Below, one piece after another: positions 1 through 47,124 of a stretch of 47,124 bases of DNA. Source of the DNA: Leptolyngbyaceae cyanobacterium C42_A2020_001 (lineage in GTDB: Bacteria > Cyanobacteriota > Cyanobacteriia > Leptolyngbyales > Leptolyngbyaceae); contig JACYLN010000063.1 of assembly GCA_015272515.1 (NCBI GenBank), positions 1 to 47,124 on the forward strand, given 5' to 3'. How positions within the stretch are numbered: position 1 is the first letter of the stretch; each line of letters begins with the position of its first letter. Below the pieces are notes generated by a model that had not been told where the DNA came from, searched no databases, and saw only the letters and a list, made by a program, of their open reading frames with translations. Both the position numbers and the translations under genes were made by a program.

Positions 1-359
1 TTGGCAGTGGCTTTGGAAAAAATGTTTCAAATTGGTTAGGAAGAGACAAAGTATATCCAACAAATGTTATTCACCTATCAACTGAATGCGGGAACAAAAA
101 TCATAGTGCAGCTTTTCCTAAAGCGTTACCTGAATGGTTTATCAAATTGTTTACCCAAGAAGGAGACTGGGTTTTAGATCCATTTTTAGGCTCAGGAACA
201 ACATGTCAAGTTGCACAAAGCATGTACAGGAATTCTGTTGGAATCGAAATTCATAAGGAGCATTATGAGCTAGCTCTTCAAAACATCAAACCACTACAGT
301 ATAAGCTTCTTGAGGAGGCTGCAAAATATGACGACTGTCTCACATCTAGAAATAGTTAG
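1..359 (+). CDS. DNA methyltransferase, C-terminal part (cut by window edge)
   Basis: The frame is open from base 3, so the gene begins outside the window; about 118 residues are visible. It looks like the end of an N6-adenine/N4-cytosine DNA methyltransferase (N6_N4_Mtase family). The FPKALPEWFIKLF stretch comes just before the SAM-binding motif DPFLGSGTT (bases about 177-203), followed by the acidic end of the next strand, GIEI. Motif I near the C-terminus is the beta-class order, so the catalytic (D/N/S)PP(Y/W) motif should lie upstream, out of view. The 3' end overlaps the endonuclease gene by 32 bases. Base composition is AT-rich compared with the rest of the window, which suggests acquisition as a restriction-modification unit. 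Target specificity cannot be read from this fragment. Confidence 0.85.
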   Translation, partial: GSGFGKNVSNWLGRDKVYPTNVIHLSTECGNKNHSAAFPKALPEWFIKLFTQEGDWVLDPFLGSGTTCQVAQSMYRNSVGIEIHKEHYELALQNIKPLQYKLLEEAAKYDDCLTSRNS

Positions 360-1074
360 ATATGTCGAAGAAAACATTCCTCAATTTCACGCAAGTCGGC
401 TAAACGGGCTGAAAAATCTTAAATTAAAAACAATTTTAAAGAGAAAAAATCCCTATTTATTTAAAGCAAAGAATATTATTACTGCGAGTGAACTTGTTAA
501 AACCCTTCTGGATGCTCACCTTTCATCCTCAGATGAGGGGATGTTCGGAACATTCCTAGAAGGATTTGCAATTTTTATTTGTGAAAGAGCTTTTGGCGGA
601 AGGAAATCGGCATCTGAGGGAATAGATTTAGAATTTGAAAAAGAACAAGCAAAATATATTGTTTCTGTAAAATCAGGACCTAATTGGGGAAACAGTTCGC
701 AAATCAAGAGAATGATTGATAACTTTAATAGAGCAAAAAGAACACTAAGAACCAACACATTTTTGTCTACAAATATTATTGCTGTGAATGGATGTTGTTA
801 TGGAAAAGATGATCAACCAGATAAAGGCGACTATCTAAAGCTATGTGGTCAGCGTTTCTGGGAGTTTATTTCAGACAGCGAAACTCTATACACAGATATA
901 ATTGAACCTCTTGGTTTCAAAGCAAAAGAAAACAATGAGCAGTTTGAGCAAGAATACGGCAAAGTTATTAACAAGTTTACTCTGGAGTTTATACAGAAGT
1001 TTTGTGATCTAGAAGGGCGAATTGTTTGGCAGAAGATTGTCGAACTAAACTCATCGAAAAAGTTGGAAAATTAA
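328..1074 (+). CDS. Type II restriction endonuclease, PmeII-like family
   Basis: 248-residue protein expected to cleave the site protected by the overlapping methyltransferase. The start is ATG 328, chosen because GAGGAGG sits 9 bases upstream at 312-318; an earlier TTG at 310 has no such site. The sequence resembles what I remember of proteins named PmeII family type II restriction endonuclease: LKRKNPYLFKAK near residue 37, then the probable PD-(D/E)xK core with EGID (E98, D100) and VSVKSGPNWGNSSQIK (K115), and a conserved VNGCCYG block. The acidic residue normally two before the catalytic Lys is Ser here, as in EcoO109I, which has a similar SLK. It is AT-rich like its partner. The R-M role rests on motif resemblance plus adjacency; the recognition site is unknown. 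Confidence 0.8.
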   Translation: MTTVSHLEIVRYVEENIPQFHASRLNGLKNLKLKTILKRKNPYLFKAKNIITASELVKTLLDAHLSSSDEGMFGTFLEGFAIFICERAFGGRKSASEGIDLEFEKEQAKYIVSVKSGPNWGNSSQIKRMIDNFNRAKRTLRTNTFLSTNIIAVNGCCYGKDDQPDKGDYLKLCGQRFWEFISDSETLYTDIIEPLGFKAKENNEQFEQEYGKVINKFTLEFIQKFCDLEGRIVWQKIVELNSSKKLEN

Positions 1075-1097
1075 TAGATTTCTTGTCTTCTAAGACA

Positions 1098-1202
1098 ATG
1101 TCTTCTTCAAAGTCCAGAAAGGCACTTTTTGAGTCGTTTGGAGGCTTGCACATTGAATACTTTTTGAGCAAAGCGAAAGTTTACTTTACCGGAGGAGAAT
1201 AA
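1098..1202 (+). CDS. Possible 34-residue ORF or gene remnant
   Basis: A short open frame 23 bases after the endonuclease stop encodes 34 residues beginning MSSSKSRKALFESFGG and ending VYFTGGE. There is no strong ribosome binding site. Its AT-rich composition matches the R-M genes rather than the following DNA. It could be the stump of a third gene of the R-M locus, or chance. I do not recognise it. Confidence 0.2.
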   Translation: MSSSKSRKALFESFGGLHIEYFLSKAKVYFTGGE

Positions 1203-1347
1203 AGATACGTCTTGAACCAGCATTGTTTGTCAGTCGTTGAGGAGTTGCTTACGTTTGGCTAAATTGAGTTCTTTGCAGTTGGTTGATGCGATCGCTCATC
1301 TTATTGAGATGAACTTTACCAATTCATTGCATAAAGTATGGAACTTA

Positions 1348-1509
1348 AAGGGTTGGTTGATCGACCCACATGAGCAAACGGTGTTCGTCTAGCAGTCTAA
1401 ACAAGAAACGGATGTATTTGATAAGTCAGATGAGGTGCTGCCAGTGCCGCTATTTGCCAGTGAATTACGCTTGACAGTTACAGATTTGTTTGGCTGGTTG
1501 ATGGAGTAA
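1348..1509 (+). pseudogene. Uma2-family (DUF820) nuclease remnant
   Basis: One frame encodes GWLIDPHEQTVFV, a stop (TAG 1390-1392), then QSKQETDVFDKSDEVLPVP and LFASELRLTVTDLFGWLME before a TAA at 1507-1509. This matches the C-terminal third of Uma2 proteins, where a Trp-(I/L)-(I/N/D)-(D/P)-P segment is followed by TVFVYRP, then a hydrophobic LRLTVxDLF end. The in-frame stop, and the lack of a matching N-terminal part upstream, show that it is broken. An intact Uma2 gene lies at 30642-31295. The left boundary is approximate. Confidence 0.7.
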
Positions 1510-1519
1510 GGCGGGAGAG

Positions 1520-2101
1520 TTACTGAAGCAATTCTGGATTTTTCCAGTGAGGATTTGTGAGGCTGGCGAGAATGTGATCTTCCCATTTGCCATTAATTAA
1601 TAGATAGTCGCGGGCATAGCCTTCTATGACAAAACCTAAGCGGCGTAACACGTTGGCGCTGCGTTGATTGCGGGGCATATAGTTGGCGCTGATGCGATGA
1701 AACTGCTGGTCGTTAAATAGATAGGCGATCGCAGTTTCAAGGGCTTCGGTCATATAGCCTTTGCCCTGTTCCACTTCAGAAAGGCTATAGCCCAATACGC
1801 AAGAATGAGAAACGCCCCGTTGAATTTGATGAAAGTTCACTTTGCCAATAATTTTTTTGGGGTTATCTTGTTTGAACAAGCATAATTTCAAACTTTGTTC
1901 GTAACTGTATTCAAATAAGGCTTTATCAATTTGTTCTTGCCAAAACTCTAATGTATAAAATCCTGGACTACGAGTGGGTTCAACAGCAGTGAGGAAGTCT
2001 TTATTTTCCAAATAATAGTTGACAACCGCAACCGCTTCGCTCCGGGTTGCCATTCTCAAAATGAGGCGATCGCTTTCAAGAGTGGGGGGATTTAGATACA
2101 C
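1520..2101 (-). CDS. GNAT N-acetyltransferase, RimJ/RimL type
   Basis: 193-residue single-domain acetyltransferase. The N-terminal LESDRLILRMATRSEA is the usual opening of RimJ/RimL-like enzymes that acetylate ribosomal-protein or other alpha-amino groups. The acetyl-CoA loop is represented by VEQGKGYMTEAL (about residues 111-122), close to the family pattern QGxGYxTEA, and NQRSANVLRRLGF plus EGYARDYLLINGKWEDHI form the C-terminal half. The start is GTG 2101, with AGAGGA seven bases upstream. The substrate cannot be told from sequence: RimJ-like proteins also include antibiotic or small-molecule acetylases. It is transcribed toward the R-M remnant and downstream of SelO on the same strand, with a 170-base spacer holding a T/A-rich repetitive stretch. 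Confidence 0.88.
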   Translation of the reverse strand: MYLNPPTLESDRLILRMATRSEAVAVVNYYLENKDFLTAVEPTRSPGFYTLEFWQEQIDKALFEYSYEQSLKLCLFKQDNPKKIIGKVNFHQIQRGVSHSCVLGYSLSEVEQGKGYMTEALETAIAYLFNDQQFHRISANYMPRNQRSANVLRRLGFVIEGYARDYLLINGKWEDHILASLTNPHWKNPELLQ

Positions 2102-2271
2102 AGATGATTCCTCTAAGGAATAAGAATCAATTAAAAATGAAAAGTTAAAAATTCAAAATGGTTCTCAGTCAGGCTTTGCCACTTTTAATTTTGAATTATC
2201 CATTGCCCTAAGGAGATGCGTTGAAAAGCTCATAATTGAGTGGTATAAAGTTTGAAAAAATCACGTATCAT

Positions 2272-3720
2272 TTAGAGTTTGATTTTATTCAGGAGCTGAT
2301 AAAAGTCAGTCCAATCATCGTCCTCTGTAATTTTTTCCCAGACGGCTTCAATCTCAGGACGCACAGGTACTGTCAATGGATTACAGGCTTTAAGACGCGT
2401 CGCGATCGCATCCAGTTCGTTTTCTGGCAAGCTCAACAGCAGATTGAAATAGGTAATCTTCCATTGCTCCCAAGTTGGTTGCAAATCATCATCCACAATG
2501 TGCACATCAGGGAAAATTGCAGCCACATCATCTCGCCAGCCTGAATGAAATTGTTGACGCAGTTCAGCAAAGAAGCTGTGATAACCAATTTGGGATTCTT
2601 TCAAAAAGCGGAATGTGAGGTCTAGCAGTTCATCGGCTTCAGATACGGTCGTTTCGCCAAACCCCAGTTTGTTCAACATTAGTTGCCGATAAACGCGATC
2701 GTACACCTCGCCAAACGTCGCCAAGCCCTGCTCCATGTCTGTTGGAGAAATGACTCGACTCAAGGGTGCTTGCAGCATCTCTAAATTCCAGCGACAGATG
2801 CCTGGTTGATTCGCGTAGCTATAGCGGCCAAAGTAGTCAAAGTAGGCAGCGGTGAAGGTGGGGTCATACACAGGAATGAAGGCAAAGGGACCATAATCAA
2901 AACTTTCACCCGTAATCGCCATATTGTCAGTATTCAAAACAGCATGACAAAAACCTGCCGCCATCCATTGCGCCACCAGTTCTGCGACTCGCTGCACGAG
3001 TTCAGCATAAAACTGGGCATAGCGATCGCCCTCTTGCTGCAAATGAGGATAGTACTGCTCAATCACATGATCCAGCAGAATCGCAATCAAGTCTTTACGT
3101 TCCAGGGCGTGCAACCGTTCAAAGGTGCCAAACCGAATGTGCGATCGCTGCATTCGGACCATCACCGATGAGCGAGTGGGCGAGGGTTCATCTCCGCGCC
3201 ACAGTTGCTCTCCCGTTTCCACCAAACTCAAACAACGAGAGGTACGAACGCCCATGCGATGGAGTGCTTCTGCTGCAATCACTTCGCGCACACCACCCTT
3301 TAGCGTCAAGCGACCATCGCCGCCCCGTGAGTATGGCGTAGTTCCAGAGCCTTTGGTGCCAAAGTCATATAAATTGCCATCCGTGCCGCGCACCTGCCCG
3401 TAGAGAAAGCCTCTGCCGTCGCCCAGAAATCGGTTGTATTCGCCGAATTGATAGCCGTGGTAACGCAACGCCAAAAAAGCATGGGGAGGATTTTGAAATG
3501 CGCCGAATGCTTCAACGAAATGCTCGTCGCTAACTTGTTTAGGATCAAGCCCTAAAATTGGCAGCAGCTCATCGTTGCGAAACCGCAACTGCTGCATCGG
3601 AAACTCAGCTGCAGAGACGATATCGTAATAGTCGTCGCCTAATAACTCTAAAACTGGCTCGTATTGACACGTCAAAAGGGGATTGGAGGCTGAAAGGCTT
3701 GATTGTTCAGCGTCACACAT
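2272..3720 (-). CDS. selO: SelO/YdiU family protein adenylyltransferase
   Basis: 482 residues, the usual length for short bacterial SelO (YdiU). The fold is kinase-like but binds ATP in a flipped orientation and transfers AMP to Ser/Thr/Tyr hydroxyls of target proteins, linked in other organisms to redox homeostasis. Visible hallmarks are [18 protein letters not shown] (residues 119-136, ATP-binding Lys123), VLNTDNMAI (D265, N266) and SFDYGPFAF (metal-binding D275). The C-terminus ends NKIKL with no Cys or Sec near the end, unlike mitochondrial SelO. The start at 3720 is ATG. The next upstream gene on this strand is the secreted protein, 61 bases away. Family assignment is firm; targets are unknown. 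Confidence 0.93.
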
Positions 3721-3781
3721 AGGTTACACACAGCAAACAGTCCTTCCATCCTACCAATCGCACCTGATTCTGAGCTTTGAG

Positions 3782-4993
3782 CTACTGGCTAAACATATTT
3801 ACGGCAGGATGAATCCGGCTCGATTCCAACGATGAGCGATCGACCTCCGAGATTTCGACTGCCACCACTGGTTCGCTGCGTGTTGTGGTAAATTCATTCG
3901 GCTCTCCACCCAGGTTGACGCTGGTAGCAAACCCTAGTTGTAACTCGGGTTGGGTTGGGGTTGGGGTTAGGGATATTGGCGTGGTCTGGGGTTGGGGTTG
4001 GGTGTTGACCAGAACTGGCTCTGGACGAATCACCGCCGTTGGGGGAGAAGGTGGCGTAATGGGAGGCGTTGGCGGTTCGCCTGCGAGGGGGGGCTGAACA
4101 GGTGGAGTGGATGCAGTTGGCAGGGCAACGGCTGAGGCGGGAACGCTGAGGGAGCCGCTGGTGATACTTGCCTCAAAGATGGTTGGGAGGCTAGGAATCT
4201 CTTCGCCATACCAGATACTGGCTCCCTGGGTTAATCGTCCAGTTGCGGTGAGGGTGACTATGCGATCGCTCACCGTTGCCACACTGCCATCACTCAACGC
4301 CACTGAGCCATTTGCCACACCGTGGATAAGCCATGCCTGCCCCGTTGATGTAACAAAAGCATCGGAGCTGTTGGTTTGGGTAATGTCTGGAAACGTGAGC
4401 GTCAGATTAGCGGTTCCCAGAGGCGTTAGGACAGACGCGATCGTCACCGTATCGGGCTGAGCCGCTGAACCCGCATTAATGCTGAGGGAACCGCCCGTAA
4501 TTGGGATAGAAAACTGAGGCGTAGGGTAGGCGCTCACCGTGGAAGAGGGCACCACTAAACTACCCGCCTGCACACTAAACGAGACGGTGACTCCAGCGGC
4601 AGTTGGCAAATAATCAGAAGAGGGTGCCCCCGTCGCCGTTGCCAGACTTTCCAGTTTGAGATATCCTTCCCCTGCTGGAAAGGTTGCCGATCGCCCATCC
4701 GTGAGGGTTGCAGAGCCGGAGACGTTGCTGAAGTAAAGCCCAATCGGAGTGTTGGTGGTAATAGTTGGACTAATCGCCGCACCCGGCAAAGGATAGTTCG
4801 TTAAATTAATCGTGCCAGCGGGACTCAGTAAGGTCAGTGGTGCGGAGTACTCTGTGCCTCCACCATTTCCCGACAGGGCAAAGCTACCGTTTGAAACTGG
4901 AATTGCCAGATACTGAGCATGAGCGGGCAAAGCTGATAACGATGCAGCGATCGCGCTCAATGCCAGCGCAGAACGAAGTACAACCACCCTCAT
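3782..4993 (-). CDS. Secreted protein with duplicated unknown domain and Pro-rich tail
   Basis: 403 residues, not a family I recognise. ATG 4993 is chosen because AGGAGG lies six bases upstream; a TTG one codon earlier is less likely. A clear signal peptide (hydrophobic run, then LPAHAQ) predicts export. The mature part contains two related blocks of about 125 residues, roughly 28-155 and 156-295. Both begin with an IPxxxGS element, share LTPxGTxNLT / LSPAGTINLT, a GSxxLxDGxxAT element, and end near AGSLVVPSSTV / SGSLSVPASAV. The pattern suggests a beta-rich domain. A tail of about 70 residues is very rich in Pro, Thr and Gln, as in cell-surface linkers. No anchor or sorting motif is visible. 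Confidence 0.75.
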   Translation of the reverse strand: MRVVVLRSALALSAIAASLSALPAHAQYLAIPVSNGSFALSGNGGGTEYSAPLTLLSPAGTINLTNYPLPGAAISPTITTNTPIGLYFSNVSGSATLTDGRSATFPAGEGYLKLESLATATGAPSSDYLPTAAGVTVSFSVQAGSLVVPSSTVSAYPTPQFSIPITGGSLSINAGSAAQPDTVTIASVLTPLGTANLTLTFPDITQTNSSDAFVTSTGQAWLIHGVANGSVALSDGSVATVSDRIVTLTATGRLTQGASIWYGEEIPSLPTIFEASITSGSLSVPASAVALPTASTPPVQPPLAGEPPTPPITPPSPPTAVIRPEPVLVNTQPQPQTTPISLTPTPTQPELQLGFATSVNLGGEPNEFTTTRSEPVVAVEISEVDRSSLESSRIHPAVNMFSQ

Positions 4994-5074
4994 CAAACAC
5001 CTCCTGAACGCAGGTAAACATTACGAAGTGGTAGACTTACGCACCCATAAAAGAACACCCTAAGATTACAGTGC

Positions 5075-5092
5075 CACCTAATTTCTTAGGTG
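5075..5092 (-). terminator. Hairpin downstream of leuS
   Basis: CACCTAA and TTAGGTG form a perfect 7-bp stem around a TTTC loop, 65 bases after the leuS stop in its direction of transcription. There is no T-run, so intrinsic termination is only a possibility. It could instead belong to the leader of the secreted-protein gene, which starts 82 bases further on. Confidence 0.3.
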
Positions 5093-5156
5093 AATTTACC
5101 GTAAAACCTTCGGGTGAATGTGTGAGGTTTTTGGAAAGGCTTCCGTAAATTCCGCA

Positions 5157-7736
5157 CTAAACCACGACAAAATTGACTAATTTACCCGGCACTACAATCA
5201 CTTTTTTAACTTCTTTCCCTTCCAGATAGCGCTTACCAATTTCCGATTCACGGGCGTACTGCTCCAATTCCTCGTTGGTGGATTGCGCCGGAACAGGAAT
5301 CGCTCCTCGCGTTTTACCCAAAATTTGAATCACCAGGTTGATCTCATCCGCAACCAACGCTTCAGGATCAGCCTTCAACCAGGGCTGGGTGTGGATGGAG
5401 GCGGTGTTACCCAAGCTTTGCCATAATTCATCGGCAATATGAGGGGCGAAGGGAGCCAGCAAAATCAGCAAGGTTTGTATTCCTTCTGCATACACAGGTG
5501 ACTCTTTGCACGGGGCATCGGTCAATGCATTACTGAGTTTCATCAATTCAGAAACGGCTGTGTTGAATTGATAGTCTCCTTCTAAGTCTTCAGTGACTTC
5601 CTTGATAGCTGTATGGATGGCGCGACGCAAGTCTTTTTCGGGTTTAGACAGTGCTGAGTGCTGAGTGTTGAGTGCTGAGGTATGCTTCTGACTGGCAAAA
5701 TCAGTGACTAAACGCCAGACGCGGTTTAAGAAGCGGAACTGCCCTTCTACGTCCGCATCCTCCCATTCCAGGTCTTTTTCGGGCGGCGCTTTGAACAGAA
5801 TGAACATGCGGGCAGTGTCGGCTCCGTACTTGTTCACCACGTCTCCCGGTGCTACGCCGTTGTACTTGGATTTGGACATCTTTTCGTACACGACTTCCAA
5901 TGCATCGCCGGTTTCGGGGTCAACGGGATTGCTTAAATCGGCAATGTTCATGGGGAAGACGTATTTGCCCGTGCGGGGATTCTTATAAGTTTTGCCCTGC
6001 ACCATGCCCTGAGTCAGCAAGCGCTGGAAGGGTTCGTCGCAGTTCAACAAGCCGCGATCGCGCAACACCTTTGTAAAGAACCGCGAGTACAGTAAGTGCA
6101 AAATGGCGTGCTCAATCCCGCCCACATACTGATCTACGGGCATCCAGGAATTAACCTTGCTAGGGTCAAACACCTGGCGATCGTTTTTCGCATCGGGGTA
6201 GCGCAAGAAATACCAGGACGAATCAATGAAGGTATCCATCGTGTCTGTCTCCCGCTTGGCTGGAGTGCCGCAGGTGGGGCAAGGAGCATTGATCCAGGAC
6301 TCTAATTTTGCCAACGGAGAGGCTCCCCGACCGCTAAATTCCACATCTTCTGGCAACTGTACGGGCAAGTCTGCATCTGGAACGGGAACTGCACCACACT
6401 TGGGACAGTGAATGATGGGAATCGGCGCACCCCAGTAGCGTTGGCGCGAAATCAACCAATCGCGCAACCGATAGTTTGCCGTGCCTTTACCTTTGCCGTG
6501 TTGCTCCAGCCATTGCACAGCCGCTTCCACGCTCTGACCTTTCTCTTTGCCAGCAGGAATGCCATTCAATGCACCAGAGTTGACCATCACGCCATCCCCG
6601 GCGTGGGCAGCAATCATGGTATCGCCATCCAGATTCTCGCCCTCTGGCTGCACCACCACTTTCACAGGCAAGTTGAATTGCCGAGCAAATTCAAAGTCGC
6701 GCTGATCGTGAGCCGGAACCGCCATGATTGCTCCGGTGCCGTAGTCCATCAGTACGTAGTCGGCAATCCAGATCGGGATTTTTTCGTCATTGACCGGATT
6801 GATCGCATAGCTACCCGTCCACACTCCGGTTTTTTCGCGTCCCTCAGCGGTGCGATCGATCTCGCTCTTGGCAGCGGCGGCTTCCTGGTAGGTTTTGATA
6901 GCCGTTACCTGTTCCTTCGTCGTTAACTTCTCCACCAACGGGTGCTCTGGCGACAACACCATAAAAGTTGCACCCCACAACGTATCGGGACGCGTGGTGA
7001 AGACAACAATGTCATCGCCGACCTCAGTCTTGAAGGTGACTTGCGCTCCGGTCGATTTGCCAATCCAGTTTGCCTGCATCAACCGCACTTTTTCGGGCCA
7101 CCCGCTCAATTTGTCCAAATCGTTGAGTAACTGTTCGGCGTAGTCGGTGATTTTGAGGAACCATTGGCGCAACTGTTTGCGTTCTACCTTTGCGCCCGAT
7201 CGCCACGATCGCCCTTCACTATCCACCTGTTCGTTTGCCAGTACGGTCTGGTCAATTGGATCCCAGTTGACGGTGGCTTCTTTTTGATAGGCTAATCCTG
7301 CCTGAAAGAACTGCAAGAAAATCCACTGCGTCCACTGGTAATAGTGCGGCGCACAGGTGGTCACCTCCCGCTCCCAGTCAAAGGAAATCCCCAACTGATC
7401 GAGCTGTTGCCGCATCTGGGCGATGTTTTGATACGTCCATTTAGCGGGATGGATGCCCCGTTCGATCGCGGCGTTCTCTGCGGGCAACCCAAAGGCATCC
7501 CAGCCCATCGGGTTCAATACTCGAAAACCCTGCATCCGACGAACTCGTGCAATTACATCAGCGATCGTGTAGACGCGAACATGCCCCATGTGCAGGTTGC
7601 CCGATGGATAAGGAAACATCGACAGCGCATAGAACTTCGGCTTGCTGCTATCTTCTGAGGTTTGGGATAGCCCTTGCTCTGCCCAAGTCGTTTGCCACTT
7701 TGCTTCAATTGCTGCCGGATTGTATCGAGATTCCAC
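5157..7736 (-). CDS. leuS: Leucyl-tRNA synthetase
   Basis: Class I synthetase that charges tRNA-Leu with leucine. The GTG start at 7736 ([14 protein letters not shown]) is preferred, giving 859 residues, a normal bacterial LeuRS length, with GGAG seven bases upstream. The frame runs on to 8024, but that extra 96 residues crosses a structured repeat and has no family character. Motifs: HMGH (residues 49-52, HIGH box); [12 protein letters not shown] of the CP1 editing domain; two CxxC pairs (HCPKCG, CPTCG); and [10 protein letters not shown] near residue 620 (KMSKS loop). Unusual: around residues 686-697 the coding sequence contains four tandem copies of a GTGCTGA-type heptamer (+ strand 5651-5678), read as part of [12 protein letters not shown], between the catalytic core and the anticodon-binding domain. 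Confidence 0.97.
5651..5678. repeat. Heptamer tandem repeat inside leuS
   Basis: Four consecutive 7-base units (GTGCTGA, GTGCTGA, GTGTTGA, GTGCTGA) lie within the leuS coding frame. They match the style of short tandemly repeated heptamers known from spacers of filamentous cyanobacteria. Related heptamers occur inside ligA at 46686-46713, read as ACTCAGA. Confidence 0.85.
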
Positions 7737-8202
7737 GGACGAACTCCTGCAAACAGTTTGTCTAATCCATTCTAAAAGGTCGAGGTCATTGGTTCGCAGT
7801 CTGGTGCTGTTAATCCTTGCTTCACGCGATTGCTCTTGCTTTCCGAATGGCGAATGAAGCGATCGCTGCTTAAAGAAAAGCGGGACAAGTCCGTACTTTC
7901 CCGCAACGTAGAGAGGATGTACAGTGTTCTCCCAGGAAATAGCTTTGGTCAGAAAGCTTGAAGCACAATGAATCGGGCGATCGCCGAATCTGGGGAGGCT
8001 TTCTGACTCGCCGTTGCCATACATGTGGCAACAGCTATATTCTGAGCAACCTGTCTAACTCCGTCTGTATTCTCACGGAGAAAAGAGATATCCGGACGAG
8101 ACACTTTTCTTATTAACATCCCATCACTCCATCACCCCATCACTCCCATTCCTAATCTGGTCTATGGTGAAGGGAGAGAGAGCGTTGGCTGGAGCCGTCT
8201 GG
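7737..8202. other. leuS-crtO divergent spacer
   Basis: 466 bases between the leuS and crtO starts. It contains one copy of the two-hairpin repeat (7940-8038), three HIP1-type sites, and a low-complexity run of CATCACTC/CATCACCC-like units at about 8119-8150 just before crtO. No convincing sigma-70 promoter pair could be fixed by eye. Confidence 0.6.
7940..8038 (+). repeat. Two-hairpin structured repeat, copy A (candidate RNA)
   Basis: Stem 1 pairs GTCAGAAAGC (7948-7957) with GCTTTCTGAC (7998-8007) around a 40-base loop that ends in GGGGAG. Stem 2 pairs GTTGCCA (8013-8019) with TGGCAAC (8026-8032). TAGC at 7940 and GCTA at 8034 could close an outer helix, giving a three-way junction. The same layout with different but complementary stem bases occurs at 28288-28384 and 28445-28543. 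The strand is arbitrary because hairpins read on both; on the plus strand this copy lies 164 bases upstream of crtO. Confidence 0.75.
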
Positions 8203-9894
8203 ATGGAACGTTACGATGTGGTCATGATTGGAGCCGGACACAATGGGCTAGTATGTGCTGCCTATTTGTTGAAAGCGGGATACAGCGTGTTACTGCTGGA
8301 GAAGCGCCCGGTGCCAGGTGGAGCTGCAACCACAGAAGAAGTGTTGCCTGAAGATGCTCCGGGATTCAAGTTTAATTTGTGTGCGATCGACCACGAATTT
8401 ATCCATTTGGGACCTGTTGTGGAAGAATTGGAACTTACGAAATACGGGCTGGAGTATCTGTTTTGCGATCCGGTGGTGTTTTGTCCCCATCCCGATGGGC
8501 GCTACTTTTTGGGACACCGATCGCTGGAGCAGACCTGCGCCGAGATTGCCCAATTCAGTCCTCGTGATGCCCAAAAGTACGCCGAATTCACTGACTACTG
8601 GCTGCGAACCATTCGGGCCATGAGTCCGATGTTTAATGCGCCGCCGCGATCGCTGCTGGATATTGCCGGAAACTTTAATCCTTCTAAACTCAAGGATTTG
8701 GTATCTGTAGTGGGCGGCACCAACAAAGCAATGGACTTCGTTCGCACCATGCTTTCCAGTGCTGAGGACTTGCTCAACGAGTGGTTTGACTCGGAAATTT
8801 TGAAAGCACCGTTGGCACGGCTCGCCGCCGAAATGGGTGTTCCTCCCTCTCAAAAGAACCTGGGCATTGGCACGATTATGATGGCGCTGCGCCACGAACC
8901 GGGAATGGCACGTCCCAAAGGTGGAACAGGTGCCCTGACTCAAGCACTGGTGAATTTGGTGCAGGCAAAGGGGGGCACGATTTTGACGGATCAGCCCGTG
9001 AAGCAGGTGTTAATTGACAACGGGCGGGCAGTCGGGGTGGCAGTTGCGAACGGTACTGAATATCGGGCGACCAAAGGCGTAATTTCCAACATCGACGCGC
9101 AACGGTTATTTCTCCACTTAATGGATGCGGCGGATGTGCAGGATGCTGATCCTAACCTGCGCGATCGCTTGGAGCGTCGCATTGTCAACAACAACGAAAC
9201 GATTCTGAAAATGGATCTGGCGATGTCGGAACCGTTGCGCTTTGTGCATCACAATCACCGGGATGAGTATTTGATTGGCTCCGTGCTGATTGCCGATTCG
9301 GTGCGCCATGTGGAGATTGCCCACGCCGATCCAATGTTGGGACGGGTTCCCGATGCTGATCCATCCCTGTATGTAGTGCAGCCCACGATGCTTGACCCCA
9401 CAATGGCTCCCGATGGAATGCATACAGTCTGGATTGAATTCTTCGCCCCTTACCAGATTGCTGGATTAGAAGGAACCGGGCATAACGGCACCGGCTGGAC
9501 GGATGAGCTAAAGCACAAAGTCGGCGATCGCATCATCGACAAACTGGCAGAGTACGCGCCCAACGTCAAAACTGCCACCATTGCCCGTCGGGTAGAAAGC
9601 CCAGCCGAGTTGGGTGAACGCCTGGGTGCACTCAAGGGCAACTATTACCACATCGATATGACCCTGGAACAAATGGTGTTTTTCCGCCCCTTACCAGAAA
9701 TTGCCAACTATAAAACTCCCATCGATGGCTTATTTTTGACCGGAGCCGGAACCCATCCTGGCGGTTCCATTTCTGGAATGCCCGGTCGCAACTGTGCTCG
9801 TGTCTTTTTGCAAACTCAACACCCACTTACTCATCGCTGGCAAGATGCTAGCGCTTCAATCAAATCAGCGTTGAAATCGCTCCGCAACCCATAA
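8203..9894 (+). CDS. crtO: CrtO-type beta-carotene ketolase
   Basis: 563-residue flavoprotein of the phytoene-desaturase superfamily. It closely resembles, from memory, Synechocystis CrtO, which oxidises beta-carotene to echinenone and on to canthaxanthin; such ketocarotenoids serve as photoprotectants and as orange carotenoid protein ligands. The N-terminal dinucleotide motif is VVMIGAGHNGLVCAAYLL, followed by EKRPVPGGAATTEE; shared internal blocks include CAIDHEFI, GLEYLFCDP, LNEWFDSE, RPKGGTGALT and ERRIVNNNE. The FAD-binding C-terminal signature is LTGAGTHPGGSISGMPG. ATG 8203 is chosen over ATG 8164: GGAG lies eight bases upstream, the resulting N-terminus matches the family, and the upstream ATG has no ribosome site. 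It is monocistronic and convergent with the histidine kinase gene. Confidence 0.93.
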   Translation: MERYDVVMIGAGHNGLVCAAYLLKAGYSVLLLEKRPVPGGAATTEEVLPEDAPGFKFNLCAIDHEFIHLGPVVEELELTKYGLEYLFCDPVVFCPHPDGRYFLGHRSLEQTCAEIAQFSPRDAQKYAEFTDYWLRTIRAMSPMFNAPPRSLLDIAGNFNPSKLKDLVSVVGGTNKAMDFVRTMLSSAEDLLNEWFDSEILKAPLARLAAEMGVPPSQKNLGIGTIMMALRHEPGMARPKGGTGALTQALVNLVQAKGGTILTDQPVKQVLIDNGRAVGVAVANGTEYRATKGVISNIDAQRLFLHLMDAADVQDADPNLRDRLERRIVNNNETILKMDLAMSEPLRFVHHNHRDEYLIGSVLIADSVRHVEIAHADPMLGRVPDADPSLYVVQPTMLDPTMAPDGMHTVWIEFFAPYQIAGLEGTGHNGTGWTDELKHKVGDRIIDKLAEYAPNVKTATIARRVESPAELGERLGALKGNYYHIDMTLEQMVFFRPLPEIANYKTPIDGLFLTGAGTHPGGSISGMPGRNCARVFLQTQHPLTHRWQDASASIKSALKSLRNP

Positions 9895-9914
9895 GCAAAC
9901 CTACTGATGAATTC

Positions 9915-11540
9915 TCAGCGGGGAAACCAGAAGAGTTCATCCGGTAAATCAGTTCCATTCTGGGGGGACAAACTCCTTAAATGTTCCATCAATTCCCTAC
10001 CATTTAAGGGCGGCAACACATAATCCGCTGCATTCAGGGGGCGAACAGTCCAGGGGGATAAAAACGGGTTTTTAGGACTCAAGGCAATAATCGGCACCTT
10101 GCGTAAACTGGGGTGGCGATGAAGTTGCATTGCCCAGGTTTCGGCTTCGGTTTTAGAAAGGTCAGCATCTAGCACGATGAGGTGAACGATCGCGGGTGGT
10201 GGCTGAGTCATCAACAACGAAGGCTCTGCAACAACGCTCGCAGTAAATCCATTGATCGTGAGCCAGGTGGTTAAGGTGCTGCGATCGCAGGTTCCGGTTC
10301 CCACAATCAACACCGTCATCGGTTCACCCTCTCGGTCTAGTTCTGCCTCGATTTGACTTGCCCCAGCCTTAGCCCCCTCAAACACCGAGGGATGACAGGG
10401 GCAGTGGGCATCCGTAACAACGCCTTCCGCGATCGCCTTAGGCAGGAGGCAAAGAGCACATTCAGTTAACTGGCAGGATTGGGATAAAAACGAGCCAAAC
10501 GTATGAATGTCAAATTTAAGATACAGATCTGCAAAATCTTGTCGCTGGCGGAGATGCTGCCAGTAAAGCAAAAAGTCTCGATGATACCCCCAGTAGTCGT
10601 ACACCCGTCCAGCAAAAGCAAATTCGCCATCCCGTGGACTCACTACAGCTTTGCCCCGACTCAGATAATAGGCAACATAACTCATCAACCAGTCATCGTG
10701 ACTTAGGGGTAAGTCGTCTAGACACGGCAACTCCAACACAAAACACGTCTGTTCTACACTGCTCTCAACCCAAAAAGGACTATTCAGGTGTTCAGCCAGT
10801 TTCTTCACCAATGCCAACCCCAACCCTGTGCCAGCGTACTGCCAAGGATCATTGCTGGGAACACGATAAAAAGCATCAAAAATTCGCTCTAGCTGTTGTG
10901 GTGGCATTGGATCGACTGTGTTGCAAATTTTTATTTGCAAAAATCCACCTTGCGAGGATGCTGTCACCGAAATGGTGCCACCCTTTTTGGTAAATTTGCA
11001 GGCGTTGTCGAAAAGTTCAACACAGATGCGCTCTAAAAAGCGAATGTCGATGTGCAGTTTAGGTAGATCAGCCGCAATATTTAGCTGGATGTGATGTTGT
11101 TTTTGGGTTGCCTGTTTGAGAAAGGGGTCTATCATCTGGGGCAACCAGGTTTGTATATCAATTGTGATGGGCAGGAGGGGTGGCGGTGCGATCGCCAGTT
11201 CTTGCAGCAGCAGCAGATCATTAATTAACCTAATTTCGCGATCGCACTCCTGGTTGAGCAGCTTCAAGTACTGATCAACCTTTGCAAATTCGGCATTAGA
11301 TGCTAAATTCTCCGGCGTTAAAACGCCCTCTTGCTGCAACGCTAACTCCACAATCCGCAGTGACATCCGCATAATTGATAGAGGCGTTCGCAACTCGTGA
11401 GATAGAGTACTGAGGAAATCTTCAATAAAATACGACGGTCTATCCGCACCAGATGACGGCAGGAGAGACTGACCTAACTCATTCGACGGTGCCACCTGTA
11501 GCGGATTGTTGTTGGATAACTCATTTAATGACATCTCCAT
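9915..11540 (-). CDS. Soluble hybrid histidine kinase with Cys/His-rich middle domain and degenerate receiver
   Basis: 541 residues, no membrane segments. HisKA contains SHELRTPL (phosphoacceptor H48). The ATPase domain has FDNACKFTKKGG (N179), an F-box around FDAFYRVP, and GTGLGLALV (238-245), so the kinase looks active. After residue 275 comes a stretch I do not recognise (about 278-405), with C356, C361, C364, H379, C380, C382 and H383, a plausible metal or cluster site. The last part (about 407-510) resembles a receiver: the phosphoacceptor region LIVLDAD (D458) and a Lys in SPK (490) remain, but the acidic pair normally at the start is replaced by VGTGTCD, so phosphorylation is doubtful. 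The start at 11540 is ATG; ATG 11534 is equally possible. No partner regulator is adjacent. Confidence 0.82.
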   Translation of the reverse strand: MEMSLNELSNNNPLQVAPSNELGQSLLPSSGADRPSYFIEDFLSTLSHELRTPLSIMRMSLRIVELALQQEGVLTPENLASNAEFAKVDQYLKLLNQECDREIRLINDLLLLQELAIAPPPLLPITIDIQTWLPQMIDPFLKQATQKQHHIQLNIAADLPKLHIDIRFLERICVELFDNACKFTKKGGTISVTASSQGGFLQIKICNTVDPMPPQQLERIFDAFYRVPSNDPWQYAGTGLGLALVKKLAEHLNSPFWVESSVEQTCFVLELPCLDDLPLSHDDWLMSYVAYYLSRGKAVVSPRDGEFAFAGRVYDYWGYHRDFLLYWQHLRQRQDFADLYLKFDIHTFGSFLSQSCQLTECALCLLPKAIAEGVVTDAHCPCHPSVFEGAKAGASQIEAELDREGEPMTVLIVGTGTCDRSTLTTWLTINGFTASVVAEPSLLMTQPPPAIVHLIVLDADLSKTEAETWAMQLHRHPSLRKVPIIALSPKNPFLSPWTVRPLNAADYVLPPLNGRELMEHLRSLSPQNGTDLPDELFWFPR

Positions 11541-11941
11541 CAGTCCTAAGTAGCTGGGCGAAATTAAATATGAAACAACGTAGATCGGGTTGAGACATGA
11601 AACCCAACGCCCGCACGGGTTGCGCTACGCTAACCCATCCTAAAAATGATTGCACCTTCCTACTTCATATTCTGCAAAAAGATGCTTATCAAGCGAACAA
11701 ATAAATCATCTTCCAGGGAATTTTAAGATTGAGATCGGAGGCTGTGTCCAAATCAAACTCAATCTCTTGCTTCTAGCATTCCCAATGCAATTGATGAAGT
11801 ATGGCTACTTAAAAAAACTACTTAAATCGGTAAAGCCAGCACTCCTTTATTAAGTAGAAAGGTGTTAAGAATTTTTGGGATTTAGGCTTGAATGACTGTC
11901 TTCAGTGCAAGGTCAATTATTAATACGGTTTGAGATTTCTA
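11541..11941. other. Spacer with palindromic repeat
   Basis: 401-base spacer between the divergent kinase and saccharopine dehydrogenase-like genes. It holds the GGGTT/AACCC repeat at 11587-11636; otherwise it is AT-rich with no convincing gene. A 67-codon frame at 11650-11853 has no homology signal or ribosome site. Confidence 0.5.
11587..11636. repeat. Double GGGTT...AACCC palindromic element
   Basis: Two successive inverted repeats, GGGTT (11587-11591) with AACCC (11601-11605) and GGGTT (11617-11621) with AACCC (11632-11636). The second encloses GCGCTACGCT. This looks like one of the short interspersed palindromic repeats common in filamentous cyanobacterial spacers; only one copy is seen here. 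Confidence 0.4.
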
Positions 11942-13063
11942 ATGGCAAAACACGTTTTGATTTTGGGGGGAAGCGGACGGATTGGCAGCAGTGTTGCCGC
12001 AGATCTGCTAACCCATACTCAGGCAGAAATTGTGATCACAGGTAGAAATACGTTGGCTGGGGTGCAAGTTCGCGATCGCCTCGGTGAGCGGGTGCAATTT
12101 TTGGGTTTAGACCTGAGCGATCGCGAAAATTTGACCGCTGCCATCTCCGGCTCAGACCTGGTGATTCACTGTGCGGGGCCGTTTCACTACCGAGATGCTA
12201 CCGTCCTCAAAATCTGCATTGAGAATGGAGTGAACTATGTCGATGTCAGCGACCATCCCTCTTTTACCCGCAAAGCCATGGCATATGCCGAATTGGCAAC
12301 CAATGCAGGTGTCACCGCTGTGATCAACACAGGCATCTTTCCAGGCATTTCCAATAGCATGGTCTTGCAAGACGTTGAACAACTGGATGCCGCTGAACAA
12401 ATTCACCTGAGCTATGTGGTAGCAGGTTCTGGCGGGGCGGGCATTACCGTCATGCGAACCACCTTTTTAGGGCTACAAAAACCCTTTCAAGCCTGGATCA
12501 AGGGTGAGTGGCAAACGATGCAACCCTATAGCGATCGCGAAACGATTGAGTTTCCGGCACCCTATGGGCGTCCTGGCGTGTATTGGTTTGATATGCCCGA
12601 AACCTTCACTCTGCCCAACACCTTCCCCGTCAAAACCGTCATTACCAAATTTGGTACTGTTCCCGATTTCTACAACTACCTGACCTGGAGTGTTGCCCGT
12701 TGGTGGCACCCCTGGCTTCTAAAACAAAAGCCCGTGATTGAGTTTTTGTCTCGCGTTAGCCATTTCATGACCGATGTAACCGACCACTTTAGCGGCATTG
12801 GCGTGGCGATTCGCTCCGAAGTCACAGGTCACAAAAATGGACAGCCCGCTCGGTCTTGCTCAACCCTGGTTCACGAAAATACGGCGATCGCCGCAGGATA
12901 CGGAACTGGCAGCGTCGCCCAACTCCTGCTATCTGGACAACTTCGCAAACCAGGGGTCTGGGTCGTTGAACAAGCCGTACCCACTCCTCTATTTGAACAA
13001 ACCCTAACAGAGCGCGGCGTAAAGGTTCAGCGACAGGTTGAGGAGGATGGCGATAGGGGATAG
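11942..13063 (+). CDS. Saccharopine dehydrogenase-like NAD(P)-binding oxidoreductase
   Basis: 373 residues. The N-terminus is a Rossmann fold, VLILGGSGRIGSSVA, followed by VITGRN and DLVIHCAGPFHYRDATVLKIC, the pattern of the saccharopine dehydrogenase NADP-binding family (Sacchrp_dh_NADP). The rest resembles the cyanobacterial and plastid branch of unknown substrate rather than true lysine-pathway enzymes. ATG 11942 is used because it begins directly at the Rossmann strand; a TTG four codons upstream is less likely. Neighbours on both sides are signalling genes on the opposite strand, which gives no clue to the substrate. The last residues (QVEEDGDRG) run into a low-complexity GGATGGCGATAG-like stretch, so the C-terminal tip may be acquired. 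Confidence 0.82.
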   Translation: MAKHVLILGGSGRIGSSVAADLLTHTQAEIVITGRNTLAGVQVRDRLGERVQFLGLDLSDRENLTAAISGSDLVIHCAGPFHYRDATVLKICIENGVNYVDVSDHPSFTRKAMAYAELATNAGVTAVINTGIFPGISNSMVLQDVEQLDAAEQIHLSYVVAGSGGAGITVMRTTFLGLQKPFQAWIKGEWQTMQPYSDRETIEFPAPYGRPGVYWFDMPETFTLPNTFPVKTVITKFGTVPDFYNYLTWSVARWWHPWLLKQKPVIEFLSRVSHFMTDVTDHFSGIGVAIRSEVTGHKNGQPARSCSTLVHENTAIAAGYGTGSVAQLLLSGQLRKPGVWVVEQAVPTPLFEQTLTERGVKVQRQVEEDGDRG

Positions 13064-13137
13064 AGGATGGGAAAGACAGGGACGGTGAGAACCAGGGGTG
13101 GAGATAGGAGCATTCCCTTCTGACTTTGACTCCTAAC

Positions 13138-14163
13138 TTACTGTCCCAATCCCCCATCAATATCCTGATTCATTTCTGCTCCGCCCACTACTCGGTTTCG
13201 TCCTGATGATTTGGCGCGCAGCAGATTCTGGTCGGCGCGGCGTAGTAAGCTCATACCTTTGGGATCATCGCTTGACTCCAGGGTTGCAGTTCCAGCACTG
13301 ATGGTAATGTTCAGTTCTAACCCTTCTTCGATACTGAATGCTTGTTCACTAATTAGACGACACAGCCGACGTGATACCAAAAGGGCTTCGTTTTGATCGG
13401 TGTTGCTCAGAATGATCACAAACTCTTCGCCGCCATAGCGAAACAACGTATCCCGGAAGCGCAAATTGTGTCGTAGACGGCTGGAAACAAGTTGCAGGGC
13501 GCGATCGCCTACGGGATGCCCATAGGTATCGTTGATGCGCTTGAAATAGTCCACATCCAGCATCACCAGGCTTAATGTCTCGGAGCGGTTGCGGGCATTT
13601 TGAAGCTGGCGCGGCAGTTCCCAGTCTAGTGCTCGTCGGTTGTTCAGTTCTGTAAGCGGGTCAGATAAAGCGATCGCAGACAAAATGTCATTTGTTCGCA
13701 TCAGTTCGCGATGGTTTTTGACGGTGCGTAACCCAGCAAAAATCTGCGATCGCAGGAGCCGATCCTGTTTTGCCAGCACTTCTTTTCCCAGTTCCTTACC
13801 ATGTGGGTCATGCCTGGGTAGCCACAGATAAGCATCTGCCCCACCTTCCAGAGCTTCGATTCTAGACTCGACTTCCCAGTCGTATTCTTGCCAAACTTCT
13901 TCGAGCTTTTGGCTGGGAATATCCAACAAAATACAGTAAATCCAAGCGAGCTTTGCCTGATCTTTGAGTTCGCAGCAGAGTTCTAAACCTCCAGGTTGAT
14001 TCCCTTGCAGAATAATCAAGTCAGGTTGTTGTGCCTGGATGAGCGGCACTGCTTCACTGGGGCTATATGCAACCTCAGTTGTACAGTTCACTAAGTTGTG
14101 AATTCGATCCAGAAGTGTTGAGAGAAAGTCATCACCTCCGACCAACAAAATTGAAGCATCCAT
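13138..14163 (-). CDS. Diguanylate cyclase with degenerate receiver domain
   Basis: 341 residues: receiver-like N-terminus (about 1-125), linker, and a GGDEF domain (about 165-330) that would make cyclic di-GMP. The active site is GGEEF (244-248), and RFRD (235-238), five residues before it, is a product-inhibition I-site (RxxD). LDVDYFKRINDTYGHPVGD carries the metal and substrate residues, so catalysis should be intact. The receiver keeps the acidic pair GGDD near residue 10, but the phosphoacceptor Asp is replaced (LIILQGNQPG, Q53) and the conserved Lys is lost (ADAYLWLP); about 15 extra residues intervene. It therefore probably responds to something other than phosphorylation. ATG 14163. 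It is convergent with the saccharopine dehydrogenase-like gene. Confidence 0.92.
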   Translation of the reverse strand: MDASILLVGGDDFLSTLLDRIHNLVNCTTEVAYSPSEAVPLIQAQQPDLIILQGNQPGGLELCCELKDQAKLAWIYCILLDIPSQKLEEVWQEYDWEVESRIEALEGGADAYLWLPRHDPHGKELGKEVLAKQDRLLRSQIFAGLRTVKNHRELMRTNDILSAIALSDPLTELNNRRALDWELPRQLQNARNRSETLSLVMLDVDYFKRINDTYGHPVGDRALQLVSSRLRHNLRFRDTLFRYGGEEFVIILSNTDQNEALLVSRRLCRLISEQAFSIEEGLELNITISAGTATLESSDDPKGMSLLRRADQNLLRAKSSGRNRVVGGAEMNQDIDGGLGQ

Positions 14164-15177
14164 CGACGTTCAGCAGCCCAACCTCAATATTCGGGGCATG
14201 ACTCCAATAAGGTATAAGATTTCTATCGTCGCAGACATATCAAAAAGATCGTGCTAGATAGTTTTTTTTGATTAGAGATTAGTTGGTGGAGGAGCTTTAG
14301 ATAGATTGGCACATCCGTCCCTTCACTAGCTACACACTCTGACGATCCTTTCCAGGAAGATAATCAAGAAGTTAAAAAAGCATAACTCAGCTTGGTGATG
14401 CACTCTCGAAGCTTGCAGTTCTCTGTTGCGATCGCCCGACTTCGACCCAATCAGTTCATTGAAGCTATAGCTAGCTTACAAATTACGTTTTCCCAGTTGC
14501 AAGCAGAAAAAGTTTCCTCTATTTCAGATGAATAACAACACCTCCACGACCACTCAACATAGAGCATTTTCTATCGTAGAGCGCTTATTTTCTACATTAA
14601 GCATACCCAATTGGGTTAGTGGTGAGAGATCGGTTGTATGAAACAACTGCTCATGTCACACTGTAGGCGTTTTATTAAATTCGCATAAACTTTTTCGGAA
14701 AACATGACAGATTTACAGCCACCCGGCAACTCTCTCAGTTTTCTGGGAGTCCAGATCACCCAGTCCCTCGAATTACGGCACAAATTTGTGCTTCTCTATA
14801 CCTCAATTTCTACGGAGGCATATTCATGCTGCTACCATTGACGCGAGTGAAGTGTGAATTTTATCGATCTCGTGTAAACCTTCAGAGATTGGGGCACTCT
14901 ATAAGCAAGGTTGAAATTGGCGCTTGGGGAGTTGGATTTGAATTAACGACCGATCTGAGTTAGCCTAAACCTGCCTCCTGATTCACTCTCAACAATGCAA
15001 TCCTTCTCAAGTAATGTATTAAATCACACGCAGAATTGTTTGGTTACTTAGCATTCTTGATACGAGAGAAACGTTCTCAGGCAAACCTACCAACACCTTG
15101 TCAACGATTCGGTTTAACGTTTTTTGATTGTATTGTCTGCCCCACGTTCATCGTAACCTCACCCCTGTTTGCCGGTA
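14164..15177. other. Long divergent spacer between the two second-messenger cyclases
   Basis: About 1 kb without a convincing gene. Short frames with ATG starts exist at 14398-14535 (45 codons, weak), 14704 (44 codons, weak) and 14826-14963 (listed separately). A near-palindrome GAGAA-ACG-TTCTC lies at 15066-15078, about 100 bases before the nucleotide cyclase. The length suggests regulation, small RNA or decayed DNA. Confidence 0.5.
14826..14963 (+). CDS. Possible small protein, 45 residues
   Basis: An ATG frame preceded by GGAGG with about six bases of spacing encodes MLLPLTRVKCEFYRSRV through GFELTTDLS. The ribosome site is good, but length, composition and lack of recognisable family leave it uncertain. 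Listed because it is the best-supported frame in a 1-kb gap. Confidence 0.25.
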   Translation: MLLPLTRVKCEFYRSRVNLQRLGHSISKVEIGAWGVGFELTTDLS

Positions 15178-17490
15178 ATGCTCCTCATGGATAACGAGAT
15201 GCTGACGTCAGAATTAAAGGGACAACGCACACTCGCCACTGTTGTGTTTACAGACTGTGTGGGGTTTAGTGCCCGGATGTCAGTCAATGAAGAGCATACG
15301 CTCGACTTGATTCGGCGGGATCTGAAGTTAATGAAGAAGGTGTGTGAACGGTTTGAGGGGCGAGTTCTGAAGACGACAGGTGATGGCTTGCTGATGTGTT
15401 TTTCGAGCGCTGTGAAGGCGGTGGAATGCGCGATCGAGATTCAGCGGGAGATCGCGGAAGCGATCACAACCCTGCCCCCCAGTGATGCACTGCTCCATCG
15501 AATCGGAATTCACTTGGCGGATATGTACATCACGGAAACCGATGTCATGGGCAATGGGGTAAACATTGCTGCCCGCCTACAAACCGAAGCTGATCCCGGC
15601 GGGATTTGCATTTCTCAAACCGTTTACGATGTTGCAAAGCACGGGTTGCAACTGGTTACAGAATATCTCGGACCCAGGGATCTGAAGAATATTCGAGAAG
15701 TGGTTCCAGCGTACAAAGTGCTGTTGGATCAGGAAATTTTTGAGAACGATCCTTATCTGGAAGCAGCTCACCATTTAGAACAAAGCCCCAACCTCTCCCG
15801 CATTCGGAAGCTGATGTTCTATGTTTGCAAACATCGCTGGGAAGCGGATGAAACTAAGTTGATGCGGCTACACCTGAGAGGCATTGTTCAAGAATTTCTG
15901 GGAATGGCATCCAGTTATGAACAGTTAAGAGGACTGTTGAACTCTGCGGTTGGTAATTTAAGCAAGCAAGTAGAGTATTCTCTGGTTGCCAACGAAATTT
16001 TGTCAGCGGTTGCCTCCTTCTATATGGGCGATCAGCCCCTCCCAGTTGGGGCATCTGCTCAGCCAGAAAATCCAGCGATCGCTCCAGCAAATTCGTCATC
16101 ATCCACTACGCCAGAACAGCAGCAGCTTTACCGCCAGATTGCCCAGAAGCTTGATCACCACAGCGATGCCTTACGAATCAAGAAACTGCTGTACTACATC
16201 TGCAAACGTACTTGGGCAAGTAATGTTGCTCAACTCAACGGCATTAGTACCGAAAGCTTGGTGCAAACAATCCACGGGCTTGCTCCCGACAGCGAACAGC
16301 TTCGCCAATTGATTGATAAGTTTGTTCAAACACTGAATAAGCGAGCGGAATATTCTCTGGTAGCGGTGACACTTGTTGGGCAAGTTGGGGCACTTTATGG
16401 GGAGTCTTTGTCTGAGGTGAGTACGGCAGTGCCCAATGCAGTCACTTCTAGAATTGCTTTCACTACCCCTGAGGTTGCAACTTCAACACCATCGCACCCG
16501 CCAGAAAGAGCAAACATTTACCACGCGATCGCCGCCCGTTTGGAGCAAGATCCCCAGATTTTACGAATCAAAAAGCTGTTGATTTTCGTGTGTAAATCTC
16601 AGTGGACAAGCGACCCAACCCAGCTCGCCAGTTTTAGTACGGCAATTTTAGTTGAAGAACTGCATACGCTTGCCCCCACGATTGAACAGCTTCAGCAAGC
16701 CCTCAGTGCTCTGGTCAAGAGTTTAAGCAAGCAAGCGGAGTATCACGCGATCGCGAATTTGCTGATTCAAAAACTCCGCCCCTTGTATCAAATTGCATCG
16801 GCATCCCGCCCCGCTACTGCCCAAGCTTACCCGCCTGCGCCCCTTCCTACAGCCAATCCATCGTCTCAACCCAACCAAGATGCGGCTCAAACTGACCCAA
16901 TCGATGCAGGCACAGAATCTCGGTTAGAAGCAGATATTGATAAGCTCAGCCACAGCGATCGCCAACCAATCAATCTATTTGATGTTCGACTTGCCATCCA
17001 AAAATACACAAACCCTCTAAGAGCTAAAATTCTGGCATTTTCTGCCCTTCATTCAGAATTTCACTTTAGTGAACAGGATTGGTTCAACCTGAAGATGTAC
17101 GAGTTAGATGCACTGCTTCGAGGCTTGTTAAAAGCCTGCCGTAGTTACACTGATCTGGAGCATTTGCTCTACTCCACAGCCAGACGACTTAGAGATCCCG
17201 AAGATTTGATTCAGGCGGCTGATACCGTCACAAAATTTCTCCGCATCTTTTATGTACACGGAAGCCCCTCTTTACTAGTTAGCCTTCCCCCAGATGAGAC
17301 TAAGATCAGCTTGGATGATTTTGAGGAAGCAACCCGAGGATTTGCCAACCTGGATGATGAATTTGATCATACGTGTCAATTAGTATCGCCATCGTCGGGA
17401 TTAAATACCATCCTGAATCAACCAACAGATTCAGGCAGTAGCACCTGCCTCCTTCCATCTGCAGAACAAGATCCCGTGTCTGGGGGATAA
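15178..17490 (+). CDS. Class III nucleotide cyclase with four tandem helical modules
   Basis: 770 residues. Residues about 18-183 form a class III adenylate/guanylate cyclase catalytic domain. FTDCVGFSA gives metal-binding D26, KTTGDG gives D69, and GNGVNIAARL gives N129 and transition-state R133, so it should be active; ATP versus GTP use is not certain. The remainder is four copies of a module of about 95 residues (191-285, 314-409, 443-538, 599-692), separated by Pro/Ser/Thr-rich linkers. Copies 1-3 share the pattern LRI(K/R)KL...(V/I)CK..W, an LAP..EQL segment, and L.K.AEY(S)L(V)A; copy 4 is divergent. I do not recognise the module. No membrane segment. The start is uncertain (ATG 15178 or 15187). 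The stop is followed closely by a micro-ORF and the pentapeptide gene. Confidence 0.88.
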   Translation: MLLMDNEMLTSELKGQRTLATVVFTDCVGFSARMSVNEEHTLDLIRRDLKLMKKVCERFEGRVLKTTGDGLLMCFSSAVKAVECAIEIQREIAEAITTLPPSDALLHRIGIHLADMYITETDVMGNGVNIAARLQTEADPGGICISQTVYDVAKHGLQLVTEYLGPRDLKNIREVVPAYKVLLDQEIFENDPYLEAAHHLEQSPNLSRIRKLMFYVCKHRWEADETKLMRLHLRGIVQEFLGMASSYEQLRGLLNSAVGNLSKQVEYSLVANEILSAVASFYMGDQPLPVGASAQPENPAIAPANSSSSTTPEQQQLYRQIAQKLDHHSDALRIKKLLYYICKRTWASNVAQLNGISTESLVQTIHGLAPDSEQLRQLIDKFVQTLNKRAEYSLVAVTLVGQVGALYGESLSEVSTAVPNAVTSRIAFTTPEVATSTPSHPPERANIYHAIAARLEQDPQILRIKKLLIFVCKSQWTSDPTQLASFSTAILVEELHTLAPTIEQLQQALSALVKSLSKQAEYHAIANLLIQKLRPLYQIASASRPATAQAYPPAPLPTANPSSQPNQDAAQTDPIDAGTESRLEADIDKLSHSDRQPINLFDVRLAIQKYTNPLRAKILAFSALHSEFHFSEQDWFNLKMYELDALLRGLLKACRSYTDLEHLLYSTARRLRDPEDLIQAADTVTKFLRIFYVHGSPSLLVSLPPDETKISLDDFEEATRGFANLDDEFDHTCQLVSPSSGLNTILNQPTDSGSSTCLLPSAEQDPVSGG

Positions 17491-17491
17491 C

Positions 17492-17566
17492 GTGCAAAAC
17501 GAAACGGCTTTGTTCGATGCGTCATCTACGCTGGGTTTGCCAGACATTGAAGCTGAACGCCCATGA
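17492..17566 (+). CDS. Possible 24-codon linking ORF
   Basis: GTG 17492 opens a 24-codon frame (VQNETALFDAS..., ending EAERP) whose TGA overlaps the ATG of the pentapeptide gene as ATGA. It begins one base after the cyclase stop. The tight packing suggests translational coupling from the cyclase to the pentapeptide protein. The ribosome site is weak, and the peptide itself has no recognisable function. Confidence 0.25.
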   Translation: MQNETALFDASSTLGLPDIEAERP

Positions 17567-18558
17567 ATGCAAGTGAGTTATTAAAGCGCTACGATGCCGG
17601 GGAGACAGACTTTCAAGGTGAAAATCTGTACGGAATCGATTTAAGTGGTGCTGACCTGATTGGTGTTGATTTCACTGGATGTGATTTGCGAGGTGCCAAT
17701 CTTGTATTGGCATACCTCAACCGCGCAAATTTGAGTCGGGCGAATTTGATGGGAGCACATCTTAGCGGAGCAAACTTGAGTCAGGCAGACCTTCTCTGCG
17801 CCAACCTCCAAGATGCCGATTTGCATGGAGCCATTTTATATGCTGCCGATTTACGCGGGGCAGACATTACCCTGGCAAATTTGCTCGATGCCAACTTGAT
17901 TAGTGCCGATTTGCGGAATGTAAATTTGAGCGGGGCAAATTTACGGGGTGCCTGCCTGCGGGGTGCCAATATGCGCTACGAGAAACGCTGCTATGATGGG
18001 GCGAATTTGCGGGGTGCGGATCTGCGAAATGCGGATTTGCGTGGAGCGAATTTAACTGGGGCAGACCTGGGCAAAGCGGATTTGACGTATGCCAATCTCA
18101 GTGAAGCGAGTCTGCGAGAAGTCAATTTATCGGGGGCCATTCTGGCGGAGGCAGAACTCCGGAGCACCTTTTTGACGGATGCGATCGCGATTGAAGCCAT
18201 TTTCAAACAGGCAACCCTGACCAACGCCAAGTTAGAACGCGCCAATTTAACTGAGGCAGATTTAACTCACTGTGATCTCAGTGATGCCAATTTAACAGCC
18301 GCCACCCTGGCAAAGGTGCGATGCCACCAGGCAAAAATGATGCGATCGCGCTTCAACCGAGCTGATCTAAGCCGCGCAGATTTGCGGGGAGTTGATTTAA
18401 CTGAAACCACCTTTATCGAAGCTTACCTGGGTAGAGCCGACCTCAGAAACGCTAACTTGAAAGACGCAAATCTGGCAAAAGCGGAGTTGAGTAGCGCGAA
18501 TTTAAACGGGGCGAATCTGCAAGGAGCCACTTTGCCCGATGGCACAATCCACGACTAG
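17563..18558 (+). CDS. Pentapeptide-repeat protein
   Basis: 331 residues, almost entirely A(D/N)LxX pentapeptide repeats from about residue 20 to 325 (for example GANLRGADL, SGANLSQADL, LRNADLRGANL), forming a right-handed quadrilateral beta-helix. A short non-repeat interruption at YEKRCYDG (about 143-150) probably makes a loop. The N-terminal ASELLKRYDAGETDFQGENL is a common cap in cyanobacterial members. There is no signal peptide or other domain. The start at ATG 17563 overlaps the preceding micro-ORF, and the gene is co-oriented and only 72 bases from the nucleotide cyclase, so the two are probably one transcript. Functions in this superfamily vary and none can be assigned. Confidence 0.93.
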   Translation: MNASELLKRYDAGETDFQGENLYGIDLSGADLIGVDFTGCDLRGANLVLAYLNRANLSRANLMGAHLSGANLSQADLLCANLQDADLHGAILYAADLRGADITLANLLDANLISADLRNVNLSGANLRGACLRGANMRYEKRCYDGANLRGADLRNADLRGANLTGADLGKADLTYANLSEASLREVNLSGAILAEAELRSTFLTDAIAIEAIFKQATLTNAKLERANLTEADLTHCDLSDANLTAATLAKVRCHQAKMMRSRFNRADLSRADLRGVDLTETTFIEAYLGRADLRNANLKDANLAKAELSSANLNGANLQGATLPDGTIHD

Positions 18559-18648
18559 TCACTGTTCATGCGGCTGCAAAATCCCCTTTTAGGAGGAGTG
18601 CACAAATTCCCATGAAGGGGTCACAATGCTAAAGAACTTTTTGTGTCT

Positions 18649-18728
18649 CCTGTTGCAGGTTAGATCTTGAAGTTGGAAATGCGATCGCGCCCCAACAAAT
18701 TCCTGGTCTTGTTGTAGACTGCAACAGG
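18649..18728. repeat. Inverted repeat upstream of glycosyltransferase
   Basis: CCTGTTGCAG (18649-18658) and its exact reverse complement CTGCAACAGG (18719-18728) flank a 60-base loop containing a HIP1 site. It could fold in the leader of the glycosyltransferase mRNA. A single occurrence in the window, so its significance is uncertain. Confidence 0.35.
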
Positions 18729-18850
18729 TATGGTTGTCGCATGGGTCGCGAGGCAATCTGGGTTGAAATTCATTCTGACAAAGCTGGATGCTTTCAACTT
18801 GAATGATTTCTTTGCCATCTGGCGTGTTGAGGTTTTGCAGGAGGCTATCA

Positions 18851-20110
18851 ATGCTGATAACAGGACACAATCTACTCCCCGTTCCATCTGGTGAACTGCA
18901 AATCCCCAGGTTGCTCAACTCCTGGCACACCAGAGAACAACACCCATCCGAAGCGGCGGTTACCCATCCCGTGAAGTTTTCGTTGGTAGTACCCACCTAC
19001 AACGAAGCTGGCAATATTGAACGTATTATTTGCTTGCTCAGTCAGCTTTTAGACCAAGCATTGCCGAATGATTACGAGCTGATCATTGTTGATGACAATA
19101 GCCCAGACCAGACCTGGAGTTACGCTCAGGCATTAATGTCAGACTACCCTCATCTACGGGTGATGCGCCGTCAGCACGAGCGCGGACTTTCTACCGCTGT
19201 GATTCGTGGTTGGCAGGCAGCGCGGGGCGAAATTTTGGGAGTCATTGATGGGGATTTGCAGCACCCACCCGAAACCCTGCTGACATTGTTGACCAGAATG
19301 GATGATGGAGCTGATTTAGCAGTTGCCAGTCGCCATGTTGAGGGGGGTGGAGTGAGCACGTGGAGCGCAACCCGGCGATTTCTGTCGCGCGGGGCACAGC
19401 TATTAGGATTGGTGCTGTTGCCGCAAGTTGTGAGCCGGGTATCTGATCCCATGAGTGGCTACTTCATGGTGCGGCGAAACGCGATCGCTGATGTCTCCCT
19501 CAGCCCAGTTGGGTACAAAATTTTGATTGAAGTCCTGGGACGCGGCTCAATTCAAGCGATCGCTGAAGTAGGCTATGTCTTCCACGAACGGGAAACAGGC
19601 GAAAGCAAGGTGACCTGGAAGCAGTACAGCGATTATTTGCAACATCTGCTCAAACTGCGAATTTCTTCGGGTCGTTTGGGTAAATTGAGCCGCAAATTCA
19701 ACTTTCCAGTTGCCAGGTTTTTGCGCTTTGGGTTAGTTGGGTTGAGCGGGTTGGTGGTAGATATGGCAGCGCTTTACCTGTTCTTCGATGTGCTGAATGT
19801 AGGACTGACTCGCAGCGCCATCTTTGCCGCCGAATTGGCGATCATCAACAACTTTTATTGGAATGACGTATGGACGTTTGGTGATCTGGCAAAACAGCAG
19901 CGCGGTTGGCAGTTGATGCTTAAGCGCTTTCTCAAGTTCAATATTGTGTGCTTGATGGGGTTGATTCTGAAAATTCTGCTGTTGAACCTGTTCTTTAACG
20001 GGTTGCATCTGAACGCTTATGTTGCTAACTTGCTGGCGATCGCGCTCGTCACCTTCTGGAACTTCTGGATCAACCTGAAATTGAGTTGGCGAGTAACCCA
20101 GGTAAAGTAG
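18851..20110 (+). CDS. GT2 polyprenyl-phosphate glycosyltransferase fused to GtrA membrane domain
   Basis: 419 residues. ATG 18851 has AGGAGG six bases upstream and is preferred to ATG 18803. The GT2 domain (about 42-265) resembles dolichol-phosphate mannosyltransferase: VVPTYNEAGNI, IIVDDNSPDQT, and VIDGDLQHPP with the DxD-type metal site. The C-terminal part (about 288-415) is a GtrA-like domain with four predicted membrane segments, starting FLRFGLVGLSGLVVDMAALY. Such fusions load a sugar on a polyprenyl phosphate and are thought to help flip or present it, for cell-envelope glycans or protein glycosylation. The GT39-type mannosyltransferase at 34681-36216 is a possible user. It converges with galE, with 16 bases between stops. 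Confidence 0.9.
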   Translation: MLITGHNLLPVPSGELQIPRLLNSWHTREQHPSEAAVTHPVKFSLVVPTYNEAGNIERIICLLSQLLDQALPNDYELIIVDDNSPDQTWSYAQALMSDYPHLRVMRRQHERGLSTAVIRGWQAARGEILGVIDGDLQHPPETLLTLLTRMDDGADLAVASRHVEGGGVSTWSATRRFLSRGAQLLGLVLLPQVVSRVSDPMSGYFMVRRNAIADVSLSPVGYKILIEVLGRGSIQAIAEVGYVFHERETGESKVTWKQYSDYLQHLLKLRISSGRLGKLSRKFNFPVARFLRFGLVGLSGLVVDMAALYLFFDVLNVGLTRSAIFAAELAIINNFYWNDVWTFGDLAKQQRGWQLMLKRFLKFNIVCLMGLILKILLLNLFFNGLHLNAYVANLLAIALVTFWNFWINLKLSWRVTQVK

Positions 20111-20126
20111 CCGATCCATGACGCTG

Positions 20127-21113
20127 TTAGTGCCAGTTCCAGGCATGAGTGAGAATTTGCCGCAAACTTGAGTATTGGGGAACCCAGCCCAGTAACTCTT
20201 TAGCGCGATCGCTGCTGCCCACTAGCACGGGTGGGTCACCCAGCCGACGAGGACAGTCTACAACGGAAATCGCTTGCCCCGTCACTTCCCGCGCTGTCTG
20301 GATCACCTGATTTACCGAGAAGCCGTTGCCATTGCCCAAATTGCAAACAGTTGTGGTGCCGCCCTGCAATAGATACTCCAAGCCCAGCACATGCGCCTGG
20401 GCTAAGTCTGAGACGTGAATGTAATCTCGAATGCAGGTGCCATCCGGGGTGGGATAATCGCTGCCAAAAACGGAAACCGATGCTCGTTTGCCCAATGCAG
20501 TCAGCAACACCAACGGGATCAGATGGGTTTCGGGCGTGTGATCTTCGCCTAATCGCCCACTTGGGTCTGCTCCTGCGGCGTTGAAGTAACGCAAACTCAG
20601 CGATCGCAGATTGTAAGCCTGGTCAAAGTCTGCCAGGATTCTCTCTACGGTGAGTTTACTGCTGCCGTAAGGATTGATTGGGCGTTGAGAATGGGTTTCG
20701 GGAATGGGGGAGGTGTCTGGATTGCCGTAGGTGGCACAGGTGGATGAGAAGACTAACTTGTCAATCGCCGCTGCCCGCATCGCCTCTATCAATGTCAAGC
20801 TGCCTACCACATTGTTGAGATAGTATTTTGCTGGATCGATGACCGATTCTCCCACACAGGCATAGGCGGCAAAATGCAGTACAGCGCTGATCTCATACTG
20901 AGCAAAAAGCTGATCTAGCAGGGTGCGATCGCCAATATCTCCCACCACCAGCTTCACTTTTAAGACCCGCTCCACCAGTTCCCGATGCCCAAACACCAAA
21001 TTATCCAGCACAATGACGGAGTATCCCGCCCGTTGCAACGCCAGAACCGTGTGAGAACCAATGTAGCCAGCGCCACCCGTTACCAAAATTGTTGAATGAG
21101 AAGCCACAACCAC
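20127..21113 (-). CDS. galE: UDP-glucose 4-epimerase
   Basis: 328 residues. Extended short-chain dehydrogenase that interconverts UDP-glucose and UDP-galactose for envelope polysaccharide and galactolipid precursors. The NAD-binding motif is TGGAGYIGSH (residues 12-21), and the catalytic set is FSSTCATYG with PYGSSK (Y149, K153). LSLRYFNAAGADP and HVSDLAQAHVLGL are typical GalE substrate-side segments. The length is that of the family. The start at 21113 is GTG, with a second GTG two codons later better spaced from GGAG. It lies downstream of the deacetylase gene on the same strand (88-base gap) and converges on the glycosyltransferase, making a small sugar-metabolism neighbourhood. Confidence 0.95.
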   Translation of the reverse strand: MVVASHSTILVTGGAGYIGSHTVLALQRAGYSVIVLDNLVFGHRELVERVLKVKLVVGDIGDRTLLDQLFAQYEISAVLHFAAYACVGESVIDPAKYYLNNVVGSLTLIEAMRAAAIDKLVFSSTCATYGNPDTSPIPETHSQRPINPYGSSKLTVERILADFDQAYNLRSLSLRYFNAAGADPSGRLGEDHTPETHLIPLVLLTALGKRASVSVFGSDYPTPDGTCIRDYIHVSDLAQAHVLGLEYLLQGGTTTVCNLGNGNGFSVNQVIQTAREVTGQAISVVDCPRRLGDPPVLVGSSDRAKELLGWVPQYSSLRQILTHAWNWH

Positions 21114-21201
21114 AGACTCCGAAAGGTTCTTACAACTTAAAAGGTCTTCAAGCCGGAGGAATCTTTCGGGAGAAACACTCAGATCCTGTATTCCAAAGCA
21201 C

Positions 21202-22119
21202 TTAACTCAAACAGGGTTGGATGGTGGCGGCAACGGATTGTGCTAGCGCTTCCAGGTCGTAGCCGCCTTCTAACCCAAAGACAATGGTGCGTGTCAGTTG
21301 CAGACATTGCTGAGTGAAAAAACGGTAATCGTCAGGTTGCAGGCAAACACTAGCGAGGGGATCATCCTGATTAGCATCGTAGCCTGCACTGATAATTAAC
21401 AAATCGGGTTGAAACGCTGCCAAAAATGGCAAAATCGCTTGTTCAAACGCGGGTTGATACTGGGCGATCGTGCTACCCGATCGCATCGGCACATTTAGCA
21501 CATTGTTGTGAAATCCTCGTTCGCTGGCAGCTCCGGTACCGGGATACTGGGGTGATTCGTGCAAGGAGCAATAGGCAATGTTGGGGTTGAGTTCCACGAT
21601 CGCCTGAGTACCGTTGCCATGATGCACATCCCAATCCAAAATCGCGACTCGGTTCACGTTCGGTTGTTCCAGCGCATAGAATGCCGCGATCGCCGCGTTT
21701 GAGAAGATGCAAAACCCCATGCCGCGATCGCTCACGGCATGGTGACCGGGGGGCCGCGCCAGCACAAAAGTTGGTCTACCCGTTTGCAATACACAGTCCA
21801 CCCCATCCAGCCAGGCGCTGACTGCCAGTTGTGCCACTTCAAACGTGCGGGGAGAAACGGGGGTATCCGCATCTAAGTAACCACCGCCCCGATTTGCCAA
21901 CTGCCGCACCGCTTCGATGTATCGTGCTGAATGAACTCGCTCAATCGCTGCCATCACAGAGCGCTGTGCTATAGGCGTGGGGATTTTCCATTCCAATCGA
22001 TCTGCCCACGACGCAGTCTTTAAAGCATCTTTAATCGCGGTTAATCTGGCAGGTCTTTCAGGATGGAAGTAGCCGGTTTCATGCATCAAAAACTCATCGG
22101 AGTAAATGACTGGCAGCAT
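21202..22119 (-). CDS. Histone deacetylase-family zinc amidohydrolase
   Basis: 305 residues, the size of bacterial class II-like deacetylases (AcuC, acetylpolyamine amidohydrolase and HDAH relatives), which remove acetyl groups from lysine or polyamines. The complete active site is visible: RPPGHHA (H126, H127), DWDVHHGNGT (Zn ligands D164, H166), SAGYDA (Zn ligand D248) and EGGYDL (catalytic Tyr 287). FHPERPARL is the usual N-terminal substrate-entry motif. No signal peptide, so cytoplasmic. ATG 22119. Whether the substrate is acetyl-protein or a small molecule cannot be told. Confidence 0.93.
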   Translation of the reverse strand: MLPVIYSDEFLMHETGYFHPERPARLTAIKDALKTASWADRLEWKIPTPIAQRSVMAAIERVHSARYIEAVRQLANRGGGYLDADTPVSPRTFEVAQLAVSAWLDGVDCVLQTGRPTFVLARPPGHHAVSDRGMGFCIFSNAAIAAFYALEQPNVNRVAILDWDVHHGNGTQAIVELNPNIAYCSLHESPQYPGTGAASERGFHNNVLNVPMRSGSTIAQYQPAFEQAILPFLAAFQPDLLIISAGYDANQDDPLASVCLQPDDYRFFTQQCLQLTRTIVFGLEGGYDLEALAQSVAATIQPCLS

Positions 22120-22858
22120 GGCAAATCCTTATCAGGTCAAAACGCTTATATTCCCGGAATTATAGCGATGAAGTGGGGAAGGGAACAAAGCGGGGGTTGG
22201 GGATTAGGGGCAGGAATTAGGCTATGGACATAAGAATTGTCATTGTGAGTAGAGGGTCTCTCCTGTTTCAGAGGCATGAAGCAAGAGGATAGAAAAACCA
22301 ATATCAATACAGTTGAACAATCAGTTTTGCCTTCCCAAAAAACTGCTTCTCTACAATTTCTTTCTCCTCTCAACAGTGTTGTTGAATTCCTGCTTCTAGC
22401 AGTGAAAAAGGCATTGGCAATGAAAACAATGCAGCATAAATCAGAATTTCAATATTAGCAAATAGGGTGATTCTTCTATGGAAGAGCTGTATCCTTTTTC
22501 CCATTTTCTACCTTCTGATCATCAGTTATATCTCACTCAAATAAACTGCGATGTCGCCTAATTGACAACATCGAATTTGCTAAAAAATCCCCTATTTATT
22601 AGCAATAATTCCAAATCTGTCATTAAACCTGAAATCAACAGCAAAAAAATTATTTTTTGTGGAAAACTTGCAACTGATTCGAGGGGCGATTTTAGGAATG
22701 CTAAAACGGCGCGATCGCCCGCACAAAATAGCGCTTTATGATACAATTTATGGGTTAATGAGTGCCTTAATGTAAGGCGTTTGGGCGTTTAATTGACACG
22801 CGCCAAACCCTATACTCATTTGCAGTCAAATGCTACTTATTTCGGAGCTTTTTCGGGT
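22120..22858. other. Spacer upstream of gyrA
   Basis: 739 bases between the divergent deacetylase and gyrA genes. It is AT-rich, with T- and A-runs near 22590-22660 that suggest flexible or curved DNA. TTGACA occurs at 22792, but with no correctly spaced -10 hexamer. Short frames here (for example 22276-22458) have no support. gyrA promoters are often supercoiling-responsive, but no specific site can be pointed to. Confidence 0.5.
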
Positions 22859-25585
22859 ATGACGTTTTCCCAGGAACCACCGTCTCCAGACCGGATTGTC
22901 CCTACAGATTTGCGGAACGAGATGCAGAGGTCTTACCTGGAATACGCGATGAGCGTGATCGTGGGACGAGCACTCCCCGACGCACGTGACGGATTGAAAC
23001 CCGTGCATCGCCGCATTCTCTACGCCATGCATGAACTGGGTTTAACCCCCGATCGCCCTTTCCGGAAATGCGCCCGTGTGGTGGGGGAAGTGCTGGGTAA
23101 ATACCACCCCCACGGTGATACAGCGGTTTACGATGCGCTGGTGCGAATGGCGCAGGATTTTTCGATGCGATCGCCGCTGATTGATGGGCACGGCAACTTT
23201 GGCTCAGTGGATAATGATCCCCCCGCTGCCATGCGATACACCGAGTCCCGTCTGCGTCCGTTGACGACCAACGCGATGCTGCAAGACATCGAAGCGGAAA
23301 CGGTGGACTTCGTTGATAACTTTGACGGTTCGCAGCAAGAGCCAATCGTGCTTCCGGCGCGCTTTCCCCAACTTTTGCTAAATGGCTCCTCTGGAATTGC
23401 CGTTGGGATGGCAACCAACATTCCGCCCCACAACCTGGGAGAACTAATCGACGGGCTGATTGCCTTGATTCGTAACCCGGAAATGACTGATATGGAACTG
23501 ATGCAGTACATTCCCGGACCTGACTTTCCAACGGGTGGGCAAATTCTTGGCACCTCCGCCATCCGCGAGGCTTACCGCACCGGGCGTGGTTCTATCATCA
23601 TGCGGGGTGTTGCCAACATTGAAACCCTGGAGCAGCGCGGACGACCCGATCGTGAGGCAATCATCGTTACCGAATTGCCCTACCAAACCAACAAAGCGGC
23701 GCTAATTGAAAAAATCGCTGAAATGGTGAATGAGCGTCGCTTAGAAGGGATTTCCGATATTCGGGATGAGAGCGATCGCGACGGGATGCGAATCGTGATC
23801 GAACTGAAGCGCGATGCCTATCCCCGTGTGGTACTGAATAACCTTTACAAGCAAACACCGCTCCAGGCAAACTTTGGCGCGAATATGTTGGCGTTGGTCA
23901 ACGGCGAACCGCAGTTACTCACCCTGAGCCAGTTTCTCCACGTCTTCCTGGATTTCCGGATAGAGACCATTACTCGCCGAACGCAGTATCAACTTCGTAA
24001 AGCGCAGGATCGGGATCACATTCTGCAAGGTTTGCTGATTGCGCTAGCAAACCTGGATGCCATTATTGAACTGATTCGTCATGCCGCCGATGCTCCTACG
24101 GCGCGTCAACAGTTGATCGAGCGCTACGAATTGTCGGATGCTCAGGCAGATGCGATTTTGCAAATGCAGTTGCGTCGCCTTACCGCGTTGGAAGCAGAAA
24201 AGATTCAGCAGGAACACGACGACCTGCAACGCCAAATTGCTGATTTGCAAGACATCTTAGCGCGTCGCGAACGCATTCTCAGCATCATCGAAACGGAACT
24301 GAATGAAGTCAAAGCTGCCTATGCCACGCCGCGCCGCACGGTGATTGAACAGTCGGAAGATGAGATTGCCGATGCTGATTTGATTGCTAACGAGCGGGCT
24401 GTAATTCTGGTGACGGAGCAGGGCTACATCAAGCGGATGCCTGTGAACACGTTTGAATCCCAAAATCGGGCGACTCGGGGCAAGTCGGGTACGCGGATGA
24501 AGGAAGATGACACCGTACAACACTTCCTCGCCTGCCGCGATCACGACAGTGTACTTTTGTTTAGCGATCGCGGCGTTGTTTACTGCGTCAGAGCTTACCA
24601 AATTCCGACCGGGTCACGTGTGGCACGGGGCACGCCGATTGTGCAATTGTTGCCAATCCCCGTGGATGAAAAAATCACCTCTATCGTCTCGGTGACCGAG
24701 TTCAGCGAAGATGAATATTTGGTGATGCTAACCTGCAACGGCTACATCAAGAAAACGGCACTATCGGCTTTCAGTAACATTCGCACTAACGGCTTGATTG
24801 CGATTTCGCTGGAAGACGGTGACCAACTGCGTTGGGTACGGCGGGCGCGGGCAGAAGATACCATCATTATTGGCTCCAGCCAGGGCAAATCGATTCATTT
24901 TCGGGCCAGCCATGAACAACTGCGACCTCTGGGGCGGGCAACTCGCGGCGTGCGGGCAATGAACCTGCGAACGGGCGATAGTCTGGTTGGATTGGATATT
25001 TTGCCGAGCGATGTGGTGGCAGATTTGGGAGCTGCTCTGGAAACTGAATCCGGTGAGGAAGAAGTTTCTACAATTGGGGAAGAGGTGGTGGAAACCACGG
25101 CTCCACAAGGTCCCTGGATTTTGATCGTGACGGCGGGCGGTTACGGCAAGCGAGTGCCCATGTCCCAATTCCGTTTGCAAAACCGAGCAGGCATGGGAAT
25201 CGTAGCAACCAAGTTCCGGAGAGCGGGCGATCGCATGTCGGCACTACGCATCGTCAACGAAGGCGACGAACTGATGATGATCACCAACCGAGGCATTATT
25301 ATTCGTCAATCCGTCAATGCAATTTCCTGCCAATCGCGGGCAGCATCGGGGGTGCGCTTGCAACGGTTGGATGAGGATGATGAAATCGTAGCAGCAACGG
25401 TGATTCCGGTCTCAAATGAAGAAGAAACAGCATCAGAGGAGAACGGCAACGAAGGTGAAGGCGAAGAAACAACCGTTGTCATGACGACCGTTGCTAGTGA
25501 TGGTGGTGGAGCAACGTCTTTGCTGGAAGATTTGGCAGCGATCGATGAGGTTGAGGCAGAAGCAGCGGAAGAAGACGCAGAATAA
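22859..25585 (+). CDS. gyrA: DNA gyrase subunit A
   Basis: 908 residues. ATP-dependent type IIA topoisomerase subunit that cuts and religates DNA to add negative supercoils, working with GyrB. ATG 22859 gives [18 protein letters not shown], the expected N-terminus; GGAG lies 11 bases upstream. The frame continues to a TTG-like start at 22793 without family resemblance. The catalytic tyrosine is in [10 protein letters not shown]; the surrounding [17 protein letters not shown] is canonical. The C-terminal wrapping domain has repeated blades, with [16 protein letters not shown] at the place of the GyrA box, followed by a second block [10 protein letters not shown]. Length exceeds many homologues because of a long acidic, Glu-rich tail (about the last 60 residues). 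Confidence 0.96.
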
Positions 25586-25597
25586 GGTGGTAGAAGC

Positions 25598-25666
25598 CAG
25601 GAGTCAGGAGTCAGAAGATAAAAAGCAAAATCATTCTGTCTTTTCCCCTTCTGTCTCCTATCTTCT
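25598..25666. repeat. Heptamer pair and polypyrimidine stretch after gyrA
   Basis: Two CAGGAGT heptamers (25598-25611) precede AGAAGATA (25613-25620), which can pair with TATCTTCT (25659-25666) across a 38-base loop rich in CTTCTGTCT-type repeats. It may end gyrA transcripts, although no T-run follows the stem. Confidence 0.4.
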
Positions 25667-25796
25667 TTCCTTCTGCCTTCCCATCTAAGCCGGAATTCTC
25701 ACCGTAGATAGGGCGGTTCTTGCTACCGCTGGATAGACCCCATTTGACTCTGCATTCTCTAGATTGGAGGGGAATGTCACTTTTACTGATCTAGCG

Positions 25797-26522
25797 ATGT
25801 CATCTTCTCCTGGCTTTTCCATTAGCGACGCGATCGCGTCCGCCATCCGCACCTCTCAGGCATTAACTGACAAAATTACAGCCGCTGCAACCACCACAGG
25901 CGAAAGCATTGGTCCGGCCCTGTATGAGTTTGTTGAACAGGGAACAGAATCGGTTGGTAGAGTTATCACCCCGATCGCAGAAAACCCGTTTGTTAAATTT
26001 GCCACAACCATTCCAGTAATTCGCTGGCTGTTTGCAGCGTTGGGGCAGGTTAACGTCAACGCCGTCCAAAAAGATGTGGCGGAATTGCAACGCAAGTATC
26101 CGACTGATACACCGGAGCAGCTAGCGCACCGGATTATGGTAGATACAGCCTGGAAGGCTGCCGGGATTGGTTTGGCGACAAACTTTATTCCGCCTCTAGC
26201 GCTGACCCTATTTGCGATCGATTTGGGAGCAATTTCGGCGCTGCAAGCTGAAATGATCTATCGCATTGCTGTCATTTACGGTTTTTCACCGAACGAACCC
26301 GCTCGCCGGGGTGAAGTGTTGACCCTGTGGGGCTTGTTTACGGGTAGCTCTGAAGTGATGAAAATTGGCTTGAGCATCGTGGAACTTCTGCCAGGTGTGG
26401 GAACGCTGGTGGGCACGAGTAGCAGTGCTGGACTGGTGTATGGCATGGGCTATCTTGCCTGCCGTTTCTATGAAGAGAAGCTGAAATCTACGGGTATTCA
26501 GGGCAGCAAATCAAACGGTTGA
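25797..26522 (+). CDS. EcsC-like/DUF697-like hydrophobic protein
   Basis: 241 residues from ATG 25797; a TTG at 25764 in the same frame would add 11 residues, and neither has a clear ribosome site. The core, from WKAAGIGLATNFIPPLALTL through AIDLGAISALQAEMIYRIAVIYG, resembles EcsC-family or DUF697-like proteins, in which two hydrophobic helices sit next to an ALQ.(E/R)MI..IA..YG segment. A second hydrophobic stretch (LSIVELLPGVGTLVGTSSSAGLVYGMGYL) follows. It is probably membrane-associated without a signal peptide. Biochemical function is unknown. It stands between gyrA and the substrate-binding lipoprotein on the same strand, with spacers of about 210 and 70 bases. Confidence 0.6.
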   Translation: MSSSPGFSISDAIASAIRTSQALTDKITAAATTTGESIGPALYEFVEQGTESVGRVITPIAENPFVKFATTIPVIRWLFAALGQVNVNAVQKDVAELQRKYPTDTPEQLAHRIMVDTAWKAAGIGLATNFIPPLALTLFAIDLGAISALQAEMIYRIAVIYGFSPNEPARRGEVLTLWGLFTGSSEVMKIGLSIVELLPGVGTLVGTSSSAGLVYGMGYLACRFYEEKLKSTGIQGSKSNG

Positions 26523-26591
26523 TATCTGGCTAATATCTGGCGCGATCGCGATAGACTGGTCACCTAAATTCTCGATAACAGGCAGGTCTGC

Positions 26592-28226
26592 ATGGGAATT
26601 CGTGGCTGGCAAGGCTGGATGCGAAACAGGGTGTCTTTGCCAATGCGATTTTTGTCGCTGGTATTGCTGTGCGTACTGCTAACCGTTAGTTGTAGCCGTT
26701 CTACCCCAGACACCAGTTCCAACAATCGCGATCGCGTCGTGATTGGCACCACGGCAATCATCAGTACCCTCGACCCAGCCGATGCATATAGCATTTTCAC
26801 CGGAAACTTGCTCTATAACTTGGGCGATCGTCTCTACACCTACGCCACCGATAGCCCCAACCTGGAACCTCAACTAGCAACGGCTTTACCCACCGTCAGC
26901 CCGGATGGCTTGACTTACACGATGCCGCTGCGGCAGGGCGTAGTGTTCCATGACGGTACCGCCTTCAACGCCAAAGCGATGGCGTTCTCCCTGCAACGCT
27001 TCATCCAAAACGCGGGATCACCATCATTTCTGCTGGCAGACGTAGATTCGATCAAGCCAACAGGCGAATACGAACTCACAATCAAATTGAAAAAGCCCTT
27101 CGCTGCTTTCCCTTCCCTGCTGGCGTTTTCGGGCTTGTGTGCCGTTTCACCCAACGCTTACCAAATTCAAGAAGGGTCCTTCAATTCTGAAACGTTTGTT
27201 GGCACAGGACCCTACAAACTTGTGGGGTATGGCACCGACCAGATTCGGCTGGAAGCATTCGATCGCTACTGGGGCTCCAAGCCTGCCAACAGAGGCGTGG
27301 ATGTGCAGTTTTTCTCCAGTCCGGCAAACCTCTACAACGCCTTTCGCACCGGAGCCGTTGACCTGGCATATCAAAATCTTGCGATTGATCAGATTCGCAA
27401 TTTGCAGGAAGGAGCCGCCACCCACGGCTGGCAAGTGATTGAGGAGGCAGGCAGCGGCATCGATTATCTCACCCTCAACATGCAATCGCCTCCATTAGAC
27501 AAATTGGAAGTGCGACAGGCGATCGCGGCAATGGTAGATCGTCCCATTTTGCAAGATCGGGTCTTCGCTGGACAAATTGAACCACTGTACAGCCTGATTC
27601 CCAACACGCTAGACGTACAAAATCCCGTGTTCAAAGCGGAATTGGGAGATGGCAATGCCGAAAAAGCCAAACAATTACTTGCCCAGGCTGGATACTCAAA
27701 TGACAATCCGCTGAAGCTGGAGTTCTGGTATCGCTCAAATTTAGTCAATGATCAATTAACCGCTATTACCCTGAAAGCGATCGCCAAAAAGAAACTCGGC
27801 AACCTGTTGCAATTGGATCTGAAAGGGATTGAATCTACCACCGCTTACAAAAACCTGGACAAAGGAGCCTATCCGATCTTTTTGCTCGATTGGACTCCTG
27901 ATTTTCTTGATGCAGACAACTATATTCAACCCTTTATGGAGTGCTCCAAAGGCGCAGCCCCCAACCACTGCGAAGAAGGCTCCAGCTTCTTGCAAGGCTC
28001 CTTTTACTCCAGCGATCGCGTCAATCAACTAATCGAGCAATCTCGCAAAGAACTCAATTTCGCTAAACGTAAACAACTCTTTAACGACTTACAAACAATG
28101 CTGGTTCAAGACGTACCCTTCATTCCGCTTTGGCAAAATAAAGACTTCCTCTTTGCTCAACAAAGTATTCAAGGTGCAAGCCTGCAAGCTACCCAAAAAG
28201 TTCCCTTCTGGACTCTAAAAAAGTAA
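26592..28226 (+). CDS. ABC transporter substrate-binding lipoprotein, family 5
   Basis: 544 residues. The N-terminus has a basic region, a hydrophobic stretch and a lipobox (LTVSC, Cys34), so the protein is a lipoprotein anchored outside the cytoplasmic membrane. The body is an SBP_bac_5 domain (peptide/nickel/oligopeptide binding): STLDPADAYSIF at the start, YTMPLRQGVVFHDGTAFNA, FVGTGPYKLVGYGTDQIRLEAFDRYWG (split over 1-2 lines of the family signature), and DWTPDFLDADNYIQPF near the end. No permease or ATPase genes are adjacent, so it is an orphan component. The ligand is likely a peptide or similar compound but is not readable. Two copies of the structured repeat follow the stop. Confidence 0.9.
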   Translation: MGIRGWQGWMRNRVSLPMRFLSLVLLCVLLTVSCSRSTPDTSSNNRDRVVIGTTAIISTLDPADAYSIFTGNLLYNLGDRLYTYATDSPNLEPQLATALPTVSPDGLTYTMPLRQGVVFHDGTAFNAKAMAFSLQRFIQNAGSPSFLLADVDSIKPTGEYELTIKLKKPFAAFPSLLAFSGLCAVSPNAYQIQEGSFNSETFVGTGPYKLVGYGTDQIRLEAFDRYWGSKPANRGVDVQFFSSPANLYNAFRTGAVDLAYQNLAIDQIRNLQEGAATHGWQVIEEAGSGIDYLTLNMQSPPLDKLEVRQAIAAMVDRPILQDRVFAGQIEPLYSLIPNTLDVQNPVFKAELGDGNAEKAKQLLAQAGYSNDNPLKLEFWYRSNLVNDQLTAITLKAIAKKKLGNLLQLDLKGIESTTAYKNLDKGAYPIFLLDWTPDFLDADNYIQPFMECSKGAAPNHCEEGSSFLQGSFYSSDRVNQLIEQSRKELNFAKRKQLFNDLQTMLVQDVPFIPLWQNKDFLFAQQSIQGASLQATQKVPFWTLKK

Positions 28227-28287
28227 CTTTTATAGGTGATATAGAGGATTATCAACTCTCAGTTTTGTAAGACCTCGGGCTGTAATG

Positions 28288-28384
28288 TAGCGATGGTCAG
28301 TCAGCTTAGGACAATACCTGCCGTCTCAACTGATTTGGGGAGGCTGACTGACAGCCGTTGCTCTATCAAAGATGGCAACGGCTA
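28288..28384 (+). repeat. Two-hairpin structured repeat, copy B (candidate RNA)
   Basis: Stem 1 pairs GTCAGTCAGC (28296-28305) with GCTGACTGAC (28343-28352) around a 37-base loop that starts TTAGGACA and ends GGGGAG. Stem 2 pairs AGCCGTTGC (28353-28361) with GCAACGGCT (28375-28383). TAGC at 28288 and GCTA at 28381 flank the element. Relative to copy A, stem 1 differs at several positions with matching changes on the other arm. It begins 61 bases after the lipoprotein gene stop. Confidence 0.75.
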
Positions 28385-28444
28385 TAGTCACTCATTTGTA
28401 CAGGTTGTAAGTTTTGCCTGATGGTGTGCCAAGCTCGGATATTC

Positions 28445-28543
28445 TAGCTTTGGTCAGAACGCTTAGGACAGGAAAAAGTGGCAAAGCCAATGCTGGGTAG
28501 GCGTTCTGACTCGCCATAGCCACGTTACAGATGGCTACGGCTA
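28445..28543 (+). repeat. Two-hairpin structured repeat, copy C (candidate RNA)
   Basis: Stem 1 pairs GTCAGAACGC (28453-28462) with GCGTTCTGAC (28501-28510), loop TTAGGACA...GGGTAG. Stem 2 pairs TAGCCA (28517-28522) with TGGCTA (28532-28537), extended by GCC/GGC across one A-C mismatch. TAGC (28445) and GCTA (28540) flank it. It is tandem with copy B, 60 bases apart and in the same orientation, in the spacer between the convergent lipoprotein and methyltransferase genes. Confidence 0.75.
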
Positions 28544-28570
28544 TATAATGAATCTCCATCAATTCGCTAG

Positions 28571-29560
28571 TTACATTGTAGGGTCAGGCTTTGGGGCTGA
28601 TGAGTTTGGCGCGATCGCCCGTGTTTGCAACAAAAAATCGGGAGGTAAAGCCTGAGATTCATCCAGCAATGTGTTTTGCAACAAAAGGGTAAAGGCTCCA
28701 GCACCCAAGCCAGATTGGGGAAACAGGCGATAGCAGGGCAAATCCGTTAGGTGAGACTGATAAGCCTGCAAATGGGGAACTGCTACAGGCTGAAATTGCG
28801 GAAAGCGAGTTAGAAACCACTCTGCAACCTGCTCATTTTCTTCTGGGGAGTAGGTGCAGGTCATATAAGCGAGGTAGCCCTGCCCGGCGACGAGTTGGGC
28901 TGAGTTTGCCAAAATGCGCTTCTGCCGATTGGCATTGTTGTTAATGGTCACGGGATGAAAGCAACCAGGAGCTTTACCACCTTTGGCGATCAGCGATTGC
29001 CCAGTACAGGGTGCATCTACCAAAACCACTTGCGCCGTTTGCGGCATGTTTTCTGCCAGCACTTGCGGGTCTAAATTGGTGACTCGTGCTGAGTCAATCT
29101 GACAGCGTTTGAGGTTGGAAAGTAGAGCACCGATGCGCTTGCCGATGACTTCATTACTAATTAGCAAGTCTGGTTGCAATTCTCTCCAGGCGAAGATGCT
29201 TTTGCCACCAGGAGCCGCGCACACATCCACAACAAGCTTGACAGGGGCAGGAATGGTCAACAGGGTGGAGACGGCAAAAATGGAGGAAAAATCCAAACAG
29301 TAGAATGCGCCCTGGTCATGCAGGGGATGCTTACCAGGTTGTTGCCCAAAGGCAAGGCGATCGCACCAGTTTGGTTGCCAGGGTAAGGGTGGTTCTACGG
29401 CAAAGGGTGATAGTTCAGGTAGCGACTGACACCAAAGAATGCAGGGATGCAACGGTTGGGGATGAATCAGACGATCGCAAAATTCCGCCCGTTTCATTTC
29501 ATCCTGAAACAAGCGCTGACTCAGTTTGACCAGTAGCCTGGATGCTTCCCCCATCCTCAC
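28571..29560 (-). CDS. RsmB/NSUN-family RNA cytosine-C5 methyltransferase
   Basis: 329 residues. SAM-dependent RNA m5C methyltransferase of the RsmB/NOP2/Sun group, which modifies rRNA or tRNA cytosines. The SAM motif is VVDVCAAPGGKS (about 110-121). The two cysteines needed for catalysis and release are in VDAPCTGQSL (C185) and YMTCTYSPEENE (C235). It lacks the N-terminal NusB-like RNA-binding domain of E. coli RsmB, so the target is uncertain; the last 25 residues are Pro/Ala/Ser-rich. The GTG start at 29560 overlaps the mnmH stop as GTGA, implying translational coupling of the two RNA-modification genes. Confidence 0.92.
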   Translation of the reverse strand: MRMGEASRLLVKLSQRLFQDEMKRAEFCDRLIHPQPLHPCILWCQSLPELSPFAVEPPLPWQPNWCDRLAFGQQPGKHPLHDQGAFYCLDFSSIFAVSTLLTIPAPVKLVVDVCAAPGGKSIFAWRELQPDLLISNEVIGKRIGALLSNLKRCQIDSARVTNLDPQVLAENMPQTAQVVLVDAPCTGQSLIAKGGKAPGCFHPVTINNNANRQKRILANSAQLVAGQGYLAYMTCTYSPEENEQVAEWFLTRFPQFQPVAVPHLQAYQSHLTDLPCYRLFPQSGLGAGAFTLLLQNTLLDESQALPPDFLLQTRAIAPNSSAPKPDPTM

Positions 29561-30645
29561 ACCTTGATCGGTTTCTGGGCGATTGCCAGCCGTGTCAGCG
29601 TTAGTTCAAGCGCCCGTTGTTTCAGCCGCCGTGCAGCTTCTGCATCGGTTGAGTTCACCGCATCAACGGGATGAATCGTAACTGAACGCTTTTGCAAATC
29701 GTAGCGGTAGGTTTTGTCGTAATAATCCAACACGATTTCAATCGCAGGTACAAGATTGCCCTGCCGAATATACTCAATTGCTGCATTGGCGTGTTGCCCA
29801 CCAATGCGGCGAGCAATGCGATTGGTGGCGTTAATCAAGTCTTCTCGATTTGCTACGCCGTATTCGTTCAGTAAGATGGCAACTCGTTCTGCCCGCGATC
29901 GCTCCAGTTGCAATACCGGTGCCTGCATCATCTGGTGAAAGAGTTCATCGGGAATCCGGCAAGTACCAATCATGCGGCTTTCTGCCTCAATCCAAACGGG
30001 ATGTGTTGCATCGAACGCCGCCCATTCCATTGCAATTAAATTCTCAAACTGTTCGGTGCTGGGTTGGGGTGGTAAACCCAATGCGCCATAGCTGCTGCCT
30101 CGATGGTTGGCCAAAGCTTCCAGGTCTAAAATTTGCGCTCCCTGCTGGGCGAGTTTATGCAGCACAGCGGTTTTGCCACTCCCAGTCATACCGCCCAATA
30201 TCAGCACTGGTTTTTCCACTGCCAACGTGTCTCTTACCCATTGCCGAAAGCCTTTGTAGCCTTTATCTAGCACAGAGACGCGAAATCCAGCCGTTTGCAT
30301 CAGCCACGCCATGCTGCCACTTCGCATTCCGCCGCGCCAGCAGTGAATTCTCAAGACGCGATCGCGGGCAAGTTGTTTTGCCTGTTGCACGAAAGCGGCC
30401 AGTTTAGGACCGACAAGTTGCAAGCCCAGTTCTACGGCGGCATCCCGCCCCCGTTGCTTGTAGCAAGTCCCGACTTGTGCCCGCTCTTCATTGCTAAACA
30501 GAGGAAAACTCACGGCTCCGGGAATGTGAGCGTGGTTGTACTCCGCCGGACTCCGCACATCCAGCATGACTCCAGGGGCGTTGAGAAACTCGTCAGTCGT
30601 TAGAACATTTGGCATTTCAAAGCAAGGAGCGATCGCCGGAATCAT
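29557..30645 (-). CDS. mnmH: tRNA 2-selenouridine/geranyl-2-thiouridine synthase
   Basis: 362 residues (SelU/YbbB). It replaces sulfur with selenium in 2-thiouridine at the wobble position of certain tRNAs, passing through a geranylated intermediate. An N-terminal rhodanese domain has LDVRSPAEYNHAHIPGA, TCYKQRGRDAA and HCWRGGMRS with the reactive Cys102. A C-terminal P-loop domain has GGMTGSGKT (151-159), followed by DLEALANHRGSSYG and EAESRMIG, all close to E. coli MnmH. ATG 30645 is preferred because its ATGA overlaps the stop of the upstream Uma2 gene; a later ATG at 30615 (MPNVLTTDEF) is the alternative. Selenophosphate synthase is not in the window. Confidence 0.93.
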   Translation of the reverse strand: MIPAIAPCFEMPNVLTTDEFLNAPGVMLDVRSPAEYNHAHIPGAVSFPLFSNEERAQVGTCYKQRGRDAAVELGLQLVGPKLAAFVQQAKQLARDRVLRIHCWRGGMRSGSMAWLMQTAGFRVSVLDKGYKGFRQWVRDTLAVEKPVLILGGMTGSGKTAVLHKLAQQGAQILDLEALANHRGSSYGALGLPPQPSTEQFENLIAMEWAAFDATHPVWIEAESRMIGTCRIPDELFHQMMQAPVLQLERSRAERVAILLNEYGVANREDLINATNRIARRIGGQHANAAIEYIRQGNLVPAIEIVLDYYDKTYRYDLQKRSVTIHPVDAVNSTDAEAARRLKQRALELTLTRLAIAQKPIKV

Positions 30646-31295
30646 CCATCTGATTTTATAGACTCTCTCACCCAACGGCGAAATGCTTTCATCACAGTAT
30701 TTCGTCCAACAGTGCGGCTTTCTTCCAGATATTGCAGCAGAATCGAGTTTAGAGGTAAATCGGGAAAGGTTGGGCTATCACTGACTTCCACATATTCGCC
30801 ATTTTGCAGGATATTAATTTGTAGTTGCCCCCGCTCAAAGCGCCACAGTTCCGGTACGCCCAGTGCTCGATAAATGGTGGGATGAGTACGAGAGGTTATA
30901 TCAATTTCCAGAGCCAGATCGGGTGGCGGATCAACGGCTAAGTCTAGCCGTTTTTTGCCCCGAATTCGAGGTTCGTTTTGGATGTAAAAGCATTGATCGG
31001 GTTCTAAGCCAACGCTCAGTTCTTTATTTTTAAAGGTCGTCGAACCCAGCGTTAGAAACTCAATATCTAGTTCTTCGAGCAGTGCCTTCAGTAGATCGCC
31101 AATGATCTCTTTGTCAAACTCATGTTCGGGTAGAGGCATCCAGATCTCCAAAACACCCTTTTCGTAGGCAACGCGTGAACCACGGCGATCGCCCAACTCC
31201 TGCAAAATGGCTTCAAATTCTTGCCAGGAGACATCGCGCAGCAGTACATGTTGCCCCGGTGGAACGCTAATTTGTTGGAGTGCCAGGTGTACCAT
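30642..31295 (-). CDS. Uma2-family (DUF820) putative endonuclease
   Basis: 217 residues. Uma2 proteins are very numerous in cyanobacteria and have a PD-(D/E)xK-like fold; most are uncharacterised. The core is visible as MPLPEHEFDKEIIGDLLKAL, GLEPDQCFYI, RLDLAVDPPPDLALEIDIT (the acidic PD...EID positions) and LGVPELWRFERGQLQI. ATG 31295. The stop overlaps the mnmH start (ATGA), so it may drive or couple mnmH translation. Unlike the fragment at 1348-1509 this copy is intact. DNA cleavage is inferred from fold only. Confidence 0.88.
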   Translation of the reverse strand: MVHLALQQISVPPGQHVLLRDVSWQEFEAILQELGDRRGSRVAYEKGVLEIWMPLPEHEFDKEIIGDLLKALLEELDIEFLTLGSTTFKNKELSVGLEPDQCFYIQNEPRIRGKKRLDLAVDPPPDLALEIDITSRTHPTIYRALGVPELWRFERGQLQINILQNGEYVEVSDSPTFPDLPLNSILLQYLEESRTVGRNTVMKAFRRWVRESIKSDG

Positions 31296-31316
31296 GAACG
31301 TCGCAGCAGTCCTTTG

Positions 31317-31640
31317 CTACAGCGGCTTTTCAATCTCAGACTTCATGCGGTTGAGAGTCATATTCATCTGGTCAAACATTTGTTGCGGAGTCATGCCAAA
31401 TTGCCCCAACTGCGTTTTAAGCTGCTCCACCGTCATTTGCGCCATGAAATCTTCAGAGAGTTCAAACCGCTTCATGAAAATACGGTAGCGATCCATGATG
31501 GCTTCCATCTGCTCAATAAAGATTTTTTTGCCTTCACGATCAAACTTGCCATAGCTACCACCAAGCTGAATCAGAGAGTGGTAATCCTCAAAGAGTTGCT
31601 TGGCTTCCTGCTGAACAATCTCAGAATCAAAAAATCCCAT
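31317..31640 (-). CDS. DUF1825 family protein
   Basis: 107 residues, charged and probably all-helical: MGFFDSEIVQQEAKQLFEDY at the start and MTPQQMFDQMNMTLNRMKSE at the end. This matches, from memory, the cyanobacterial and plastid-lineage family DUF1825, of unknown function. No signal or membrane segment. It lies 21 bases upstream of the Uma2 gene on the same strand and could share its transcript. Confidence 0.88.
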   Translation of the reverse strand: MGFFDSEIVQQEAKQLFEDYHSLIQLGGSYGKFDREGKKIFIEQMEAIMDRYRIFMKRFELSEDFMAQMTVEQLKTQLGQFGMTPQQMFDQMNMTLNRMKSEIEKPL

Positions 31641-31759
31641 CGCCTTAAAGTTTAGATGTTAACGACCTTGAAACAGCGCTTTTGCATGTGGCTGTACCCG
31701 CTATTTTAATGTAGCCGTCTGCCTGGGTTAAGTAGGGGTTTCACTACATTGATACAGGA

Positions 31760-32710
31760 CTATTTTTTGCCAAACAGCCCAAACAAGCCGCCTCGTTTTG
31801 CAGGTTGGCTGTTTGCTTTGGTGCCGTTGTTTGTTTGTTTACCGTTGTTTTGATGGGTTGGTGGGGGTGAAACTGTCAGCCCTAATTTTGGTGCAAATCT
31901 TTGGGCACAAAGATCGTTGGGGTTCAACTCCAATGCCCGCTTCAGGTGAACTTTTGCCATACCTGGAATTGGTTTCTCCAAATTTAGATAGGCAACCCCC
32001 AGCAACGAGTGGTATTCGCTTTTATCTGCTTTGATTTTGATTGCATCCCGCAGTTCTTGCACTACTTGAGACCACGCGCGTTTCTTGGCGTATTCCTGTG
32101 CTCGGCGATAGTGGCGCTGGTCGTAGCTTTCGGTAACAACTTCTGGGTTGGCAGGGGCAGGGGCAAATTGGATGGGTTTAGCTTCTTTAGCCGCAACCAG
32201 CCCAGTGCGCTTTTCTTGCACCCCCAAATCACCCATTTTGAGCTGGAGATAAACCAAATTCAGCTCCAGCAGTTGCTCAGTGGTGGTGCTGAACTGGTCA
32301 TACGGATCAAATTGAGCATCTGCCAGTTTGGCGATCGCTTGTTCATAGAACACATCCACATCACTCACTGGGCGTTCCATCAACTCACGGGCAATTTGGC
32401 TCTGGGGTGATAAAGGACCTTCCCGCGTCAACCGTCGCACTTTCAACCGCAGCAATGCCAGATGCTCTTTACGTCCTTTTTCTTGTTGCAATTTCTCGTA
32501 AGCTGGGTTAATTAAGCGAGCCAAGAGCTTTCCAGTCACGTCTTTGGTGGTTTCATCGGCATCCACAAATCGATCAGGATGCAGTCGCATTGCCACGCTA
32601 CGATACCGCTTTTGCACACGGCGGTCATCTGCTGTAACCGATACACCCAGCACCGCAAATGGATCTGTAAACTTATCGACCCAACTTGATACGAGCAAAC
32701 TTTGCGACAT
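31760..32710 (-). CDS. J-domain protein with helical-repeat C-terminus
   Basis: 316 residues. A J domain at the N-terminus (about 15-75) has DPFAVLGVSVTADDRRVQKRYR and the HPD motif in MRLHPDRF (H44-D46), which stimulates Hsp70 ATPase. The glycine/phenylalanine and zinc-finger regions of DnaJ are missing, so this is a class III J protein. Residues about 205-265 (YRRAQEYAKKRAWSQVVQEL, LGVAYLN, HLKRALELNPND) look like TPR units for client or partner binding. The C-terminus is Gln/Asn-rich, then GGLFGLFGKK, a hydrophobic-basic end. ATG 32710. The Hsp70 partner is not in the window. Confidence 0.88.
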   Translation of the reverse strand: MSQSLLVSSWVDKFTDPFAVLGVSVTADDRRVQKRYRSVAMRLHPDRFVDADETTKDVTGKLLARLINPAYEKLQQEKGRKEHLALLRLKVRRLTREGPLSPQSQIARELMERPVSDVDVFYEQAIAKLADAQFDPYDQFSTTTEQLLELNLVYLQLKMGDLGVQEKRTGLVAAKEAKPIQFAPAPANPEVVTESYDQRHYRRAQEYAKKRAWSQVVQELRDAIKIKADKSEYHSLLGVAYLNLEKPIPGMAKVHLKRALELNPNDLCAQRFAPKLGLTVSPPPTHQNNGKQTNNGTKANSQPAKRGGLFGLFGKK

Positions 32711-32790
32711 TAATCAGCAGCCCTACTAACAGTGAACGATAAATTTTTTATCAAGTAAATAACATCTATCTACAGTAGCAAGGTGGAGCC

Positions 32791-32937
32791 ATGTCTGCCT
32801 CTTACGACACAGTTAATGAACCGCGCAACCTGCTGAAACACCCTACTCTCCACTGTACTGTGCAATTTCGATCCCAACAGGACAGTCTTGCGGCGGGTTT
32901 ACATTTTCTATCTCACGATACAGAGTGTGAAGGATAG
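32791..32937 (+). CDS. Possible small protein, 48 residues
   Basis: ATG 32791 is preceded by AAGGTGGAG with good spacing and opens 48 codons (MSASYDTVNEPRNLLKHP... ending SHDTECEG). The stop is 62 bases before the TM2-SHOCT start on the same strand. No family is recognised. The ribosome site makes it worth listing, but its composition is not decisive. Confidence 0.35.
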   Translation: MSASYDTVNEPRNLLKHPTLHCTVQFRSQQDSLAAGLHFLSHDTECEG

Positions 32938-32999
32938 AATAAGGACGATCAATCACACGGTTGAGTGAATCTGCGAGTTCTTTGAGTGGAGTTTGGAAC

Positions 33000-33413
33000 G
33001 TGCCAGATTGGAATGGATTGTTGAGTCAACCGAAAGACCGCAAGATCGCCTCCCTTCTGGCGATCGCAGGAGCAGTGGCTCCTATTTCGGGATTTCATAA
33101 GTTTTACTTGAAGCAGCCGGTTTGGGGCGTGTTGTACGTGCTGCTCTCCTGGACTCCCATTCCCCGTGTTGCCAGCGGCATTGAAGCTATCTGGTATTTG
33201 TTTCAAGACTCCCACGAATTTGACCGTCGGTTTAACGCAGGCTTACCCGCCGCCATGACCGGACCCGTCGCCACCGTGCCTGATATAGACCCCGACAAAA
33301 TTGGCGCGATCGCCGATGCCCTCCGCAAACTCGATCAACTCCGGGCAGATGGGTTGATTTCGGAATACGAATTTGAGCAAAAGCGCCGCACTCTACTTGA
33401 TCTCATCGCCTAA
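33000..33413 (+). CDS. TM2-like membrane protein with C-terminal SHOCT motif
   Basis: 137 residues from GTG 33000, which has GGAG eight bases upstream; a TTG at 32961 in frame would add 13 residues. The region about 12-70 looks like a TM2 domain: KDRKIASLLAIAG, a GFHKFYL motif close to the family's GxHrFYlG, and a second hydrophobic helix. The end, IADALRKLDQLRADGLISEYE followed by FEQKRRTLL, is a SHOCT motif (short C-terminal helical hairpin) found in many membrane proteins and thought to mediate oligomer contacts. Role unknown. It is followed by the ComEA-like gene, 34 bases later. Confidence 0.82.
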   Translation: MPDWNGLLSQPKDRKIASLLAIAGAVAPISGFHKFYLKQPVWGVLYVLLSWTPIPRVASGIEAIWYLFQDSHEFDRRFNAGLPAAMTGPVATVPDIDPDKIGAIADALRKLDQLRADGLISEYEFEQKRRTLLDLIA

Positions 33414-33447
33414 TAGCCAACGCCCCTTTCGCCATTACCTTTCGTGC

Positions 33448-33972
33448 ATGTCCCTCCTCAACTGGCTAGCAAAAGTGGCTCAAACTCAAACCGTTAAGTC
33501 GCGCATATTGAATGACCCTTATTATCGCTTTCAGTCGATTGAGGAACTTCAGCTTGCTGCCAGCCTGGGCATTCAAATTGATGTGAACAAAGCGGGGGTA
33601 GATGATTGGCTGCGCCTACCCGGACTCTCTATTCACCAAGCACGCACCCTCACAGAGCTAACCCAGGCAGGTGTACACTTGCATTCGCTAGAAGACATCG
33701 CCGCCGCCCTCAACCTGCCGTTGCAACGCCTCCAGCCTTTGTTGCCCGCCCTATTGTTTTGCTACTACGACCAGGCGAGTCTGCACACCATCCAACCCAT
33801 TGATGCCAATACTGCTTCGGTAGAGGCACTTACCCGCATCCCCCCCGTAGATTTATATCTGGCGCGGTTAATCATGCAAAATCGCCCATATCGCAACCTT
33901 CCCCATCTCCAGCGCAAACTATCCCTATCTAACGAACTCACAGCCCAACTGATGCATTACCTGAAGTTTTAG
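33448..33972 (+). CDS. Helix-hairpin-helix (ComEA-like) protein
   Basis: 174 residues from ATG 33448 (MSLLNWLAKVAQ). The frame extends upstream to 33373 over the end of the TM2-SHOCT gene, without family character. Two or three ComEA-type helix-hairpin-helix units are visible: IDVNKAGVDDWLRLPGLSI, LHSLEDIAAALNLPLQRLQPL and IDANTASVEALTRIPPVDLYLARLI. Such motifs bind DNA non-specifically. Unlike true ComEA there is no N-terminal membrane anchor, so a link to DNA uptake is unproven. Its order after the TM2-SHOCT gene suggests co-transcription. Confidence 0.85.
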   Translation: MSLLNWLAKVAQTQTVKSRILNDPYYRFQSIEELQLAASLGIQIDVNKAGVDDWLRLPGLSIHQARTLTELTQAGVHLHSLEDIAAALNLPLQRLQPLLPALLFCYYDQASLHTIQPIDANTASVEALTRIPPVDLYLARLIMQNRPYRNLPHLQRKLSLSNELTAQLMHYLKF

Positions 33973-34030
33973 AGAGAAACCCCCTACACCCCATACCCTT
34001 TTCATCAAAGCATTGGCAAACAATTCTCCC

Positions 34031-34618
34031 TTAACGCACAATGCCGATCCGCTCAAACGGGTAGAAGCGAAAACAGGCACGTCCAATGATATTGCTGGCA
34101 GGCAAAAAGCCCCACACGTGAGAGTCGTTGCTGTTGGGGCGGTTGTCACCCATGACAAAAAATTGCCCGGCAGGAACTTGAACGGGTGGCAGCACATAGT
34201 CTGGGGGAGCGGCGATGTATGGCTCTAACAGGGGGCGATCGTCCACATACACCTTGCCACCGGATACTTGAACTGTCTGCCCAGGTTTACCGATAATTCG
34301 CTTAATGAATGCCTGGTCTTTCTTAAAGCCAAACTGTTGCAGTTGGGGTGGTGGGTCAAATACGACAATATCGCCAAACTCTGGTGAATGGAGCCGATAG
34401 GAGACTTTTTCAACCACGAGGCGATCGCCAATTTCCAGCGTTGGCACCATCGAATCTGATGGAATAAATCGCGGTTCTGCTACAAATAACCGAATCAGCA
34501 GCGCTAGAATCAGCGCAATGAATAGAATTTGAAAGTTATCCCACCAAATTTGGGCGGGAGATTTGACAGCGGAGGTTGCCGTGCTAACTGATTGTTCAGA
34601 AGTTTTTTCAGAAGTCAT
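34031..34618 (-). CDS. lepB: Signal peptidase I
   Basis: 195 residues from ATG 34618 (MTSEKTSEQS). The frame runs on to 34702 into the upstream divergent gene without family character. Membrane serine protease that removes signal peptides from exported proteins. One N-terminal membrane helix (ILFIALILALLIRLFVAEPR) is followed by FIPSDSMVPTL with the catalytic Ser56, GDRLVVEK, and AFIKRIIGKPG with the catalytic Lys106, then FVMGDNRPNSNDSHVWG. The length is typical of cyanobacterial LepB. The 62-base region to the mannosyltransferase start must hold divergent promoters. Confidence 0.95.
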   Translation of the reverse strand: MTSEKTSEQSVSTATSAVKSPAQIWWDNFQILFIALILALLIRLFVAEPRFIPSDSMVPTLEIGDRLVVEKVSYRLHSPEFGDIVVFDPPPQLQQFGFKKDQAFIKRIIGKPGQTVQVSGGKVYVDDRPLLEPYIAAPPDYVLPPVQVPAGQFFVMGDNRPNSNDSHVWGFLPASNIIGRACFRFYPFERIGIVR

Positions 34619-34680
34619 AGGCTCTATTCTCGCAAGCGTATGGGTTTGAATGCAACGGCTGCGATCGCAAAATAACCGCC

Positions 34681-36216
34681 ATGACCTCGTTCCCCAAGCC
34701 ATTGAAACACCCCTCTACCTGGTTTAGAGTCAGCCTAATCGGACTGCTACTCTTCTCGCTGGGGCTGCGATTTTGGGGACTTGATCGCTTCAACACCCTG
34801 GTGTTTGATGAGGTGTACTACGCCAAATTTGCCCATAACTACCTAAGCCAAACGCCATTCTTTGATGGGCACCCACCGTTGAGCAAATACATCATTGCTG
34901 TCGGGATGTGGTTGGGAAACCAGATGCCATTTGGGCAAGAAGCCAAGAACGGGCTAACAGGTGGGCTGTACGCTCCCTGGAGTTATCGGTGGGTCAATGC
35001 ACTGGTGGGCGGGTTCATTCCGTTGGTGACGGCAGGCATCGCTTACCAACTGTTGCAGCGGCGGAGCTATGCCCTGATGGCGGGAGTGTTTGCAGCGCTA
35101 GATGGGTTGTTTTTGGTGGAATCGCGCTACGCCTTGAACAACGTATATCTGGTAATTTTGGGGTTGCTGGGCTGGTGGTGCTTGCTGCTGGCGCTAGGTA
35201 GCCGGGGAGTAAATCGCGCTGCCTGGTTAATGTTATCGGGGATGGGCTTTGGTGCTTCCGTTGCGATTAAGTGGAACGGGCTGTGGTTTTTGTTGGGTGC
35301 TTACGGGCTGTGGGTTGTGGCGCAGGGGATTCATTGGCTTCAGCGCCGCGATCGCCGCCTGCATCAAGATTTTCTACTGGCAGAGCAAGATAGTTCTGAG
35401 TTGCCAAGCCCTCTACAAAAGCTGTTTCAGTTGCGCTGGTGGCAGATGGGCGGTTATTTGGGAGTCATGCCCTTTCTCACCTATGCCATTACCTGGGTTC
35501 CCCATCTGCGCTTGAACGCTAAGAATGGGTTTTGGCAGGACTTTTGGGCATTGCAGGGCGAAATTTTGAGCTACCACAACCGCGTGGGGAGTGGACCTGA
35601 TGTTCATCCCTACTGCTCAAACTGGTATAGCTGGCTGGTGATGTGGCGACCTGTGGCGTACTTTTACCGGGTTACAGGCAAAGACGACCCAATTCCGTCT
35701 GAGCAAGTGTTGCCGCCGACCAGCGCAGAGAAAGTAATTTATGACGTTCATGCAACGGGCAATCCCTTTCTTTGGTGGTTTTCGACGATCACGATCGCGA
35801 TTGTTCTGGTACTGGCACTGGGACTGGTTGTTCGCCTGGTGATGCAACAGCGTCAACCTGTAACTGATGGGAATTACAGCTTGTTTTCGGGGGTTACCTG
35901 GGGCTTAGTTCCCATTGAGCAATGGTTAGTATTGTTTCTGGCAATGAATTATCTGGCGAATTTGCTGCCCTGGGTACGGGTGACCCGCTGCATCTTTTTG
36001 TATCACTACATGGGCGCATCGGTGTTTGCGAGTATGGCACTGGCGTGGTTGGTAGACCGTTGGTTGAGGAGCGATCGCACTTACCTGCGCTACACGAGCA
36101 TTGTCGTTATCCTGCTGGCAGGCGTGGCGTTTATTTTTTGGTTACCAATCTACCTGGGTTTGCCGCTGCCACCTGCAGAATTTCAACTCCGCATCTGGCT
36201 GCGTTCATGGGTGTAA
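34681..36216 (+). CDS. GT39-type (PMT family) glycosyltransferase
   Basis: 511 residues with about 10 predicted membrane helices. It resembles bacterial protein O-mannosyltransferases: FDEVYYAKFAHNYL (catalytic-loop Asp43-Glu44), then FFDGHPPLSKYII, and a loop with SYHNRVGSGPDVHPYCSNWYSW matching the PMT extracytoplasmic region (given in parts of the family signature). It transfers a sugar from polyprenyl phosphate to Ser/Thr of exported proteins. The GT2-GtrA protein at 18851-20110 could make its donor, and lepB next door processes exported proteins, but these links are inference. ATG 34681. Its last 34 bases overlap trmB on the other strand. Confidence 0.9.
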   Translation: MTSFPKPLKHPSTWFRVSLIGLLLFSLGLRFWGLDRFNTLVFDEVYYAKFAHNYLSQTPFFDGHPPLSKYIIAVGMWLGNQMPFGQEAKNGLTGGLYAPWSYRWVNALVGGFIPLVTAGIAYQLLQRRSYALMAGVFAALDGLFLVESRYALNNVYLVILGLLGWWCLLLALGSRGVNRAAWLMLSGMGFGASVAIKWNGLWFLLGAYGLWVVAQGIHWLQRRDRRLHQDFLLAEQDSSELPSPLQKLFQLRWWQMGGYLGVMPFLTYAITWVPHLRLNAKNGFWQDFWALQGEILSYHNRVGSGPDVHPYCSNWYSWLVMWRPVAYFYRVTGKDDPIPSEQVLPPTSAEKVIYDVHATGNPFLWWFSTITIAIVLVLALGLVVRLVMQQRQPVTDGNYSLFSGVTWGLVPIEQWLVLFLAMNYLANLLPWVRVTRCIFLYHYMGASVFASMALAWLVDRWLRSDRTYLRYTSIVVILLAGVAFIFWLPIYLGLPLPPAEFQLRIWLRSWV

Positions 36217-36833
36217 ATGGCACGATACACCGGGTCATGAAACGACAAAACTAGTAACTCACGCTCTGTTTGGACAGGCATGGGATTGTTGGGAAGCCAA
36301 TCAGCATGTTGACGAACAAAGGCAGGATGTTCATCGAAGCGATCGCGCATTTCCAGCGCCACCTCTTCCACATCGGACTGCACAAACACCGTGCCGCCAT
36401 CGACCAAAAACGTTGCCAGGTCTGTCACCAATTCTGGCTGCACTACTCGCCGTTTCTGATGCCGTCGCTTAAACCAGGGATCAGGAAACTGAATCGTCAC
36501 GGTATGCAAAACGCTTTGAGGCAGGGAACTCAGCAGCGGACGCAAAGAGTTATTCGCGTTGCAGAACAAGTAATGCAAATTGGTCAGGCTTAATTCCCTG
36601 CGCCAGTCGTTTGCTTGCTCCACCAGCGGCTCGCGAATTTCCAGTCCCAAATAATTCCAATTGGGCTGCTGCTGCGCCATCTCCAGCAAAAACCGCCCCT
36701 TGCCGCAGCCAATGTCCAGATGCAGCGGGCGAGTCAGGTCAGCATAAATGGTTTGCCAATCGGGCGGGGCGATGGCAACTTGATACTTTTTGCTCAGGGG
36801 GTTGACGTGTTCTCGAACACGAACAATAGGCAA
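36183..36833 (-). CDS. trmB: tRNA (guanine-N7-)-methyltransferase
   Basis: 216 residues. It methylates G46 of tRNA variable loops. TTG 36833 is chosen as start: AGAGG lies seven bases upstream, and LPIVRVREHVNPLSKKYQ matches the usual N-terminus of cyanobacterial TrmB; the frame continues to a GTG at 36896 over a palindromic repeat. The SAM site is LDIGCGKGRFLLEMA and the tRNA/catalytic motif is IQFPDPWFKRRHQKRRV, the TrmB hallmark, with TERELLVLSF near the end. The gene ends inside the convergent mannosyltransferase gene (34-base overlap). Confidence 0.94.
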   Translation of the reverse strand: MPIVRVREHVNPLSKKYQVAIAPPDWQTIYADLTRPLHLDIGCGKGRFLLEMAQQQPNWNYLGLEIREPLVEQANDWRRELSLTNLHYLFCNANNSLRPLLSSLPQSVLHTVTIQFPDPWFKRRHQKRRVVQPELVTDLATFLVDGGTVFVQSDVEEVALEMRDRFDEHPAFVRQHADWLPNNPMPVQTERELLVLSFHDPVYRAIYTHERSQMRS

Positions 36834-36879
36834 GGCTGAACCTCTAAAACAAATAGATTTGAATATTCCCGGTACGGCG

Positions 36880-36919
36880 GGTTTAGCATCTTCCACTACG
36901 GGCTTAGCGTTGCTAAACC
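36880..36919 (-). repeat. Palindromic hairpin between the secreted protein gene and trmB
   Basis: GGTTTAGCA (36880-36888) pairs with TGCTAAACC (36911-36919) around a 22-base loop that itself contains GGCTTAGCG. It lies just beyond the stop of the 36921-37517 gene in its direction of transcription and 47 bases before the trmB start. It could act as a partial terminator or attenuator, or be one of the short mobile palindromes of cyanobacteria. Confidence 0.45.
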
Positions 36920-36920
36920 G

Positions 36921-37517
36921 CTACTGCAACTTGAACGATTCCAAAAACCGCTCTATATCTTTGCCAAACGCCGACTCTTCCGCCACAGGCACCTCGGCAA
37001 CCACCTGATATACACGCTGCTTCACCAGATAGGCTCGATGCCGCACGATGGATTTGGTTGGGCTTTCAAGTTTAAATTCTCGTCCAGGGTGACTGTCCAG
37101 GCTGATTACTTTTTCACTCAGTACTTTGACCCGCTCATCGCCTGTCAACCCGCTGGCGATCGCCTCTAATAACAGCGCTGGAGGCATCCCGGCTGCCCCT
37201 TCTGGCAAATCAACATAAGACACCGTGTAGCTTACCTTACCGCCATTGACGCTGCTGCTGTAGAAATAGGTGTTCATATCACCTGCTGGCGTGTTGAGCG
37301 TTTGGGTGCGCTCGGTGGGTTGCCCTGGCATTGTTACCGTAAAGCCACCCTTAGCTGGTGTAAAAGCTTGCCACTGGGAGACGGTAGATTGTGCCGGGGT
37401 GGATGACGGCGCAGGTTGCGATGTTTGAGCTAGGGCAGGCGGTGGAGCACCTCCTGCAAACAAGAAACTTCCCAACAGTACAGAGACACAGGCTTTAGCA
37501 GTCGGTTGAATATTCAT
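36921..37517 (-). CDS. Secreted protein with GFTVTMPG-type domain
   Basis: 198 residues from ATG 37517 (MNIQPTAKA). A signal peptide (hydrophobic SVLLGSFLFAGG, cleavage near PALAQ) is followed by a Pro/Ser/Thr/Gln linker, then one compact domain beginning FTPAKGGFTVTMPGQPTERTQ. The GF.V.MPG.P start occurs in many exported or periplasmic proteins of unknown function that I have seen in cyanobacteria. The domain ends KDIERFLESFKLQ, the expected terminal helix. No catalytic residues can be named. Confidence 0.75.
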   Translation of the reverse strand: MNIQPTAKACVSVLLGSFLFAGGAPPPALAQTSQPAPSSTPAQSTVSQWQAFTPAKGGFTVTMPGQPTERTQTLNTPAGDMNTYFYSSSVNGGKVSYTVSYVDLPEGAAGMPPALLLEAIASGLTGDERVKVLSEKVISLDSHPGREFKLESPTKSIVRHRAYLVKQRVYQVVAEVPVAEESAFGKDIERFLESFKLQ

Positions 37518-37658
37518 ACACAGTTTTAATGATCTGGAGCACGAGCATTGATGGCACAAGATGGTTTTCCATCCTAACTCTTATTGCTTGTCGTTCTCCA
37601 TTACGGAATGGTTCCAGTTCCAGTTCGCCCTTTTTCCAGTTCACGATACATTGGAGTC

Positions 37659-38765
37659 ATGAACCTGGATTTTCGTTTTGCGATTATTAGCGACCTCCAC
37701 ATCGCGCTACCTCACACCGTTTGGGATCATCCTAATCGCATTCATTGGGTTGAAATCAGCATTCCAGCGTTAGAGGTAATTCTAGAACGGTTGAGCCAGT
37801 TGCCGCTCGACTTTTTGCTGCTGCCTGGCGATCTGACTCAGCACGGAGAGCCAGAGAACCACGCCTGGTTAGCCGGTCGCTTAACCAAACTTCCCTATCC
37901 CGCGTTTGTGATTCCGGGAAATCATGACTTGCCGCAAACACTGGGAGAGACGGCCGCGATCGCGCCTGGTGACTTTTCTCGCCTCTACCGAGCGTTTGGC
38001 TATAACGATTCTCACCAGCTTTATTACACTCAACAGGTGTTGCCCGGTGTTCGCTTGATTGGGCTTAACTCCATCGGGTTTGATAGCGCAGGCAATCAGG
38101 TAGGGCGAGTAGACGACACGCAACTGCAATGGCTGAAAACCGTTTTGGCAGAATCCTCCCATGACCTAAACCTGGTGATGATTCACCACAACATTGTGGA
38201 ACACCTTCCCAATCAGGCAAAGCACCCATTGGCAAAACGTTATCTATTAGAAAATGCAGCAGAATTATGTACCGTGTTGCAGCAGGGCGGTGTCCAACTC
38301 GTTTTTACCGGGCATCTGCATATTCAAGATATCGCTTTTAGCCACGGGTTATATGACATTACCACTGGGTCGTTGATTAGCTATCCCCATCCTTACCGAC
38401 TACTGCACTATTTCACCAATCAACAACATTGGCTCACGATTGCCTCTGAGCGGGTGGAGGCGGTTCCTGGATGGACAAGACTACAGCAGCGATCGCGCCG
38501 TTATCTGGAACGGCGATCGCCTCTCTTTCTAAGGCAACTGCTGACCCATCCGCCACTCAATCTGTCCCCGGCCGAAGCCGAAGCCCTGATTCCCGACCTC
38601 CGCAACTTTTGGTCTGCGATCGCCAGCGGTGACGCGATTTTTCACTTTCCTCACTTTCCCACAGCGATTCGCCAGTATTTTGAGCAATACAGCGCTCTAA
38701 ACCAGGAAGGACAACCACAGTTGATCGATAACCACACAACCTTATTGTTGAAGAATCATCAATGA
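37659..38765 (+). CDS. Metallophosphoesterase
   Basis: 368 residues from ATG 37659 (MNLDFRFAIISDLHI); an in-frame extension to 37584 is unlikely. The calcineurin-like dinuclear metal site is complete: SDLHI (D12, H14), PGDLTQHGE, PGNHD, MIHHN, and FTGHLHIQD. Closest in style to the cAMP phosphodiesterase (CpdA/Icc)-like group; this is suggestive because a class III nucleotide cyclase is encoded in the same window, but substrate cannot be assigned. The C-terminal 100 residues (SRRYLERRSPLFLRQLL...) are an extra helical part. Divergent from the secreted-protein gene, with 141 bases between starts. Confidence 0.9.
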   Translation: MNLDFRFAIISDLHIALPHTVWDHPNRIHWVEISIPALEVILERLSQLPLDFLLLPGDLTQHGEPENHAWLAGRLTKLPYPAFVIPGNHDLPQTLGETAAIAPGDFSRLYRAFGYNDSHQLYYTQQVLPGVRLIGLNSIGFDSAGNQVGRVDDTQLQWLKTVLAESSHDLNLVMIHHNIVEHLPNQAKHPLAKRYLLENAAELCTVLQQGGVQLVFTGHLHIQDIAFSHGLYDITTGSLISYPHPYRLLHYFTNQQHWLTIASERVEAVPGWTRLQQRSRRYLERRSPLFLRQLLTHPPLNLSPAEAEALIPDLRNFWSAIASGDAIFHFPHFPTAIRQYFEQYSALNQEGQPQLIDNHTTLLLKNHQ

Positions 38766-39125
38766 CTCCTGGATTATACTGGCAGTCCCAATGTCTTGCA
38801 GAATTGGTTAACTTGCCACCACGCAACAACGTATGACCATTACCTTGAAAATGCTGCCGCTTTAGTGATGGATCAAGGCAACTACCGGGAAGTAGGTGGC
38901 CATCAGGGTGATTACCGGGGCATCTCTTCCACCTTTTCCGACTTCGCCCTAACTGCAAATCAAATTTTTGCCGCCACTTAACTTGATCAGTATAAGTAGG
39001 CTTGAACTCATAGTATTAAGATATTCCTCCCTGAAATTTGGGAGAACTATTGATATGAGCAGCAAGTTTGATCGGCAGCACAGTCAAAGCTAAACGGGTA
39101 ACCATGCAGCTCCTAACCAACCCTG
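38766..39125. other. Spacer after the metallophosphoesterase gene
   Basis: 360 bases between the convergent metallophosphoesterase and transglycosylase genes. CTCCC and GGGAG (about 39031-39048) form a small hairpin with loop TGAAATTT. Frames on either strand here have no ribosome site or family resemblance, and nothing else is recognised. Confidence 0.5.
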
Positions 39126-41306
39126 TTACTGAATCGTAGGGTGGGCTTTGGAAACCTGAGCCAGTTTTTGAGAAATCTCAGGATTGTAGAGACGCAGATA
39201 GTTCCAGTAGTTGCCAAAGACGGATTTCACATAGCCGCGGGTTTCATCGTAAGGAATGGTTTCGACAAAGCGATCGGCATCTCCCACGCCTTTCTTCGCC
39301 ACCCACTCGCCCACAGCACCGGGGCCAGCATTGTAGCTAGCAACCGCCAGCATGGAGTTATTGGCGTATTCTTCGTGGGTGTAGTCCAGATACCAGGTAC
39401 CCAACTTGATATTGTCTTCTGGATTAGTCAAATCAAACTCTTTAATTTTGATTTGTTTGGCAATCCATTCACCTGTCTCAGGCATCACCTGCATTAAGCC
39501 TTTGGCTCCGGCCGATGAGGTAATTTCTGGCATAAAGCGCGACTCTTGCCGAATCAGCGCTGTCACCAGTAACGGATTCAGTTGGCGTTCCTGCGACCAG
39601 GATTCGATCGACTCCAGGTAAGGGAAAGGATAGAGTGCATACCAGTAGCCGAGTTGTTGTTTCAGAGACTTGTATTCTTCTCGCTCCTCCGGTTTTTCGC
39701 GCTCACTCAGGTACGACACCATAAAGATCCCATCCAGGTTGTCGCCTACGCCGAGCCGCATCACACCATCAGTAAATTGTTCAGCAACGGTGGGCTGCAT
39801 TTGGTTACGGAATTCCACCTGCCACAAACTCCAGGCATCCTGGTCTTGCCCCAGTTGGTAAAGTTCACGCAGAGCTTCGGAACCTGCCGGAATGGGTGGG
39901 CGAGCGGAGGGACGCGCTACTTTAGGATCCAGTTGGCGAACAGAGTTGAAATCGCCTACATCCCACCCCAGCATGGATGCCGATCGCCAGGCGTAATAGG
40001 ATTCTGGATAGTGCTTCAGCACATACTCAAAGGCATTTTTGGCATCGTTGTGTTTGCCCAGTTGGGTTGCCCACTTGCCCACCCAAAACGCCGCTTCTGG
40101 TGCGTACTCACTGTCAGAGTTTTCTTTGATAATGGGGGCTGCCCATTTCCACGCAGTTTGAATATCTCCCGCTTCTGCCTGGGCTTGCGCCAGCTCCCAG
40201 CGCAACTGGGCAGCGGCTTCGGAGTTACTAAATTGAGTCAGCAGAAGTTGGCGCGTTTGGGCAGCAGCCTGCTTGCTGTTGAGTTCATCCAGCAGTTTCG
40301 ATTTTTCCAACAACGCTTCGCCTGCGCGATTGGGGAAGCGAGTAATTACCTGATCCAGGTAGGCGATCGCTTGCCGTTGCTCCACCAGCTTCGACAAACG
40401 AATCAATGCCAAACTGGTTTCCTGAGCATCATCCGGGAAAGCATTCACCATCCGAACATACGCCTGAGTTGCGCCTGATTTTCCACCCAGTTGCAAGCCT
40501 CGCGCCGTGCGATAAGCATTGCGGGCAGTGAAAGGCGCTTTGGAGTAAGCAATCCCCGCTTTGCCATATTCTGTTTTTTCCCAATAGCCAAAGGCGATCG
40601 CTTCCCAATCTTCTGGCGATAGTTGATTGGCAAACTTCTCCGTGAGTTGATCCAGCACGCTCAGGTAATTGTCTAAATGCAGCCCATGTCGCGCGATCAG
40701 CTTCAACATCTCTGGCTGGTTGAGGTTTTGCTTCAACCGTTGCTGGGCAATCTCCAAACTGCGAGGATGGGACGGAAACTGAGCGATCGCCTGATCCCAA
40801 TAACGCGGCTCGGCTTTACCCAATGCATACAGGGCTTCTGCGGTGACAGGCTCTTTCGCGTGTTGTTTCAGCACTTCCTGGCGCGTTGCCAACGCTTTTG
40901 CTGTATTGCCTGCCTGATCGTATGCCTGCGCCCGCTTCAACAAAATATGACCCGCCAAAACTGGGTAATCTGCTTCTAACCCATTTAATTGCTCCAGCGC
41001 TTTGCCACCTTGACCCTGTTGCAACAGTTCCGTTGCCAACAAATAACGAGCACGGCTGCGCTCTAAACTTTGGGGGCTTTTGGCGATCGCTGTTAACTTT
41101 TCCGTCCGTTTCTCCGGTGCCAGCGACTTCAAAATGTTGACATCGTTGACTTGAACCGTTCCCCCCTGCAACTCGTCGCCCGACCCAATGAACGAACCTT
41201 TTGGTTGCGGACGCAAGATTACACCTGCGATCGCCGCCCCAACAAACAAGGCACCCATCGTTCCACCAGCGATTTGATAAGCGCGCTTTCGTCCAATCTT
41301 AGGCAT
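39126..41306 (-). CDS. Lytic murein transglycosylase with tetratricopeptide-like repeats
   Basis: 726 residues from ATG 41306 (MPKIGRKRAYQIAGG), just before a single N-terminal membrane helix (TMGALFVGAAIAGVIL); the frame reaches 41585, overlapping the divergent pepA start, so the longer form is rejected. Residues about 55-520 are helical TPR-like repeats (e.g. RSRARYLLATELLQQGQGGKA). The C-terminal SLT domain starts near PLLVTALIRQESRF, with the catalytic Glu in RQESRF, then SSAGAKGLMQVMPETGEWIA and AVASYNAGPGAVGEW. It cleaves peptidoglycan glycosidic bonds with anhydro-product formation, like Slt70, and is held in the membrane on the periplasmic side. Confidence 0.92.
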   Translation of the reverse strand: MPKIGRKRAYQIAGGTMGALFVGAAIAGVILRPQPKGSFIGSGDELQGGTVQVNDVNILKSLAPEKRTEKLTAIAKSPQSLERSRARYLLATELLQQGQGGKALEQLNGLEADYPVLAGHILLKRAQAYDQAGNTAKALATRQEVLKQHAKEPVTAEALYALGKAEPRYWDQAIAQFPSHPRSLEIAQQRLKQNLNQPEMLKLIARHGLHLDNYLSVLDQLTEKFANQLSPEDWEAIAFGYWEKTEYGKAGIAYSKAPFTARNAYRTARGLQLGGKSGATQAYVRMVNAFPDDAQETSLALIRLSKLVEQRQAIAYLDQVITRFPNRAGEALLEKSKLLDELNSKQAAAQTRQLLLTQFSNSEAAAQLRWELAQAQAEAGDIQTAWKWAAPIIKENSDSEYAPEAAFWVGKWATQLGKHNDAKNAFEYVLKHYPESYYAWRSASMLGWDVGDFNSVRQLDPKVARPSARPPIPAGSEALRELYQLGQDQDAWSLWQVEFRNQMQPTVAEQFTDGVMRLGVGDNLDGIFMVSYLSEREKPEEREEYKSLKQQLGYWYALYPFPYLESIESWSQERQLNPLLVTALIRQESRFMPEITSSAGAKGLMQVMPETGEWIAKQIKIKEFDLTNPEDNIKLGTWYLDYTHEEYANNSMLAVASYNAGPGAVGEWVAKKGVGDADRFVETIPYDETRGYVKSVFGNYWNYLRLYNPEISQKLAQVSKAHPTIQ

Positions 41307-41457
41307 AGATCTACATCTAAAGGAGGAAGCTTTTTGTGAATCTAACATCTTTTCCAGAAAGTGAACGAAAGATAATGCCATTTCCCACAACTCTCCGCTC
41401 TGGTTTTTTGATCGATACTGGAAGTGAGTAAACCGGAAAATTTTGAGGATAGTTTGG

Positions 41458-42936
41458 ATGGACTTGCGAGTGACAGATACCTCCTGCCTGGAATGGTCTG
41501 GCGATGCGCTGGCAGTGGGGTTGTTTGAAGACCAGGTAGAGTTGACGGGCGAGTTGGCATCGTTGGATGAAAAGCTGTCTGGCACGATTCAAGAACTGAT
41601 CACAGAAGTTGAGTTCAAGGGCAAGGCAGGCAGCAGCGCCTCAACTCGCGTGGGAGGGGGTAGCAGCATTCGCAAGATCATCCTCGTGGGTTTGGGCAAA
41701 CCGGAGGAGTTGAAGTTGGAAGGTTTGCGCCAGGCTGGAGCCGCGATCGCCAAGATAGCAAAAAAGGAAAAAGCAAAAACGTTGGGGATTAGCCTTCCTC
41801 TATGTAATGAGGATGCGGCAGCGAGTGCTCAGGCGATCGCGGAAGGGATAGAACTGGCATTGCATCAAGATACTCGCTTCAAATCAGACCCGGACGATAA
41901 GGGCGCAAAACTAGAAACCGTTGAATTGCTGGGTTTAGGGGGACAGGATGCCGCCATTACTCGCGCTCGCCAGTTGTGCTCTGGCGTGATTTTGGCACGA
42001 GAGTTAGTTGCCGCCCCCGCTAATATTGTGACTCCCATTACGCTGGCAGAAACCGCTCTGGCGATCGCTAACGAGTATGGGCTAGACGTGCAAATTTTGG
42101 AGCGAGACGAGTGCGAAAAGCTGGGGATGGGGGCTTTTTTGGGAGTGGCGCAAGCCTCCGATTTGCCACCCAAATTCATCCACCTTACCTATCGACCCGC
42201 AGGCACTCCCCGTCGCAAACTGGCAATCATCGGCAAAGGGCTGACGTTTGACTCCGGTGGCTTGAACATCAAACCATCCGGCAGTGGCATTGAAATGATG
42301 AAAACCGATATGGGCGGAGCCGCTGCCACGTTGGGCGCTGCCAAAGCGATCGCTCAACTCAAACCTGCTGATGTGGAGGTTCATTTCATCAGCGCCGCTA
42401 CCGAAAACATGATCAGCGGACACGCTATGCACCCCGGCGATATTCTTACAGCCTCCAATGGCAAGACGATAGAGATCAACAATACCGATGCGGAAGGTCG
42501 CCTCACCCTGGCAGATGCCCTGGTGTTTGCTGAAAAGTTGGGTGTGGATGCGATCGTCGATCTGGCAACGCTGACTGGAGCCTGCGTCATTGCCCTGGGT
42601 GACGACATCGCCGGATTGTGGAGTCCGAATGATGATTTAGCAGCGGAACTGGTAACAGCAGCAGACAAGGCAGGGGAAAAGCTGTGGAAAATGCCAATGG
42701 AAGAAAAATACTTCGATGGCATGAAGTCAGTGGTGGCAGACATGAAAAATACCGGACCTCGTCCCGGTGGTGCCATTACCGCAGCCCTGTTCCTGAAGCA
42801 GTTTGTGAATGATACTGCCTGGGCACACCTGGATATTGCTGGTCCCGTTTGGGCAGATAAGGAAAACAGCTACAACAGTGTTGGCGCAACCGGATTTGGA
42901 GTCCGAACGTTGGTGAGCTGGGTGTTTGCAGCGTAA
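41458..42936 (+). CDS. pepA: Leucyl aminopeptidase
   Basis: 492 residues from ATG 41458, with GAGGAT about seven bases upstream. M17 family, two-metal exopeptidase that removes N-terminal amino acids; homologues also act in site-specific recombination or regulation. The C-terminal catalytic domain has [16 protein letters not shown] (about 259, Lys and Asp metal ligands), [11 protein letters not shown], and the family signature [14 protein letters not shown] (about 341). The N-terminal macro-like domain starts [19 protein letters not shown]. Full length and no missing residues. Divergent from the transglycosylase gene, with 151 bases between starts. Confidence 0.96.
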
Positions 42937-42947
42937 TGGGTTGAAGA

Positions 42948-42985
42948 CAAACGAGCGATCGCAACTCAGCGCGATCGCTCGTTTG
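42948..42985. terminator. Bidirectional hairpin between pepA and a GT2 gene
   Basis: CAAACGAGCGATCGC (42948-42962) and GCGATCGCTCGTTTG (42971-42985) form a perfect 15-bp stem with the 8-base loop AACTCAGC. Both arms contain a HIP1 palindrome, so the stem is built from two HIP1 sites. It sits between two convergent genes and is likely to end both transcripts, although neither side has a long T-run. Confidence 0.6.
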
Positions 42986-43004
42986 CAAGCCTCTACTCAA
43001 GCGA

Positions 43005-44102
43005 CTACGCAATCAGACGGTTTTGTTCCAAAAATTCCCGCTGAAACTGCACATACCAGTCTGCCAATTCGGTTTCAGACAAAGAAAACAACTTGTGAGA
43101 GTAGCGATTGGCAACCACCATGCCTCTAGCTTGGGGTAACGACCAGCGACGGCTTAACAGATCTTTGAGTAACTCCGCCACAATCCGACGCATCATCAAG
43201 CGGTAGTACAAGCCTTTAACCCGCCTCAAATTAGGAGCATTTTTGCGAATGCATAACGCTTGATTCAATGCCGATAACACGGAGATTTTGAACCGAGACA
43301 AACGCCCGCCTGCACTTTGGTAGTGATGCAGTTTAGCATCCAGTGCCATCAGCAAGCAGCCATGACGTGAGACACGATAACTTGCATCCAAATCTTCTCC
43401 AGCAGAGTAATAGCGTAGCAATGGCTCAAAGGTTTCTTTCGCAATGACTTCCCGACGAAAGGTCATGCGGTAGCCCTGAAATAGTTCGACTTGCCAAATA
43501 TTGAGATTCGCCAGAGAAGACGGAATAGGATGAGCCGGAAAGTCGCCATCGTAAGGCAAAAACAGCTTTTTGGCATCCATCAGGAACACTTGCTTCCAGA
43601 GCCAGTGCATCATCCCCGACAACAAACTCTGCTTCGTCGTGAAGTTCTCGGAGGCTGCCCCTGTTTGCTTGCGGTTGCCTGCGATCGCGACATCCATCGG
43701 TGGCTGGTCTACGGCGGCTGCCTGCACACCCGCGATCGCGCCTTCCGTATCTGCCTCATATACCCGCATGATCTCTTCAGCACAGGTGGGATACATCAGA
43801 GAGTCATCATCAATCAGAAATAGAACATCAGCCGTTGCTAAACGGATTCCTTGATTGCGCTGAAGGCAGATAGAGCGCTGCTCAGCCGCTTCGTAAATCC
43901 ACCGAATTTCAGGCGCTTTGACCGCAATTTCGCCCATCACCTGGTTACGCGTATCCTGCCAGTGATCGCTGGCATCTACCACAATAATTTCAACGGGAGG
44001 GCGGCTTTGCTGAATTGCCAGTTCTAAGCAAAGGGGCAGCACTTTCTCACGGTTATACGTAGAAATCACTAAACCCCAGGTAAGATTTTTACAAACAGTC
44101 AT
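43005..44102 (-). CDS. Family 2 glycosyltransferase
   Basis: 365 residues. GT-A fold enzyme: GLVISTYNREKVLPLCL at the N-terminus, VEIIVVDASD, and ATADVLFLIDDDSLMYP with the metal-binding DxD. It is cytoplasmic, with no clear membrane segment. GEDLDASYRVSRHG is the usual acceptor-side (E/D)DxD segment. The C-terminal 100 residues are basic and helical. It probably transfers a sugar to a lipid or polysaccharide acceptor; donor and acceptor are unknown. ATG 44102. It stands alone, with convergent pepA downstream and a small membrane-protein gene upstream on the same strand. Confidence 0.88.
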   Translation of the reverse strand: MTVCKNLTWGLVISTYNREKVLPLCLELAIQQSRPPVEIIVVDASDHWQDTRNQVMGEIAVKAPEIRWIYEAAEQRSICLQRNQGIRLATADVLFLIDDDSLMYPTCAEEIMRVYEADTEGAIAGVQAAAVDQPPMDVAIAGNRKQTGAASENFTTKQSLLSGMMHWLWKQVFLMDAKKLFLPYDGDFPAHPIPSSLANLNIWQVELFQGYRMTFRREVIAKETFEPLLRYYSAGEDLDASYRVSRHGCLLMALDAKLHHYQSAGGRLSRFKISVLSALNQALCIRKNAPNLRRVKGLYYRLMMRRIVAELLKDLLSRRWSLPQARGMVVANRYSHKLFSLSETELADWYVQFQREFLEQNRLIA

Positions 44103-44353
44103 CCAAAATCTCCCTATCTATTGTGACCGAGCGACTCTCAGAACTCTCAGCCGTTCGCGATCGCCATGGATGGGCTTAGTGTTGACAGTTCTTTAACAAA
44201 AATCACTATGGGTTACAAAAGATTCCAAATATTTTCTCGCAAGCCAAATACAGGTGCCAAAAAACACACTTCCTATTTTGAACTTGGGATAACAGAGAGC
44301 ACAGCGGGAGCAAGATAGAAGGGATGTCTCACCAGTGAGTGAATCCCCAAGCC

Positions 44354-44650
44354 CTAATCTCCGGGTTTGAACGGCTTGCGAATTTCAAAGGAAAGTGGTT
44401 GAGACGCTTTAGCACCGACAGTCACCTGAACCCTTGCCGTCTTGTTCGCAGAAACCCTCTCTTGCGGTTTTTCCGGTTCTTCATAGTCCAAATGGAAGGG
44501 CAGGTTTTTCAACTTGTCGTAGTTAGACGCGATCGCCAAAAAAGCACCCCCCAACACAAAAATCGGCATGGGTAATGAGAGATGGCTTGCCCACTGGTAA
44601 ATCTCGACCGCACCAAATAGCAAAATGAAGCTCGTTAGCCAAACTCTCAT
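44354..44650 (-). CDS. Small membrane protein
   Basis: 98 residues from ATG 44650 (MRVWLTSFILLFG); a TTG four codons upstream is possible. Two hydrophobic segments (about 1-18 and 23-45), with PMPIFVLGGAFLAIASNYDKL in the second, then a charged cytoplasmic or periplasmic tail (YEEPEKPQERVSANKT). I do not recognise a named family. Divergent from ligA (123 bases between starts). Confidence 0.65.
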   Translation of the reverse strand: MRVWLTSFILLFGAVEIYQWASHLSLPMPIFVLGGAFLAIASNYDKLKNLPFHLDYEEPEKPQERVSANKTARVQVTVGAKASQPLSFEIRKPFKPGD

Positions 44651-44767
44651 CGTTTCACCCAAGTGCTTTACTACATCGCAGGATAGCCGATCTTTTGGGT
44701 TTTGAGTTGGGATGGGGGATGAAAGGGCGTTGCCGTTACACTATGTGGGAATGCGTTAACTCATTGA

Positions 44768-46960
<2,193 letters not shown>

Positions 46961-46993
46961 CTGAGGAATGCAATCAGACTTTCATCGGTCTCT

Positions 46994-47124
46994 TCACGGC
47001 AAACTCCAATTTTCAATTGTCAAACCTTCAATTCGGCTGAAATGTTGTGTGTTACGAGTTGCCAGAATGCTCAGTACGGGACAAAAAGCTTGAAAGGAGT
47101 AGCGGGGTAGGGTTTCATCAGAAT
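46994..47124 (-). pseudogene. C-terminal end of a PIN-domain (VapC-like) protein, possibly degenerate
   Basis: On the minus strand a frame stays open to the window edge (43 codons) and ends LATRNTQHFSRIEGL then TIENWSLP. This matches the common VapC end, in which (V/A)T(R/N)NTxxF.r(V/I)xGL is followed by xxENW. The residues before it (SDETLPRYSFQAFCPV) do not look like the helix normally preceding this strand, so the rest may be decayed or joined by deletion; the remainder of the gene would lie outside the window. VapC proteins are ribonuclease toxins. Confidence 0.5.

Follow-up and report, generated by a model that had tools for sequence, protein, structure and literature searches.

The whole stretch of DNA analyzed here (47,124 nucleotides from Leptolyngbyaceae cyanobacterium C42_A2020_001, referred to below as the window) encodes a protein in which three typical copies and one terminal copy of a helical module, followed by an acidic tail, lie behind a putative nucleotide cyclase, and its gene forms a conserved two-gene unit with that of a pentapeptide-repeat protein. 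Because the module was often found without a cyclase, and usually beside a pentapeptide gene, it appears to be the core of a two-gene system and not an accessory of the enzyme. We give about even chances to the view that the module represents an undescribed domain family acting as a scaffold that works together with the pentapeptide-repeat protein, the cyclase being an optional output.

A Nucleotide Cyclase Followed by an Array of Modules

A 773-aa open reading frame (ORF) was found at 15169..17490 of the window (+), opening with a TTG codon at 15169. Alignment with 17 orthologous fusion proteins suggests that an ATG at 15187 is the true start, and the gene counted from this likely start (15187..17490, +) comprises the cyclase, three modules, the terminal module, and the tail. 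Residues 23-169 (15235..15675, +) form a class III nucleotide cyclase catalytic domain, supported by the fusion alignment, 3mr7, and a match to PF00211 (43 bits versus a cut-off of 21.9), which was the sole Pfam match to reach its cut-off in the protein. The closest PDB relatives of this head were 3mr7 (sequence match, E = 1e-25), the Rv1900c CHD, and Ma1120. A Foldseek search with the full-length model also matched 3mr7 and Ma1120, and the best 50 of 495 matches at E <= 10 were all cyclases.

The residues D29 and D72, N132 and R136, and K68 and D125, which we take to be the metal aspartates, the transition-state pair, and the substrate-specifying residues, respectively, were unchanged across the 18 aligned fusion proteins. 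This invariance agrees with the claim of an earlier, sequence-only reading that the cyclase keeps both metal aspartates and the transition-state pair, and the core of the window protein looks intact. Moreover, K68 and D125 align with Lys and Asp in Ma1120, pointing to ATP as the probable substrate of the head. The same reading had regarded the N-terminal position of the cyclase as the reverse of the usual order. However, members of this cyclase subfamily were also N-terminal in module-less proteins, 51-65% identical in seven cases, where they preceded nSTAND1-WD40, TIR-AAA_35, NACHT, a kinase (two cases), or no further Pfam domain (two cases); an N-terminal cyclase is thus usual for the subfamily. 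At loci L115-L122, from related cyanobacteria, the subfamily reads as a promiscuous N-terminal cyclase cassette.

Four modules were located behind the cyclase: module 1, a six-helix domain (residues 198-285; 15760..16023, +), module 2 (residues 323-410; 16135..16398, +), module 3 (residues 453-540; 16525..16788, +), and the divergent, terminal module 4 (residues 605-695; 16981..17253, +). All four were supported by HMM and AF2 helices, modules 1 and 2 also by the search of the class, and module 4 also by profile-profile comparison. Copies 1-3 were identical to each other at 31/88, 33/86, and 38/87 positions (35-44%), with pairwise z values of 29.1, 34.3, and 32.9, and each of these scores was reached in 0/500 shuffles. 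Plain alignment did not relate copy 4 to them (z = 5.1 with copy 1, and -0.8 and 0.5 with the other two), nor was it found by an HMM built from copies 1-3 of the window protein. In profile-profile comparison, on the other hand, 44 typical modules of related proteins matched 19 terminal ones with a probability of 97.9% (E = 4.6e-13), rising to 98.7% (E = 2.8e-16) with larger sets of 80 and 40 rows. A model of the non-terminal modules also detected the terminal module in several genomes, with E = 3.5e-4 in the own genome and 7.3e-11 in another. On this profile evidence, the window protein contains four modules, the last of which is a separate conserved subtype.

The repeated helical module proposed from the sequence alone is thus real, and the copy boundaries then given lay within 1-4 residues of the AlphaFold helices. 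Two details of that description had to be narrowed. The motif LAP..EQL, assigned to copies 1-3, does not hold for copy 1, which reads MASSYEQL, and "four-fold" applies to the window protein but not to the family. Among 85 complete ORFs, four modules were counted in 22, three in 41, two in 21, and one in 1.

Predicted Fold and Relation to Described Domain Families

Structure prediction, which had been put forward as a check on the module, gave a confident six-helix module. Module 3 alone, modeled by AlphaFold with 80 aligned modules, reached a mean pLDDT of 91.4 and a pTM of 0.82, and contained six helices and zero strands, the small, non-enzymatic, and mostly all-helical character described for effector-associated domains (EADs). 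In the full-length model, based on the 18 aligned fusions, the same six-helix order was seen in residues 195-284, 315-410, 445-539, and 603-696, and the linkers between modules were mostly below a pLDDT of 50. The full-length pTM of 0.32 means that no arrangement of these beads is predicted, and they appear as beads on flexible linkers.

Comparison of a single module with the PDB gave 0/117 Foldseek matches at E <= 0.001 and a best VIA-align Z of 4.3. The weak rows obtained with the two programs included a few pyrin/death-fold proteins and globins at background level (pyrin E 1.8-5.2). These nulls are uninformative, and a missing fold match is no proof of a novel fold. The module profile searched against PDB sequences gave a designed helical protein as its best match (E = 0.02).

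A match of the module to a described Pfam domain would have argued against a new family, and no such match reached the cut-off among the proteins that we scanned. When the 19 proteins in the module alignment were compared with Pfam at full length, no module region exceeded any cut-off, and residues 190-700 of the window protein gave no Pfam or NCBIfam row over the cut-off. The nearest Pfam family was DUF2742, which on an isolated module of L006 (L063 is the same gene) obtained 22.3 bits and so fell 0.4 bits short of its cut-off of 22.7; it scored 18.4 bits on the whole L006 protein and was absent from the other 43/44 modules at E <= 1. The best Pfam E values were 1.8e-4 among 44 modules and 0.012 among 40 terminal modules, and at E <= 1 no family occurred in more than 3/44 or 2/40 of them, respectively. 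With NCBIfam, the best E value among 80 modules was 0.0018, in one member, and no family was matched by more than two. No PADLOC rows were obtained for the head-less protein of L066 or for the pentapeptide-repeat protein, and those of the window protein and of L085 fell on the heads only. PHROGs gave no match for the window protein or head-less L066, and a plasmid tblastn search gave no match. Together with the predicted fold, these comparisons suggest that the module is a domain of ~90 residues and six helices belonging to an undescribed family.

Distribution of the Module and of Its N-Terminal Heads

The module-profile search detected the module in 274/388 genomes of the class and in 227/334 of those of good quality. 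The repeat region was also found by protein search in 50/58 relatives, and in a phylum-wide draw 35/117 genomes matched, all 35 of them from the same class. Carriers include Myxacorys, Phormidesmis priestleyi, Kaiparowitsia, Chlorogloea purpurea, and Synechocystis salina. The family is usually represented by one locus per genome; protein and profile searches found one in the window's own genome, and two were present in a few genomes (G042, G044, G055, and G056).

A total of 138 module ORFs were collected, of which 90 were distinct and 85 complete, five being left out because they were cut by contig or locus ends. The head of each was assigned by motif search and by the length preceding the first module, which gave 55 ORFs without a head, 28 with a cyclase, and 2 with a kinase. 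The cyclase-module gene at L016:336-2718 (genome G007) is spread over two reading frames, through a frameshift or a sequencing error. It accounts for two of the 85 ORFs, and the set therefore corresponds to 84 genes: 54 without a head, 28 with an N-terminal cyclase, and 2 with a Ser/Thr kinase, numbers which are not population frequencies, the loci having been picked by best match, family spread, or ORF size. The cyclase was thus absent from 56/84 module genes. The kinase-headed loci are L085 and L098 (family code f23), and the kinase was confirmed by Pfam on L085. The check proposed with the earlier reading, whether other cyanobacterial proteins carry the module without a cyclase, thus had a positive outcome, both through stand-alone proteins and through Ser/Thr kinase fusions.

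At L135:2775-4514, one of the 28 fused cyclases lacks the first metal aspartate, which is replaced by Gln, and no pentapeptide gene adjoins this gene. Five loci (L071, L099, L080, L083, and L084) encode ~135-295 residues beyond the terminal module; the extensions of L071 and L099 show an apparent internal repeat, and L071 had no Pfam match.

A Pentapeptide-Repeat Protein Is Encoded Next to the Module Gene

The gene located 72 bp downstream of the module gene (17563..18558, +) encodes a pentapeptide-repeat protein of 331 aa, which was analyzed by Pfam, neighborhoods, and co-distribution. It matched Pfam Pentapeptide PF00805 with 273.9 bits, against a cut-off of 20.2 (E = 1.8e-83). In 35/41 neighborhoods (40 further loci and the window), a pentapeptide gene, in one case cut by a contig end, directly followed the module gene in the same orientation, at a distance of -38 to 141 bp. 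The exceptions were L076, L084, L085, L086, where the partner lies upstream, L098, which meets a contig end, and L099. In 20 further loci, 18 had a pentapeptide gene downstream at 0 to 191 bp, L135 and L137 being the exceptions. When all complete genes with enough room were considered and the frame-split L016 was counted once, the pentapeptide gene was directly downstream in 72/81, and 47 of these 72 module genes were head-less. The nine genes without a partner directly downstream were those of L020/L085, L076, L084, L086, L099, L106, L135, L137, and L154. The module genes of L106, from Synechocystis salina, and of the L154 genome have no adjoining partner, and the second module genes of G042 and G055 likewise lack a pentapeptide gene beside them.

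No other neighbor gene cluster recurred in more than 7/41 loci. A gene upstream, on the opposite strand, that by eye encodes a response regulator with GGDEF (window 13138-14163, -) belongs to a cluster found at 4/41 loci and is thus considered to be outside the pair.

The two genes were also co-distributed: among 58 genomes, both were found in 49, neither in 7, and only 2 were discordant (Fisher p = 2.1e-7, uncorrected for relatedness). The two discordant cases are contig ends: in G003 the contig stops inside module 2, and in G034 a truncated terminal module lies just upstream of the pentapeptide gene. In G012, scored as having neither gene, a fragment of the pentapeptide gene lies where a contig begins. 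An orthologue of the pentapeptide protein was found in 50/58 genomes, 49 of them at E = 2e-72 or better and one as a contig-cut fragment at 1.6e-65; the threshold (E <= 1.6e-65) was set at a gap in the list, the next-best pentapeptide match being at 2.6e-55. By coordinates, 49/52 pentapeptide rows were directly downstream of a module gene, and 50 after inspection of G034. Three of the next-best relatives were read as candidates for SpkB-like kinase-pentapeptide proteins, but this idea was dropped: each turned out to be a pentapeptide protein whose C-terminal region was either different or missing.

When the cyclase label was followed on a tree built from 37 of the pentapeptide partners, the best tree required at least four changes, and the strongly supported branches force only one.

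A gene for an AAA ATPase, presumably Ycf46-like, was noticed near the module gene of Synechocystis salina (L106:2804-6215) and near the pentapeptide fragment of G012 (L127:107-2887). From gene order, we take slr0377 to be the Synechocystis 6803 orthologue. In open-licence PMC, slr0377 appeared in no title or abstract start on slr0374/slr0376/slr0377, and no paper on the module/pentapeptide pair was recognized by title or abstract start among the matches listed.

A Recurrent Motif in the C-Terminal Tail

Within the acidic tail of the window protein, the motif D-H-T-C-Q-L (residues 733-738; 17365..17382, +) drew attention by its recurrence in other tails. T/S-C-Q-[FLIV] was present in the tails of 34/84 complete module genes, of which 17 are head-less, 15 cyclase-headed, and 2 kinase-headed; these tails belong to related rows, and thus do not represent 34 independent events. 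In shuffled tails, the same pattern occurred with a mean of 0.185 and a maximum of 4 in 1000 rounds. A search of the own genome for DNA matching the coding pattern gave 5 matches (1 + 1 for the control), and only 17365..17382 fell in an ORF of more than 63 codons. The motif was also carried by the minimal member of the 84, a protein of 241 aa encoded at L154. It was absent from 50/84 genes and therefore cannot be essential everywhere.

A Proposed Scaffold and Its Alternatives

The pairing of the module gene with the pentapeptide gene was observed directly in the genomes, and the mechanism that we propose for it is conditional. The array would serve as a scaffold for protein interactions and, through its modules and tail, may bind the pentapeptide-repeat protein and/or a shared cellular partner, and the N-terminal domain would be an exchangeable output head. 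As K68 and D125 lead us to judge the head an adenylate cyclase in the window's lineage, the scaffold would there localize or gate cAMP production; elsewhere, a Ser/Thr kinase may serve as the head, or the scaffold and the pentapeptide protein may act head-less. The occurrence of cyclase-headed, kinase-headed, and head-less versions, mostly beside the same partner, would make it possible to study what the scaffold does apart from its enzymatic output in ordinary laboratory strains. A more specific form of this proposal, which we hold only tentatively, is a widely conserved cyanobacterial assembly of two proteins, in which the tandem domain copies and their T-C-Q tail join a dedicated pentapeptide protein in a scaffold whose main role is independent of any enzyme, and onto which different lineages place second-messenger or kinase heads.

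The sequence-only reading had seen the modules as arms of the cyclase. In its stronger form, in which the modules are sensors that switch an N-terminal adenylate cyclase and the head-less forms are decayed or secondary, this explanation appears unlikely. It would fit the invariance of the catalytic residues in 18 fusions, the intact-looking fusions in seven families of the class (f1, f6, f7, f8, f10, f13, and f17), and the pentapeptide tree, in which the strongly supported branches are compatible with one fusion origin; 24 fusion ORFs also adjoin a pentapeptide gene. However, 54/84 module genes have no catalytic head, and 47 of these 54 keep the pentapeptide neighbor; it is with the pentapeptide-repeat gene that the association is conserved. 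In addition, the cyclase of L135 has lost its first metal aspartate, kinase-headed versions exist, and on the best tree the cyclase label changes four times or more.

Common operon and co-occurrence can mean nothing beyond one shared pathway. It is even conceivable that the two proteins are kept together for expression only and serve unrelated processes, as the genomes in which the pair is split or missing might indicate. We find this improbable: in many families of the class the two genes have stayed together amid changing neighbors, and they were present or absent jointly across 58 genomes.

The module might also serve as an adaptor in a conflict or defense system, where, as an effector-associated or death-like domain, it would bring in enzymes through homotypic contacts. 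The small all-helical domain behind swapping cyclase or kinase heads agrees with this, and so do the TIR-AAA_35, NACHT, and nSTAND1-WD40 proteins headed by members of the same cyclase subfamily. Furthermore, the kinase head of L085 (7312-9612, -) strongly matched PADLOC PD-T4-6 (best E 1.7e-96), which may mean no more than a Ser/Thr kinase, the window cyclase matched PADLOC PycC (best E 6.9e-8), and pyrin domains were among the weak Foldseek matches. Nevertheless, these PADLOC rows concerned only the kinase and cyclase heads, with none on the pentapeptide protein or on head-less L066, the Foldseek rows were not significant, and the neighbor is constant across families. EADs are, according to PMC7159879, present in several copies per genome, as opposed to the one locus of the own genome. 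We thus consider an adaptor of this type to be quite doubtful. It is highly improbable that the module is a known TPR, HEAT, or other solenoid repeat in very divergent form, or a version of another described domain that has diverged to this degree: the all-helical prediction, a sub-threshold match to TPR_ZFYVE26 (14.4 bits versus 27), and the near-threshold DUF2742 score on one module would agree with it, but the six-helix modules are parted by low-confidence linkers and not stacked, no TPR/HEAT-type match was obtained at the cut-off, and no Pfam family recurred among the modules beyond the few cases given above.

If the scaffold proposal is true, the module would establish a new domain family and open a way to study a gene whose module was detected in about two-thirds of the sampled good-quality genomes of the class. 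It would also provide a testable partner for a pentapeptide-repeat protein; to our knowledge, most proteins of this type are without a known role.

Comparison with Known Systems

The cyclases 3mr7, Ma1120, and Rv1900c CHD resemble the N-terminal 170 residues of the window protein in fold, metal aspartates, the Asn/Arg pair, and the Lys/Asp pair, but they are uninformative on the four modules, and 56/84 module genes have no cyclase. For Pycsar and the other PADLOC defense systems, the cyclase and effector models were not both matched in the four proteins scanned.

EADs, according to PMC7159879, are found on core components as well as on effectors, with several copies in a genome. As described there, they share with the modules a small size, a mostly all-helical and non-enzymatic nature, and fusion to signaling enzymes. 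The modules differ from them by their single locus in the own genome, where the several copies per genome typical of EADs were not found, by their tandem copies within one protein, and by the constant pentapeptide neighbor. None of the Pfam EADs was matched at the cut-off, and one of 40 terminal modules had an E value of 0.08 to EAD11.

The cyanobacterial Ser/Thr kinases with added domains presented in PMC2176072 are comparable through the kinase that heads the array in L085 and L098. Pentapeptide is named as an added kinase domain in the section of that paper considered here, which does not describe the module itself. Finally, the partner is by its sequence a standard member of the pentapeptide-repeat proteins (PF00805), but is set apart from other proteins of this family as a distinct orthologue group of ~331 aa.
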